A stretch of 64,000 nt of DNA from Phlyctochytrium arcticum (taxonomy: Eukaryota; Chytridiomycota; Chytridiomycetes; Chytridiales; Chytridiaceae): positions 930,001 to 994,000 of the forward strand of contig JAHLKI010000003.1 of the NCBI GenBank assembly GCA_025602905.1, written 5' to 3'. Below are positions 1 through 64,000 of the stretch, one piece after another. The translations under genes were made by a program, and so were the position numbers. The stretch's first letter is position 1; each line of letters begins with the position of its first letter. The notes beneath the pieces are model-generated. The model had not been told where the DNA came from. It saw only the letters and a program-made list of their open reading frames with translations, and made no database searches.

Positions 1-2
1 CA

Positions 3-1211
3 AGGACGGAATCGTGGGGGGGAAGGACTAGCCATAACGGCGATTACTACGATGCCGCCCTTGTCATTGTTGACTACCTGTCAGGACGTGTGTACTTGAT
101 CCCCTGTAACGTGGAGGTTTCAAGTACAGAGCTCGCGTCTCTCTTTATACAGCACTTCTTCAAGAACGAAGGTGCTCCCAAGGTCATTGTCAGCGACCGC
201 GATAGCAGAATCTTGTCCGAATTTTGGCAAGCATTCACTGCCGCACTAGGTATTAAGCTAGAGGTCGCAACCGCTCGACATCAGCAGACAGACGGAAAAT
301 GCGAACGCAAGATCAAGTCTGTCAAGAACGTGCTGAAGGCCTACATAGACGGAGATGGTCAGAACTGGGTTGACATTCTACCTTTGGTGGAATTTCACTT
401 GAACTCTACACCATCAAGCACCGGCGATGCCCCGTTCATGATCGACAAAGGCCGTCTCCCCGAGGTATCCGCTGGATACCATACCCGGGAAGGTCTAAAG
501 GATGTTTCCAAGCCAACAAAGGAACAAGTTTCCAAATTTGTTGAGTCCGTCCAAGAGATTGAACGGGTTGTGCAACAGCGTTTTCGCGATGCACAGGATG
601 CTCAAGCAAGAAACCACGACAAGGGTCGTCGGCCGCTTGCATTCAAAGAAGGCAATTTAGTCTTGCTTAAACGCAAGGGAATTCATATCCCAGCATTAGG
701 GAAGCTGCCGGAGAAACTCCGCCAAGATTGGCTCGGCCCATTCAAGGTCAAAGGAGCCGGTCCACATCCCGATACTTACACATTGGAATTGCCGCATCCA
801 ATGCGTATGGTACACCCGACATTTCATGTCGACATCCTGAAGGCATGGCACAAACCAGGCTTTATAGCCCATCGTGCCACGAAGGATGCACCTGAACCTG
901 TGCTGCTTAACAGCGAAGAACTATGGTTCGTAGACCGCATTATGGACGAGAAGGTCCGTCACCGTAAGCGGATGTACTTTGTTCAATGGGAAGGCTTTGG
1001 GCCCGAGGACGCGACTTGGGAGCCGCGTGAGAACCTCGAGGAAACCGACGCACTGAGAAATTGGGAAACAGCAAACCCCTCAGTAGCGAAGGGTCCATCT
1101 GCGCGACCGGCAAAGCGCAAGAAGGCTCAAGAACCAGCCGTGGTTACTGACAGTCAGTCAGCAACAGCCCCATTGAATCGATCACAACGCAAAAAGCGCA
1201 GAAGTGCGTAA
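3..1211 (+). CDS. Gypsy A1 integrase C-terminal part with chromodomain (5' truncated by window edge)
   Basis: C-terminal part of a gypsy Pol polyprotein, open from the first full codon of the window to a stop at 1211; I see no true start here. The integrase core keeps the second catalytic Asp (VSDRDSRI) and the Glu (TDGKCERKIK); the first Asp lies off the window. A basic linker (LVLLKRKGIHIPALGKLPEK) follows, then a C-terminal chromodomain (about 50 residues) with the aromatic/WEP signature (VQWEGFGPEDATWEP) and a Lys/Arg-rich tail. In this family the integrase inserts cDNA into chromosomes and the chromodomain is thought to target chromatin. Compared with the copy at 31 kb this one keeps Trp (RQDWLGP) where that copy has a stop, but reads Asp for Tyr in STGDAPF. 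This fragment has no internal stop. Confidence 0.9.
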   Translation, partial: RTESWGGRTSHNGDYYDAALVIVDYLSGRVYLIPCNVEVSSTELASLFIQHFFKNEGAPKVIVSDRDSRILSEFWQAFTAALGIKLEVATARHQQTDGKCERKIKSVKNVLKAYIDGDGQNWVDILPLVEFHLNSTPSSTGDAPFMIDKGRLPEVSAGYHTREGLKDVSKPTKEQVSKFVESVQEIERVVQQRFRDAQDAQARNHDKGRRPLAFKEGNLVLLKRKGIHIPALGKLPEKLRQDWLGPFKVKGAGPHPDTYTLELPHPMRMVHPTFHVDILKAWHKPGFIAHRATKDAPEPVLLNSEELWFVDRIMDEKVRHRKRMYFVQWEGFGPEDATWEPRENLEETDALRNWETANPSVAKGPSARPAKRKKAQEPAVVTDSQSATAPLNRSQRKKRRSA

Positions 1212-1886
1212 GTTGTGGTGAACAGGAATATGTGTTTCTCCGTCAATCACGGACCCGATGCGCCTGTTAACATTCCGAAACAGGAAAAACATGTTAACAC
1301 TGCTCAAACAGCAGCGAGTGTGTTTGATATCACTCTTTGGGTTTCCCACCCTGCATCATGACATAATGCACGCGTGCTACAATCTCAAAATCACTGAGAT
1401 TACATCCAAGGTTGCCCCTTGCTGACGGTGCGTCTTGCCCGTCAGGACTCTGGTAGGCCTGATCAGCCTGAGCCGAGTGGATGCATTGTCAGTGCATTGA
1501 TGATGAAAGACCGGGACAGCAAGACTAAGGTCTTCCCGTTATTACGCGTTATAACCTTCAACGTAAGGAAACACATACACACCTGAACTTGCACAATCTG
1601 CAAGAGAGTCTCGGGACAGCTGTCAATCACAGCTACTCCCTCGTGCCACAGCAAGATTGCTGGATACGTGCCCCTTCACAACTCAAGTAACCAGACGCCT
1701 TGGCGTGTGTCCGGTCTGGCTCACTTGCACCGCGTGGTATCTATATACGTCTGGCGAGACCGGTATATAGAGGCCCGGTGAGGTTGCGCTGGTAAACGGA
1801 AACTTCAATCTTGTTGCTGACACACAAACCCTGATCTTTAGACTCGCGCTCTTTCCAGGAACTCAGACCGTCGAGTCTGAGGGGGG
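1212..1886 (+). other. Gypsy A1 3' untranslated region with conserved hairpin and polypurine tract
   Basis: Non-coding stretch between the pol stop and the 3' LTR. At about 1740-1769 an inverted repeat (CTATATAC-GTCT-ggcg-AGAC-cg-GTATATAG) can fold into a hairpin, and it is preserved in the 31 kb copy (about 30,441-30,470). The last bases, GAGGGGGG directly before the LTR at 1887, are the presumed plus-strand primer (polypurine tract). No gene is seen. Confidence 0.7.
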
Positions 1887-2204
1887 TGTAGCGGGTTCGT
1901 GGTTTGATGAGTGACTGCGCAACGCGTCGCGCAGTACATCTTAGTGTCCTAGTGTCTCGGTTTCTTGGTGTCTTGGTGTTCCAGCCAACCACCGACGACC
2001 TTTACACGTGATGTCTTTTTTGCTTCCTTTTTCTTCTGTATAAAAGCACGTCTCGCATCTGTATTCTTGTTCTTGACACTTTTCTCTTCCTCTGCGAGAA
2101 TACACTACCCAAACTCACCGCGGCCTGGGAAGCCGCATATCTGTCCATTGTCTCTCTCTCCCTCTCTCTCTTTCTTTCTAGTAGCCGACCCCGATTCCAC
2201 TGCA
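1887..2204 (+). repeat. 3' LTR of gypsy A1 (318 bp)
   Basis: Begins TGTAGCGGG and ends CCACTGCA (TG..CA ends). Same length as the LTR at 30,001-30,318 and nearly identical to its reverse complement. It contains a TATA box (TATAAAAG, 2039-2046) and a CT-rich microsatellite (about 2149-2178) near the 3' end. Confidence 0.93.
2039..2046 (+). promoter_or_regulatory. TATA box in gypsy A LTR
   Basis: TATAAAAG about 150 bp into the LTR, the expected U3 position for the element's RNA polymerase II promoter. The same box is present in the other family A LTRs. Confidence 0.55.
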
Positions 2205-3713
2205 GATGGAGTAAGCTTCCAAGTAATTGCGTCAATATGGGGAAGTGCGGGCACCGGAAAACGTTTCATCCTGAAAGCGCTATTGAAGATGGCGGGATTG
2301 TGGGGCCGGCCGAACGAAGTAATGACGACAGCTCCAACGGGCATTGCGGGCGCCAACGCGGGGGGAACACATCTTCACAAGCTATTCAATTGGACGATAC
2401 ACTGCTCGAGGCGGCACAAAGCAGCAACGTCAACGGAGCTGGACACGTTTGCGCCTTTAAAGTTGTTGATCGTTGACGAGACGACGTTACTCAGCAAGCA
2501 ATATTTGGATCTGTTGTCGACAACACTGAAACTTGTGAAGGGGAAACCGTATAGCGCGATGGGGGGTGTGTTGTTGGTAGTGTGCGGGGATTGGATGCAA
2601 TTGTCGGCATGGTCAGGGTCGAAACTTCATACACAACTGTTGCCATTGGACTCCTCCAAGACAGCTGCGGGGCACCAAATATACCATTCCATCGAACATG
2701 TATTTTTCCTGACCCGGAACATGCGGCAAGGGCCCAAAACAGCGAATGCGGGCCTTATGGCAAGGATGCGAACTGGGAGTCTCACAAGTAATGATATCCA
2801 CGATTGCAACAAGATGGTGATCCAGCGTGGCAAGCAAGCACAAGAGGGAACCACGGTGCCCATTCGGCCGATCTTGACGACATCAAACTTACACTCAACA
2901 CAGCGTGCTTGGAGGAGCTGGCGAGGAAACGAGGGGGCACGCAGTACCGGTTTAAGGCAACAGTCAGCGCGACGAAAAGAGGATTCATCACAGCGGCCGA
3001 GAGACAACGGTTACGAAAGCTTCCCGACAACAATACAGGGCGTTTTGCGATGAACCTGGATCTGATGGTGGGCTGCCCCATACAAGTTACGAATAATGCC
3101 GATCCGAAGAGGCGGATCCGTGTTGCACATACAGTTGCACCCAGACACGGTGTGCACGTCGGAAACGTTGCCGAACGGAATCACCCAACTCCACAGCGAC
3201 AGACTTCCAGACATAGTGTTCGCGCGGCTGCATGGATACGATGATGTACAACTGCAAGAAGGGCTACCCCTGGGGGTCGTGGGCCTCCGGCCGTACGAAT
3301 GCATTGATCCGATTGAGATATCGCTCCCGCACCGAAGGTTCAGAATCAAGTTGGTGCAGCAGCCATTTGTATTAGCCTTCTCCCTGACAGTGGGCAAAAG
3401 CCAAGGGCTCACTTTACCTGGGGTTATCATCGCACCACAACTGACTCCGGACCGCAAAAACCCACAGCGAACCAGCATGTATGTAGCCTGGTCAAGAGGC
3501 ACGACTTTGGATGGAGAGCTGGCAACCCGACTTTTGCAGATGATTGCCCCGGAAGAAGTCGCCTATTTCAAGCAATGCCCCGCCCTAATAGCGGAAATGA
3601 GCCGGTTGGAGAAGATGGCCGATTGTACCAGGCAGAAACTAGACCTGTACACGCAGATGGAGAGTAGAACTTTGGCGTTTGTAGAGTTGTTCAGCTTGGG
3701 GGACCACATGTAA
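2205..3713 (+). pseudogene. Decayed Pif1-like DNA helicase (SF1)
   Basis: Starts directly at the gypsy LTR, so its 5' end is lost or lies beyond the insertion. Motifs in order: Walker A-like GSAGTGKRF, where the usual Ser/Thr after Lys is Arg; motif Ia APTGIAGANAGG; Walker B-like LLIVDETTLLS; motif III VVCGDWMQL; an arginine motif TRNMRQ. After shifts near 2,885 and near 3,100 come the C-terminal motifs TVGKSQGLTL and MYVAWSRG. Pif1 helicases unwind DNA 5' to 3'; large Pif1 families in fungi are mostly carried by Helitrons and related elements. At least two frameshifts and the damaged Walker A argue that it is dead. It is more diverged than the two Helitron helicases in this window, so it belongs to another subfamily. 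Confidence 0.8.
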
Positions 3714-4598
3714 ATAGGATGTAGATAGGATATAGACAGTCTGTAAATAGGTGTAAATATGTGAGCATCAATTAAGAAGGAATTGCGGGGTCCTTTGTGA
3801 AGTTGGTATGGGCCAAGAATGAGTAGCGCAGTGCTGCGTAGCAAGCTCCGAGGTCAGTGCTCCCAGCGACGGGGTTTGGGAGATGGCGAGATGAAGCGGA
3901 AGGGGGGAAGGGGTACGAGGAATCCAACAATGAGTAAGGGGCTTGATACGTTGCCAGGACGAAGGTATCTGATGGATGTGCCGCCAAAACGGCCAGAGTG
4001 GAAAGAGTGATGATGGGAATGATGGCAAGAGACAGGAAGATTGTGGTGGATGCTGCTATGCTGCGACAGGAGCGCGATCTGTCAAGTGAACTATACGGGA
4101 GAGAATTGAATTAGCCAAAAATTAAAATGATCTCCGGGAAAGTCCTGAAAAATTGTTGCAACAAAGTGTTCGTAGAGTACAAACATTGAAACCCAGATGA
4201 AAAAATGCATCGGGATCATGGCGATTTTTAGAGAGAAGATGAGATTTTTTGAATATGAATGTGAAAACTTTGTTGGGTAGAGGGTGCAGGGTAAACAAAG
4301 GCAGAATGAAAAATCCTGGAAAAGCAAATAAACAAAGCGCGTTGGATGACTGTGCCTGGCAAAGCGTTACATTTTCACGGTCTATGCCGCGCAATTAACC
4401 CCACAACCCCCTAAGACTCTGGTATGTACCAGAGAATAATATTAAACTTCCAGAAACTGCAAAAATAACCTAGCAAACTAGGGAAAAAAATACCTAACGA
4501 ACAAACTAATACTATCTCAAGAAACTATCTGTCTAAACTGAAAATCTCCCCCACCCCTAATATCTATCTGAACTCAACTCAAACCCAATCTGTACGTA
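3714..4598. other. No recognisable gene; AT-rich intergenic stretch with one arm of a direct repeat
   Basis: After the helicase remnant come short repeats of the type TAGGATGTAGATAGGATATAG (two short GATA-rich units at 3,715-3,760) and no convincing coding frame. From about 4,365 to 4,435 the sequence resembles that at 5,548-5,625 (see repeat entry). Confidence 0.5.
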
Positions 4599-5625
4599 CT
4601 ATTCCGAGATCCTGGCGTTCATGACATCAAAAGTACTTTTTCTGATCTGAGTACGCAAGTTTTCAACCCCCCATCCCTCTCTCGTCATCGTCTCATCCAA
4701 CATTTCTGCCACTTGCAGACCAGTGATACCAGGACTGGCTTCAACCCGCTTCAAAATGGCTTGGTGAAAAGTCTGTTGACAGCCCCATTTTTCACTGTCT
4801 GCACCGCTCATCTGCCACATAGTACCTTCTCATTCTTCAATCACCGTTAAGGGCTCGTTGCCATGCGCTCCTTCATTGTACTCTTGCCAATACCCGACAA
4901 TGCTGGAGGTAGTGTTGGGCACTAAATTGGTGGCGCGCAATGGAGGGACTGGTCGCAGTGGGTGGTACTACGGGTGTTGCAACGGGTGGTGCATGAGCCG
5001 GTGGAGCGAGACTAGCACCTGACCTGATGAAAGCAGTATTAGATGGTAGTAATATGGAGGAGGGGACGGCCGTTTGCTGATGTGCACCGGCCAGCGCGGT
5101 AAAAGTTGATGGGTTTGCAAGTGTGATGATGTTGAGCATGGACGTTTGCACCTCTGGGGAACTTGCTATCGCCTGAAAAAGACCCACAAAGGCGGTGGTG
5201 AACGCCGAAAGATTGGCTGAGATTCTGTGGGTGTTGGCAGCTATGACTGCGGTCTGGGCCGCCTGTCTTTCTTGTTCGGCCATAACATTTAGTAGACTGG
5301 CGCGAATGTCCTCTTGCTGTCCTCTAAGACAAGCAATCTTGGCCGTCCTTTGATTGTTTTGTCCGTCTATGTAGTTGATCAAATCTGGCGAAACTTCCTG
5401 TAGAGTCGACTGCAATGGGTCCGCGGCAACCGCCATAGTTCGCTCCAGATTGGCTGAGAATATTCTTGAATTTCAGGAAATCAGCAAATTTAGCGGAGAA
5501 ATGGGTTATGTAAGCGGATAGGGTGAGTGTGCCGAGCCCAAGGACCGCACCACAAAGCGTAACACCTGAAACATTTTGTCACGGACTCCCAGACCCCCCT
5601 ACAACTCTGGATCAACCAGAGAACA
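4365..5625. repeat. Diverged direct repeats (about 4,365-4,435 and 5,548-5,625) bracketing a small gene
   Basis: Both arms contain AAAGCGT(T/A)ACA, ATTTT(G)TCACGG, a CCCCCT stretch and then a short hairpin: ACTCTGGtatgtaCCAGAG on the left and ACTCTGGatcaaCCAGAG on the right. The arms are in the same orientation about 1.2 kb apart and enclose the minus-strand gene at 4,599-5,436. This could be the remains of a small mobile element or a segmental duplication. No target duplication was found. Confidence 0.5.
4599..5436 (-). CDS. Hypothetical protein, probably two segments of one gene
   Basis: Not recognised. The upstream segment (5436-4873, 187 aa) starts with an Ala-rich, helical, coiled-coil-like stretch, then a Pro/Ala/Thr-rich low-complexity part with an APPAHAPPVATPVVPP run. 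A frame change near 4,910 leads into a frame ending ..EPLTVIEE, followed by a stop. The downstream segment (4820-4599, 73 aa) begins MWQMSGADSEKWG and has a helical pattern. The segments may be exons or pieces of a frameshifted gene. The location between direct repeats suggests an accessory gene of a small element. No catalytic motif is seen. Confidence 0.4.
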
Positions 5626-5663
5626 TCAATTTTTGTTGATTGAATGATATTGGGTGGACAATA

Positions 5664-5720
5664 CTCACGCGTGAATTTTTGGGGTGCGTATCGGGCGCTG
5701 TGGAATTTGGTTCGATCCAC
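5664..5720 (+). repeat. MULE-1 left TIR
   Basis: Starts CTCACGC and ends GGTTCGATCCAC; the outermost 15-20 bases are less well conserved against the right arm than the inner 40. Confidence 0.8.
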
Positions 5721-5866
5721 TTTTGCCGCGTGTCAGTCGCATCTGAAACTTAGAACTTTTGCAGATCTTCTCAGGGTGCGTATTGGGCGCTGTGGAATTT
5801 GGTTCGATCCACTTTTGCCGCGTCTCAGTTGCATCATCTGAAACTAAGAACTTTTGCAGATCTTCT
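5682..5866 (+). repeat. Tandem duplication (two units of about 92 bp) of the TIR inner part
   Basis: Units start at about 5,682 and 5,774. Each carries the GTGCGTAT(C/T)GGGCGC core and the following stretch through CAGATCTTCTCA. They differ by a few substitutions and a small indel, so the duplication is not recent. Confidence 0.85.
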
Positions 5867-5997
5867 CAGATCGTGTTTCCCTTCAAACTCTTTTCTCGGA
5901 GTCAGAGCATCCAGTACTTCGATAAATCCAGTTCCCCAACTGTGAGACTTCAGCCCCCCTGCCTCTTCTTGCAAAAACCCCGGATCTTCAATCTGAA

Positions 5998-8082
5998 ATG
6001 TCTCAGCTTTGTGCCGCCAACTATGCTCGTGCAAGAAATTCGTCTTTGTACTATCGCCGCGAACGACTCTTTCATCCCGTCACTGCCGTCCAAATCCCCA
6101 TCGAGGAGTTTGAGGCAGAGTGGAAACTTGGCGACAACTTCTGGACGCAATACAATATCTACAATTATAAACGCATTGGGAACAAGTTGATAAGTTACAA
6201 GTGCAAATTTGACAAGCATCGCCAATCCAAAGGTAAACGACCCGACAAGGAAGGCGCTCCGCAAAAAAAGAGAAGGATTACAAGCGTTTTCAGTCAAATT
6301 CCATGCACCGCACGCTTGGATGTATTCTTCAACAATTACACCAAGATGGAGACCTTCCAACATCCAACAGGATATGCCGAACACTCTGAAGGACACGACA
6401 TTGGGGATGCTGATGACCGTCATTTATGTGGCCACGCATGCGACCTTATCAAGGCGGAGGCAGAATCGCCCTATGCTCATAAAGACGTTGCAAAAGCTTT
6501 ACCCTTGATTATTAAACGTTCAACATCCCCCAACCGTGCCAGCGCCTTCGGTCTAGATCGCATTTCTGCACGTGCTGTGTACAACGCTCGTTGGAGAGAG
6601 CGTCAGGAGCAGGCGGCCCCCCCAGGTTCGCTAGCGGAGGACGCGATGCATGCTATTGACTACTTGTCGGCTGAAGGTTACATCGTCAAGAGGTTCTTAA
6701 CGGATGGATCTGACGAACAAGCCGCTGAAGGGTTTGCATTTGCAGTAAAGGAATCATTGAAACTACTTCCCAGCTGTAGTTATTTGGTTTTACTAGACTC
6801 CACCCATAAAACGAACCAATACGACTGGAGACTATTTACATGCATGATCAGAAACCAACAAGGCAGTTGGCTACCAACGGCGCAGTTCTTTGTCAGTAAC
6901 GAAAATGGGGATGCATTATTCCAGGGCTTGGAGAACGTTAGAGAAATGGTAGTAGAGGTGTGCGGGGTCGAATGGCAGCCGCAAAACATGCAGGTTGATC
7001 AATCAAACATTGAGAAGAATGGGATTATGCTTGCTTTCCCTGGCATGTCCGCAGGAGAAGAGGAGGTCAAAGTTCGGTATTGTAAGGGAATGTTTTGATC
7101 CGAGTGAAAGAACACATTTCTATGCTTTGAACTATCGTAGGTTCATGTCGCCCGCACTCTCATGCGGCGCATAGGTACGCACAAGCCAACGTATGCGAAA
7201 ATGCTTCAGGCAATCAACAAGACCACGATGATTGGTGCCACCGCATTGTTGCGTGAGGCAATCAGGGACGCTCCCGAAAAACTTGCAGATTACCTCGAGA
7301 AGAACTGGACAAACCCCGCCGAGCTCGATTGCTGGACGATGGCCGCACGGCAACATTCGCCAACCCTGCTACAAGTGACCTCGACAAACCCCTTGGAGTC
7401 CTATCACCGATTGGTCAAAGCAGACACTAACTGTGGAAGGTTCTCTAGTATTCAGAAAGCTTGTGTTGGCTTGTGCAAAGTCAATACACAGCGCCGCCTT
7501 GAGGCAGATCGTGCTGAGATCTTGTTTAGGTCAAAGGTTCTGAAGGATACTGAAGACCATCCAAACATAGCTCGATTCCCATTGCCCATTCAACGCCTTT
7601 TGATCGACCAGTACAGGGCGGTGGAGTACCGACTCGCAAAAGGCAAGCCAGCCCCTGACTACGATACTCTGGATTGTAACTGCCTCTTTGCCAGGCAATA
7701 CCTGCTGCCATGTAAACATATCTTTCATGCTGATATATTTGCAGAGGAGACCATATTGACCGATGAGGTTTGGGATCAGTTTGCACTTTTGTTTGATGAG
7801 TGTGGTTTTGAGGTATATGAGACGAAGGTTCGCGTAGCAGTGGAACGAGAAGAGGTCAGCCCAGTCGACATCTACAGAAACTACAGAAAGCGTCAAGTGA
7901 AAGAAGCGGAGGAAAGACTGCTGAATCACTACTTCCGGCTTGAGGACAAAGTTACGGAAGGTGATCCGTTTGCCACCGAGCGACTTACTCAATTCATTAA
8001 AAATCTGGAGAGTTTTGTTACGGAAGAATCATGCAAAACCTGGACGTTTTCGACACCAACTACTCAAAGCCTAACTAGATAG
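5998..8082 (+). pseudogene. MULE transposase with SWIM zinc finger (two reading-frame segments)
   Basis: Segment 1 (5998-7098, 366 aa): N-terminal zinc-binding-type region with basic KKRR patches, then the first catalytic Asp (LLDSTHKTNQYDW) and the second (VDQSNIEKNG). Segment 2 (frame resumes about 7,141-8,082): HVARTLMRRIG continues the core, the catalytic Glu lies in NPLESYHRL, and the SWIM finger is CNCLFARQY...CKHIF. MULE transposases cut and paste the element by a DDE RNase H-like fold. GTAAGG at 7,081 and TAG at about 7,140 look like an intron, but splicing there puts segment 2 in the wrong frame. Either another splice choice or a frameshift is needed, so I call it a pseudogene. Confidence 0.82.
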
Positions 8083-8265
8083 ACCGTCAGGGGAACACTA
8101 TCAAGGTATATATTAGTAGAAAAAGCTCGTCCTGCTGTTTTTCATAATCAACATATCTATATAGTATTGTAGTTTGCACACATATAGTCTCGCCATAGTC
8201 TGGCACCTTTTTGCGGACTTAGAAATTTTTAGCTTCGCTCTGAGCCTCTGGCAAAGCGGAGGTTG

Positions 8266-8323
8266 GTGGATCGAACCAAATTCCACAGCGCCCGATACGC
8301 ACCCGAATTTTTGCCGGCGTGAG
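8266..8323 (-). repeat. MULE-1 right TIR
   Basis: Reverse complement of the left TIR: GTGGATCGAACC through GGCGTGAG. The 38-base inner core matches exactly. Confidence 0.8.
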
Positions 8324-8900
8324 CCACGGATCTTGTCGCTTGTATTTCCCCGACGTCTTCGAAATTTTTGCCTGAGCAAGACCAAGATCTTGTCGCATAA
8401 TTGCTTTTTACCAAACATCATAGATAGCACTTGTCTTGCTTGCGACGACAATACATTTTAGCCAACGTGAGCCACAGATCTTGTCGTATACTTAGCTTTT
8501 GGCGAATTGAATGGCGTTACTGCCAGATACTACCCAGAGCCACAGATTTTGTCGCTTGTTTTTCCCCAACGCCTTTGAAATTTTAAGCTGTGCGAGACAC
8601 CATTTTGTCACGTATTTTCATAGACCCACTTGTCTTGGCTGAGATGGTAGTGCGACAACAATAACCCCGCGTGAATTTTTGCGGAAGTGGGCCACATTTC
8701 TTGTCGTATCCTGACCTGTTGGCACCATGGTCCATGAACGGCGTTATCTTAACTGCGGGATGCTACCCAGATCCACAGTTCTTGTCGCTTGTATTTCCCC
8801 GACAACTTTGAAATTTTTGCCCAAGCGGGACCAAGATCTCGTCACATTTTTCCCCCCCAACATCATAGATAAAATTGCCTTCATAGATATGGTATTGCGC
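8324..8900 (+). repeat. Imperfect tandem repeat, three units of about 215-235 bp, beyond MULE-1 right end
   Basis: Units near 8,321, 8,535 and 8,769 each read (G)AGCCACAGAT-like, then TTGTCGCTTGTATTTCCCC, a GAAATTTTTGCC-like stretch, and ATCTTGTCGCAT-like. A segment CGCGTGAATTTTTGCGG near 8,666 resembles the outermost MULE-1 left TIR. These are probably subterminal repeats of a related or larger element. No coding potential. Confidence 0.6.
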
Positions 8901-9419
8901 CGTTGGCGCGGACTGCCATCCATTGTAGATTATGGCCTACGCGACCCACTGCATCTTGTCGCGTTCCAAAGTAGATCAAGATGTTTCCGGCGGCTCTTCA
9001 ATGTGAATTTGATGTTTCCGGCGGCTCTTCAATGTGAATATTATCTGATAACATTGCTGAATGTGATTTGCTTGTGAATTAAAAAAAATATCCATCATTA
9101 CTGAGTTTTCCGGGCGTCGCCACGGAGTACAGCAGTCAATTCTCTAAGTACTTCCAGCGCCTGGCACGACCCGCTCCTGTCTCCGTTTTTCCACACTTTT
9201 CAAACCTGTATACTAAAACACTCTGCGTCCCCCTGAAATTCATCTCTGCCTTTTGCCATTGCGAGCACTTATACGCTCCGACGGTGCTTTTCATTGTCAA
9301 ACTTCGCATTCTTCATTATTTTGAAACGCTCTGCGACTGCACCTCACAAAGGGAATTGGACAAGGTCTTGTACAAGTACCACTTCGCGGGATGCCAATGT
9401 TCAGGTGTTTACAAATTAT
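8901..9419. other. No gene seen
   Basis: Contains one perfect 24-27 bp tandem duplication around 8,980-9,035 (TGTTTCCGGCGGCTCTTCAA occurs twice). Otherwise ordinary AT-moderate sequence leading into Helitron-1. It may hold the Helitron 5' end, but I could not place a terminus. Confidence 0.4.
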
Positions 9420-9479
9420 TCCTGACTTGACTGTTTCATCCATTTCTTACCCTTCTCCAACTTCTTTCAGGCAGGCAAT

Positions 9480-10442
9480 GAGAATCCGCATGAGCCATTT
9501 TCCTTTGCTGCTCAATAGTTCCACTTTACCCTACCTCAACCTCGTCCACCGCAAACCCCCGAGGTGCTTTATGTACCTGGTGGCCAACTGTCCACCAATA
9601 TTTTCGGCCCGTGCACCATTCCTGCAAGAACACAAAATGTTGTCGACTCCGCTGAATCAGCTGAGGTTTTGCTGGATTGTCTCATATGCCACGTCAGCGA
9701 TCAACACGCCCAACAACAACATGACTCTGCCGAAAAAACTTGGACAAACCGCTCCTCTCAAAAAACCAAGATTGACTGTGTACGCGACTTTTACCTGGAT
9801 ATGCACTCACGGGACACCTTGCCAACTAGCCATTGTGTTGTTTGCAATACCATGCAACCCGAAAACGACATGCTGTGCAAAGAGTGGCGGGTGCTTTTTC
9901 CTGAAAACAGTCCTTTGTTCAGCACTTTTTCCGCTTACAATGTCTTCAGTTGCGGATCTTGTTTTCCCACTGAGGGCACCTGCGAGACAGACATCTGCCA
10001 TGATTGTTTACTCTCTCTTGAAAAATCAAAGATTCCGGATGCCTGCCGTGTCAACAATCTATCTATTGGTTGCTCCCATCAATACCCACAAGAGCTACTG
10101 TGTCTCACTCCTCTGGAAGAGAGGCTGCTTGCCCGTTCTCAATCTTCAGGGTGGATTATCAAATTGGAAATACATCCATACAAGACAAATACTGACTACC
10201 GCAAGCTTCAGAAGGGCCACATTTCAGTATTTCCCAAATGTGTGCAAGATTTGGCCTCGAATGTCCTGCCGCATCCTGGTACTTTCCTGCAGGATAAAAT
10301 CGCCGTTTGTTTCATTGGACCAAGGCAGCCACCTCCAGAAGATGTTGCTTTTATGCTGGCAGTGCGGCCAGCTAAGATCCACACGGCACTACAGTGGCTG
10401 AAACAGCATAACCCGCTTCTCAACAACATCATCATCAGTTAA
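9480..10442 (+). pseudogene. Helitron-1 N-terminal block, DUF6570-like
   Basis: Frame of 292 aa from 9,564. Coding character already starts at about 9,480 but is cut by an in-frame TAG near 9,528. It has many Cys pairs, notably CHDCLLSL, a central PLEERLLARS-type motif, then GHISVFP and a closing VRPAKIHTALQWLKQHNP. This is the arrangement I know from the DUF6570 domain preceding Helitron helicases in fungi. It probably takes part in DNA or protein contacts; its function is not established. A CAG before GCAGGC at 9,470 is a plausible splice acceptor for an upstream exon. Confidence 0.7.
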
Positions 10443-10499
10443 TCAAACCTTGGGAGTTACTCAAATTCCCAAAGAGACGTCCCGGACTCAATTTATGCC

Positions 10500-11470
10500 A
10501 TGTGCCAGCCCCTGCAAAAATCACCTACAGAGCATGTTGAAACTTCACATTACACCCCACAACAAGACCGTGGCATGGAAAGCCCAGCCGAGCCTACAAC
10601 CGTCGAAGCAATCCTCGACGAAATGACTTCACCACCCACCTTTGATCTACCGGACAGGCTCTTTGATGAACCCCAAATGACCGCGTCTGGTTGTCTTGAC
10701 ACCACCAACAACTCAGCTACTGTACAGTAGTTCCCTTCCCGACAAATTCGCCCATATTCAAAATAGCACCTGGACCATGTCACAAACTTCCCCTTTGCAT
10801 CCTTCAACTACTATAGGCACCCGCACAAATTGGGATCCACTGATCGTGAGTCAACGTGGTGAAGAGTTTGCTGATTTAAATCACTCCGACTTCTTTCCCA
10901 ATGCATTTCCAACATTGTTTCCATTTGGGGCTGGAGGACCATTGCACAAGCCCGATAGTTTACTGCGTGAAATCAACTGGGGGTCTACCTTTTCCCTGAA
11001 TACTTGGGCTGCGCATTGTTTGCAAGGGCATGGTACAGTACGTACTTACATGATATCAACTGGGGGTCTACCTTTTCCTTGAATACTTGGGCTGCGCATT
11101 GTTTGCAACGGCATGGTACAGTACGTACTTACATGATATCAACTGGGGGTCTACCTTTTCCTTGAATACTTGGGCTGCGCATTGTTTGCAACGGCATGGT
11201 ACAGTACGTACTTACATGATATCAACTGGGGGTCTACCTTTTCCTTGAATACTTGGGCTGCGCATTGTTTGCAACGGCATGGTACAGTACGTACTTACAT
11301 GATATCAACTGGGGGTCTACCTTTTCCTTGAATACTTGGGCTGCGCATTGTTTGCAACGGCATGGTACAGTACGTACTTACATGATCCATTACTTCTTCT
11401 GCCAAGCAACTGACATGATTATTGGTAGGCGGTCATTTTGCAAAGCACCCGGTGTTTCCTTTCTTGATAG
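10500..11470 (+). pseudogene. Helitron-1 linker and start of the Helitron-like N domain
   Basis: A 76-aa Pro/Thr-rich linker (10,500-10,730) is followed, in another frame, by a stretch ending EEFADLNHSDFFPNAFPTLF, the FP-rich signature before the Helitron Rep region, then FGAGGP. The frame then runs into an 83-bp tandem array that shifts it. The last recognisable Helitron-type residues (YFFCQATDMIIGRRS) end near 11,440. The rest of the domain resumes after the viral insert at about 13,840. Confidence 0.65.
10972..11386 (+). repeat. Tandem repeat, five 83-bp units inside the Helitron gene
   Basis: Unit starts (ATCAACTGGGGGTC) at 10,972, 11,055, 11,138, 11,221 and 11,304. Units are almost identical; the first differs slightly (CTGAATACTT, GGGCATGG), so the later four are expanded copies. 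The unit length of 83 is not a multiple of three, so every extra copy changes the frame. It lies just upstream of the viral insertion. Confidence 0.97.
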
Positions 11471-11559
11471 CTGACATGCTCCTAAAGGCGTGCAATCGGC
11501 GTGTAAGCTATGTCAGACCGACTCGCATACCACAACAACAAAAACTAAAACGGCTCGTC

Positions 11560-12494
11560 ATGTCATATCGGCGGCGTCGCATTGCACGTCGTCGTCGTAC
11601 AAGGGGCCGCACCGCAAGAGTAAGCTACCGAAGGGCGTTAAACGTCTCACGGCGCCGCAGACCTACACGACGAACACGCAACAAAGGATCCAGCTATACC
11701 CGGGTTGCCAGACGGCCACGCCGATCAACGCATTATACACGGGCATCATCACGGCGTAGACGGCGTTAAGGGCATTTGTGTGGTCAAAGGACGTCAACGA
11801 CACACTTAATACAATCTTACGCCCCGGTCAAACCATTTTACCCGTTACTTCCCCGAATCGATATTTGCTAGAAAAAGTTCACACCACATATTTGTTCAAG
11901 AACCAAACGAACGTTTGTTGTGAGCTGGACCTATATACCGGTGTTCCTAAGCGAGATATCAACAATTTCACCGGAGGAGTCGCTCGACTTTTACCGGAGA
12001 ATTTGCTTGTCGATGGACTCACCCAGCAAATTATCACCACCCCGGTTCCCACTGGCCCCCCCACCACGCGGTTCATCGGTGCCACACCATTCATGTCCAC
12101 CACTTTCTGTCAGTTGTATACCATTAAAAACAAGCGTACTATTTCATTGGGTCCAGGTGGAGAACACGAACACATGTTCCGAATGCGGCCGAATTGTGTT
12201 GTTAGTAACCCCGCCGCTTCCGAGTTTGCTGTCTCAAGAAACTACACCTACTTCCTTCCCGCTATCGCGCGCGTGGGCGTTACGGAGACCGCAACGACAC
12301 ACGAAATCACAACTTCATTCGGAGAAGTCCTCGTTATGGCAGAAAGTTCGTACAAGTATATGGCGGTTGAGAAAAATACGCCTACCTGGTACCGCGAGAG
12401 CAACCTCTACTTCGAAAACACAGCCGGTCCATACCAGGACCAAAAGTTCATTTCCGAAGGTTACAACAAAGTAAAGAATGTAATGACCACCTAA
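11560..12494 (+). pseudogene. CRESS virus capsid protein gene, broken by one frameshift
   Basis: ATG at 11,560 opens a 70-residue, extremely Arg-rich N-terminal arm (MSYRRRRIARRRR...) ending in RRRRR and a stop at 11,767-11,769. Such arms bind packaged ssDNA and carry nuclear import signals in circovirus-like capsids. The body of about 240 residues lies in another frame from about 11,760 to the stop at 12,492-12,494. It begins FVWSKDVND and contains a CQLYTIKNKRTISLGPGG-type strand pattern, consistent with a single jelly roll. A one-base change near 11,760-11,775 would account for the break. A splice is less likely because no GT..AG pair is obvious. The capsid family cannot be named from sequence alone. 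Confidence 0.75.
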
Positions 12495-12499
12495 TGTAT

Positions 12500-13465
12500 T
12501 TAAAGTTCAAGAAGATGCACCCGGCGCTCAATAGCAGCGTCAGGGCCAGTAAACATATAAGTATTTCCAGTAAAGATTTTATAAACACCAGCAGGAATGT
12601 ATACAGTGGTATATCTACAATGAATGCTACTCCCAACATCAAAGTCCACCAAGTGTATCTGACTTGTCCTCGGCCACGCCCCCCGACCCGCCAGATCCCC
12701 GCAAAAACACATATCGTCAAAGATGATAGCTACATGATACCCCGCTCTGAAATGCTTCAGATCATCTGAGTGACGCACGAAAAGGCATGGTTTAGGAGCT
12801 TCTCTACGAGCCCAGGTCAGTTTCCCTCCCCCACTGGGTCCGACCAATACGAGAGCTCTATCTCGTTCCAGGTCAAAGTGCAAATCACGCAGTCCTGGTG
12901 AAGATACTTGGCCTTCAGATGCTTCAGTAAGTTCCAACGTCTCAACGCCAACTCGGCAACTTCGCCAGAATTCAGTGGCATATCCTGATGGTACTCTGTG
13001 TTCGTAACAGAATTGTAACCAGGAAGGATACGTTGAGAAGTCTATGACAGCAGTTGCAATATCGGGGACGATGGATATTCCGGAAGAGGTTCCGGCGGCG
13101 GAGTCGGGTCTTGAGGGTCTCTCACCCTCATCCAACCAGAACCCCTCCTTCTCGCAATACGTGACGGCGGCGTCTTGTTCACTTCGGGTACGCTTGGGTT
13201 TGACATTTGGGTGGACTCCGAGATAGTCCCACTGGGAGGAGAGACGGCGGTCGATAGGAGTTGGGTACTGGACGAAGGCGTGCACATGGTAACCGCCGTC
13301 GGAGTGGCGCTCGAGGCATACTCGCGTGAAGGTAGTGGCATTGAACAATCGGAACAAAAGCAGTATCGATCCAAGCAGGTCTTGGAGTTCTGGGATGTCA
13401 TCTTGCAAAAAAGGCAGTTGGGACCATGTGACAAAAAATGCTCTCCCCTTGAGCCTGAACGACAT
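12500..13465 (-). CDS. rep: CRESS virus replication-associated protein (Rep), uninterrupted
   Basis: Complete 321-aa frame, ATG at 13,465, stop at 12,500. N-terminal HUH endonuclease: motif I FFVTWSQ, motif II YHVHAFVQ (HxH metal site), motif III TYCEKEG with the nicking Tyr and Lys. Between II and III is a geminivirus-Rep-sequence-like DYLGVHPNV. C-terminal superfamily 3 helicase: Walker A-like GPSGGGKLTW, Walker B IIFDD, motif C KIFTGN, then an arginine-finger-type AIERRV near the end. Rep nicks and joins the viral origin and unwinds DNA for rolling-circle replication. The residue after the Walker A Lys is Leu instead of Ser/Thr, which may impair ATPase activity. An intact frame beside broken Helitron pieces suggests recent integration or retained use. 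Confidence 0.93.
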   Translation of the reverse strand: MSFRLKGRAFFVTWSQLPFLQDDIPELQDLLGSILLLFRLFNATTFTRVCLERHSDGGYHVHAFVQYPTPIDRRLSSQWDYLGVHPNVKPKRTRSEQDAAVTYCEKEGFWLDEGERPSRPDSAAGTSSGISIVPDIATAVIDFSTYPSWLQFCYEHRVPSGYATEFWRSCRVGVETLELTEASEGQVSSPGLRDLHFDLERDRALVLVGPSGGGKLTWARREAPKPCLFVRHSDDLKHFRAGYHVAIIFDDMCFCGDLAGRGAWPRTSQIHLVDFDVGSSIHCRYTTVYIPAGVYKIFTGNTYMFTGPDAAIERRVHLLEL

Positions 13466-13830
13466 AAAACTACTGGTTGGGGAGGGAGGGAGGGATGACC
13501 CCTCTTATAAGATTCGGGTCTTCCCCCCTTCCCCCCACCCATGATTGGCACCCACGGCGACGCATCATGGGTCACTACCCCACCCACGACGCCACCTTCA
13601 GCCCACGTGCGGTACAACAGGCCATGTGCCAAGAGTATTGTACCTGCGTGGCGGTCCCCTCATTAGCTACCCCGAGGTTAAGGTTAAAGCATCAGCGCCC
13701 GCTTAGGGCGCCTACTTGAGTCCCCCATCCGCTACTGCGCAGATGGCAGGGAGCGGGGGCGACCGACCCGTGGGTAGCAGCTCACCACCAATCCGGGCCC
13801 CGTCCCGGATCTGTGGAAGCGAGTAGGCCG
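13466..13830. promoter_or_regulatory. Viral intergenic region with candidate replication origin
   Basis: Non-coding, upstream of Rep. A stem-loop at 13,603-13,651 pairs CCACG..GGTACAA with TTGTACC..CGTGG, with a small internal loop, around a 20-nt loop that ends AAGAGTA. AGTATT across the loop-stem junction recalls the NANTATTAC nick motif of CRESS origins but does not match it. A second hairpin, GCGCCC-GCTTA-GGGCGC, lies at 13,695-13,711. CRESS origins normally sit in such a stem-loop between Rep and capsid genes, so the position fits; the exact site is tentative. Confidence 0.4.
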
Positions 13831-13839
13831 CCCGCAGGG

Positions 13840-15543
13840 CCATAGGACTGCGTTTGCCCAGCTGGAACAATCCATCGCCTCAATTACGCCGGAGCGGCTT
13901 CGAGCAGCAGAGCGCGAAATGCAAGACGGACGGATGGTTACGGACAAAGATATTCACAAACTCTTGAATGAAACGCGCTCCTATGGGCACAACACGCACT
14001 GTCCAATGAATCTCGACTCTACGCCCAAACAAAAATGAAATCTGCTTGTTGGCTATATGGCTTGCCCAACATATGGTTTTCCAGCAATCCGAATGACCTC
14101 AGCAACCCTGTCAACATCCGTCTTGCACTTCACCGCACCTACTGTATGCTTCGGAGGAGGCAAAATTCAAGATCGCCGAGTTCTCCAAGTCCATTCAATT
14201 TTTGCATTATGTTGTCAGAGATCCAGTGAGGTCCGCGATTTGCTTCAAACGGGAAATGGACAATTTCTTCAAGCGTTATGTCCGGTTGAACGAGGAAGGG
14301 GTTTTTCGGAAGGTATCAACGTATCTCGGGTTGGTAGAGACAAATGAGCAGGGTGCATTGCATTTGCATGGTATGCTTTGGTTGCACGGCAACATCAATC
14401 TCCCCACACTGCATCACGACGTATTGCAGCCAGGACAAGAAGATTACAAAAGGTGCGTGATTGAATGGGTGGATGATCTCTTTTGTGAGCTAATTATTGG
14501 CGTTTGTTTTCCAATTGGGTTTTTTGGACAACTTTTATTTTAGGATGTACGCTCTGATAATGATCTCTTTGCTGACTTAGAAACTTGGGAGGACTTGTAC
14601 AACAACATGAAGATGCCGGGGTGGCTGGAGGACAATTTCACCGACCTTGCAAACCACCAAGCACTGTATAGCCAAAAACACGTCTGCACTGCAACATGTG
14701 TGAAATACGCCATTCAGAATCGGTCGGCCGACTCGAAACCCCCATCCTGCGGGTTTCGATGTCCCAGATCTTTACACTCCTCCATCGATTTTAACGAAAA
14801 CGGCGACCTTCATATCAAACGTTCCCACGCTTTTCTCAACCGGTACAATCCACCCATTGCGGTCGGCCTACGCCACAATCATGACTAGACCTTCCTCAAT
14901 TCCACCTCGCAATGCCTTTCGACAATCTACTACACCACGAACTACGGGACCAAGCTGCTTCCACCCATGTACAAGAGGCTTGCGTTGGCTTCAACGCTGC
15001 TGGAACAAATTCCACAAAATCAAACTCCCGATAACCCCGATCCTTTGGAGTCCCAACCTCCATCTCCTTCTACTTCACGCCAATTTTTCATGCGGTGGGC
15101 CAATAATTTTCACGGAAGTTGAGAAATCCGTGGTCGAAGTATGTCATAACATACTGGGGTTTGAATTGGAATTCTCTTCCTTCCCTATTTGCGAAAATGT
15201 CAACCTGGAACCGCTCTATTATCGGATGACCCGCTTGATGAACCCTCACCTGGAGCTAGAAGGAAATGATGCCATGGATGATTCCATCACATTTACAACT
15301 CAGGGGACCTATGCTGACATCCTGACGGCGTACAAGGATCGAGGTCCCATGTTAGCCAATCTATGCTACTGGGAATACCGTCGCTTCGTGTCAATCAAGA
15401 GAGCTACTACTAGATTAAGTTCCAAAGTGATGGTATTGCCGTTTGCGGAAGGAAGTGCCTTAACGGGGCACTGGAAGCAGTGCTTGCGATCGCATACCGA
15501 CTTCACCTTACCGGTGATCAATGGTTACTTTTCAACAGATTAG
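13840..15543 (+). pseudogene. Helitron-1 Rep nuclease (HUH, Y2) region, multiply frameshifted
   Basis: Coding resumes with a helical stretch (FAQLEQSIASITPERLRAAE) and, after a frame change at about 14,030, MKSACWLYGLPNIWFSSNP, the NP-type motif of Helitron Reps. The HUH motif is LHLHGMLWLHG (about 14,358-14,390). A GTTTGT..TTTAG intron is likely at about 14,500-14,543. Further on are RHNHD, an in-frame TAG (14,886-14,888) and IYYTTNYGTK with the paired catalytic tyrosines. This nuclease would nick and join strands in rolling-circle transposition. At least four disruptions make it non-functional as it stands. Confidence 0.8.
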
Positions 15544-17731
15544 AGGAACAAGAAGACAACAAATATTTCCTAAGGTACCCAGTGATTGTATTCAAATAAA
15601 ATTACATCATGCTAACTTGAAATATAGGAACGCAACCTTGCTGCCGGCTTTCTTTGTGCCATGGGATTCCTTTCTATCTTCGCGTGAAAACCCAATCTCA
15701 ACCTGGACAAGATTGAAGTCTTCATTGCCAGCTCGTCTGGCAGCTGTGGTTGACGCTACAACCCTTTTGCATTGCTCGAAAGAAGGCGCACGGAGGGATG
15801 CGCGGATGTGGGCAGAACATGGTGAGCGCCTTGAAGAGTACTTTTTGAATGATGCTGGCAACAAAGACCATGAGGATCCAACCAACACCGAGGCACACGT
15901 TTTACAAGAAGACTCGGTCTTGTCCACGTTCTCGGATTTAGTCAACCACGTAACCAATACCCGGGCGGGGGTCATTCAAACTTCGGCTTCTTTACTTGCC
16001 CTAGGAGAAATGTTAACAAGTGGTCCGGGGGATTTGTCGGAGCTTGACCCACAACATTCCTTGTATGCCGACCTGTGGCGGCCATCAAATCACAAACATC
16101 TCTTGAACCAGACCACCAAAGCACAGAGACTTTTGGACACCAGCATCCTCCGGACCATACAAGGCGGTGACAAGAGTCCTGAGTGCACAACGCCCGGCGT
16201 CTTTCACAATGGGCCAGCTACACTCGATGGTGGCATGCCTTCCGTAATTCTGCATGAGAACGCAATTCCAAATATCTTCACCACGGCAACGGCAATTGCA
16301 TCTGAACAGGGGCTCAACAAGAACCAAAAAGCACTGTTCCTGATGGTAGCTGACGCGTTGAACCGCCACAAAAACAACCCCGATAACTGCGAACAATTCA
16401 TGAGTTACTTGGGAGGGGAGGCTGGAACTGGAAAGTCTAGGGTGATTATTAAAGCGTTCGCTATTCTTTTTGCACAGCTCGGGCAGAGCTCTGCCATCAT
16501 GTTCACGGCCTCTTCTGGGGCAGCGGCTGCGGAAATTGATGGTAACCCATACCACCAGACGTTCAGCATTTCGGACTGACCTGATGACAAAAGAAAAACA
16601 CCCCAAGATGACCCGGCCAGTTACTCATAACAAACCTTTTGGAGGATTGCCGGTGATTCTGCTCGCAGGGGATTTATGCAGTTCCCGCCAGTGAATGCAG
16701 TCACCGTAGGCATATCGCCCTCCGCGACCAATGCGCAAGCGGCCCCATCCACGTTGCGAGGGCGCTTGCTTTTTGCGGAATTCTCCAAGGTTGTGATGCT
16801 GAACAAACAAGTGAGGGCGCAGAATGATGTTCCATTTCGTGAATTTCTGACTCGCCTCAGGAGCGGCAAACAAACAAGAGATGATGCCAAAAGGTTGAAT
16901 GAACTTTGCGTGGAACCGGCAACATTATCGATAGCTGATGACTTGCGCATCGTAACGCCGTTAAATCGCCACAGATGGGAACTATCACTGGCCAAGGTGG
17001 CTGAATGGGCATCAAATAAAGGAAGCTTGCTCACGATATGCATCTCCACCCATACTTGGAAGGACTATACCCCCACGCCTGTCGATCTCTTGTCCGCGAT
17101 GTTGGTTGGAGATGAAACTAATTGGCCGGTTCCCACTGTTTTCCCATATACCCCAGGCATGCCAATCTGCGTTCTCAAAAATCAGTACGTGGGTCTCAAA
17201 GCTGCGAATGGCTCTATGTTCGAAGCTGTGGACATATTGTTGAATCCCATGGCAAAAGTTCATTACTACAGCCGCTCCCTGAGGATCCATGTGGGCAGCC
17301 CCCTTGGTATCATACTTCGATCAAACAATACCCGACACCTCAACTTCCCGAACCTCCCTCCTGGCACCATCCTGATACCCTCCATAACGACCAGAGTGCC
17401 TTGTACCGTGATGAATACCCGGCGGAAAGAGACGTGTTTGGGAAAGGGACTGCCTTGCACACCGGGTTTTGTCAGTACGGATTACAAGTCCCAAGGACCA
17501 ACTCTCACTAATGCAGTTGTCGGGCTGTATGGAAGGCACGAGACGGGAGGGGCTCCAGCAAAATGCGACTTTGTCTCTCTATATGTCCAATTGAGCCGCC
17601 CAACACTTTCTGCCAACCTATGGTTACTGAGACCACTCAATGTAGAAGAGTTTATTGAAGCGTCCCCTCCGCCCGAAATGACTGCAACTAGAGCTCGCCT
17701 AATTGCTTCATTGAATTCCATTTCATACTGA
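15521..17731 (+). pseudogene. Helitron-1 Pif1-type helicase, Walker B region deleted
   Basis: Frame of 352 aa (15,521-16,579) with Walker A GGEAGTGKSRVI, motif Ia TASSGAAAAEIDG, then two stops. The FGGLPVILLAGD motif III lies in a different frame at about 16,637. Coding resumes at 16,676-17,731 (351 aa): DKQVRA-like NKQVRA, then STDYKSQGPTLTN and FVSLYVQLSR, the C-terminal SF1 motifs. Compared with the second Helitron (46.4-48.1 kb) about 40 residues including the VIDEVSMMG Walker B motif are missing between DDPASYS and NKPFGG. The helicase would therefore lack ATP hydrolysis. Ends at a stop at 17,731. Confidence 0.85.
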
Positions 17732-18900
17732 TGCGGGGCACAAGGATGCCTCCTCATTCAAGAATTGTCGGAACTTCTAGGATGGAAATCACCCACATCC
17801 ACTCATGCAATCTGCCCAAGAATGTCCGGATATGCAAGGTCCAGGTGCCTCCATTGGCCAACATACGCCGGCTGTGCTAGAAGGGAGGATGACCAAAACT
17901 CATTCCCCATTGCCCTCTCAAAAGCCACCAACCCCATCACCTCTGTTGACAACTCTCCCAAATCCGTACGCACACAGACACCACCTGCCTCTTCCGCAGA
18001 TGACCTCGTGGATCATCTGAACTTTAGGAGTGCTGTCATCAAGCTTGTTGATTCGACCTTTGCAGGGAAGATGCCTTTTACAACAGATTTGGATGACTTT
18101 ACCCAACATCATGACAATTGTGATCAACTGGCCACAAAAACAGCAGTGGATCTTCGTCATTCCGGTAAAGGACAGTCTCTCCTCTAACCGAGCAATCTGG
18201 ATCTGATACCTTCTTTCTTAGCAAACGACTGGAAAACTACATTATCGGAAAGGTAGAGAAGAGGTCAGAAGGCCGCTTGGCTCCACCCCCAAATGAACTT
18301 CATGAAGGACGCTGTTTTATGAACAACAATGGGAATATCCAACCGTGAAAGAAGAGTGCTTTCGGCTTTCAATTGAAGCTACAGCCCCAATGTTGCCAAA
18401 CAAAAAATGAGGCAGGCCAACAAAAACTGTTACACAGAACTTACAGAAAAGACGAGCAGTGGGACGGTAGTACCTGTTGTCAAGTTGGATGACTTTCACC
18501 GTGTAGCAATACACGGAACACCGGGTTCGGCCAACTCTGGAAAGTCAGCACATCACGGACACAAGCAAACCTTGCGGTCAAACTCTATCTCATTGGGGAG
18601 TTCTATCGTGATGAGCATGATCATATTGTTCAGCAAGCACTGCTCATGCCTGTTTCGGGAAAACCGTGTGTGGATTGGGCTGCGCTAGACACAGATGACA
18701 AAAAAAGGATGTATGTTGCCCCTATCCTTTATAACAAGGACTTACAGTAATTGCCTCCATCACATCTCAAACCTACAGTGAACGGCTCATTACGACCTCC
18801 AAAATCAAATCTCATCACTGTCAACATACCGCAGTAACAAAAACAGGGTTTTCCAATCCTTTGGTTGCCAGACTTTGACTCGCGCCATCAAACGCAGTTG
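17732..18900 (+). other. Coding-like fragments downstream of Helitron-1, no assignable gene
   Basis: A 140-aa frame at 17,765-18,187 (Pro/Ser/Thr-rich middle, DDLVDHLNFRSAVIKLVD near the end) and disjoint stretches to about 18,750, for example CVDWAALDTDDKKRMYVAP, have coding character but change frame repeatedly. They may be a decayed C-terminal exon or cargo of Helitron-1. From 18,750 to 18,900 nothing is seen. Confidence 0.4.
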
Positions 18901-21090
18901 TTACAATTGGAACTTACGCTTTTCGAATTCGTAAAAAAGTGCCTTGCCCTTAATTTTGTTTTGGTCATGATTGGGAGCATCAACAAAACAGGCAGAAACT
19001 ACTTGGGAAGAAAGATGTTGGGAATTGGCTAACGCCCAAAACTGCAATTTTTTCGCTCTTGGCAGTAGATGCAGGATGGTATCAATGTATACCGACAGTG
19101 CTTCACCACAAAAATTGCTGACCAGACGGTGTATGTCGAGGATTAAGGCGTATCGGGGTGTGGTGGTGATGCCCGCAGACATGTATTTATCAACGTGGCA
19201 GGCGGTGTCAATTCTGCCAAGTTGCTCCTTGCACTGACAGACAACATCTTCCACCAGAGTTGTCAAGCGCTGGCTATTGGAGATCGCAGCCTGCTGCGCT
19301 GCCAGTACAGCAAGGGAACTGTAGTCGGCTTTCCAACCCTCTTCCTCCTCTTGGGTGTCATCCTCTTTGGTTTCGGCCGCGGCCCTAACACCAGCTTCTT
19401 TGACGTATTCCGACAATTAAAGTGGCACGTCTTTGAATAAGGATAATGAGCTAGTCTCTTCTAAACTCTTGTCTGTCTTGGAATTAGTACCATGAACAAG
19501 AGGGTCTAGTTTGGTGACAAAGTCGTGGGTAGCATTTTCATAACTTGAAAGTCGTTCCTCAACCTAAGACCAGGACAAGATTTGCATAAACTTTGAAGTC
19601 TCCACTTGTCTGACACTTGCCTCAGATACATTTTGTAGTTCAAGTGCCTCATGAAGTTGCGGTCCTACGTTAATGGTACCCATCAACTTGCCCTCCGTTC
19701 TTTGCACTGTTGCCACACCGGTGTCTGTTTTGTCAAAACCAATGCACCCGACGAGGTACCTTGAACTGAAGGATGCTTGCAAATCGCGGAATTTGGCAGA
19801 TGCATCATCAAATCGTGCTTCACTGAGACCAATGATGTTTTGTAGAAACTGTGCGGTGCGATCTTGTTGGGTTCTGAAATGAAATTGCCTTGCCATGCCT
19901 CCAGACTGAATATGTTATTGTGGCCCATTCCTTGCCAAGACTGCCCGCAAAGAGGTGAGTACGCTTTTTCGCCCGCTACCAGAGCCAATTCAAACAAAAA
20001 GTTGTTCAATCTGTCAGAAAAAATCTGGCAAGCTCCCCCCCGGTAATTTGTGATAGTGAAAAATTTCAACTATTATCCCTTTAGCACAAAACTATTGGTA
20101 TGAATAAACTCCAACTGACCTGGCCTTGATTGAAATCCCAAATAAAGTGCTTTGGTCTGAAGGGGCCCTTCAAAAACTGCATGCATGGCCAAGATCGTGA
20201 GGTTGTTGTGCTCGTTAGACGCCAAGTTGAGCTTGTTATGATACAGATCATAGAGTCTCGCAGCCTTCAGCACATGGGCTTTATCCTCTGCGAAGATAAA
20301 TCGACCGTTTGCCTCCAGCTGCTCGATTTTAACCTTTTGCAATGCGATCTTTCTCAACATGTTGTCTGTGGATTGAATAGGAATTTCTTCCACGAAATCC
20401 CTCCAAGTGTGCCAAAGCCGGGACGTCTTTGGCTGCCTGTTCCACAGTCGCGCGGAGTTTCTTCAACTCCTGTTCCCAAGCGGTGATCTTCCGAAGCAAG
20501 ACTGAAAAAGGATGCTAGTCAATGCCGGTCCCTCTTAGGTCGAGTATATATGAAAGAGCAACGTACCATCTGTACGTTCTTCATTCCTTGGGACCCGGAT
20601 TTCGGTTTCAATTGCTGCCGCGCCCCCGCGCAAATGCTGTGCCAGTTAAAGAAAAGCGTCCCCTGACAGGCTTGATTTGGTGGTGATGGATTTGAAAATG
20701 TGCCCACCATAAACGTTGCAGATGTACCCGACTCCTGAGATGGTGCACAATTGCTGGAGCGTCCCCTGCCCGTTTGTCAAAAGGGTCCCTTTAACAAAAC
20801 ATGGACTATTATCATCGTCCATAGCAACTACAGCTGATGTTGGAAGCCGCTTGACACCCAATGCTTTCAGGAGGTGGCCTGTATAGTACAATTTACTTTG
20901 GAGGTTCATTTGATTGAAATTTCCACTGATACAGGGTCAACTATACCTAGGAGTATTGGCAATGCAGTCTTTGAGGGCAATCTCTACAACTTGGGGAACG
21001 AGAATTCGGCCATCAAGGAGGATAATCAGATTGCCTAGCCCGCTAGATGTTATAACAAATTGTTTTGTTGCCTTGATGCAAAGAAGAAGT
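18901..21090 (-). pseudogene. Unknown multi-exon gene, decayed
   Basis: Not recognised. Minus-strand coding-like blocks, 5' to 3': about 21,080-20,955 (GLGNLIILLDGRILVPQVVE), 20,909-20,646 (88 aa, with AMDDDNSPCFVKGTLL and GVGYICNVYGGHIFKS), 20,510-20,073 (helical LLRKITAWEQELKKLRATVE, then EEIPIQSTDNMLRKIALQKV, joined only by a frameshift near 20,400), 20,069-19,564 and 19,416-18,901 (Glu-rich DDTQEEEEGW then helical). Several GT..AG pairs between blocks fit introns of 50-70 bp. Gypsy B is inserted just upstream at 21,117 and may have cut off its first exons. This could be cargo of a Helitron or a lost host gene. No catalytic motif is evident. Confidence 0.4.
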
Positions 21091-21116
21091 CAAGTCGTGG
21101 CAAGACTGGGATGGAT

Positions 21117-21434
21117 TGTAGCGGATCTGGGCCCTTGCGGCGCAGTAGCGCAGTAGCGCAGTCACAGACTACGCAGTGATCTTTCACACTCGTACCATCC
21201 GGTGTCTACCACCGGAGTCCGGTAGCAACCGGGAGTGTCGCGCCACACGCGTGATATAGTTTAGTTTTTCTTCCATATAAAAGGCCGGCGGTACGCCGTT
21301 GTAAACTCTAGCTTACTTTGATTCTTGCACTCGCCCTGCGACCATCTGAATAAACCACCCACAATACGCAACCTGGGAAGTTGCATCTCACTGTCCATTG
21401 TCCTCTCATCATCCTATACTACCATCCCGTTACA
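21117..21434 (+). repeat. Gypsy B 5' LTR
   Basis: TGTAGCGGA to CCCGTTACA, 318 bp, with a GTAGCGCAGTAGCGCAGT short tandem near its start and a TATA box at 21,276-21,283. Confidence 0.97.
21276..21283 (+). promoter_or_regulatory. TATA box in gypsy B 5' LTR
   Basis: TATAAAAG, repeated at 27,994-28,001 in the 3' LTR, in the position expected of the element promoter. Confidence 0.6.
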
Positions 21435-21445
21435 TGGTAGCACCA
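21435..21445 (+). other. Primer binding site of gypsy B
   Basis: TGGTAGCACCA begins immediately after the 5' LTR. TGGTAGC is complementary to a tRNA 3' end GCTACCA, as in initiator-Met priming of many LTR elements. Family A has TGGTAGCAC at the same place. Confidence 0.65.
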
Positions 21446-21514
21446 CCTTCGTTGACTTCATAAAACAACTTAGGCTCAACTTTATCGCCTTTAACTGCTT
21501 CCTCTACACCCGCC

Positions 21515-22951
21515 ATGTCCCGCTCCTCTGCCACCCCTTCGGCCTTCGGAAGTCTAAGGGACCCCTCACCAACTCCCAGCGTGCCGACGGACAGAGAGTC
21601 CCGTGCCTCCCCTGAACCCACTGGTGAGGAGGACGAAGTCCTTCTTGTCGGTGCTGAAGAGGGTCAAAGCCAGATTACCTTCGGGTCACTCGACCCAGTC
21701 GATGTCCCGGCCCGCCGCAGTGCCACTACCGCTGAACTTATGGACGGCGTAGTGTTCCGCCAGCCGGCCGATGCTCCCCGCCCCGTGGTCCGTTCTAGCG
21801 ACGCGCAGCCCCCTGCCCCCTCCTCCATTGATAGTCGGCTTGCTGATCTTCACTTGGACGGGACGCAGGTCCGGCGGCGCCCCGCACAGGAACAAACGAC
21901 CGCCCTTAAACGGGACGCGGTGGAAAGGGAATACGCCAAGCGTATTGCCGAGCTAGAGGCAAAGCTAACGGAGGCTTACGCCGACGTTGCGCAGCGGTTG
22001 CTCCCCAAGCCCAATGGTGAATCCTTTGATAACTTGGAGTACAGGGCTCTGCACAAAGTAGCCGTGGGCTTCGTGTACTCGGGGTCCAAAGAGGAAAACT
22101 CCCCGGAGAGAATTCGGGACTTCCTCTCTGCTCATTATGAATTCCTGGACCATCCAGGCGCGGGTATCTCCGAATCCAAACGGATTGGCCGCGAATATGT
22201 CGCCTACATTGGCCGCCACCTTAAGGACGCGGCCAAGTCTTGGTACATGTCATTAGATGACCGTGTCCGCCCCACCACCAGAGCCGGCTTCAAGAGCCAG
22301 TTCAAGCGCCATTTTCAAGAACGCAACCCTAGTGAGGGCATTCTTGCAAAGCTTCGGACCATCAGGTGCCAGAATTATTCCGATTATTCCGCACAGATCA
22401 ACAAGCTGGCGTCAGGCTTAGCCCTGAACGGTGAGGCCCCACCCCTCTCAGAATTGACGGGGTATTTAGGGGACGGTTTATACCGCAGTGGGAAATTCTG
22501 GACTAGCCTAGCCACGTCCATCCTCACGGCCCCTGAAAACAGGGTCGACCGACCCCTCTCCCTCGCCGGCCTCCAGGCCCTCGGATCCGATTTCTTGGTC
22601 CAGCTCTCCCGCGACAATGACGGTCGCATCACCTACGTCAGCGGGGAGAAACCGAGCGGCTCCAGTTCGGATACCCCGGACGAACCCTCCCGTACCGGAG
22701 GTGGGAAGGCTCCCAAGGTCAAGGCCAATGCCGCCCAGGGCCGCCAAACCCCTTACCCCCCAAGGGGCTCCGCTGGACAAGGCAGCGGCACCAGCACCCC
22801 CCACTGTTATACGTGTGGTAGCCCGGACCATTGGGCGCGTGAATGTCCCCGATCCTTCCCCAAGCCCAATCCCAAGGATGGCAAGGGCAAAGGCCCCGCA
22901 ACAGGCTCACAGGGTCAGCGCCGCCGCAACCAGGGAAACTTCAGGAGATGA
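21515..22951 (+). CDS. gag: Gypsy B Gag with CCHC zinc knuckle
   Basis: 478 aa, intact. Disordered acidic N-terminus, a helical segment about residues 130-155, a retrotransposon gag capsid domain about 165-330 (AKSWYMSLDDRVRPTTRAGF, ILAKLRTIRCQNYSDY), then a Pro/Gly-rich basic region and one zinc knuckle CYTCGSPDHWARECP near residue 430. Gag forms the virus-like particle and binds the element RNA. The start at 21,515 follows the leader directly and gives the usual length. The frame ends in a basic RRRNQGNFRR tail. The next frame overlaps it by 109 bp in -1 phase. Confidence 0.92.
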   Translation: MSRSSATPSAFGSLRDPSPTPSVPTDRESRASPEPTGEEDEVLLVGAEEGQSQITFGSLDPVDVPARRSATTAELMDGVVFRQPADAPRPVVRSSDAQPPAPSSIDSRLADLHLDGTQVRRRPAQEQTTALKRDAVEREYAKRIAELEAKLTEAYADVAQRLLPKPNGESFDNLEYRALHKVAVGFVYSGSKEENSPERIRDFLSAHYEFLDHPGAGISESKRIGREYVAYIGRHLKDAAKSWYMSLDDRVRPTTRAGFKSQFKRHFQERNPSEGILAKLRTIRCQNYSDYSAQINKLASGLALNGEAPPLSELTGYLGDGLYRSGKFWTSLATSILTAPENRVDRPLSLAGLQALGSDFLVQLSRDNDGRITYVSGEKPSGSSSDTPDEPSRTGGGKAPKVKANAAQGRQTPYPPRGSAGQGSGTSTPHCYTCGSPDHWARECPRSFPKPNPKDGKGKGPATGSQGQRRRNQGNFRR

Positions 22952-24138
22952 TCGCCAGAGGCGCAGATCGTTCATCCCTGTCAGATATAGTTGCTTCTAA
23001 AAGTTTATTTGTAATCAATACAAAACCTATAGTAGTTTCCCAAAATTCTGTGTCAATTATTGATAATGTCTTCCCGGAGTCACGATCGCGGAGCCAATGT
23101 TCCGAGGAGGGGGAGGAGAACGGAGTTGTACTACCGTCTGGCGTTGTTCGGGTAGTCTCCGCCGGTACCAAACCTCCCAAGGAACAGGAGGTTCCACGAT
23201 TGCAACTTCCGGACAAGACTTTGGACCCTCTCATCTCACCGCACGCGTTTGTCAATCATGGACACCTGAACGGCAAGATGGCGCAAATGCTCATCGACAC
23301 CGGCTGCAATACGATGATGGTCAATGACAAGTGGGTTCGTAAGCATCGCTTCCCCACTTACGCACCCAGGTCTACCATAGAAGTAGAATGGGGCGACGAC
23401 GGGGATACCTTCAAGTCGGACCGAATGATGACCGGCAACCTGGATGTCTACTCAAACGATGGCCACAAGACCAACTTTGGGGACTCTCCCTATATTGTGG
23501 CTCCGCTTCGAGTTGACGCAATCCTAGGGCTTCCATTCATCTTGGGTCTTGACTCCCTCCAGATCGACACAGTCAACAAGCGCCCCCGTCTCTCCTTCAC
23601 TATTGAAGGCACGCGGCATTTCTGTGAGGCACGACCTGTCTCGAAGAAACGCGAAGAAAAGCCCAGTTGCAACGCTTCCTACTTGCAATCGTTTGAATGC
23701 AGGACCGACTCTCCGCGACTTATGTCGTCACTTATGTTCGCCGCAGCGAAGAACACCCCGTTCCTCTTTCGAGGTGAGAGGTTTCTTCGCGCGATCCGAA
23801 AGAAGGAGTTCGCGTCCCTGTTTGCGGTGCAAGTCAATGTCGATCGCTGGATCGACGGGGGAGGTCACGTGCGCGTAGCCCCGGCATCAGTTCGAGTGGA
23901 CGCGTCAAGTATCCAAACCCAAGAATCTGACTCACAACCACTGGATGCGTCACCCGAAGACGTGGATCCCTTGGCGACAATACCGGCGGATAACCCACTC
24001 TTACCGATCCTGCAACCTTTTGCAAAGACAGTCTTTACAGAACTGCGAGCACTTCCTCCCTCCCGCGGCGAGGACGATTTTCAGATTGAAATCGAGGGCT
24101 TGGCCAAGCCACTGTCCGTGCCTCTCCGCGCAATGTGA
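22843..24138 (+). CDS. pol: Gypsy B Pol, N-terminal part: aspartic protease
   Basis: Frame of 431 aa in -1 phase relative to gag and overlapping it, which suggests expression by -1 ribosomal frameshifting; no ATG is needed. The protease active site is LIDTGCNTMMVND at about residue 150, followed by the LGLPFILGLD flap-end motif. A linker to the reverse transcriptase includes DDFQIEIEGLAKPLSVPLRAM. It ends at a TGA (24,136-24,138) that is Gly in the family A copy, so the stop is a mutation separating protease from RT. The protease itself looks intact. Confidence 0.85.
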   Translation: MSPILPQAQSQGWQGQRPRNRLTGSAPPQPGKLQEMIARGADRSSLSDIVASKSLFVINTKPIVVSQNSVSIIDNVFPESRSRSQCSEEGEENGVVLPSGVVRVVSAGTKPPKEQEVPRLQLPDKTLDPLISPHAFVNHGHLNGKMAQMLIDTGCNTMMVNDKWVRKHRFPTYAPRSTIEVEWGDDGDTFKSDRMMTGNLDVYSNDGHKTNFGDSPYIVAPLRVDAILGLPFILGLDSLQIDTVNKRPRLSFTIEGTRHFCEARPVSKKREEKPSCNASYLQSFECRTDSPRLMSSLMFAAAKNTPFLFRGERFLRAIRKKEFASLFAVQVNVDRWIDGGGHVRVAPASVRVDASSIQTQESDSQPLDASPEDVDPLATIPADNPLLPILQPFAKTVFTELRALPPSRGEDDFQIEIEGLAKPLSVPLRAM

Positions 24139-27100
24139 CCGAATGAGCTCGAAGAGCTCCAGCGACAGATCACCTTGCTCCTCACCGAAGGGTGGATTCG
24201 CCACGGCCTCAACAAGCAGACGAAGCGCAACCAAACTCCTTTGCCGAATATAGCCAAGCTGCGCCACCGGACGGTTGGCAAGAAGTGGTTTTCGCAGCTG
24301 GACATCAAGGATGCCTATCATTGCGTCCGCATCAAGGAGGGTGATATCCAAAAGACCGCATTCAAGACCCGCTTTGGACACTTCGAGTACGTTGTAATGC
24401 CCTTTGGGTTGACCAACGCACCGGCCACGTTCCAGCAGATCATGAATAAGGTTTTTGGGTCCATGTACGATGATTTTGTTATCACGTATATGGATGACAT
24501 CCTTGTTTTCTCCGACACGCTTGAGGATCACAAGCGACATGTCGAGACAGTGCTCAAGGCTTTAGAGTCTAGTGCACTCCACGTCAAGCCGTCCAAGTGT
24601 GCTTGGGCAACCTCTGAGGTTGAATTCTGCGGCCACATGATGGGCCAAAATGGTGTTCGGATTGCCGAAAGCAAGATCGCTGCCGTGCAGAACTTTGCGG
24701 TTGCTAAGAACTACAAAGACATTCAGTCCTTCTTAGGTTTGACGAATTATTTGTCGGCTTACATCGACAAGTATGCTGAGATCGCGCATCCCCTATCGGA
24801 GCTCCAGTCCGGTAATAAACCCTGGCAGTGGGGCGATGCGGAAATGACGGCGTTCAAAACGCTGCGAGAAAAAATTTCAACGGCCCCAGTTCTTTTGCCG
24901 TTCGATCCCAACAAGGAAGTCTATGTCTTCTCAGATGCTTCAGGCTTCGCCATTGGCGGCTGGATTGCCCAACCCGCTAATGAGGACGACGTTATGCCGT
25001 CCCCCCTACCCACCACTGTGGGAGGCTTCCAAAACCTGCCAAGACTCCGGCCCGTCCTGTACTTTTCTAGGAAGTTGCAGGGCCCCGAGACGCGTTACCC
25101 GGTCCATGAGCAGGAACTACTCGCTCTCGTCAAAGTCCTGAAATCCAACCGGCAGTTCCTTATGGGACGGCACTTCCGCGCTTTCACCGACCACAGATCC
25201 CTGATTTATCTTCAGGAGCAACAGCATTTGAGTCGGCGTCAGGCGAATTGCGTTGAATTCCTTCAACAGTTTGACTTTGACATCGAATATTTACCTGGCG
25301 AATGGAACACCGTGGCAGATGTTCTTAGTCGCAACCCGTACTACGCCCCTCGCTGTGCGGATTGTGCACAACGCGTTACGCTCAATGCTATCGCCGTGCA
25401 CACATCCAAACTGCGAACGCTCGAGCGCACCGCTCCCGGCAGTACAGTGGTAGTCACGGCCAACGCCGCCCGTGCTCGTAAACGCACGAAGAAGCAGATC
25501 GCCCAAGTGATCGCCCAACTGGAGATCCCTAGCGATCCACTGGATTGGGCCAAGTTAGTCCGCACGGATGACTTCGCACTCCGGACGTTCAAGACGTTGG
25601 AAAAAAAGTCGGAAGCACCCGAGACACTGACGGTGGCAGAACGGCATTATTCCATAGAGGATCTTTCTGCGGACACCGACGGCGCTACGCTGCGGTTGCT
25701 ACGCTATGAGGGTCGTCTCTATGTGCCTGATGCTCTCCGCGGTGCGGTGCTGGCGCAATACCATGACTCACTCCTTACAGGTGGCCATACGGGCAAGCAT
25801 TCGACTTTCGGACGATTGCTGGAGAAGTACTTCTGGCCTACTATGGCACAGGACGTTGCTCAATATGTGCAAACGTGTGCTACTTGTCAGCGCTTCCGTG
25901 GTCCTGCCCGAGGAGTCGGATTACTCCGCTCCTTACCAGTGCCTGATCGGCGCTGGCACACAATTGGAATGGACCTAGCTTCCTTACCCCGCACGGAATC
26001 GTGGGGAGGGAAGGATAGCCATAATGGCGAGTACTACGATGCCGTGCTGGTTATTGTAGACTATTTGTCCACTCGTGTGTACCTCATTCCATGCAACATG
26101 GAAATGTCGAGCAAGGAGCTTGCATACCTTTTTACGGCGCACTTCTTCAAAAATGAAGGAACTCCACAAGTGATCGTTAGCGATCGTGACAGCCGCTTTC
26201 TGTCCGAACTCTGGCAAGCCTTTACGGCCGGTCTCGGCATCAAGCAAGAGGTTGCTACAGCTCGACATCAACAGACTGATGGTAAATGCGAACGCAAAAT
26301 CCAGTCTGTCAAGAAAGTCTTGAAGGTGTATATCGACCGAGACGGCTCTAACTGGGTTGAGATTCTTCCACTATTGGAGTTTCATCACAACTCGACGCCG
26401 ACAAGTACCGGTTACGCCCCGTTCATGATCGACAAAGGTCGCCTGCCGACAGTCTTCGCTGAATTCACGACGCGTGAAGGTGTCCAAGAGATCTCGGTGC
26501 CAACAAAGCAACAAGTTGACCGATTCATCGAAACACTTCGCGAGACTGAACGGATCGTGCAACAAACGTTGCGCGATGAACAAGACAAACAAGCCAGGAA
26601 TCACGACGTCAAACGTCGGACCCTTACGTTTAGCCCAGGGGATTTAGTCCTGCTTAAGCGTAAAGGCATCCATATTCCGGCGCTTGGGAAGCTCCCAAAA
26701 AAGCTTCGTCAGGACTGGCTCGGACCGTTTTCGGTACTAGAGCACAGACCTCACCCTGACACTTTCAAGTTGGATATGCCGCATACCTTACGTATGATCC
26801 ATCCTACATTTCACGTCAATATCCTCAAGGCGTGGAAGTCACCCAATTCCGTCGCTCATAGAGCTTCGAAGGACGCTCCGGAACCTGTATTGGTGAATGG
26901 TGAACAATACTATCTTGTTGAACGCATTCTTGACGAGAAAGTCTGTCACCGGAAGCGCATGTACCTAGTACAATGGGAAGGTTACGGACCAGAGGAGGCT
27001 ACTTGGGAGCCGCTAGAACACCTCAAGGAGACGGACGCACTAAAAGCGTGGAACACAGCAAAACCACCAGTTGCAAACCGTACTCCCGCGCAATTGGCGA

Positions 27101-27159
27101 AGCGCAAAAATGGACTGACTGCCAACACCCCATCTACGACACCGAAAAAGAAGCGCTAA
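24139..27159 (+). pseudogene. pol: Gypsy B Pol: reverse transcriptase (internal deletion), RNase H, integrase, chromodomain
   Basis: Open from the TGA to 27,159 (994 aa from an internal codon at 24,175). RT has the LDIKDAYHC motif, the FGLTNAPATFQ motif and catalytic YMDD (ITYMDDILVFSDT). RNase H has FSDASGFAIGGW and ELLALV..FTDHRSLIYL. Integrase has the HHCC finger (TGGHTGKH, CATCQRF), Asp in VSDRDSRF and Glu in TDGKCERKIQ. The C-terminal chromodomain is VQWEGYGPEEATWEP. Between GWIR and GLNKQT about 28 residues are missing compared with family A (from LSSSPWG to the CIDYRG motif), an in-frame deletion of RT motifs 1-2. Together with the upstream stop this disables the copy. Confidence 0.93.
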
Positions 27160-27834
27160 CGCTTCGGTGTGTCAGGAAACGTATGTCTGGTCGTTCAATA
27201 ACGACAGGTCGTACAGTATGACGACGGGCACGAAGATGCATGAGCCCAGCTCTCAACCCTTTACAGGACGCGGTCAACACCCCCACAGGTGACCAGCTAC
27301 ATCTTCTGCCTTTTTCAAGTGGCCACACTACCTAGCGTTCTATAACGCGCATCCAAGGTTGCTCCTTGTGAACCAAGTGTCTCGCTGGTTCTTGCTTCGG
27401 TAGGTCTGATCAACCTGAGCTAAGCAGATGGGTCGTCCATGCATGGGCGTCCAGAGACTGAGATTTAATGATTTCTATGGCGTACTCTAACCCAAGAGGC
27501 GCAAACAGACATAGTGACCCGTTTCCATTTCCCCTAGTAACTCTTGCCAATGCAAGAGGAGTTTACACTACGCTGTCTACACGGCGTGCGCCCGTGTTAA
27601 GCGCGTGGACTACTGTTGACTATGGTATCAATGATTCAAAGGGCAAGCGTCTGGCGATGTTCGGCTTGTGCTCTGGCTTGACCTTTCGGCGTACGTCTGG
27701 CGACGTTCGGTACGCGGGATCGTCAAGTAGGTTGTCGGTGTCTTGGCCACCTGTAGTTTCCTCGCTTAACAAGGACCCCGAACTTGAGACTCGCCATCAT
27801 GCCTCCGACCGATTCTGAACGAGTCTGAGGGGGG
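27160..27834 (+). other. Gypsy B 3' untranslated region and polypurine tract
   Basis: Non-coding; parts align with the family A 3' region (GGTAGG(T/C)CTGATCA(A/G)CCTGAGC). GAGGGGGG at 27,827-27,834 is the polypurine tract directly before the LTR. Confidence 0.7.
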
Positions 27835-28152
27835 TGTAGCGGATCTGGGCCCTTGCGGCGCAGTAGCGCAGTAGCGCAGTCCAAGACTGCGCAGTGATCT
27901 CTCACACTCGTACCATCCGGTGTCTACCACCGGAGTCCGGTAGCAACCGGGAGTGTTGCGCCACACGCGTGATATAGTTTAGTTTTTCTTCCATATAAAA
28001 GGCCGGCGGTACGCCGTTGTAAACTCTAGCTTACTTTTATTCTTGCACTCGCCCTGCGATCATCTGAATAAACCACCCACAATACGCAACCTGGGAAGTT
28101 GCATCTCACTGTCCATTGTCCTCTCATCATCCTAAACTACCATCCCGTTACA
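27835..28152 (+). repeat. Gypsy B 3' LTR
   Basis: 318 bp, same ends as the 5' LTR; differs from it at about eight positions. Confidence 0.97.
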
Positions 28153-28157
28153 TGGAT

Positions 28158-29060
28158 AGATGCAAGGGGATGCAAGAGAGCTCATTTATTAAACCACAGA
28201 CTATGAAATATTTTTTTTTCACAAAAATGTGGGAAAATTCTCAATTGCTGTTAGTTGAAACCAGGTAGATCTCATTCAGCAGGAAATCCAGGACAAAAGA
28301 CGCATTCTGCTGATGACCGGGAGGCGCAGCAGGCCTTCACAGTTATGTGACCGCTGCATCCGGGATGCAGCACTCCCAGAATTCAAAAATCTGATTGACT
28401 GTGGTCACCACCCTGGGAAAAGATCCACCAGGTCAGGTGGCTGTGTATTTCATTTCGGTCAAAAAGGAAGCTGTGTGCTGGGTCACTGGGTGGGAGACGG
28501 TACCCATGAAATATTAGAGGAAGCCCCGTCAGGTCTGAAGGGGGCAGGTTTTGTAAGAAGTATCTCAAGCAAGGAAGGTAATAAAATGGAATAGATGTTC
28601 TCAAGAGATGAGGAGAAGGGAGCATCCTTTTTTGGATAAACTCCGGGTGGAAAAAATAGGTGGCCATACTTTTCTGTGGAAAACTTGATCACTATTATGC
28701 CCTTCATAGTCTTCATCTTCTTTATTTTGTGGCGTGCATGTCGTCTTCAAAACCGGCACGAAAAAGTAGGTGAAAAGAAATAGAAAGAGAGAGTCAAAAA
28801 AGAGACAATAGCTCATAGGCAGGGGAATAAAAGAATGAAAGCCATTATCCCGTCAAGCACATAAAACCCAGGGATGCAAAGCACCAACCGAAAACAGGAA
28901 GCAATATGACAAAGGCAAGGACAATTTCGGGAAAGAGCAACCAACACTTGAAGAAAAGCAAATAGTTTGACGCAAAAGAAGTTAACTAAATTAGATGTCA
29001 AGAAAAAGATTAAACGTAGAAGTATTAAATACTTAACAGCAGAACAAAAAAAGTAAACTA
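28158..29060. other. Flanking sequence between gypsy B and the TIR transposon; no firm gene
   Basis: One plus-strand frame of 93 aa (28,313-28,594) contains CDRCIRDAALPEF and later Gly/Ser-rich sequence, possibly an exon ending at a GTAAGA near 28,555. The rest is AT-rich. It is the left flank of the nested element starting at 29,061, hence probably continuous with the Helitron-2 3' region at 46,445. Confidence 0.35.
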
Positions 29061-29092
29061 CCATAAATACCTGGCTCCTGTACCCCCCCCCT
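29061..29092 (+). repeat. Left TIR of the TA-targeting transposon
   Basis: CCATAAATACCTGGCTC, then CTGTAC and nine C. Inside it, at 29,110-29,170, are two short hairpins, GGCGC-gaa-GCGCC and GAGCTCGCC-gaa-GGCGAGCTC. Confidence 0.85.
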
Positions 29093-29342
29093 AACCCTAC
29101 TGTAGCATGGGGACATGGCGCGAAGCGCCGTTTTGCCGGCCGAGAGCTCGCCGAAGGCGAGCTCCGACTGAAAGATTGAAATGCACACTAATATTCACAA
29201 AAAAATAAAACACATACTCCGATTAAAGATTCCAATATTTGTGACTCCAGAGATGCTTCACCATGTTTTTTTATGCCCAAAAGACTTGAATTGAGCCTTC
29301 CATGATTTTTTGAAAAAAAGGAAAACATATGACAATGAAAAA

Positions 29343-29436
29343 ACTCATGAGATATAAAACATTGACGGACTCGAACGCGTACCATTGTACGCTCTCGATT
29401 GACCTTGACCACTGGGCTACCACAGCGCGATAATAT
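29343..29436 (-). other. tRNA-like sequence with Pol III A and B boxes (SINE-like or tRNA relic)
   Basis: On minus, TAGCCCAGTGG (29,409-29,419) matches an A box and GTTCGAGTCC (29,367-29,376) a B box, 32 bases apart, with a possible anticodon arm between. T runs follow about 50 bases downstream. The flanks do not pair as an acceptor stem, so this is not a functional tRNA gene. It could be a SINE head or a decayed tRNA. Confidence 0.45.
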
Positions 29437-29660
29437 TCATCAGATAATGTGCTTTATATAGCGTGCCGTATTACGTAAGACTCCGCCCAAAGCTCAACTG
29501 CCCCAAGATCCACCGTTTTCGCATTATTTGCAAGTTCCAAAAAGTTACTGCCGAGATGGTGGCAAGATTGCAAGACCAGGGTATGCTTTTCACTTCAGAA
29601 CTTGTATTGGACTATGATATATTCAACCATTGATGGGGGGACTATTATTTACAAAAGGGA

Positions 29661-30000
29661 CTACGACCTTTTGGGAGACTTTTTGTTGAAGTAAGACCGA
29701 AGATTCTTCTTCGGTGGCCGGTATTGTGCGCAAATCACTGCCTTGCCGTTGCAGGTGATCTTCTTGTTTTTGCAGTTGTCGCAAGCCTTGAGCCAGGGTC
29801 GTTTTTCCTGGGCCGCAGCTGTGGTCGTGGTCGTTTTGGTGGGTGCACTGCCACTGTCAGCGGAATCCTGGACTTGTGGTGGGTGATGCGCTACGCTTCC
29901 TTTTGTGCCCAGTGGCGGCAGGTTCCGTTGTTATGCGGTCGTTGGCTGACGAGGATGCTTGGAGTGGTGGGGCCTCTGACGTTACTGCAGGTGTGACGGA
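29661..30000 (-). pseudogene. Transposase-like gene of the TIR element, 3' segment (after gypsy insertion)
   Basis: Continues the frame cut at 37,098: across the ACGGA duplication the codons rejoin in phase (..RPSTS then VTPAVTSEAP). A disordered, basic stretch (GHKRKRSASPTTSPG) is followed by a stop or a frame change near 29,855. In the neighbouring frame the protein ends with KACDNCKNKKITCNGKAVIC, then a Lys/Arg-rich tail and TAG at 29,661-29,663. The Cys spacing C-x2-C-x6-C-x6-C matches the first four Cys of a fungal Zn2Cys6 cluster, suggesting a C-terminal DNA-binding finger. A short intron or a one-base lesion would join the frames. Confidence 0.55.
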
Positions 30001-30318
30001 TGCAGTGGAATCGGGGTCGGCTACTAGAAAGAAAGAGAGAGAGGGAGAGAGAGACAATGGACAGATATGCGGCTTCCCAGGCCGCGGTGAGTTTGGGTAG
30101 TGTATTCTCGCAGAGGAAGAGAAAAGTGTCAAGAACAAGAATACAGATGCGAGACGTGCTTTTATACAGAAGAAAAAGGAAGCAAAAAAGACATCACGTG
30201 TAAAGGTCGTTCGTGGTTGGCTGGAACACCAAGACACCAAGAAACCGAGACACTAGGACACTAAGATGTACTGCGCGACGCGTTGCGCAGTCACTCATCA
30301 AACCACGAACCCGCTACA
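30001..30318 (-). repeat. Gypsy A2 3' LTR
   Basis: Reverse complement begins TGTAGCGGG and ends CCACTGCA; preceded on minus by the GAGGGGGG polypurine tract. Confidence 0.97.
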
Positions 30319-30993
30319 CCCCCCTCAGACTCGACGGTCTGAGTTCCTGGAAAGAGCGCGAGTCTAAAGATCAGGGTTTGTGTGTCAGCAACAAGATTGA
30401 AGTTTCCGTTTACCAGCGCAACCTCACCGGGCCTCTATATACCGGTCTCGCCAGACGTATATAGATACCACGCGGTGCAAGTGAGCCAGACCGGACACAC
30501 GCCAAGGCGTCTGGTTACTTGAGTTGTGAAGGGGCACGTATCCAGCAATCTTGCTGTGGCACGAGGGAGTAGCTGTGATTGACAGCTGTCCCGAGACTCT
30601 CTTGCAGATTGTGCAAGTTCAGGTGTGTATGTGTTTCCTTACGTTGAAGGTTATAACGCGTAATAACGGGAAGACCTTAGTCTTGCTGTCCCGGTCTTTC
30701 ATCATCAATGCACTGACAATGCATCCACTCGGCTCAGGCTGATCAGGCCTACCAGAGTCCTGACGGGCAAGACGCACCGTCAGCAAGGGGCAACCTTGGA
30801 TGTAATCTCAGTGATTTTGAGATTGTAGCACGCGTGCATTATGTCATGATGCAGGGTGGGAAACCCAAAGAGTGATATCAAACACACTCGCTGCTGTTTG
30901 AGCAGTGTTAACATGTTTTTCCTGTTTCGGAATGTTAACAGGCGCATCGGGTCCGTGATTGAGGGAGAAACACATATTCCTGTTCACCACAAC
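30319..30993 (-). other. Gypsy A2 3' untranslated region
   Basis: Non-coding counterpart of 1,212-1,886, nearly identical, including the TATATA hairpin at about 30,441-30,470. Confidence 0.75.
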
Positions 30994-33900
30994 TTACGCA
31001 CTTCTGCGCTTTTTGCGTTGTGATCGATTCAATGGGGCTGTTGCTGACTGACTGTCAGTAACCACGGCTGGTTCTTGAGCCTTCTTGCGCTTTGCCGGTC
31101 GCGCAGATGGACCCTTCGCTACTGAGGGGTTTGCTGTTTCCCAATTTCTCAGTGCGTCGGTTTCCTCGAGGTTCTCACGCGGCTCCCAAGTCGCGTCCTC
31201 GGGCCCAAAGCCTTCCCATTGAACAAGGTACATCCGCTTACGGTGACGGACCTTCTCGTCCATAATGCGGTCTACGAACCATAGTTCTTCGCTGTTAAGC
31301 AGCACAGGTTCAGGTGCATCCTTCGTGGCACGATGGGCTATAGAGCCTGGTTTGTGCCATGCCTTCAGGATGTCGACATGAAATGTCGGGTGTACCATAC
31401 GCATTGGATGCGGCAATTCCATTGTGTAGGTATCGGGATGTGGACCGGCTCCTTTGACCTTGAATGGGCCGAGCTAATCTTGGCGGAGTTTCTCCGGCAG
31501 CTTCCCTAACGCTGGGATATGAATTCCCTTGCGTTTAAGCAAGACTAAATCGCCTTCTTTGAATGCAAGCGGCCGACGACCCTTGTCGTGGTTTCTTGCT
31601 TGAGCATCCTGTGCATCGCGTAAACGCTGTTGCACAACCCGTTCGATCTCTTGGACGGACTCAACAAATTTGGAAACTTGTTCCTTTGTTGGCTTGGAAA
31701 CATCCTTTAGACCTTCCCGGGTATGGTATCCAGCGGATACCTCGGGGAGACGGCCTTTGTCGATCATGAACGGGGCATAGCCGGTGCTTGATGGTGTAGA
31801 GTTCAAGTGAAATTCCACCAAAGGTAGAATGTCAACCCAGTTCTGACCATCTCCGTCTATGTAGGCCTTCAGCACGTTCTTGACAGACTTGATCTTGCGT
31901 TCGCATTTTCCGTCTGTCTGCTGATGTCGAGCGGTTGCGACCTCTAGCTTAATACCTAGTGCGGCAGTGAATGCTTGCCAAAATTCGGACAAGATTCTGC
32001 TATCGCGGTCGCTGACAATGACCTTGGGAGCACCTTCGTTCTTGAAGAAGTGCTGTATAAAGAGAGACGCGAGCTCTGTACTTGAAACCTCCACGTTACA
32101 GGGGATCAAGTACACACGTCCTGACAGGTAGTCAACAATGACAAGGGCGGCATCGTAGTAATCGCCGTTATGGCTAGTCCTTCCCCCCCACGATTCCGTC
32201 CTTGGCAGTGAGACAAAGTCCATGCCAATGGTGTGCCAGCGCTTGTCAGGCACTGGGAGCGAGCGTAACAGTCCTACACCTCGTGCGGGACTACGGAATC
32301 GTTGACATGTCGCACAAGTGCCGATATAGGCTGCAACGTCCCGTTCCATAGTGGGCCAATGGTATTTTTGCAATAGGCGACCAAAAGTCGTATGCTTACC
32401 AGTGTGGCCACCGGTGACCAACGTATCGTGGTATTGCGCAAGCAAAGCACTACGTAGGGCATCGGGCACATACAGGCGATCCTCGTATCGGAGCAACGTC
32501 AATGTTTGACCTGTGTTGCTTTTCTCCGGAAGGACTTCTACAGAGTATCGCCGTTCTGGAACGGTCATGGTCTCTGGCGCAGAAGCCTTGTCTTTGAGAG
32601 TCTTTTGCATCTGGAGAGCAAAATCGTCTGTAATTAACAATTCAGCCCAGACTGACATGTCTACGGGGAGTTCGAATTGTTTTGTCGCCTGTGCAATCTG
32701 TTTCGATGCACGCTTTTTGGCACGCGCAGCATTGACCGTCACTACAAGACTAGACTTGTCGCGAGGTGTGCTGGCGGAATGCACGGCGATGGCGTTCAGG
32801 ACCACGCGCTGAGCGCAGTCCGCACATCGCGGGGCATAGTATGGGTTTCGGCTCAACACATCGGCTACCGTATTCCATTCACCGGGAAGATACTCGATGT
32901 CAAAGTCAAATTCCTGAAGCATTTCGACCCAATTCGCTTGTCGCCGACTCAAGTGTTGCTGATCCTGTAAATAGATCAGGGACTTGTGGTCGACGAACGC
33001 ACGAAAGTGACGTCCCAATAGGAACTGTCGATTTGCCTTCAAGGTTCTGACCAGCGCGAGTAACTCCTGTTCGTGAACGGGGTATCGTGTCTCCGCGTCT
33101 TGCATCTTTCGCGAAAAGTACAAGGCGGGTCGCAGTTTAGGCAGGTTCTTGAATCCGTGTATCGTCGTAGGGAGAGGAGACGGCATCGGATCATCTGGGT
33201 CAACTGGTTGAGCAAGCCATCCACCGATGGCGAAGCCTGATGCGTCCGAGAACACATAGACTTCCTTCCCAGGATCAAACGGCGTCAACACTGGAGCCGT
33301 CGAGATTCATTCTTTCAACGTAGTGAACGCTGAAATCTCGGCATTACCCCACTTCCACGGATTATTGCCAGATTGTAGCTCCGAGAGGGGATATGCTATC
33401 CGTGCGTACTCGTCAATGTAAGATGACAAGTAGTTCGTCAGTCCAAGGAAGGATTGAATGTCCTTGAAGTTCTTGGGCGTAGCAAAATTGTTGACCGCGG
33501 CGACTTTGCTTTCAGCAATTCGTGCACCGGATGCTCCCAACATATGCCCACAGAATTCAACCTCCTGTACTGCCCAGGAGCACTTGGATGGCTTGACGTA
33601 AAGGGCGCTTGATTCAAGAGCAGTTAACACAGTTTCAACATGCTTTTGATGTTCTTCAAGCGTATCCGAAAACACAAGGATGTCGTCAAGATACGAAATG
33701 ACGTAGTCATCGTACATGCTCCCGAAAACCTTGTTAATGATGCGTTGGAACGTTGCGGGTGCATTGGTCAAACCAAAGGGCATGACAACATACTCGAAGT
33801 GTCCGTATCGCATCTTGAACGCGGTTTTCTGGATATCACTGCCTCTGATTCGAACGCAGTGATAGGCATCCTTGATGTCAAGAAGAGAGAAGTACTTCTT

Positions 33901-35201
33901 GCCGACGGTACGGTGACGCAGCTCTCCTAGATGCGGCAATGGGGTACGGTCCTTCTTTGTTTGCTTGTTCAACCCCCGATAGTCGATACAACAACGCAAA
34001 GTCCCGTCCTTCTTGGCAGCAAGTAGAACAGCTGCACCCCATGGACTTGATGATAGCCTAATCCATCCTTTGGCAAGCAACGTCGTGATCTGACGCTTCA
34101 GTTCTTCCAGTTCGCTCGGACCCATAGACCGCAAGGGAACTGACAGCGGCTTTTCTACGCCCTCGATTTCAATCTTGAAATCATCCTCCCCTCGAGAAGG
34201 TGGTAAGGTGCGTAGCTCTGTGAACACCGTCTTCTTGAATTTCTTGAGAATGGCCAACAGTGGGTTGTCCTCAGGAATGGACGCCAACGGATCTTCATCC
34301 GGAGCTTTTGGTCCGTGAGCCAAACTGTCGGTACCGGAGCTTGCAGCCACGGTAACGCGCGCGGAGGCTGGGGCAACTCGCACACGTCCATTTCCGTCGA
34401 TCCACTCAAGAACGTTGACAGAGGTGACCTGAGGCAGGGAGATTCGAGTGGGCAGTCGAACGTTCGCAGGTGAGCGGCATTGCAAGACGGACGTACTTCC
34501 TCACGTTTCCGTGATACGGGTCTTGCTTCGCAAATCCGACGCATGCCGTCAAACATGAAAGACATGCGCGGGCGTTGGTCGACTTTGTCGATTTGTAGTC
34601 CTTCAAGGTCGAGGATGAATGGGAGGCCGACAATGGCATCTACTCTGAGCGGCGCAACAATGAACAGTAGTTCACCGAACGAGCATTTGACGCGGTCACA
34701 GTAGAGGTCCAGGTGGCCGATCATCATTCTTTCGGACTTGAAGGTTTCTCCATCGTCTCCCCATTCTACTTCAATAGCAGAGGATGGACGATATGTTGGA
34801 AATTTGTGCTGTCGAACCCATTTGTCATTGATCATTAAGGTGTCACAACCTGTATCAACGAGGATTCGTGCCATTTTGCCATTCAGCTTCGCATGAACAA
34901 CAAAGGCATGTTCAGCAATTACTGGTTCAGGTCCACAAGTAACACGTCTTGGGGCATACCGACCGTCATCGTAGGAGGCATCAACCTGGGTAGCCCGGAC
35001 CAAGCCTGACGGCTGGGATAAGGTTGGATGTTCCATAGATTCGGGTTGTTTACCATTTGACGGTGAACCTGGGGTTTGAACTTTTCCAGTACAACTGGAC
35101 ACAGAGTTGAGGGAGACCGATTCTTTAGAATTAGAAGAATTTAATACAGAAGCTGGTTGAGCTAAACTAAGACTAAGTAATTCTATTGGTGCCTCGTTCA
35201 A
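30994..35201 (-). pseudogene. pol: Gypsy A2 Pol: protease, RT, RNase H, integrase, chromodomain, with stops and a frameshift
   Basis: Protease part (35,201-34,155): LVDTGCDTLMIND and VGLPFILDLEG. A deletion/frameshift near 34,450 leads into the RT part (34,485-33,307): CIDYRGLNKQ, LLDIKDAYHC, and catalytic ISYLDDILVFSDT (YLDD). A TGA replaces a Lys codon at about 33,304. RNase H and integrase (33,291-31,474): FSDASGFAIGGW, HHCC finger, MDF, VSDRDSRI, TDGKCERKIK. An amber codon replaces Trp at 31,471-31,473. The chromodomain part ends at 30,994. Family B and copy A1 show what the lost codons were. Three separate lesions; all catalytic motifs of RT and integrase remain visible. Confidence 0.93.
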
Positions 35202-35233
35202 CGGGCGACCTGTGTCGCCTTCTCCCGTCGAAG

Positions 35234-36694
35234 CTAGTTTTTTGGGTCTCTGTGCTTGGCGTCAGGGCAGCGAGCGGTCCAGTGGTTGCCGCTAAGCCCA
35301 CAAATGAAACAATGCATCCGGGGATCATTCCCGTTATGTTGGTCATTGGGGTTCTTCTTGGCGGGCCTCTTGTCGCTGTCCTTGCCCTTGGAGCTGGAGG
35401 GTCCGGAGGTGGGGTTGCCGCGGTTGTAGGGTTTGCCGCGGTTGCTGACATTCGCTGCGCTGACATTGGATTTGGGGCTCTTTCCTCCCCCGCTCTTGGC
35501 TGGCTGATTGAGCTCAGTGGTAGCGGTGGCAGGTCCCTTTCCCTTTCTGTCAATGGGTGCGCCAGCGATAGCGAGATATTCCCCATCGGAGTTGCATCCC
35601 CAGTCTTGCAAGTGTTGGGCGGCGGCGGTTTGGATTTGGGTTAAGCTTGACCCTCGATTACCCCTGAAAACATGTTTCACGAGTAAAGACCAGAACGGGC
35701 CACCGCGCTCGAGACCGTCGCGGAAGTACCGCCGAATCTCCTCCCCATCGACGTGCTCGCGTCCTCCACTGGCCGTCAGTTGCGCGGTCAGCTTGTTGAA
35801 TTCGGCTAAGTAGGTCGAGTAGTTCCTGCACGTCAATTTGCGCAGGTTAGCGAGGATGGATTCGCGGGGGTTCTTCGGCTCAAAGCGGTCCCGCAGCATA
35901 ACTTCGAACTCCTGACGGGTCCGAGGGCGTTCCCTCGGTGTCATCGAAGTAAACCAGTCCTTCGCCGTACCCTCAAGTGCTCGGCCGATGTAGTCCACGA
36001 AGGAGTCGCCGCATCGTTCATCGGGGGTGGCGAGGGACTTATCCAGGTAGTCGTAGTGCTTTTGAAGAAAGTCACGGATAGCCGTGGCGCCCCCTTCACC
36101 TACTTCACCGGAAAAGCATGCCTGTGCAGCCCGACGCTGGAGGGTCTTTCTTTCATCCAACTGGAAGGAGGATGAAGTACCCTGTTGATGGTCACGGTTT
36201 TCACCACCAGAGGCCGTCTGGGCTGCTTTCTCGGCTTCCAACGACGCCACCTGCCCCTTCAAGGACGAGAGCTCGGACATCATACGTTGCAAGTCAGCAG
36301 CGCTGAACGGGTTCTGACCACCAAACAAAAGCGTTTGCTTGGGCGTGGCGTGTCCAGACAAGGACATTACAGCCATTTCCTGCGGAAGGCTGGCTGAGCC
36401 TGCGCTGGTGTGTGGGTTGGTTGACCCGGTGCCCGCCACGTCCTTCTGGGGTTGGTCGACATCCATGTCGTCGCCGCCAGCGTGGGGGTCTTGGTGGGGA
36501 GCCGTAGCTGCAGTTTCCTCGGGGTTGGTCAATCTGCCCGCTTTTCCTCCTTCTTCCTGAACGGAAGTGGCGGCGGTAGCAGCAGCGTAAGTGACTTTTC
36601 CCGTCTGAGCGGGCTCTCCAGAGTCTGAGGTGCCTTCGTCAGTTGCTTTGCCTTTTCCTTTGGCTTTGGCGGAGCGGTTGTTGCTGGGTCCCAT
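35234..36694 (-). CDS. gag: Gypsy A2 Gag
   Basis: About 486 aa if translation begins at the ATG at 36,694 (MGPSNNRSAKAKGKG); an earlier in-frame ATG at 36,751 would add 19 residues that look like leader. Lys/Gly/Pro-rich N-terminus, helical segment, retrotransposon gag capsid domain (AKDWFTSMTPRERPRTRQEF, ESILANLRKLTCRNYSTY) and a zinc knuckle CFICGLSGNHWTARCP. The knuckle has five residues instead of four between the second Cys and the His, an unusual spacing. Intact frame, stop at 35,234. Confidence 0.9.
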   Translation of the reverse strand: MGPSNNRSAKAKGKGKATDEGTSDSGEPAQTGKVTYAAATAATSVQEEGGKAGRLTNPEETAATAPHQDPHAGGDDMDVDQPQKDVAGTGSTNPHTSAGSASLPQEMAVMSLSGHATPKQTLLFGGQNPFSAADLQRMMSELSSLKGQVASLEAEKAAQTASGGENRDHQQGTSSSFQLDERKTLQRRAAQACFSGEVGEGGATAIRDFLQKHYDYLDKSLATPDERCGDSFVDYIGRALEGTAKDWFTSMTPRERPRTRQEFEVMLRDRFEPKNPRESILANLRKLTCRNYSTYLAEFNKLTAQLTASGGREHVDGEEIRRYFRDGLERGGPFWSLLVKHVFRGNRGSSLTQIQTAAAQHLQDWGCNSDGEYLAIAGAPIDRKGKGPATATTELNQPAKSGGGKSPKSNVSAANVSNRGKPYNRGNPTSGPSSSKGKDSDKRPAKKNPNDQHNGNDPRMHCFICGLSGNHWTARCPDAKHRDPKN

Positions 36695-36763
36695 CGTGCA
36701 GTAGGAAGAGACAAAGGAGGAAGGTAGTATTGAGGTTCTAGTAAGCAACAAGGAGTGCTACCA

Positions 36764-37097
36764 TGCAGTGGAATCGGGGTCGGCTACTAGAAAGAAAGAG
36801 AGAGAGGGAGAGAGAGACAATGGACAGATATGCGGCTTCCCAGGCCGCGGTGAGTTCGGGTAGTGTATTCTCGCAGAGGAAGAGAAAAGTGTCAAGAACA
36901 AGAATACAGATGCGAGACGTGCTTTTATACAGAAGAAAAAGGAAGAAAAGAAGACATCACGTGTAAAGGTCGTCGGTGGTTGGCTGGAACACCAAGACAC
37001 CAAGAAACCGAGACACTAGGACACTAAGATGTACTGCGCGACGCGTTGCGCAGCAGCGCAGTAGCGCAGTCACTCATCAAACCACGAACCCGCTACA
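36764..37097 (-). repeat. Gypsy A2 5' LTR (334 bp)
   Basis: As the 3' LTR but with a 16-bp insertion in the CGCAGTAGCGCAGT region near the outer end and a handful of substitutions. TGGTAGCACTCC follows it on minus as primer binding site. Confidence 0.96.
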
Positions 37098-38303
37098 ACG
37101 GATGTGGATGGTCGAGACGGCGCGGCGGTGGGAGCGGTGGGAGTGGTGAGATTGGTGGGAGTGGTTGGTGCGGTGGAAGGAGTAGGGGATGCCAGTTCCG
37201 CTTTCTCGAGGGCAATTTGCTGAAGCCGTTTGGCGAGACCGGGCACACTCATATTGCGGAACTCCGTTGGGTTGTTTTCCTTCCCCATGTCAAGGAGCAT
37301 CCTGTAGGTGTGCTTGGGATTTTGGACCTTGAGTGATGCGAGATACTCAATGCTCCAGTCGGGCGTTGATGGTGCGGGTGTTGGCTCATCAGAACTGGTA
37401 TCCGTTTCGCTGCGGTTGCCGTTGCTGACCTCTTCGGGTGCAAGCTCAGAGTCCGAGGTAGATAATTTGTCTGATGACTCTTGTCCTTCCCAAGATGCTT
37501 CGGAGCTTTCGTCTGCGTATGTGGCTGCCAATTGTTGTTTCTAAGGAAGCAAATCTGGTCAGTATCCATGTGGGTAAGTTCATAGTTGTTGCACTCTGTA
37601 CCTTTTCACGAGAAGCATCACGTTTAGCCTTTTTCCGTAATGCGTCAAATCGCCTGTCAATCACTTCCTGGGTACGATGCGAGAGTTTGTCGGTCAACAT
37701 AGCCGTGAGACGCATCAGTTGGGAGAAGCGCTCCTGCTTCCAGGTGAGTTTGGTTGCGGCCAATGTGTTGAATAGTTTCTGAGTGACCCCTTTCTCGAAC
37801 ACAGCCAGATATTCGTCTTCTGACCATCGCTTGGGAAGCCGCTGCAGTTGGACCACTGGGATTGAAGATTCTGGCTCCTCAAGCCAGTCTTCTTGTGCTG
37901 GAGGTGGCTTGTTCTTGTGGATGTTGACTCGTTCTTGAATGATTCGGAAAGTTTTGTGGCCCACGCCAGAATCTTCCGGGACATGGGCAACCACCGCATT
38001 GTACAGGATGAAGGTGGCAATGGGACATGTGGCGATTTGGAACTTTTCTCCCTCTTCGGTGGGAATATCTTGTTGTTGGCGAAGTATGCGCCGAAAGACG
38101 GTATACTCCTTTTTGTTCATCGTTGCGCTAGTGATGTCGGTGGGTTCTATGTCGAATACTTTTTTCAGGAATTGGACGTCATTGAGCTTCTTGGCGTTCG
38201 GCTCCCTCGGTCCGGCTTTGGTGGAGTTCCTTGCACCGAAGAATGTCTGGATGGTTTGGGGACCTGCTGGCTGCTCCGTTTGCACACCGTTCTCGTTGGA
38301 TTG
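37098..38303 (-). pseudogene. Transposase-like gene of the TIR element, middle segment
   Basis: Lies between the copia and gypsy insertions and reads out of one and into the other in phase. First part (to 37,602): IQTFFGARNSTKAGP, then MNKKEYTVFRRILRQQ and GVTQKLFNTLAATKLTWKQE, helical and basic toward the end. A 61-bp intron (37,541-37,601, GTACAG..CTTAG) is clear. Second part: acidic Ser/Thr-rich linker, EYLASLKVQNPKHTYRMLLD, a helix with LAKRLQQIALEKAELASP, then a Thr/Pro run cut at PSTSV by gypsy A2. The apparent N-terminus MGRMSHDVS is encoded by the copia LTR and is not part of this gene. No catalytic residues are assigned here. Confidence 0.6.
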
Positions 38304-38467
38304 TGTTGAGACGTCATGACTCATCCTTCCCATTTAGTGGATAGCGGTCATATTGCAGCATAGTTTAGCGGTAGAATCCTATTTATAGTTGGACGACATA
38401 TGACCTACGTACTGCTGTATCTAATTCAATAAGCTACTAGTCCCGATATAGGATACCAGCTTTAACA
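38304..38467 (+). repeat. Copia 5' LTR (164 bp)
   Basis: TGTTGAGACGTC to GCTTTAACA; identical to 43,083-43,246. Confidence 0.98.
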
Positions 38468-38481
38468 GGTTATGAGCCCTG
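38468..38481 (+). other. Copia primer binding site, complementary to initiator tRNA-Met anticodon arm
   Basis: GGTTATGAGCCCTG begins right after the LTR. It is the complement of the CAGGGCTCATAACC anticodon stem-loop of eukaryotic initiator tRNA-Met, the half-tRNA priming used by Drosophila copia and yeast Ty5, rather than the tRNA 3' end. Confidence 0.8.
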
Positions 38482-38651
38482 AGGACTAAAAATAAAGTTA
38501 AGTGTGAACGAAGAGAACCTTGGGTCAAAGGCTCTGGCAGTATAAATAAAAGAGACGAATGTGCTAACTCTGCCCACTTCTCTATCAAGAAAACTGTCAG
38601 TGAAACATCGAAAACACCCAAGAATCGTCAATCAACACTTAGCTCAAGAAT

Positions 38652-39680
38652 ATGTCTGCCACTGAAAACAATGCTGAAGGCGCTATCCAAGGTGACCCGA
38701 CTGAAAACAACGAAAACAACGGTCAAGGTCACGCTCAAGGTGGTCAGACTCAAGGCACCAACCCGCTCTTCACTGCTCATGATCCAGCTCAAGCCTTTGC
38801 CGCTGCCTTGGAAATCCAGCGATTGAAGAACGAATTGGAATGCCAAAAACTACGTGCTGAATTGCTTGTTGCGCGTGCCGCCCGTGTCCCAGAAATTCAA
38901 GAATCTCGCTTTGCGGAACGACTCGAGAAGGCCATTCCCAAGTTCTCCGGCGAAATGGACAAGCCCGCTTTGTTGACCCAATTCCTTCGTAAAGTTGAAC
39001 TGTATCTTGAGGCTTCGGTGGTGTCTCCCAAGCAATCGTTTATGATCATTTTGTCAAAATTTGTCGGAAGTGCCGACACTGAGATTGAACGTCACACCCC
39101 GGTTTTCGACACTTGGGCAACACTTCGCGCGTTTCTTATCAGGAAGTATCACCGAGCAAACTTGCCCGCAGAAGTCTTTGCTCGATTGCAGAAATTGAAA
39201 CAGAAGGGATCCCTGACTGCCTACAACGCTGACTTTGACGAACTGGTTCCCCAACTCCCTGAAGGCTTCCCGTTCTTCGTCACCGCTACACTGTACATCC
39301 AAGGCATTCGGGATTCGGCTGCTCGCCAGTACCTCAACACGGAAATGCTTCACGGCAGTATTAGCGAACTTGTGGACCTCAAGGCCGAGGCTCAAACATT
39401 CTTCAGGTCTTCCGACAAAGGCGATGTTTCGGCGACTCCTACGTTACCACCAACTGAAGTCTACCAAGTTCAGCAACGAGATGGCAAACCCCGTCGTTCC
39501 TATCCCTGTCCCATCTGTGATCAAACGGACCATCGTGCCCACGAGTGTCCCAAGCTGTCAATGGTCCGATCCAACGTTGCGGCACAGAAACGCAAGCGAC
39601 CTGACTCGGCTCACGAAGTCGACACTATTGTTCCATCACTGGTGCCAACACAAGATCTCTACTCTTCTGACAGCGATTGA
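38652..39680 (+). CDS. gag: Copia Gag with zinc knuckle
   Basis: 342 aa. Asn/Gln-rich N-terminus, a helical segment (FAAALEIQRLKNELECQKLR), a capsid-type domain about residues 85-250 (FSGEMDKPALLTQFLRKVEL, RKYHRANLPAEVFARLQKLK) and the knuckle CPICDQTDHRAHECP near residue 295. It ends at TGA (39,678-39,680). The next codons continue in the same frame straight into the protease. So gag and pol are separated only by this TGA: either normal readthrough for this family or a mutation. Confidence 0.9.
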   Translation: MSATENNAEGAIQGDPTENNENNGQGHAQGGQTQGTNPLFTAHDPAQAFAAALEIQRLKNELECQKLRAELLVARAARVPEIQESRFAERLEKAIPKFSGEMDKPALLTQFLRKVELYLEASVVSPKQSFMIILSKFVGSADTEIERHTPVFDTWATLRAFLIRKYHRANLPAEVFARLQKLKQKGSLTAYNADFDELVPQLPEGFPFFVTATLYIQGIRDSAARQYLNTEMLHGSISELVDLKAEAQTFFRSSDKGDVSATPTLPPTEVYQVQQRDGKPRRSYPCPICDQTDHRAHECPKLSMVRSNVAAQKRKRPDSAHEVDTIVPSLVPTQDLYSSDSD

Positions 39681-42600
39681 AGGGTTGGAGCCATCGGCAC
39701 TACCGGCCCACGACAGAAACGTGTGCGGTGGCTCCTTGGCAGTGGGGCAACAACAACGATAACCAAGGACCGGTCGTTGTTTACTTGCTATGGTCCTACA
39801 CAGCGACGGGTAAAGGTGGCAAACTCGGTGATCATTCCAGCAACTGGGGAGGGAACAATCCAGCTGACCACCCCGACTTCGGCCACTATTGAAGTTCCCG
39901 CTCTTCATGTCCCAGAAATTTCTACCAACTTGATGAGCGTTCGGGGTCTTGCGGATGCAGATATTATCACCACTTTTGCCAAGGACTCGGTCAAACTCCA
40001 GCATGAGCTCACAAAGGAGATTTTGAACGTGTTGCCAACAATATTGATGTTACTCTTGCTCGTCCGGGTCAGTTTCGGGGGGTCGGAACCGCGTATTCGG
40101 CTTCAACTATGGATACAAATAGGAATTTGCTTCCTGCTCTTCCAGGCGAAAACGGAAACATAGGCACCGCTTTTGCAACCGACACCTTGATTCCTGGCGA
40201 TGTTTCCGCTACAGCATCACCTCCATCACCATTCAAGAAAAAGGATGATCGTCGTCTCTGGCACCTTCGCACCGGCCATCCTCGCAATCGCGTCTTGCAA
40301 CTCATGTCCAAGAAGTGCAAGAACTTTCCCACAACGCTTTCCACCGACGACTTCGAACCCTGCCCAGCGTGCTACACTGGCAAGGCACATCGGGCTTCTT
40401 TTCCCCATTCGGAACGTAAAACTAGTCGACCATTTGAAGTCGTAGCTGCTGATCTCGTCGTCTTTCTGGATACACCTACTGAAGAAGGCTATCAATACTT
40501 CGTCCTCTTCACAGATCTCCACACTTCGTATACCTACGTCGCGCTACTCCTGGACAAAAGTGCCGGCTCAATCATCCAAGCTCTTCGGTGTTATCTACGT
40601 GATGTGGTGATGCGCAAAAATCCAACAGGACCACTGGTTGGCACATATTGCACGGACAATGGGAAAGAGTTCTGTAATGCCGAGATGCAACAGTTTCTGT
40701 TCGAGTTGATAAGCCGTCATGAAACGACTCAGTCTTATACGTCACAATCCAATGGGGTTGCGGAACGGATAAATCGCACAATCTGAACCATTCTTCGTTG
40801 CATTCTTCATCACTCTGGTCTTCCTCTCGTCTACTGGGGTGACGCTGCTCTTCATGCTGTGGACCTGTACAACATCCGCCCACGTCTCACTGCCCCTCAG
40901 CAACTCTCGCCGTTCCAATTGCTCTGGGGTCGTCCCCCGGATGTTGGCCATCTTCGTGTCTTTGGTTGCAAAGTTTGGGTTCACACCGCCAAGGAACATC
41001 GCCGCGGAAAAGTCGAACATCGTGCCACAGAATGCCACTATCTCGGACGTTGTCATACCACGAAAGGCGACAAATTTTTGCAAATTTCAACCAACGAACG
41101 CTTCATCAGCCGTGATGCTGTCCGCTTCATCGAGCGTCCCGTTACACTCTCACTTGCGCCCAGCACTCCCAACACCGAGACCACCGTCGACCATGCCAAT
41201 CACGTCGAAATCTTCCCCGGCTTTGCGGTTAGCAACATTCCTATAGACTTTCCCGGTGCTGAGACGGAGCCCAACACTGTTGACGAAGCCCGCCGTCGCC
41301 CAGACTGGCCTCTCTGGGATGCTGCAATCAAGGATGAACTGGCCTCCCTCGACCGTCATGGCACCTGGCGTGTACGTCAACTTCCGATTGACAACAAGAC
41401 TGGTCGCAAACGTGTCGCTATTGGGTGTCGTTGGGTCTTGAAACGCAAACGCAATGCCAAGGGTGTCGTTGTTCGATACAAAGCGCGTCTTGCGGCTCTT
41501 GGATACTCGCAGAAGTTTGGGATCGACTACAACGAAACATTTGCTCCCGTGGTGAAAATTCAAACTATTCGTCTTCTCCTCGCTCTTGCCCTTCACCATC
41601 ATCTTCAACTCTGGCACATGGATGTGAAAACGGCGTTCCTCAATGGTAAACTCAGTGAACGCGTCTGGATGCGGCAACCTCCCGGCTACCCTCTTGGTGA
41701 TCCTGACGACTATTTGGAGCTCATGAAGACTCTCTATGGCCTCAAACAGTCCCCCCGCGAATGGTACTCTGTTCTCAAAACCTTCATGCTTTCTCTCGGT
41801 TTTACGGCTTGCTCGGGCGATCCGTCTTTGTTCTTCCGTCGTGCTCCTGATCTGGTTGTTGTCGCTGTTTATGTCGATGACATCATCATAGCCACCAGCA
41901 ACGACGATGCCCTCGAGGGGGTGAAACGTGAACTTAGCGCCAATTTCGAGATGACAGACTTGGGAACACTCGACTGGATACTCGGAATCAAGCTTGAGCG
42001 ATACAACGACGGATGGCACTTGCACCAAGGACAGTATATCAAGGAGATGCTTGCAAAGTACGAGTCGGTTGATCCAACACCTTTGAAGAAGCGACGCACT
42101 CCGGCAAGTTCAACAAAGGCTACCATCACGGATACTGACAACGATCTATCTCTTGAACCGACATTCCCGTATCGACAGATTGTTGGCAGTCTTATGTATG
42201 CAATGGTCGCAACTCGGCCCGACATTGCATTTGCCGTGTCAATGGTCGCCTCCAAGATGTCTACTCCCAAGCAGTCCGACAAGAAGAAAGTACTTCGCAT
42301 CCTACACTACTTGCGAGGTCAGCCTGATGTTGGTCTCTGGTTTCCGAAGAAAGCGACTGTTCCAACTCACCCTGCTATTCTTCCACATGATGGTCTTATT
42401 GGGTTTTCTGATGCCGATTGGGGTGGTGATCAAACAAGTCGACGTTCTCGAACAGCCTACGTTTTCTTGCTCCACGGATCTCTTGTCAGTTGGGTCTCGA
42501 AACTTCAAGTAACCATCGCGCTTTCCACTACCGAGGCAGAATATATGGCAGCAACGCAATCAACGAAGGAAGCGATGTGGTTGAAGAATCTGCTCAAGGA

Positions 42601-42949
42601 GTTAACCATTACCCAGTACTCTTCTGAACCTATACTTATCTTCGAAGACAACCAGTCGACTATCAAGACTATCAACAACCCAGTTGGCCACGCACGGATG
42701 AAGCACATCGACATCCAGCACCACTACGTCCGCGAACGTGTAGCTGCCGGCGACGGTCGTTTCGAGTACATGCCCACCGCTGATATGCTTGCCGATGCTC
42801 TTACGAAAGCTCTACCATTTGATCAGTTCTCATCAATATTTCGACGCTTGAACGTCATACCTCCTGTCCCAACTCAGAAGCCTACGAACGCCAGAAAGCC
42901 GAAGGACCTTGTCGTCCCAGTCTCCGATGCGCAAAGGCGAGAAAGTTGA
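39681..42949 (+). pseudogene. pol: Copia Pol: protease, integrase, reverse transcriptase, RNase H
   Basis: Protease site reads WLLGSGATTTIT, with Gly where copia proteases have the catalytic Asp (DSGA). A frameshift lies near 40,015. Then come the gag-pre-integrase motif LWHLRTGHPRNRVLQLM with CPACYTGK (HHCC finger), and integrase Asp in VAADLVVF, Asp in TYCTDNGKEF, Glu in SNGVAERINRT. A TGA (40,784-40,786) follows. RT begins about 41,270: GCRWVLKRKRNAKG, WHMDVKTAFLNG, catalytic YVDDIIIA. RNase H: GFSDADWGGD, TTEAEYMAA, EDNQSTIKTINNP. The 696-aa frame 40,859-42,949 is intact. Mobilisation in trans would be needed. Confidence 0.94.
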
Positions 42950-43082
42950 AGGACCTCATCATCTGCTCTGAAGCGACTTTATGCCCAAAAGCAACATACG
43001 TCAGCATCATCCTCATCTGATCGGATTCCATAACAACCAGATCTTCGGTCATCTATCCAAATGAGTTCAGATGAAGGGGTGG

Positions 43083-43246
43083 TGTTGAGACGTCATGACT
43101 CATCCTTCCCATTTAGTGGATAGCGGTCATATTGCAGCATAGTTTAGCGGTAGAATCCTATTTATAGTTGGACGACATATGACCTACGTACTGCTGTATC
43201 TAATTCAATAAGCTACTAGTCCCGATATAGGATACCAGCTTTAACA
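43083..43246 (+). repeat. Copia 3' LTR (164 bp)
   Basis: Identical to the 5' LTR; preceded by polypurine tract GAAGGGGTGG (43,073-43,082). Confidence 0.98.
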
Positions 43247-45203
43247 GATTGTCTGGGCTGGGCCACACCGTAGAGGAAGTTCTAGTCCGACACCAAGATA
43301 GTTGCTGGATCCTTGGATCTGGCGGCCTCGCCGGTCTCCTTGAGCTTGTTCAAGATGGTCAAGGCAAAGTCGAGTTGGGGCGTTGGCGCCAGGAGGTTGT
43401 TGGTCAGGAGGGGGAGCTTGAGCAGTGTCAGAATATCCATTTGGTAGAGGTTCGGAATCCGGCCAACCAACTGGCCAACTTCGATGTTTCTCTGAAGAAG
43501 AGGTGATTAAGTTAGCTACGTGATCTTGGAAGTGCGCAATAACATTTCTGGTAGATACTCACTTCCACAACAAAACAGTACAGAATCCGATCTGCCAACT
43601 TTGGTCCCATTTTGCGCTTCGATAATTGAGAGAGGAGGTTGTTGGTGCTTGGCCACCCCGCTGGAGTGCAAGAGTTTCCATTGGGTGTCTTGTTCGTAAT
43701 GGAAATTGCTCCGGCCGTCCATACTCACGAAGCCGTTGGCAATGAGGAATGTGTTGTTCTTGACTGATCCTTGCCACTCCTTCCAGGCATCAGATCCTTG
43801 GTTCAGGTCGGCCCGGACCACCGTGTCGCAGGCGGCTTTGAAGTCTTTCGCCGCTTGGGTGTGTTCCTTTAGCTCGCCTTCGGTGTAGTAGAGTGGCTCC
43901 CTGATCTTGTTTTATATGGAACTGGTGACACCTTTGCCACTGATTTTCTCGTTGATTCTATACAGGGATTCGTTAGTACCGCCTCAACAAGAGCTTGAAA
44001 ACAAGGCAAAGTGATAGCATACCTTTGGAAGAGGTGGAAGGGATCCTGCTTGGGCTTGTAGTGCGGTCCCATGGCCTCGATGATTTTTTTCTCCCGGGTA
44101 ACTTGGTCACATACCACAATGATTGGCTCAGCTTCTGCTCATCAAAATGCCTTAGGAGATTTGGACTTGCAACAACAGTACATACAAGCAACACACACCT
44201 GTTGGTATGATCCCATGCGCTTCGTTGACGGCTTTGACTCTCTTCCCTATGGGACCTAGGCACGCATGGCTCTCCTTTTCGAGAAGGTCACATGCCATGA
44301 TCTGTCCAACTTCGTTCTGCACAATGTTCACCAGCTTCAGTTCTTGGGGGGTGACAAGGGAGTGAGTTTCGGGATCTTCGGCGCGCATCTTGCCGGATAC
44401 TTTTGGCTGGCGTCATACATGATGGCTTTGTTGGCTACCACCATTTCCATCATGACCTTGGCAATGGCAGGCATAGGGGATGTGAAGAAGAGCCAAGCAT
44501 CTTGCATGGCGCGGGGATCAATCGACTCATGTTCCGTTAAATATTGTTCGAAGGACCACGGTTGAGGCTTCTGTTCCGTATCGGCTAGCGCAAACTCTTT
44601 GTTGACGCGGGCGGTGTGTTCGACCAAGAGATCACCGTAGCGAGCCATGCGCTGGGTGTTGACGGTTTTCGCGAGTCCGGCAATTCCTTTGGGCGACATG
44701 ATGGCCTTGTGGATGCCGCGGAACAATTGACGGGTGATGGCGGTCTTGTGGGAGAAGTAGAACGGGCAGCGGTTCGCAATGGCAGGACCAACTTTCTGGA
44801 GGAAAGAGTTGGTGACGGTGGTAAACTGAGTTCCTTTCAGCGGGCAAGTGTAGGCGATGTACAGGATGTCAATGCAGTAACTAATGTCTTGTCCAATACG
44901 GGACAAGTATTCCTTGATTGAAGAAACAAGAGACAACTTCAAGTTAGTTTTGGGACTGTTGGGGGCCTCAATGATAGTACTTACAGTACTCTTTGGAACA
45001 CAGTGGTCAAGGTTGCATTGAGGGCAGGGAGGGATCTTGTTTTTGAAGAAGAGCTCAGGGGTCCAAGGAAAGACAGGCCAGGTGAACAGTGAGTGGTTGG
45101 TGGTGAGGAATTTATTGTCTTCAGGGAAGATGATGGCGGCCTGAAAGGTCTTCTTTGTGAGGGCCTGTTTGAGAGTCCTGGTGATGAGCTGTTGTTTGGA
45201 CAT
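43247..45203 (-). pseudogene. Transposase-like gene of the TIR element, 5' segment
   Basis: ATG at 45,203 opens a 288-aa frame with FPWTPELFFKNKIPPCPQC, a Trp/Pro-rich block plus CPxC that resembles the DUF6729 type, then long helical sequence. A frame change near 44,390 continues in PETHSLVTPQELKLVNIVQN. After a probable intron comes PIIVVCDQVTREKKIIEAMG with DPFHLFQR; the Asp residues here could be catalytic. Clear introns: 43,958-44,022 (GTATGC..TATAG) and 43,492-43,562 (GTGAGT..TTCAG). In-frame stops sit near 43,915 and 43,279. The last residues join those at 38,303 in phase across the copia. The layout recalls an RNase H-fold transposase with an N-terminal zinc-binding region, but that is inference. 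Confidence 0.55.
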
Positions 45204-46333
45204 GGCGCGCAGAAATGAAGGTTTGGAAGCAGGGGAAGGGAGAAGACTGGACGCAAGGGATTGTTGATGGTGAAGAGTGGTGGGTGCCGGGGGCCAATGG
45301 CTCCCTTTTTATAGGGAGTGCGCTGAGCTCAGGCCAGCGTTGGAATTTGGATCTGGACTTTGCAGATATCTCTGACGTTTCGTTTCGTTTCATTGGGATC
45401 ATATTTCTTTTTCCTTTCCATCTTGGCAAACAAACTCCACCATGTTATACCAATAATAACAATCATATTTACTTTACCGTGCCATTCCATCTTTTACATA
45501 ACAGTCAAACGGCGGCGTTGTCTTTGCAATACCTTTCACCCATACGGTCTATCATTGGCAGTAAAGATGAAAGTTTGACGACCATCGCGTCCATCTCTGA
45601 TTTACATGGGAGAATGAAGACAAAGACAATGCACCACACACGGTCAAGTCTTGAGGCACTTATTGTTATCTACCTGCAGCGTTTTGGAAGTTTATTGCGA
45701 ACATCTGTGATGTTCCGAGATCATATTCCGCCTTCCTCTTCATCTCAACACACTTGAAATTTTCTTCACCCATATGGCACAAATCGAGACAATCTTATTA
45801 CTTCATCATACCATTCACCATTACATATCGTGCATAACGGCAGAACTGCCGCTGTGTCTTTGCAATTCACTATTCCAATATGGACATCATTGACAGGAAA
45901 GTTTGATGACCATTGCGTCCATCTTCAAAACTATGAACCGCAGATGTCCAAGTATGGAGGCTCATTTGCTACCTACCTACAAAAGCTTAAAAGTTTATTG
46001 CGTATTGGCTGGTGGGAGAGGGCCGCTTTCCTCTATGCAACGATGATACCAACACCACCGCGGCCGAGGAGCATTTCCAAAACTCGCAAAGTTATGTGCA
46101 ATGATTTTTGGAAGAGGGACCCGATCCACATGCATTTTGATCTATTTGCAATCCTTTTTATTGGACAAAAGGGAGTCTCAGAGACATGCAAACTCCGGCA
46201 ACGGGTATCTAATTGAGCGCTGTTTCAAGTCTGCCGCACGCTCAAGAGTCCACCGCTGCAAGTATAAACAAAGCGCGAGTATAAACAAAAACGCGACATG
46301 TCGCACTCCAGACACCCTGTGCTATTTGCGTTG
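45204..46333. other. Upstream region of the transposase-like gene with a diverged duplication
   Basis: Two diverged copies, about 45,465-45,712 and 45,797-46,010, share stretches such as CTTTGCAAT(A/T)C, GACCAT(C/T)GCGTCCATCT and AAAAGTTTATTGCG. No coding frame is convincing. It presumably holds the promoter, but no clear TATA box stands out next to the ATG. Confidence 0.5.
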
Positions 46334-46423
46334 CCCCCCCCCCTCCCGGTTCAATGCCCGGTCCGAAAACTGTGCCTGAGCCTTAGACAACTGTGCCTCA
46401 CCATTGAACCGGGAGGGGGGGGG
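46334..46423. repeat. Long terminal hairpin with 22-bp arms
   Basis: Poly-C then CTCCCGGTTCAATG (46,334-46,356) pairs with CATTGAACCGGGAG and poly-G (46,402-46,423). The 45-base loop holds ACTGTGCCT twice. It overlaps the C-run of the right TIR, so it may be a subterminal structure used for transposase recognition. Confidence 0.8.
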
Positions 46424-46444
46424 TACAGAGCCAGGTATTTATGG
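46414..46444 (-). repeat. Right TIR of the TA-targeting transposon
   Basis: Reverse complement reads CCATAAATACCTGGCTC, TGTAC and nine C, identical to the left end except for one missing C. Confidence 0.85.
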
Positions 46445-48091
46445 TAAGAAAAATAAATATATAAGAGTAGACAAAGCTTGTTTCCGAGCATACCAAACTG
46501 CCAATGTCAAACGAGAAAGGGCATCAAGTCTAGACACAGTCGCAATCATTTCAGGGGGCGGCTTTGCCTGAACAAAGTCCCTTACATTAACCAGCCTCAG
46601 CAGACAGAGATTTGTGAATGATGTAGCCCTTGACAACTGCACGTACATAGAGACGAATGGACATGCGGATGCAGTGCCTGATGACTCCTGTTTCCCGTAC
46701 AAGCCGACCATTACGTTAGACAGTGTTTTCCCTTGAGATTTGTAATCGGGAACTGCAAACCCCGGGGTACATGCCAATCCTTTTCGCGAGCATTTGCCTG
46801 GACTCCGTGTAGATGTGAAATAGGACACTGGAGTAGTATTAGGCGGGATGAGGATTGTCCCAGACGGAAGATTCGGAATATTCAGACGTTGAGTCGATTC
46901 TGACCATAGGATAATGCCAAGTGGAGGACCAATATGAACTCGTAAACCGTGGCCGTAGTTATGCAGCGCTGCATGCGGGTCCAAGATGTTGTCTACGGCT
47001 TCGAACAGGGCGCCATTTGTAGCTTTGAGTCCGACATATGTATTCTTGATCAGACAGACTGGCATCCCTTTGGAGTATGGGAAAATAGCAGGCACTGGCG
47101 AGTTAGAGTCATCGCCGACCAGCATCGCAGAAAGGGCATCCATTGAGGAAGGCAAATAGTCGTTCCAAGAATTTCTCAACACGAAGATGGTGAGCAGTTT
47201 ATTGCCATCGGCAGCCCATTGAGAAACCATTGCCAACGACAACTGCCATCGGTGCCAATTGAGCGGGGTAAGGATCCTTAGGTTATCAGTAACACGCAAA
47301 GTTGAAGGATCTATGGAAAGTATATTCAGGCACTCGGCATTGTCCTTGGTTTGTTCACCGCATCTCAACCGTGTCAGAAAGTCAAGATATAGGGGATCGT
47401 TTTTGGCGCGTACTTGCTTGTCAAGCATCACGACTTTAATATATTGATGGAAAAGTAGCCTGCCTCGCACGGTAAATGAACCCGCGGCTCTTGGGTTTGT
47501 TGCCGGTGAGACTCCGATGCTGACTTCTTTAACCGGTGAGAACTGCATAAAATCTCCGGCCAAAAAGAGCACCTGCATTCCACCAAAGACCTTGTTTTGA
47601 CAGCCAACAACATTCCTCCGTGAGTCGCGCAACTTGGATTCGATCTGTACCAGGTGCTTGCATCCCATCATACTAACCTCGTCAATTACAACCATCTACC
47701 TTCTTGACCACTGATAGCATGCGGGATCCTCTTGAGATGTTTGTTGCTTGTTCTTGGTATAGTCGCTCACACAAAAGGTGCTGTGATAGGTATTCCCATC
47801 TATTTCAGCCGCCACTGAGCCCGAAGACGCCGTGAAAATCATTGACAAATCCTGCCCAAGCCTACTAAATTGCAGAGGAAATGCCTTAATAACTCTGGAC
47901 TTTCCGGTCCCCCCTTCTCCCCCTAAATAGCCAAGGAATTGTGGGAAATTCCAGGGGTCCCGCGCGTGATGGTCAAGAGCGTCAGCAACCATCAGAAAGA
48001 GAGCGCATTGTTTCACGTTCAGACTTTCCTCAACTGAAATTGCCGCGGCTACAGACAAAAAGTTGTTGGCGATGTTCATTTGCAATTCCAT
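46439..48091 (-). pseudogene. Helitron-2 Pif1-type helicase, 5' truncated, one in-frame stop
   Basis: Minus-strand frame with Walker A GGEGGTGKSRVI, motif Ia TASSGSVAAEIDG, then TAG (about 47,696-47,698), directly followed in the same frame by Walker B MVVIDEVSMMG, LFLAGDFMQF, LDKQVRAKNDP, VPDYKSQGKTL and FVSMYVQLSRA. About 550 residues. Closely related to the Helitron-1 helicase at 15.5-17.7 kb and complete where that one is deleted. The Rep nuclease part is absent upstream, so only the helicase half remains. The last codons and stop run into the TIR of the nested transposon, whose other flank is at 29,060. Confidence 0.85.
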
Positions 48092-48730
48092 CGACGGTTC
48101 ACTCGAGAGTCAGTGAGATTTTCCAAGTCAAAAGTCTAAAATTAAAAGTTGAGGTTAGCATAAAATGAAAATTCGTACGTAGTTATTTGATCTTACAGAG
48201 GTAGTGCACGGTCTGGCTCCCATTGCAATTGAAGTCATCGATGTAGTCAATGTTTCCACATCAAAAGCCAATAAAAATTTAGAGTTGAGGTTAACACAGA
48301 TACAAAATTAGTATGTAGGTATCAGTTCTTACCGAGGTAGTGCACGGTCCGGCTTCCATGTCATCAATAGCAACCATGCGGTTATCTTTCTTAGCATACA
48401 AGATTATAAGATAAGTTTCGAAAAGATAGCAAATTTAATCGAAGTTATCAGATCTTCCCATGTTGCGAGCTTGCTTTTCTGTTTTGAATGTTACAAAATA
48501 ATTTACATTAAAAATCTGTAAGAAGAAATAGCACAAATAGCAAGTTTGTTTGAAGTTCTCAGATCTTACCTGGTTGCTGGTTGAACTTGACCTCTCTTGT
48601 CTGTCAATGACCATCATATTCTCATCAACATCATATGTCTATAGATTCCGTCAAGAATATAATTAGCATCATAGACCAAAGAGTAAAGTTATCAGATCCT
48701 ACTGTTGCGCCGGTCGTAAGTACAGCTGCA
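48092..48730 (-). repeat. Short diverged repeats with exon-like units upstream of Helitron-2 helicase
   Basis: The motif GGTAGTGCACGGTC(T/C)GGCT, preceded by CTTAC(A/C)GA, occurs at about 48,197 and 48,333. On minus each looks like an exon end followed by GTAAG. TTATCAGATC(T/C)T recurs at about 48,446 and 48,690, with TTCTCAGATCTT at about 48,556. These could be duplicated small exons of a decayed gene or a simple repeat family of about 115-140 bp spacing. Confidence 0.4.
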
Positions 48731-49004
48731 CTCGCAAGTTCATGCAACACTGCCAGATCCGCCAAATCAATAATCTAAAAATTAAGAAATATTGTTCACA
48801 CTTTTCCAGCAAGACCAAAGCAATGCGGATTTATTCAGATCATACCTTTGTTCCTCCTCGGTCGATAAAAGTTTCAGGGGGCACGAGCAACTTTAGCGGG
48901 AGAAACCCTGAATGCCAGCGGCCACCCCTGAATTTTCTTCTGGACAAGCCACAGTGGCCCAGTTATGCCCAGTGCCCCATTAGGCGGAGCTACTCACAAG
49001 TACA
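48731..49004. other. No gene seen
   Basis: Nothing recognisable apart from short open stretches. Confidence 0.4.
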
Positions 49005-49125
49005 GGTGGTACAAAGTACAGTACAGTACAGCTGTTTTCAGGGACTTGTACTGTACCAAATAACAAAAAAAACACCTGTACTTGTACCAACCATAACCTG
49101 TACTGTACTCGTTACCTATATATTT
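49005..49125. repeat. GTAC-rich inverted and direct repeat cluster
   Basis: GTACAG/CTGTAC units in both orientations (for example AAGTACAGTACAGTACAGCTG facing CTGTACTGTAC) produce several possible hairpins over 120 bp. Resembles the ends of small non-autonomous elements; no TSD determined. Confidence 0.6.
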
Positions 49126-49299
49126 GAAACGGGATGCTTGGGTCTGTGGGCGTGACTTTGATAAACCGCCCTGAACATTGCTTCCGGACCATTTTCCCCT
49201 CTACAATTTCACCATCCTCTAACATGTGCATATCCACTGTGGGAGACAGTTAGTGAACAAAAAGCAGGGGGTAGCAAACATGGTATCTGGTTCTTACAA

Positions 49300-50220
49300 C
49301 AATGAGAAGGAACATGACTTGATGCGTTTGCAGCGCGAAGATGCGGCGGCAACTTGCGGGCCCTGTAGCGTGGCCCCCTGAGCCTCAATCAAGCGTGGCA
49401 ATGTCTTCTTGAACAAAAAGAAAGTAATGGTCCTTGTCGGGGTAAACCCATCAGCTGCAGCCTAGGAAGTAGCGGTTGGGTATATGTGCGGCAATATCCT
49501 CTGGCGCAGTCTAGCGCAGTAAAATGTAGCAATCATAAATGGCTCATGGAGAATATTTAGTATTTTCTCAGGACTAATTTTCCGAGACAAGAAGGACCAT
49601 TAGCTTTGACATGCAGGCAACCTTTGCTTCCAGAAGCCACAAAAAATCTAATCAAATGCAAGTCAGTGTCCAGACATTGGGTGTTATATTTTGCTGTGTC
49701 CGCTGAGTGAGGCTGCAAGTCCTCAATAGCTAGAATTTCGGCCTTAACGTGGGTATTGGGATCAACCAAACTGTGTTCCATGGCCTGGATTTCATCTTTG
49801 ACAAATTCGCAAAGCTTGATTCCTTGACATGTTTTGTTGTCTCTCTTCGCCTATCCGCAAGGAATCATTAGCACATGGATTCATCTCTTTGCGTAGACCT
49901 TCAGCAGCGATTGTACCTCAGAACCCAGATAAAGACAATTAGAGTGATTGACCCCGCCAGGAAAATACAGCAATTCCGAGGGGAGATGTGGGGGGATACT
50001 CAATCAGCTCTGCCCCAAAGATGACTTGCTCAACGCATGTCTTCTGGAAGATAAAATGGCGAATTTCCTCCTTTGGCATGTTTTGAGTCTGTCTTTACGG
50101 TCTTCCAGTTCCCCCATGTCATCAGTGTCAACGTACTTTGTGACCACGGGGTCTCGTTCCTGACCATAATTGGATTAGATTCTCATCATGCTTTGCTCGA
50201 CTTTTTTCACTCACCTCAGC
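49300..50220 (-). pseudogene. Exon-like fragments of an unknown gene
   Basis: Minus-strand blocks with coding character: about 50,160-49,955 (TKYVDTDDMGELEDRKDRL, then in another frame FGAELIEYPPTSP), 49,853-49,557 (95 aa including EFVKDEIQAMEHSLVDPN and ANGPSCLGKLVLRKY, ending at a stop) and about 49,440-49,315. Intervening segments have splice-like ends but frames do not join cleanly. Not recognised. Confidence 0.35.
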
Positions 50221-50479
50221 AATGTCGTCGGCCATTTCTGAATTCCCACTGGGCCACTCTTTTTTCCACCCTCTTGTGTTCAATGTTGGAGTTTGGTGAT
50301 TCAGGGTTCAGGGTCCACTGTACTCAGAGTATCTACCACTGTGTGCAACTGGGGGTGCAACCAAGGGGTAAAACGCAAGGTCGATCGATTCAGTGCAACA
50401 TGGCCCCTGGGCCCTGGGGTGAAATGCAGGGGAAGAAAACCACGCCACAAGTGGCACGTTTTCTGCCTGGACAGATTGC

Positions 50480-50575
50480 CTAGGTATGGTTGCCACCATA
50501 CTTGTAAGTATGACTGGTATGGTGGCACCAAACGCGTACCATACCAACCATACCATATACAGTACTAACTAAATG
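50480..50575. repeat. GGTATGG/CCATACC palindromic cluster
   Basis: GGTATGGTTGCCACCATAC, ACTGGTATGGTGGCACC and GTACCATACCAACCATACC can fold on one another. Similar in style to the GTAC cluster at 49.0 kb; both are followed by a TATATATTTG stretch. Possibly two ends of one small element. Confidence 0.55.
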
Positions 50576-50624
50576 ACATAATATACTCACATATTATATA
50601 TTTGGCCTAGCATGGATTAGCGGG

Positions 50625-51257
50625 ATGCCAAGAACAGACCATGAATGGAATCAGAAGTTTGAAATACCATCGTTCCGAACCGCGTACAAGGCCTTCTGTG
50701 ACAGTGTTTTCTCACATGAATTCCCCATTATCAAATTCCTGTATTCTGAAGATGATGATTTCATAGACTGTTGGCAAGGCGAATGCAACAGACGACTTGA
50801 ACCGAGGACATACAACCACATTCTGAAACGGGGTACAGCAGCTCCCCAATTCGCGAAATGTATTGTGTGTGATCACCAGTATACGAGCGAAGCGGTTGTC
50901 AACAATCTCATACAAGTGCTAGTGAAGTCACTGCCGGAAAGCAAAAAGGCACAGACTACCTCAGAAGCAGTTGCTGAATTGAGGGCCACAGCCCAAAGTA
51001 TAGGAGTGGACTGTTATGAAGCATCACTAGCGGTCCAATACACACGCAGTTTGCTGGTTAATCAAGAGCACGTGTATGGGCATTGCAAGAGTTGCATCAA
51101 AAATCAAAAAATTAACGAAGGGGGAGATTTTCAATTCCGTCAGAGGATACGGTGTGAATATGTGAACGGCTACCTGAGGGCGTGGTGGCAAATTTTCCAC
51201 AACAACATGGACGCAAGATTTTTGATGAACAGCAGAAGCGTGCCGGCCATAATGTAA
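50625..51257 (+). CDS. Hypothetical protein, 210 aa
   Basis: Not recognised. Contains two Cys pairs, KCIVCDHQY about residue 87 and HCKSCIKN about residue 150, that could hold one zinc ion, and an aromatic C-terminus (YLRAWWQIF). Near 51,205 the coding character moves to another frame (IFDEQQKRAGHNVNHKVYDE), so the real C-terminus is probably lost to a frameshift. It follows a palindromic repeat cluster and precedes an empty stretch. Confidence 0.45.
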   Translation: MPRTDHEWNQKFEIPSFRTAYKAFCDSVFSHEFPIIKFLYSEDDDFIDCWQGECNRRLEPRTYNHILKRGTAAPQFAKCIVCDHQYTSEAVVNNLIQVLVKSLPESKKAQTTSEAVAELRATAQSIGVDCYEASLAVQYTRSLLVNQEHVYGHCKSCIKNQKINEGGDFQFRQRIRCEYVNGYLRAWWQIFHNNMDARFLMNSRSVPAIM

Positions 51258-52173
51258 ACCACAAAGTCTACGATGAAGCGACAAACTACCTGTGACAACA
51301 TAAGCGTGATCAAACTGGCATATCAGCAGAAGGTTGAGAGGCAGGAATTACAAGGAAACTTATCTGCGGATAAAGTCAGCATCCAGAGACTTCCGGCGTT
51401 AGCTCATGCGGGCAGTGGAGTCATGGACGCGGGGGGACCACTTGCGTGCCATTACTTCCCGGAGGGGGAATGCCTTTTTGACCGAGATGAACATATCAGC
51501 CTCCGCTGAGGTAATCAGAGTTTTGACGCGTAAAAGTCAAATTCTGACCAGGCATCCCTGAAACAATATTGGTTTGTGCTGGCAATATTATTACCCGCAA
51601 CCCCAACCCTTCTAAGTCAATACTCAAAATGCACGTGCAGACATTTCGTTAAGCACCTGGGTCCATAAAAAACGCCCAACGAGAAAGCATAAGGAGCACA
51701 AATATCTGGCTGAAATACGCTCCTGTTCCTTCAAGCAAGTACAGTAATGCTCTGGAGGGGAAGGACTTTTTTGGAAAATTGTGTTTGTAGAATCTCACAG
51801 ACAAAAACGCAAGACATCAGTACATCTGTTTATATCGGAATGTACACTCAAGTCAGGGACTCATGCCCATACCCTTAAAGGCCGCTTCTCGTTATAATTT
51901 ATCCAACTGAAGTTGTTTTTGAGATTCTCCCCAAAACAATGCTTAAAAGGCATACTAGTAGGATATGACGTTCAATACCACGTATCAACCCAGCGCTTTT
52001 AGAAAGGGTTCCTCATATGGTGAGGGAGACCTGGTAAAGAAGCCATGTCTACAGTACATTCGCTCTCTGACCTTCAAATTTATGTAATTTTGGATTAAAA
52101 CCAGAGACAGCTGTAGAGTATATACATAAAGCTACATAAAAGCTGCATAAAAAGCTACATGCAGACATCAAAC
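51258..52173. other. No gene seen
   Basis: A frame at 51,273-51,509 has weak coding character and may belong to the preceding gene. The remainder is non-coding. GCTACATAAAAGCTGCATAA-type short direct repeats occur at about 52,130-52,160. Confidence 0.4.
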
Positions 52174-52794
52174 TCAGTCCTCCTCTTCTTCCACGAAATC
52201 GTTGTCAACCAGTGGGGAGTTCAACTCTTTCAACCAATAGCGGAATTGATCATCTACAATGTCTTCCAAAAAAAGATGACAAGGAATCTGCGTTTCAATA
52301 CGGCATTCGCACTTGATACTTACTTGGAACTCCGAGCCGTTATTCAAGAAGTTATCTCCATTGTTCAAAGGTGGAGGAGGAGGTGGCATTGGAGGGTTGG
52401 GGGGTATTGAAGGGTTCGGGAGATTGGGGGGCATGGAAGGTTTGGCGGGAATTGCAGGGTTGATGACTGGGATGACTGCCGAGGGCTTGTGGGTTGTGGG
52501 AGCCCGTTTGGTTGGAAGCATCTTGTGACCCGCATACTCACTGATGTCAACGTGCGTGTGAAGATCTACCTTTCCATTCCAGAGGGTAAATGGCAGTAAA
52601 CGTTCCGGGATTGTGCATACCTGACCGGCAGGCATCTTGGTAAAGCTAGTTGTCTTGTTCTCCTTTTTGTCCTTTTTCGCTGTTTTCTTTGGAGGTGATT
52701 TAGATGGGGAAGTTACTGGTGGTGCTGGCGGCGGATACCACACTTCATACCCTCGGGATTTGCTCGACGTTGCGGAGTGTGGATAATAGTCCAC
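52174..52794 (-). CDS. Proline-rich hypothetical protein, 206 aa
   Basis: Basic N-terminal third (SPSKSPPKKTAKKDKKENK), a central part with IPERLLPFTLWNGKVDLHTH, a low-complexity Pro/Asn run (PPNLPNPSIPPNPPMPPPPP) about residues 120-145, and an acidic C-terminus ending DFVEEEED. A GTAAGT..TTGTAG pair at about 52,329-52,260 could be an intron, but splicing it would shift the acidic tail out of frame, so I keep the unspliced frame. Not recognised. Confidence 0.4.
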   Translation of the reverse strand: MDYYPHSATSSKSRGYEVWYPPPAPPVTSPSKSPPKKTAKKDKKENKTTSFTKMPAGQVCTIPERLLPFTLWNGKVDLHTHVDISEYAGHKMLPTKRAPTTHKPSAVIPVINPAIPAKPSMPPNLPNPSIPPNPPMPPPPPPLNNGDNFLNNGSEFQVSIKCECRIETQIPCHLFLEDIVDDQFRYWLKELNSPLVDNDFVEEEED

Positions 52795-52878
52795 ACCTTA
52801 GTCCACACCTCTGAACTCAACTTGCAAAGGATGGGCTAGAAGAGCTGTAAAAAGTTTCAGAATGCTGTCACAAAATGA

Positions 52879-53792
52879 CTAACGTTTGTGTGTAATCAAA
52901 CTTGATGACGGACATGTACTGTTATTCTGGACGTCGAGCCGCCCTCTCCAGGAACCCAGTGGGGGAGTCATCTTTGCAAGCACTTGTGTAGAAGGCTTTG
53001 AACGGTTCCACATTGTGAGGGGATGTGACTGCACGTACAGTAGCACTGAGAAGAAGACCTCTAAGTCTTCGGAAGTGAGGGATGGCAGCATGTCTTTGAG
53101 CCCTTGATATATCTGCTGGTCCATCTTGTCTGATCCTTCCGTGCCGGCGGCGTTGGCAAAATAATGTAAGCAGCCAAGGATGTGAGAAATAATGGTAACA
53201 TAATTCTTCTTGCGGTACCTGATAAAGAGTGGCAGCAAATGGCGTGCCACTTCCTCAAACCGAGCAAAATGGTCCTTGTGGGGTTCTGCCATAAGGACAG
53301 GGGCGTGGCAAACGAGGGGAATCTCCTCCTCAAAAAGACGCAGCACTGATTCTGCCATGACTCTCTGAACAGGAGTTAGGTGGTTTGCGCGCTTAATGGA
53401 GTTGAATACCTCGTCTCGGCAGGCGATCCCACCGGCGAGGATCATGCTAAGAAACATCACACTTCCTTATGGGCCTCAACTTTACGACAGTGATCGCGAA
53501 GTTGGGGAAGGCTGCAGCCCAAATGGGCATCAAAATTCCGGAATTCCATTTCAAGAGGGCTGAAAAAATGAATGGTCAGTGGTTGGTAGTCAAAACTCGG
53601 CAGTCTCGCCAATCTCTTACCTTCTTGCCCATTTAAGCCAATAAGGATAGAATCGGGCCATGGAAGTAGCTTGCATCTCAGTAATTCAAACTTTTGCCAA
53701 TGCCTGCAAAAATTGGAGAGAAAACCGATATCAGGCATGGTTGCTTTTTGCCAGGGGCATTTGGAGATAAGAATCGCTTTGGAAACGTACAT
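52879..53792 (-). pseudogene. Unknown gene, possibly DUF6589-like, two segments
   Basis: First segment (53,792-about 53,463): helical FLSNFCRHWQKFELL, an intron with GTAAGA..TTCAG near 53,620-53,560, then EFRNFDAHLGCSLPQLRDHC and a stop. Second segment (53,460-52,879, 193 aa): helical, with FARFEEVARHLLPLFIRYRK followed by KNYVTIISHILGCLHYFANA, a pattern that recalls the Tyr-rich repeat region of fungal DUF6589 proteins, then QIYQGLKDMLPSLTSEDLEV. The segments differ in frame. The family guess is weak. Confidence 0.35.
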
Positions 53793-54155
53793 GACACGGT
53801 CAAGCTCTCCCGACAGCGAATTGCTTTCTTGGTATCAATTTATTCAATGGTCAGAAAAAGGAAAACAACACAAATATCCATGTGTACCACAGATATTCGG
53901 ACCATGATTGCCCAATAGCACGGACCTGTAGAATCCCAATATGGCAGAAAAATATGCACGGATAGCGATGTTATTGTATTGCCATTCCGAGATACGACAG
54001 AACTGATTGACGCAGACGGCAATGCGGGACCAGTATTCGATTGTTGGCAAAATTCACTTGGAGAGGATGAGATGGCGAGACTCCAAACACATTTATTGAT
54101 CCAACAGGAGTATTAGGTCGGGCTGTATGCAGCAGATGCACAACGCAACGGTCAA

Positions 54156-54641
54156 GTGACGCAAGAGGAAGATCACATTGATGTCGATATAGTGAATGAA
54201 GCCAACATTGATTTTGCAGCAGTTCTTGAACAACGCGCCGAGTTCGAGAAAATGCAGCAGCCCAACCACCAGCAGATGTGCCAAATTATGCTGGAAGCAT
54301 CTTCCGACTTGCATCTGGATATTCCTTTCGACATAATGGCCGGCTCTCCATCGTTGTACAATCGGATTGATGAGCAACTGCAATTTTTGACTCCTGGAGT
54401 AATGTTCAATCATCTGAGGAGCAAAACGCCATTCGGTTTTGGCCGCGGACTAACGGAGGCTATAGTGAATGCAACGCACGCGATGGCAGCGACCAACCGG
54501 AGCAACACAGAGACCGAGACTAGCAATCGTGATCTGGAAATTGGAAGTGTGTTAGGAAATGAACGTGTGGCCACTATATCAGCGTTAGATGGCATTGCGG
54601 ACACATCACCTGTACCGAACAACCATATGTCAAGGCCATAG
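54156..54641 (+). CDS. Hypothetical region upstream of a Pif1-like helicase, 161 aa
   Basis: Starts in an acidic stretch (EEDHIDVDIVNEANIDFAAV), then a helix with AEFEKMQQPNHQQMCQIMLE. Coding character also precedes it (about 53,925-54,115, with DVIVLPFRDTTELIDADGN) but is cut by TAG at 54,114-54,116. Likely the N-terminal part of the helicase protein that follows, separated by stops. Confidence 0.45.
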   Translation: MTQEEDHIDVDIVNEANIDFAAVLEQRAEFEKMQQPNHQQMCQIMLEASSDLHLDIPFDIMAGSPSLYNRIDEQLQFLTPGVMFNHLRSKTPFGFGRGLTEAIVNATHAMAATNRSNTETETSNRDLEIGSVLGNERVATISALDGIADTSPVPNNHMSRP

Positions 54642-55794
54642 CTACCAGATCTACTGTAGCATATGGAACGCGACGCGAATCTCTCAAAGCTTTCGAAAAA
54701 TATACGCTCAATCAACTGCAAAAGGCGGCTTTTTGCATGATTTGCTCTCCGTTTTTCGCAGTAGAACCATATTTGGATCAAGATACGTTGAGCATTGTAA
54801 CCGATGTGGGAGGAACTGGAAAGTCCCGAATAGTTGAGGCGATAATCGAACAAACGGAAGGCCGTTATGGCAAAGGATCAGTGAAAATTCTGGCATCCAG
54901 CGGGTGCGCAGCCGCACCTTTGGGAGGAACTACATTACATGAAGGAATAGGTATTAGACTTGGTGCAAAAGAATTGCCAAACTGGATTGTCACCCCATCA
55001 GCAGCAACTGTTCGATCATGGGTCGGGGTGAAAGTTGTCATTGAGGATGAAGTTTCCTTGTTGGAGCCCGTGGTGTTCACGCTACTCGAAGAATTGCTCC
55101 GGCGAAAAAAGGAAAATCCCCGTCCCTTTGGGGGAGTACACGTTGTTTCTTTTCGACCAGCTCAAACTCCCTTCTGTCGGAAAATATTTCCTGTACTAGA
55201 ACGTCATTGAAGAGGGAAAAGAAAAAAGGGCACATGAACTCTACTGGCAATTTACCCGTGTCATACACGTAACGGAAAATATGCGCTTCCAGGAGGACCC
55301 AAGGTGGGGTATAAACCTGTCTCAGGCAAAAAGCGGAATTTTGATGGATGGAAATGAAGGTGACATTGAAGAGGCGGTCAATCAGGAATGTATTCTTAGA
55401 AGACACAGAGGCAATGAGAAATCACTACGTTCCGATATTGGTGCAAGATAATACGACCCGAGGCGCCATCAACAAGATCGTCCTGGGGCAGGTTCAATCG
55501 AAAATATTGGCAACAGAATCTGGAACAAAAATTTTCATGATTCCCGCAAAAATAACACCGGTTCTAATAGCAGAGGAAATGTCTCAGCTTGCGAAATTGT
55601 CGGACAGTTCCACAAGGAGGATGCCAGTCGTGATGTTCCTGTACAAGGGGATGATAGCGACAGCCAAAGCAAATCAGGCTACGACAAAAGGCGTCGCAAA
55701 TGGAGCATCATGTCAAATTTTCCACATTGAATGGCCCGTCAATGTGACATTTTCAGAGACAGTCTGGGTGTCGAGCCATGGAATTGTTTTGTAG
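54640..55794 (+). pseudogene. Decayed Pif1-like helicase (third in the window)
   Basis: LNQLQKAAF (Q-motif-like), Walker A TDVGGTGKSRIV, ASSGCAAAPLGGTTLHEGIG (Ia), Walker B-like VKVVIEDEVSLLEP, then a frameshift near 55,145 into QLKLPSVGKYFLY and a TAG, then RVIHVTENMRF. A further shift at about 55,395 leads to the C-terminal part with KLSDSSTRRMPVVMFLYKGM and GVANGASCQIFHIEWP; the frame closes at 55,794. The usual TVxKSQG motif is missing, so the 3' end is truncated. It is only distantly like the Helitron helicases, so it probably comes from another element or an old chromosomal copy. Confidence 0.7.
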
Positions 55795-56099
55795 ATTCCT
55801 TGTAGATAGGGAGATCAACACCTGTGTGTGTTTGGTTGTACTAGAATGAAGTGTTTCGTTACTTTTCAGGTCGCAGTATTTGTACATTGTGTCTCACTAT
55901 CACCGTAGGGGGTACTGTTGCATCCGGCCAAAACCACCTTGTACTTCCCTGAGTCAGGCTTTTGACCTGGTTTCTGACGGTCTGCATTTTCACCTGTCTT
56001 TAGTCTTTGCATTTAGTCTTTGTCTTTGTCCTTTGTCCTTGGTAACCTGTCTACTGTAAGTCTTCGAATTAGTGTTGGCAATGGGGCCTGTGTGTGTGA
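55795..56099. other. No gene seen
   Basis: T/C-rich with a TTTAGTCTTTG(C/T)-type direct repeat at about 56,000-56,030; borders MULE-2. Confidence 0.4.
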
Positions 56100-59000
56100 G
56101 GTACCGGTGAGTCAGGGGCGTGCATGCAGCCTGTGTCGAGGGAGCGTCTGGATTTGCATCCCTGAATGACTGACCTTGCATGGCATGCAGCATTACTATG
56201 GCAATTCATTGATAACACAGCCACCTGGTGCGGTTTCGGACTCCGCCAGACCGCGTTGAACGATCTCGGGATTGATCTTGGAGCAGAATCCGGCCCTTCA
56301 CCTAGCTCAATTGATAGACAACAGCTCTCACCTCAATGTCCGCTTCAAACAACAACGACAATGTTGCCGAGCTTTGCAAGTTGATTGAGGCAAATAATGA
56401 GATGCAAAGACTTCTCAACGAGCAACTGCTGAAACTACTACCCGCCCAGCAAGTCGGGTGCCCGCCGGCATTAAGTTATGCAGGTCCGCAAAATCCACTA
56501 GCGACCGTGCAAACAGACGGTAGGAAGATAGACGCATAACTGCTCGTGGTCCCCTCGCGATCTCATCCTCTGATTGTGCAGAACCTCTGGCTCCGATCGT
56601 GGTGGGAGCTTCTCAAGAAACAGTAAATGGTAATACTGTTCGCAGCTCCAACATGCAAACTGCAAAAGAAATGGAATTGGGCAGAGCTGGAAATGAGCTC
56701 ACAGCAGCAACGGTTTCAGAAGGCATGTATCCCATCAATCCTATTTTCGCACTGGTACTGTCTCAGGAGACATTAATCGACTAATACATAAACCGTCTTT
56801 AGACTGAACCCCACCGGAACCCCCTTTAGGACCCTTCGCTACATTGGAAGAGGCAGACTGTGCGCTGAAGGGTTTTGGCATTGACAATGGCTTTGCGTTC
56901 GCCAATGGCAGGAGCCTCAAAATAAATGGAGTGACTCATAAAGTTTGAAGGCCATGTGTCTGCAACGGCTCATATAATCCAAAAGACGACGGGATCCCTT
57001 TACGCAAAGCGAGTAGCAAGAACATGGGCTGTGGATACCAAGTCGTTTTAAAGGGGGCGGTTAAGAACGGGCTCGTCGGTCAGTGGACAGCCCGGATCAC
57101 AAATGGTACCCATACTGGGCAGATGTTGAGCTCAGCAGAGACGGCTTAAGATCCTATTTCCAAGCCCGTAAGTTCACACATACGTCAGAAATACTGAACA
57201 AAGTGTAGAACAGGATCAAGGCGGGATCGAAGCCCAAACAAATTGAGAAAGCGATTGGCGATAATGCCCTAATGCCACTGATCACCGCAAAGGATGTGAA
57301 AAATCTGAAGGCAAAATCGCTTGATGATTATCTTGAAGGCCTAGATCCACTAACAGCTCTTCTGGAGGAACTGGAAGCTAAGGTGGAGGAGGGTGTTGTG
57401 ACAGATGTCATACACAATGCGGATCAGGTTTTAACACACCTCTTCTTCCAGACCGATGTAAGTTTATGGAAGTCCCAGTAGTGTATCATCCAGTACTGAC
57501 GTTGCGGTTGCAGAAAGACATGGTTGATCTCCTCAAAAAATTTAGTGATGTCCTCATTATGGATTGCACTTATCGGACCAATATTCACAAAATGCCCATC
57601 CTCCATGTGGTTGGAATCACTGAGACGGCAGAGTCGTTTTCTGGAGCATTCATGTTGATGGCAAGGGAAACACAAGATGACTACGAGCTAGTGCTGGACC
57701 GCTTGTTGCTTTCCCTAGATGCAGTCCCCAAAGTTGTTGTGATTGATTGCGACAAAGCTTTTGTCGCGGCAGTGAAGTCGCGATGGCCGGGAACCGTTAT
57801 TATCCTTTGCAGATGGCACCTTTGGCAGAACATAAAAGCTAATTGTCAGAAAAACTTTGTGGATGATAATGGCACACATGATCAAGAGACATGGGCAGCA
57901 TTCAAAACGGAAGATGATGTGCTTCAGTCTTCTAACGACCGTGATTAATCTTGATAAATCTCTTGCAACAGAAAATGGCAATCGTTAGAAAAAGCCCCCA
58001 CGGAGGACCAATTTAACATCATGTGCAAAGATATGGAAATTGCAGTGGACGACAAGACATTTGGATATGTGGAGAAAAACAAACTGCCGCTTAAGGAGCA
58101 TTGGGCGAGTTACTTTATTGATCAATACAAACACATTGATGCAACTGTAACTTCCAGAGTGGAAGGAAAACATTGGGCTTCCATTAAGAAAAACGGTGCG
58201 GCCAATGCCACCATCTTGACCCTATACAAAACCATCGAAAGTAACTGTGCTCAGCAACTCAAAAACTATCGCACGAACGTGAACACCGATGCCAATCGAC
58301 GGCAGCGATTCACTCAAGGTGTTCTAGTAAAAAACTTCTTTGAGGACGTGCAGAAGAGGTTGCCCAATCATATCCTAACGGAAATCCACAAGCAGAGGAT
58401 CAAGGCGGATAGGATTGAAAAGGCGGAAAAAGACGCTTCTGCAGTGTTTGATGAGGATAGCGCCGCATTGCGACCATGCACCGGCTGGCACCGAACCGTT
58501 AAGGGCATGCCATGTGCGCATGAGATACTCACTATGCGCAAGGAAAATAGGGGCTTGCATATGAGTGACTTTATCCCGAGATGGCATTTGAAACCTGCCC
58601 AGAAAAAACTTCCGAATGTTATCCCGCCGCCAGTAGGGCGTTTTATTCGATTGACCCACGATCGCGCTAACAAGCGTTTGAAAACGGCAGCCGAACACGC
58701 GGAAGCTGAGTTGCTCGCAACCCAACAGCGTTGCAGCATCTGCACGACCCCTGGACATACCCGGGCAGTTTGCCCATCTGCTATGCTTGCATCGCAAGCC
58801 GCGCAGACTGTACTCTCCAAGGAACTGCCCAGTTTGCAGGCCTTGGCTACCACCTGCACGACTGCGACACCTGCAACACTTGCAACAATTACGATACCTG
58901 CAACGCCGACCGTAGCAAAACCTAGGGCTCGTGCTCCCCCCAGGTGCTCTGGTTGTAATTCAACCGGGCACATATTTAACAAATGTCCTTCGCGAGCTTG

Positions 59001-59347
59001 AATACGTTTGCCTGCAGAAATGTTTCTCTTCAGATTTAGGGCTGGTCGATATTAGATTAGTTAGCTTTCCGACATTATTTTTTGACCAGCTACAACTGTT
59101 CACTCAACTATTCTCTGTAACTTTCTTGAATACTAGTTGCTGCTCAGAAGATAAACATCGCATCCAAGTTTGCATATGTATACACGGTCTGCTCAGTGAG
59201 TTCCAAACAGAATTTTAAACACAACCCCAGGTGGTTATGTTATCACTTTTTTGGCATGGTGATTACGCATCCCATGCAGGTTTAGTCATGGACCCATGCA
59301 AATCCAGACGCTCCCGTGTGAGGGCCTGGGGGTACCGGTGAGTCAGG
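56100..59347 (+). mobile_element. MULE-2, degraded Mutator-like element
   Basis: Flanked by a 17-bp direct repeat GGTACCGGTGAGTCAGG (56,100-56,116 and 59,331-59,347). Just inside, GGGAGCGTCTGGATTTGCAT (about 56,138-56,157) has its inverse ATGCAAATCCAGACGCTCCC at 59,296-59,315, the core of a short TIR. A FAR1-type MULE transposase lies between. The direct repeat is longer than the usual 8-11 bp duplication, so part of it may be chance or pre-existing. Confidence 0.7.
56336..59001 (+). pseudogene. MULE-2 transposase (FAR1 type) with SWIM finger and zinc knuckles
   Basis: Exon 1 starts MSASNNNDNVAELCKLIEAN (coiled-coil-like). Intron 56,520-56,581 (GTAGGA..GTGCAG) joins in phase to PLAPIVVGASQE. 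After stops, a FAR1-type zinc region follows: FATLEEADCALKGFG, CVCNGSYNPKDDG, NMGCGYQVVLKG. A GTAAGT..TTGCAG intron ends at about 57,512. Core: first Asp LIMDCTYRTN, second Asp VVIDCDKAF, CRWHLWQNI. A frame change near 57,945 leads to 58,021-59,001 with the Glu in TSRVEGKHWASIKK, SWIM-like CTGWHR..GMPCAHEI, and two CCHC knuckles near the end (CSICTTPGHTRAVC, CSGCNSTGHIFNKC). Multiple stops make it inactive; all DDE residues remain. Confidence 0.8.
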
Positions 59348-59759
59348 CTCGAAGAAGGCCTTACTGTAAAACACGGCAAACAAGACCCCCTTGTGACTTG
59401 GTTGGATTCTGGCTCCTTTGAAGGCACAGTTGTCTTACGCCTCACGCGCGTTGAAGTCTCGGACTCTCAGGGCATGTCAAAGTGAAGGTCAGATATTACA
59501 TCCGAGTAGAGCTTTCAACACAGACTTGGAACAAAAATCAACAAGAAAGGCAATGATATTATATACAGACGGCTAGTTCAAAAGTATTTACACTAAGTAC
59601 ATTCTTCTTTTGACTCTTGTGGTGGCTCTGGCATAGTTAAAGCCACTACAGCTGCCCCGTCTGCCATCCACTACAGACATAGAGTTAGGTATGCTATTCG
59701 TGAGAGAAGAGGCATAATGACTCGCGAAATCATACTAACATATTGTCTTCTGTACTTAG
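59002..59759. other. No gene seen; right part of MULE-2 and flank
   Basis: Contains the MULE-2 right end (59,296-59,347). The rest is non-coding. Confidence 0.4.
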
Positions 59760-60230
59760 CTTCTTTATCTCTCCTCAAGATCTGAACCACCATCCATGGC
59801 CCATGGAGTGAGCTTTGAGTTGGGTACGGTCCTTCTCACCGACAAAGCCGACACAACAGTTGCCGTGATATACTTTGATACAGTCGTATCCTCTCAATCC
59901 TAACTGACAGAACTACAAATGAAGACAACATACCATGTATTTTGTCAAACCTGCTAATACAGTACCTGGACCATATCCTCTTTCAATGGTATCCGCTTCG
60001 AACGTAACAAGGTGCTGCTCTTGGAAATGAGAACTGCAGCCGTCAGGATGATCATCACATTTACGTCCATTGTCAGTCTTGTTAAGACCAACAATAGTGA
60101 TTGGAGACTCTTTCTTCAAGGTATGTGGCATGTTGGATAGGATTGACTTGTTCTTAACGAGTTTCAGTCTGCAGGATTTGGCATCTGGCCATCTGGTGGT
60201 CAAAAAACAATTATTCTTGTGTCTGTTCTA
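59760..60230 (-). CDS. Hypothetical gene fragment, probably two exons
   Basis: Exon-like frame from about 60,203 with RKCDDHPDGCSSHFQEQHLV (Cys/His spacing that could bind zinc), then DTIERGYGPGTVL. A GTATTAGC..TTTGTAG stretch (about 59,963-59,915) is a likely intron, and the continuation reads LGLRGYDCIKVYHGNCCVGF to a stop near 59,775. Not recognised; flanked by MULE-2 and MULE-3. Confidence 0.35.
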
Positions 60231-60440
60231 GAGTGGAAAAATTGCTCTCTTTGAAGGAGAAAATATAGCCGAATCAGTTTGATTAGTCCCAGACGCGCGC
60301 GCGCCAAATTCGTGAATGTCACAGAATGTGAGCAATTCATCTAGGATCCCTCTTTGACTTTTTTGACTCAAGCGCACTCTACAAAAACATGACCAACATG
60401 CCAGCCAAAATTCCGAATAGCCCACCATCAAAATTTTTTT

Positions 60441-60532
60441 AGGGAAGTCCTAGCGCAACGCCCGGGGTGGAAAAGTTAAAGCGAGGCCCCTCCAAAAAGG
60501 ATAAAATTTGTACAAAAAGGGATTTAATTGAG
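60441..60532 (+). repeat. MULE-3 left TIR (92 bp)
   Basis: AGGGAAGTCC...TTTAATTGAG. Compared with the right end it shows a handful of substitutions in the GC-rich middle. Confidence 0.95.
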
Positions 60533-60665
60533 CCTTGACGCGCGACGCGCCTGAGTTCGCGCTCCTGCCAGATCTCGCTCAGACCATCTTCACGTTGCAA
60601 CTGTCTTGTTTGCGCTCTTCACATACACAGTCCAACAACGTTCTCACATTGCCACTTTCTGCATC

Positions 60666-62975
60666 ATGCTCACCCTCCATACGCCTGAACTATCTGATTC
60701 CGATGATGATTTGTAAGGATGGTGATGACGCGTAAACAAACATTGCTCACCTCATTTTGCCAGTAACTTCGCGTATGATACCGCACTTGCACAATATGTC
60801 GAAACTGCCAATATGAATACTGCCAACATGGATACTGTCATTATGGATGCTGCGGGATATGAAGCAAACTTCGACCCCCGGAACGACAATCAGTCCGCTG
60901 CCGAATTTGGGGCTGCCCGCGACATACGCACCGACAACCATCAGCTACAATCCCCCCCAATTGTCGATAAGCAAATGCTGCCCCCCGCAATAGATGGAAT
61001 TGGATGCCATACCCGCGAAGACTTACAGGACGCTATCAATGCCTTTGCTGGGAACCAAGGCTACGCGGTCACCATCAGAAGAACGGCAAAGAAGGGCAGA
61101 AAGATTACGTTCGGGTGTTGTCATGGGCGAGCCAAAGACAAACCTGGCGGAGGCAGAAAGCGCTTGCCGGAAGGCGCCGTCCACCGAAACAGAGGAAAGA
61201 GGCAATTTGGATGTGAAGCAACTATGACCGGAAAGCTATGCCCGGACGGCCTGTGGAGATTGACGGCAGTTTCCGGGCATCAGCACAACCATCCACCCAC
61301 TCACCAACCCCAAGACTACCCTGTTCTCCGTCGTCTGACGGTCGCCACTGAAGAGTCCGTCGTACATATACACCAAAGCGGCGTGACGCCAGCTGCCATT
61401 ATCAGTACAGTGCGAAAAAGTAATCCCAGTACAAACATTTGCCAACAGTCGGTTTACAATGCCGTTGGCAAAGCCAAGCAGATCGATCTGAATGGCAAAA
61501 CGCCTCTTCAGCGGCTTCTGGAAGATCTCGAACAGGACCGCTGGGTATATCGCCTCAAGCGGAACGAGGCTGGTGACTTGTCCAGCTTGTTTTTCACGCA
61601 CAAAACATCCCTGAAATGGGCGAGGACCTATCCGACATCCATCATGATGGATTGTACATATAAGACAAATCGCTTCAAAATGCCTCGTCTCCATGTAGTC
61701 GGCATGACCTCCACCAATCAGACCTTCTCCATCGGCTTTTGCTTCATGACTGCTGAGGATGAAGTAGGCTACAGCTGGGCGATCCGCGCGTTGGTTGACT
61801 GTGTTTACAAAGGATATCAACTTCCAAGCGTGATTGCAACCGATAGAGAGAATGCCTGGATGAACGTGCTCGAGACCGTGATTCCCAGCGCCAAGCTACT
61901 GCTCTGTCGTTGGCACATTTTCAAGAATTTAGCTGCAAACTTAAAGTCGGTGGTAGGTGATGACGACTGGTGGGCAGCCTTGGAGCGTGACTTTTGGAAA
62001 ATTGTGGGGGCTGCAACGGAGGAAGCATTCCGCATTGAATGGGCAAGATTTCTAACAACTTGGGAGGAGATCCCCAGAATCACATCGTACATCACCGAGG
62101 AATAGGTCGGACCGTACAAGGAACGATTTATCACTTGCTGGACGAACGTAGTTCCGCATTTAGGCAATTTGAACACCTCCAGAGTAGAAGGTGCCCATCA
62201 CATGCTTAAATCCTATGTTCCCACTTCAACCAAAACTCTACTCGAGGTAGTTCGAGCCGTGGAACGATGCCTCACCAACCGAGATGACGAGCTGGAGAAG
62301 TCATTGACAAAAAATCAAACCACAATCTACCCATCCACAAACCATCCGATTTTTGACTCTGTAGGGATGATGGTCTCAACGTTTGCCCTCGATCTCGCTG
62401 CTGAGGGAGTGGCTGACTGTATGATGCCATGTGGACAGAGACCAGCTGCCGAATGCTCCCAGACGTTTGCGGTATGGAAGGGTGTTCCGTGCAGGCATCA
62501 TATGATGCGTTTGCTGATCAGCGGAGGGGTCCTTGCCGTCAACAATTTCCATGAACATTGGCGGCTGAAAAGGTTACTGCCAATTGTGGAAGAATTCCAT
62601 GCAGTTACTGGCATTGAGCTGGAGGAGACACAGGAGGAGAGCGCTGAAGATCGCAATGGCCAAGCAGACCTTGGAGCGCCACCCTTGTGGTCTGCATTGA
62701 GCCAATCTCAGCAAGCGGAGATCCTGGAGTTACTCGCCCGTCCTGTCAGCGATCCAGTAGTGCGACGAACAAAGGGCCGACCCCAAGGGGCAAAAGGCAA
62801 GAAACACAGTAAGGCGGCGACGAGTATGCAGCGGGACCCCTCGCTTTTTGAGCACGCCGCACGTCCCAAAATCAATTGTAGTGCGTGCAAAGCGGCCGGC
62901 CGGCCATCCGAGGGTCATAGGAAGAACAGCCCGAAGTGCCCGAGCCTTGCTGGACCGTCGTGCTCCACATTCTAG
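60666..62975 (+). pseudogene. MULE-3 transposase (FAR1 type), one in-frame stop
   Basis: Start ATG at 60,666 (MLTLHTPELSDSDDD). Intron 60,713-60,763 (GTAAGG..GCCAG) joins in phase to NFAYDTALAQYVETA. Zinc-binding N-domain with FGCCHGRAKDK, RQFGCEATMTGK and GHQHNHPP. DDE core: Asp in SIMMDCTYKTN, Asp in VIATDRENAW, CRWHIFKN, Glu in TSRVEGAHHMLK. SWIM-like CSQTFAVWKGVPCRHHM. The C-terminus has an AT-hook-like KGRPQGAKGKK and a final Cys-rich NCSACKAAGRP..KCPS. The only lesion I see is TAG at 62,103-62,105, between the second Asp and the Glu. Reading through gives about 750 residues, normal for this family. A recent loss, or readthrough. Confidence 0.9.
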
Positions 62976-63022
62976 TGTATTTATTGTGTGTAAATTTTGT
63001 GTTGTGTTTTAGTTTTGTTTTC

Positions 63023-63114
63023 CTCAATTAAATCCCTTTTTGTACAAATTTTATCCTTTTTGGGGGGGCGTCGCTGTAACTTTTCCACCCCAGGCGTCGC
63101 GCTAGGACTTCCCT
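63023..63114 (-). repeat. MULE-3 right TIR (92 bp)
   Basis: Inverse of the left end, CTCAATTAAATCCC...GGACTTCCCT. Confidence 0.95.
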
Positions 63115-64000
63115 TTTTTTACACTCTGGACAAAAAGCGAGAACTTATTAAGATGCACCGCAAAGGTCGGTCAAAGGCCAGTACAGCAAGAGAATTTCTG
63201 CATGCCCAGCTGTAACGAGTTTGAAAGCTCCAATTTTTCCGATGAAGCTTTGTGCAAATGGCAAAAAACGGTCGCCAATTGTCTCTCTGACACTACCAAA
63301 GGTTATGTGAACGCTGGGTAAATGCCTTCTCCACACCAGTGCGGTTGAGAATACAAACTCCGGACTGCGATTTCTGACAGTGCGGACCGTACGTCATGAT
63401 GTAGGCATGCGCATCTTGTATTCATATATTGTCAAAGTGAGTATTTTTTCCGTTATCACTACTCATTTTCCTTGGCCGTTCCAGGAAAATTTCAACGCAG
63501 GATGTCGTTTTGGCCGGTGGCCCAACCTTTTTCAGATGCATGCCCTTACCCTGATAAAGTTGATACTATTGACAGCAGGTATGATTCCCGAAACCAGTCA
63601 GACAGCATTCGCGAGACAGCTCCTGGTCGATATTAGGGTATGGATGCCAGAAGATGACGATGACAAACTGGTCGCAGAAGACGCCAAAGTGTTTCTTGGG
63701 TCTGAGTGGCAATGTTATAATTCTCTTGCCAACCCCCCAATCAACCTCACCAATGACCCCACCGCCAACTCCACTAACACCCCCACTACCACCAGTAATC
63801 CCACAGCCAACTCCACTAACAATCCCATCTCCAACCCCCCTTCCAATGTTGTCTTGAATGGCTCGCAGAAGTAGCAATCTGTGGACCAAGAAACTATTAC
63901 ATCCCTCTTCCAACCTACTAGCTCCCATGCAGCCTCATTCAAGTGCCCCCCCCCTTGACGATCGCCCAATTCATGGACTTCCTGGGAATCCACTCGACGG
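63115..64000 (+). other. Flank of MULE-3; no firm gene
   Basis: Directly after the TIR, TLDKKRELIKMHRKGRSKAS (63,123-63,182) looks like a helix-turn-helix segment interrupted by the MULE. At 63,380-63,874 a 164-aa frame has VDIRVWMPEDDDDKLVAEDA and an Asn/Thr/Pro-rich repeat tail (minisatellite-like GCCAACTCCACTAAC units at about 63,750-63,830). Gene identity unknown. Confidence 0.4.

Follow-up and report, generated by a model that had tools for sequence, protein, structure and literature searches.

The CRESS viruses include BdDV-1. In the chytrid Batrachochytrium dendrobatidis it is described as an endogenous DNA virus (PMC11115238), and in this respect resembles the insert reported here, from the genome of Phlyctochytrium arcticum (Chytridiomycota). 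Publications on Entamoeba and Giardia document integrations of whole CRESS genomes with both Rep and Cap (Naryaviridae, Nenyaviridae and Vilyaviridae; PMC7493932). These viruses likewise place Rep and a capsid gene in a host chromosome and were used for assigning hosts to metagenomic viruses, but they represent other hosts and, probably, other lineages, and the P. arcticum insert differs in being truncated and in lying within a Helitron that has empty sites. Genome-length endogenous CRESS elements are known elsewhere, and the P. arcticum insert is a new, well-bounded case with host information. An initial annotation of this DNA had stated that endogenous CRESS copies are usually Rep fragments only. 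The Entamoeba and Giardia integrations show that genome-length copies occur as well. A table in PMC3198968, which pools all hosts, lists mostly Rep (302 Rep versus 3 capsid sequences); the P. arcticum insert has both genes.

PMC3198968 also describes Rep genes of geminivirus-like type from Ascomycota and Basidiomycota, and a Rep-bearing transposon of Tuber melanosporum. The likeness lies in a geminivirus-type Rep residing in fungal chromosomes, which in one instance is associated with transposase genes. The Tuber element is a transposon that has TIRs and is multicopy; a search for another copy of the P. arcticum insert found none. Pleurotus Helitrons contain herpesvirus-like and caulimovirus-like domains and provide a parallel for virus-like DNA in a fungal Helitron, although what PMC4289320 describes there is not a CRESS genome. 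In yam, endogenous sequences of geminivirus origin have Helitron-like features (PMC5014472), and here too a Rep-bearing endogenous ssDNA virus has been set beside Helitrons. In that account the resemblance to a Helitron concerns the viral repeat itself, whereas in P. arcticum the virus interrupts a separate Helitron.

The window, a stretch of 64,000 nucleotides in which transposons are abundant, contains an insert of 2326 bp (11518-13843) delimited by junction alignments against three Helitron copies that lack it. The insert has a probable capsid gene on the plus strand ending at 12494 and a Rep gene on the minus strand ending at 12500, their termini 5 bp apart as the initial annotation had noted, and CRESS viruses share this arrangement, in which the second gene runs opposite to Rep within a unit of about 1.7-3 kb. 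The annotation had proposed a whole viral circle, opened in its intergenic region, at 11450-13830 between two halves of a Helitron protein. An endogenous element of CRESS type, carrying Rep and what is probably a capsid gene, does lie inside a Helitron protein gene, but its coordinates differ and a whole circle is not supported. With a left border that cuts the capsid gene and a right end similar to a dispersed repeat of the genome, the insert is a near-complete, damaged CRESS virus and not a cleanly opened circle. The three empty copies carry ATGAAC where the window carries the insert, amounting to a loss of 6 bp of target, and the junction alignments reveal no target-site duplication.

Helitron coding sequence occupies both flanks, all on the plus strand. 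Upstream are an open frame with DUF6570 (9519-10442; Pfam 4.5e-26), an array of five 83-bp tandem units inside the Helitron copy (10968-11386; TRF), of which the C7 copy has one unit by blastn, and the final piece of Helitron sequence ahead of the left border (11315-11517), which is ∼93% identical to C3:1202.7k and C7:965.3k, both running on without the insert. Downstream (13844-17700), domain and copy matches identify, in broken frames, the rest of Helitron_like_N (within 14097-14543; 39.1 bits against a cut-off of 28.9) and a PIF1-like helicase whose match of 21.7 bits is below the cut-off of 25.9; these helicase pieces have counterparts in two Helitron copies, with 78-91% identity at the amino acid level. 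The flanks thus combine Helitron_like_N with a PIF1-type helicase, as in RepHel proteins, with the PIF1 piece under cut-off and the frames broken. Helitrons have 5′ TC and 3′ CTRR ends, the latter with a hairpin, and insert between A and T; the alignment with two Helitron copies ends at 17700. The empty sites are in C3:1202.7k and C7:965.3k (∼94% identical) and C9:870.8k (84%), and in the C7 copy an open 192-codon frame matching Helitron_like_N spans the site. That these copies join both halves confirms the placement and speaks against the possibility, raised with the annotation, that the frames on the two sides might be unrelated. The genome search also suggested there found these three Helitrons without the insert and no second copy with it.

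The Rep gene (12500-13465, minus strand), recognized from the open reading frame list, domain and relative searches, and alignment, is open for 321 codons and encodes a CRESS Rep with an HUH nuclease and an SF3-type helicase. The HxH, YxxK, Walker, and Asn columns of the HUH nuclease and SF3-type helicase motifs are kept across a 25-row alignment. These nuclease and helicase motifs are those of Cressdnaviricota, with one Walker A position of the window Rep departing from the family. A profile of the 25 rows retrieved the Rep proteins 1l2m and 7vg8 as top PDB matches. The Gemini_AL1 domain is a feature shared with geminivirus and genomovirus Reps, although the window Rep itself scores 20.3 bits against it, below the Pfam cut-off of 24, and its companion capsid has no detectable relation to theirs. 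Outside the P. arcticum genome, the best four relatives among the matches listed are 62, 59, 56, and 57% identical and have longest contigs of 1188-2623 bp; Arctopus echinatus-associated virus is the only named organism beyond P. arcticum among the 120 Rep matches listed. Scans of IMG/VR, where records near the P. arcticum genome may be absent, confirmed no relative with either the Rep (three stretches fitting a pattern) or the 25-row alignment (81 stretches). The open frame does not require selection, because few substitutions create stops (∼4% of those in Rep), giving a probability of no stop of 0.32 at 3% divergence with indels not counted.

The probable capsid gene is a remnant (11520-12494, plus strand) in which matches to P0122 follow one frame, that of the 11475 and 11760 open reading frames, with a single in-frame TAG at 11757-11759. 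Alignment with P0122-P0125 indicates that ∼35 N-terminal codons are absent at the left border. An Arg-rich ‘MSYRRRR’ open reading frame (11563-11769) was rejected as the capsid N-terminus; P0122-P0125 match the other frame, and the lesion is therefore a stop, not a frameshift. Reading TAG as a residue under an alternative code was considered in principle only, and plain decay is simpler because other loci have TGA, TAG, and TAA stops. Position, size, the basic N-termini of its relatives, and the company of Rep make a capsid identity probable. In CRESS viruses the second gene encodes a capsid of the jelly-roll type. Four relatives of the capsid are on contigs of 1907-2622 bp. Rep P0005 and capsid P0124 each come from a 2352 bp contig, and a second Rep and capsid pair from contigs of 2623 and 2622 bp, both pairs being matched by equal or near-equal size alone. 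In Pfam, no virus capsid family matched any of the five capsid rows at E 1 or lower (all matches were at chance level, one row reaching 0.28 to an unrelated family), and a PDB sequence search with the capsid profile returned five chance-level matches at E 1.2 or worse.

CRESS origins consist of a stem-loop with a NANTATTAC-like nonanucleotide. The stem-loop reported earlier in the intergenic region is borne out insofar as inverted repeats are present: a TATA-containing repeat upstream of Rep (13497-13520, minus strand), recovered by upstream comparison at C6 and C3b as well and hence at three of five loci compared, and a perfect 9-bp repeat with 18-nt spacing (13537-13572). The intergenic parts of the insert nevertheless contain no NANTATTAC-like nonamer at one mismatch or fewer, part of that region being missing. 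One-mismatch matches at C6 (1), C45 (3), and C3b (2) are simply noted. The absence of the canonical origin motif counts against the explanation favored below. The right end of the insert (13693-13843, plus strand) is related to a dispersed genomic repeat, matching C45/C84 (79% over 13717-13824), with further copies of the C45 repeat at C8 and C20; fold and covariation indicate that it is structured. The right ∼150 bp are, from this similarity, probably not viral. Rfam gave nothing at gathering score in the window, and with permissive settings 13480-13900 yielded six microRNA matches below threshold, every one of them at 13480-13549 and thus outside the repeat. Around the C45 copy, the one sub-threshold match, to an antitoxin, fell outside the structured part, and a tRNA search found no match.

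The locus is very probably a near-complete CRESS genome of a geminivirus-type-Rep lineage that entered the chromosome as linear DNA where one of several Helitron copies was broken, and later decayed. End-joining repair of a chromosome break inside the Helitron would have incorporated viral DNA that had been cut inside the capsid gene, and ∼150 bp of dispersed host repeat may have served as filler at the right end. The capsid stop and the atypical Walker A would have arisen after capture, and the Helitron would be a landing site only. Rep is a nicking and joining nuclease, and an unlikely alternative is that it nicked an origin-like site in the Helitron or its ssDNA intermediates and joined the viral strand to it. 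The target is itself an HUH element, a further Rep locus (C3b) also abuts a different Helitron, and PMC7493932 considers CRESS integration likely to proceed via Rep. The insert, however, starts inside the capsid gene, no TATTAC-like or other origin-like motif is seen by eye at the empty site, the lost 6 bp come without duplication, and 12% of C3:800-1230k lies no more than 1 kb from a listed Helitron domain; the initial proposal that Rep acted on Helitron ssDNA intermediates has no positive sign.

The converse suggestion, that a Helitron spread the virus, is unsupported because no further Helitron carrying the insert turned up. Pickup of viral DNA during transposition has precedents in the viral domains of fungal Helitrons and the filler-DNA model for captured genes (PMC4289320), but it is hard to credit for an insert that breaks the Helitron's own coding domain and is missing from three related copies. 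Also highly improbable is a domesticated composite gene in which Helitron transcription runs into the capsid, as drawn in public gene model DFS34DRAFT_646093. P0121 matches both 10500-10721 (residues 1-74, 100%) and 11925-12491 (residues 66-254, 96%), but the model is predicted only, and the lesion in the capsid gene lies upstream of the exon concerned. The five-unit array beside the left border, and joins known from assembled sequence alone, could point to a misassembly of virus reads with a Helitron; this is barely conceivable given the capsid stop, the genomic repeat at the right junction, the clean junctions against empty copies, and the six further Rep loci of this genome, themselves truncated or broken. 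The best reading, with high confidence, is that CRESS DNA was captured by ordinary repair in a region rich in transposons.

Both Helitrons and CRESS viruses make nuclear ssDNA and nicks via HUH nucleases, so chytrid CRESS viruses might integrate preferentially at Helitrons. Two of the seven Rep loci (window and C3b) directly border coding DNA of two different Helitrons. The probability of two or more of seven is ∼0.002 if ∼1% of the genome, an upper estimate from at least 127 Helitron domain matches, is counted as lying within 1 kb of such a listed domain, but rises to ∼0.04 at the C3 contig share of 4.6% and to ∼0.2 at the 12% share of C3:800-1230k. Helitrons are dense around C3b, and because both loci are within C3:800-1230k a preference, which appears very improbable, is not claimed.

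In an 80-row tree that could use five of the six further Rep loci, endogenous loci interleave with Reps from short contigs (1.2-2.6 kb). The label of endogenous locus or short-contig Rep requires three changes on this tree, and starred branches force at least two. The interleaving implies repeated integration and a chytrid host. The other loci would be, at least in part, separate integrations of related viruses, and the lineage would therefore have P. arcticum or its ancestors as a present or past host. For window plus C82a and for C82b plus C3b, which pair as sisters, an old duplication inside the genome is possible. The results suggest chytrid fungi as the host of a CRESS group met here almost only as short contigs, and the empty sites make an integration event readable base by base, from viral ends to lost target bases and probable filler. 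At C82, the capsid tail shares 94% DNA identity with the window and the adjacent Rep 67%; the change coincides with the junction of the two genes, a pattern that hints at module exchange.

The borders of the insert in the window (11518-13843, 2326 bp) are defined by Helitron copies elsewhere in the genome. DNA of the downstream flank has 12 genome matches besides itself, three of which, on contigs C3, C7 and C9, begin exactly at 13844. The upstream flank's matches at C3:1201-1203k and C7:965k stop at 11517 and the downstream matches pick up at 13844 with 6 bases between, and base-by-base alignment places ATGAAC in all three copies where the window has 2326 bp. The C9 copy is 84% identical to the window downstream. 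No target duplication was found at the insert borders in base-by-base comparison with these empty copies. The ATGAAC bases form two codons of a 192-codon frame that runs without a stop across the C7 site and matches Helitron_like_N at 7e-26, which bears out the initial annotation in placing the insert precisely where one half of a Helitron protein ends and the other begins. Helitrons without the insert, which it had proposed to look for in the rest of the genome, are thus present at C3, C7 and C9. The proposal that a Helitron could have spread the virus found no such support, as far as the Phlyctochytrium arcticum genome shows.

The interrupted Helitron is damaged, with broken frames and about 113 bp absent at 16628 relative to two copies; the other copies are likewise incomplete or damaged. 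Just before the insert, at 10968-11386, an 83-bp unit occurs five times in near-identical form; the C7 copy has a single unit. Three copies sharing 2.5 kb have pairwise identities of 94.2-95.8%, those on C2 and C3 being the closest pair. The window is rich in transposons, with Ty3-like, RVT_2 (copia-type), MULE and PIF1 frames. The window spans C3:930001-994000 of an assembly that comprises 31.48 Mb in 91 contigs, from a species placed in Chytridiomycota, Chytridiales.

Within the insert, the Rep gene (12500-13465, minus strand) has 321 codons and no internal stops. Selection is not needed to explain this open frame: about 4% of substitutions create stops, and the computed probability of acquiring none is 0.68 at 1% divergence and 0.32 at 3%, leaving indels aside. 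The protein has 123 matches at E 1e-3 or better, the best 120 of which form the listed set; among the matches listed, the best four from beyond this genome are 62, 59, 56 and 57% identical. Nuclease and helicase columns are retained in a 25-row alignment, and the window Rep alone deviates at a near-invariant Walker A position. Of the 120 listed proteins, 118 contain a Walker A string by pattern search, and in 112 of these the string ends in T or S; the window Rep is one of the other six, some of which may be chance strings. Pfam Gemini_AL1 scores 20.3 bits against the window Rep, under the cut-off of 24, and matches 22 of the 25 aligned members at E 0.01 or better.

The second gene (plus strand, ending at 12494) is probably a capsid gene, judging by its position, its size, the basic N-termini of its relatives and its pairing with Rep. 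Searches of Pfam and PDB with it returned nothing or chance-level matches. A search with the piece after its stop found two proteins, and a two-row profile found five (P0121-P0125), including the public gene model at the insert locus itself (P0121, DFS34DRAFT_646093). That model joins Helitron 10500-10721 by splicing to capsid sequence at ~11925-12491 in a predicted transcript. P0122 aligns in one frame to 11487-12482, with one TAG. The empty sites assign the part of this alignment before 11518 to the Helitron, which leaves the capsid gene short of about 35 N-terminal residues.

Upstream of Rep, a TATA-containing inverted repeat (13497-13520) recurs at the Rep loci on C6 and at C3:909-910k (C3b); at C82a and C45 the 90 bases immediately preceding Rep lack it. 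Another inverted repeat, a perfect one of 9 bp, follows at 13537-13572. In the insert's intergenic sequence, no NANTATTAC-like nonamer with one mismatch or fewer was found. The right end (~13693-13843) is related to a dispersed repeat, with 79% identity to copies on C45 and C84 over 13717-13824. These two copies are near-identical duplicates, and through them relatives are reached on C8 (87%) and C20 (94% over 79 bp). The surrounding stretches, C45:116000-125900 and C84:10500-20400, are 99.96% identical over 9.8 kb and may be alternative haplotypes in the assembly or a recent duplication. The repeat is ~150 nt long and is seen at 13693-13843 of the window, at L038:4412-4561 (on C45) and at L046:1466-1645; one consensus fold suits three copies of it. 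Both sides are changed in 7 of 48 pairs, exceeding all 500 shuffles in a test on only three sequences, from which the structure itself was derived. The C45 and C8 copies lead into a T stretch, and no Rfam family reached gathering score either in the window or in the surroundings of the C45 copy. In P. arcticum the repeat may represent a small RNA or a SINE-like element. The last 150 bp of the insert are thus probably non-viral, and the viral share is counted as about 2.18 kb; the short contigs of the relatives measure 2352 and 2622-2623 bp.

Repair of a break using viral DNA is the simplest and most likely account of the insert, because its ends are unlike a recognisable origin, target bases are missing and one end carries probable filler. 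A Helitron copy would have been broken and repaired with viral DNA, target bases being lost during repair and the filler joined at one insert end. Joining of viral DNA at the Helitron by Rep is possible, but the insert bears no positive sign of it. Passive endogenization is treated in PMC7758297. The chromosomes of Entamoeba and Giardia are described as carrying whole CRESS genomes (PMC7493932). Among fungi, Ascomycota and Basidiomycota have geminivirus-like Reps and truffle has a Rep-bearing transposon (PMC3198968), endogenous CRESS sequences near Genomoviridae and Geminiviridae are described in fungal genomes (PMC6186406), and one chytrid harbours BdDV-1, a DNA virus in endogenous form (PMC11115238). 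Pleurotus Helitrons are described as containing viral domains (PMC4289320), and endogenous geminivirus sequences of yam as having Helitron-like features (PMC5014472). Among the matches listed from the open-licence literature, we found no paper that describes this locus or a Helitron holding a CRESS genome, though one may be in print elsewhere.

The genome search with Rep gave 10 matches, namely the window and nine pieces at six other loci (two on C82, and one each on C6, C45, C3 and C35). All six are truncated or broken and are 52-73% identical to the window Rep (tblastn pieces, 41 to 75%). Capsid remains persist at C82 (62 aa, 92%) and at C3:909k (P0122 residues 31-71, 51%, E 5e-5). The latter belong to a second CRESS remnant, C3b (L036:3506-4854, C3:909005-910353), ~31 kb from the insert, which retains part of the capsid start, an intergenic region and the beginning of Rep. 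On the Rep side, homology to a different Helitron begins no more than about 10 bp from the end of the remnant, and the protein of that Helitron matches there as far as residue 891 of 1909. On the opposite side, no Helitron match was found within 3.5 kb; a short one (residues 857-908) lies farther out.

A maximum-likelihood Rep tree of 80 rows combines the window with five other loci and 74 of the listed Reps; it omits the C35 fragment, P0078-P0120 (43 rows), and P0006 and P0009, which are gene models of C82 and C45. Endogenous rows are mixed among the listed proteins P0002-P0005, and the endogenous label needs three changes, with at least two forced by starred branches, an arrangement that favours more than one integration. 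Old copying within the genome is possible for two pairs of loci, because the window is sister to C82a, and C82b to C3b. Between C82 and the window, a 190-bp capsid tail is 94% identical at the DNA level and the adjacent Rep 67%, with the drop at ~12490. This contrast suggests recombination between viruses at the junction of the capsid and Rep genes, and gene conversion is a possible alternative source of it. The C6 Rep remnant (L034:4482-5347) directly adjoins a transposon of the IS1595 type, several relatives of which occur in the genome.
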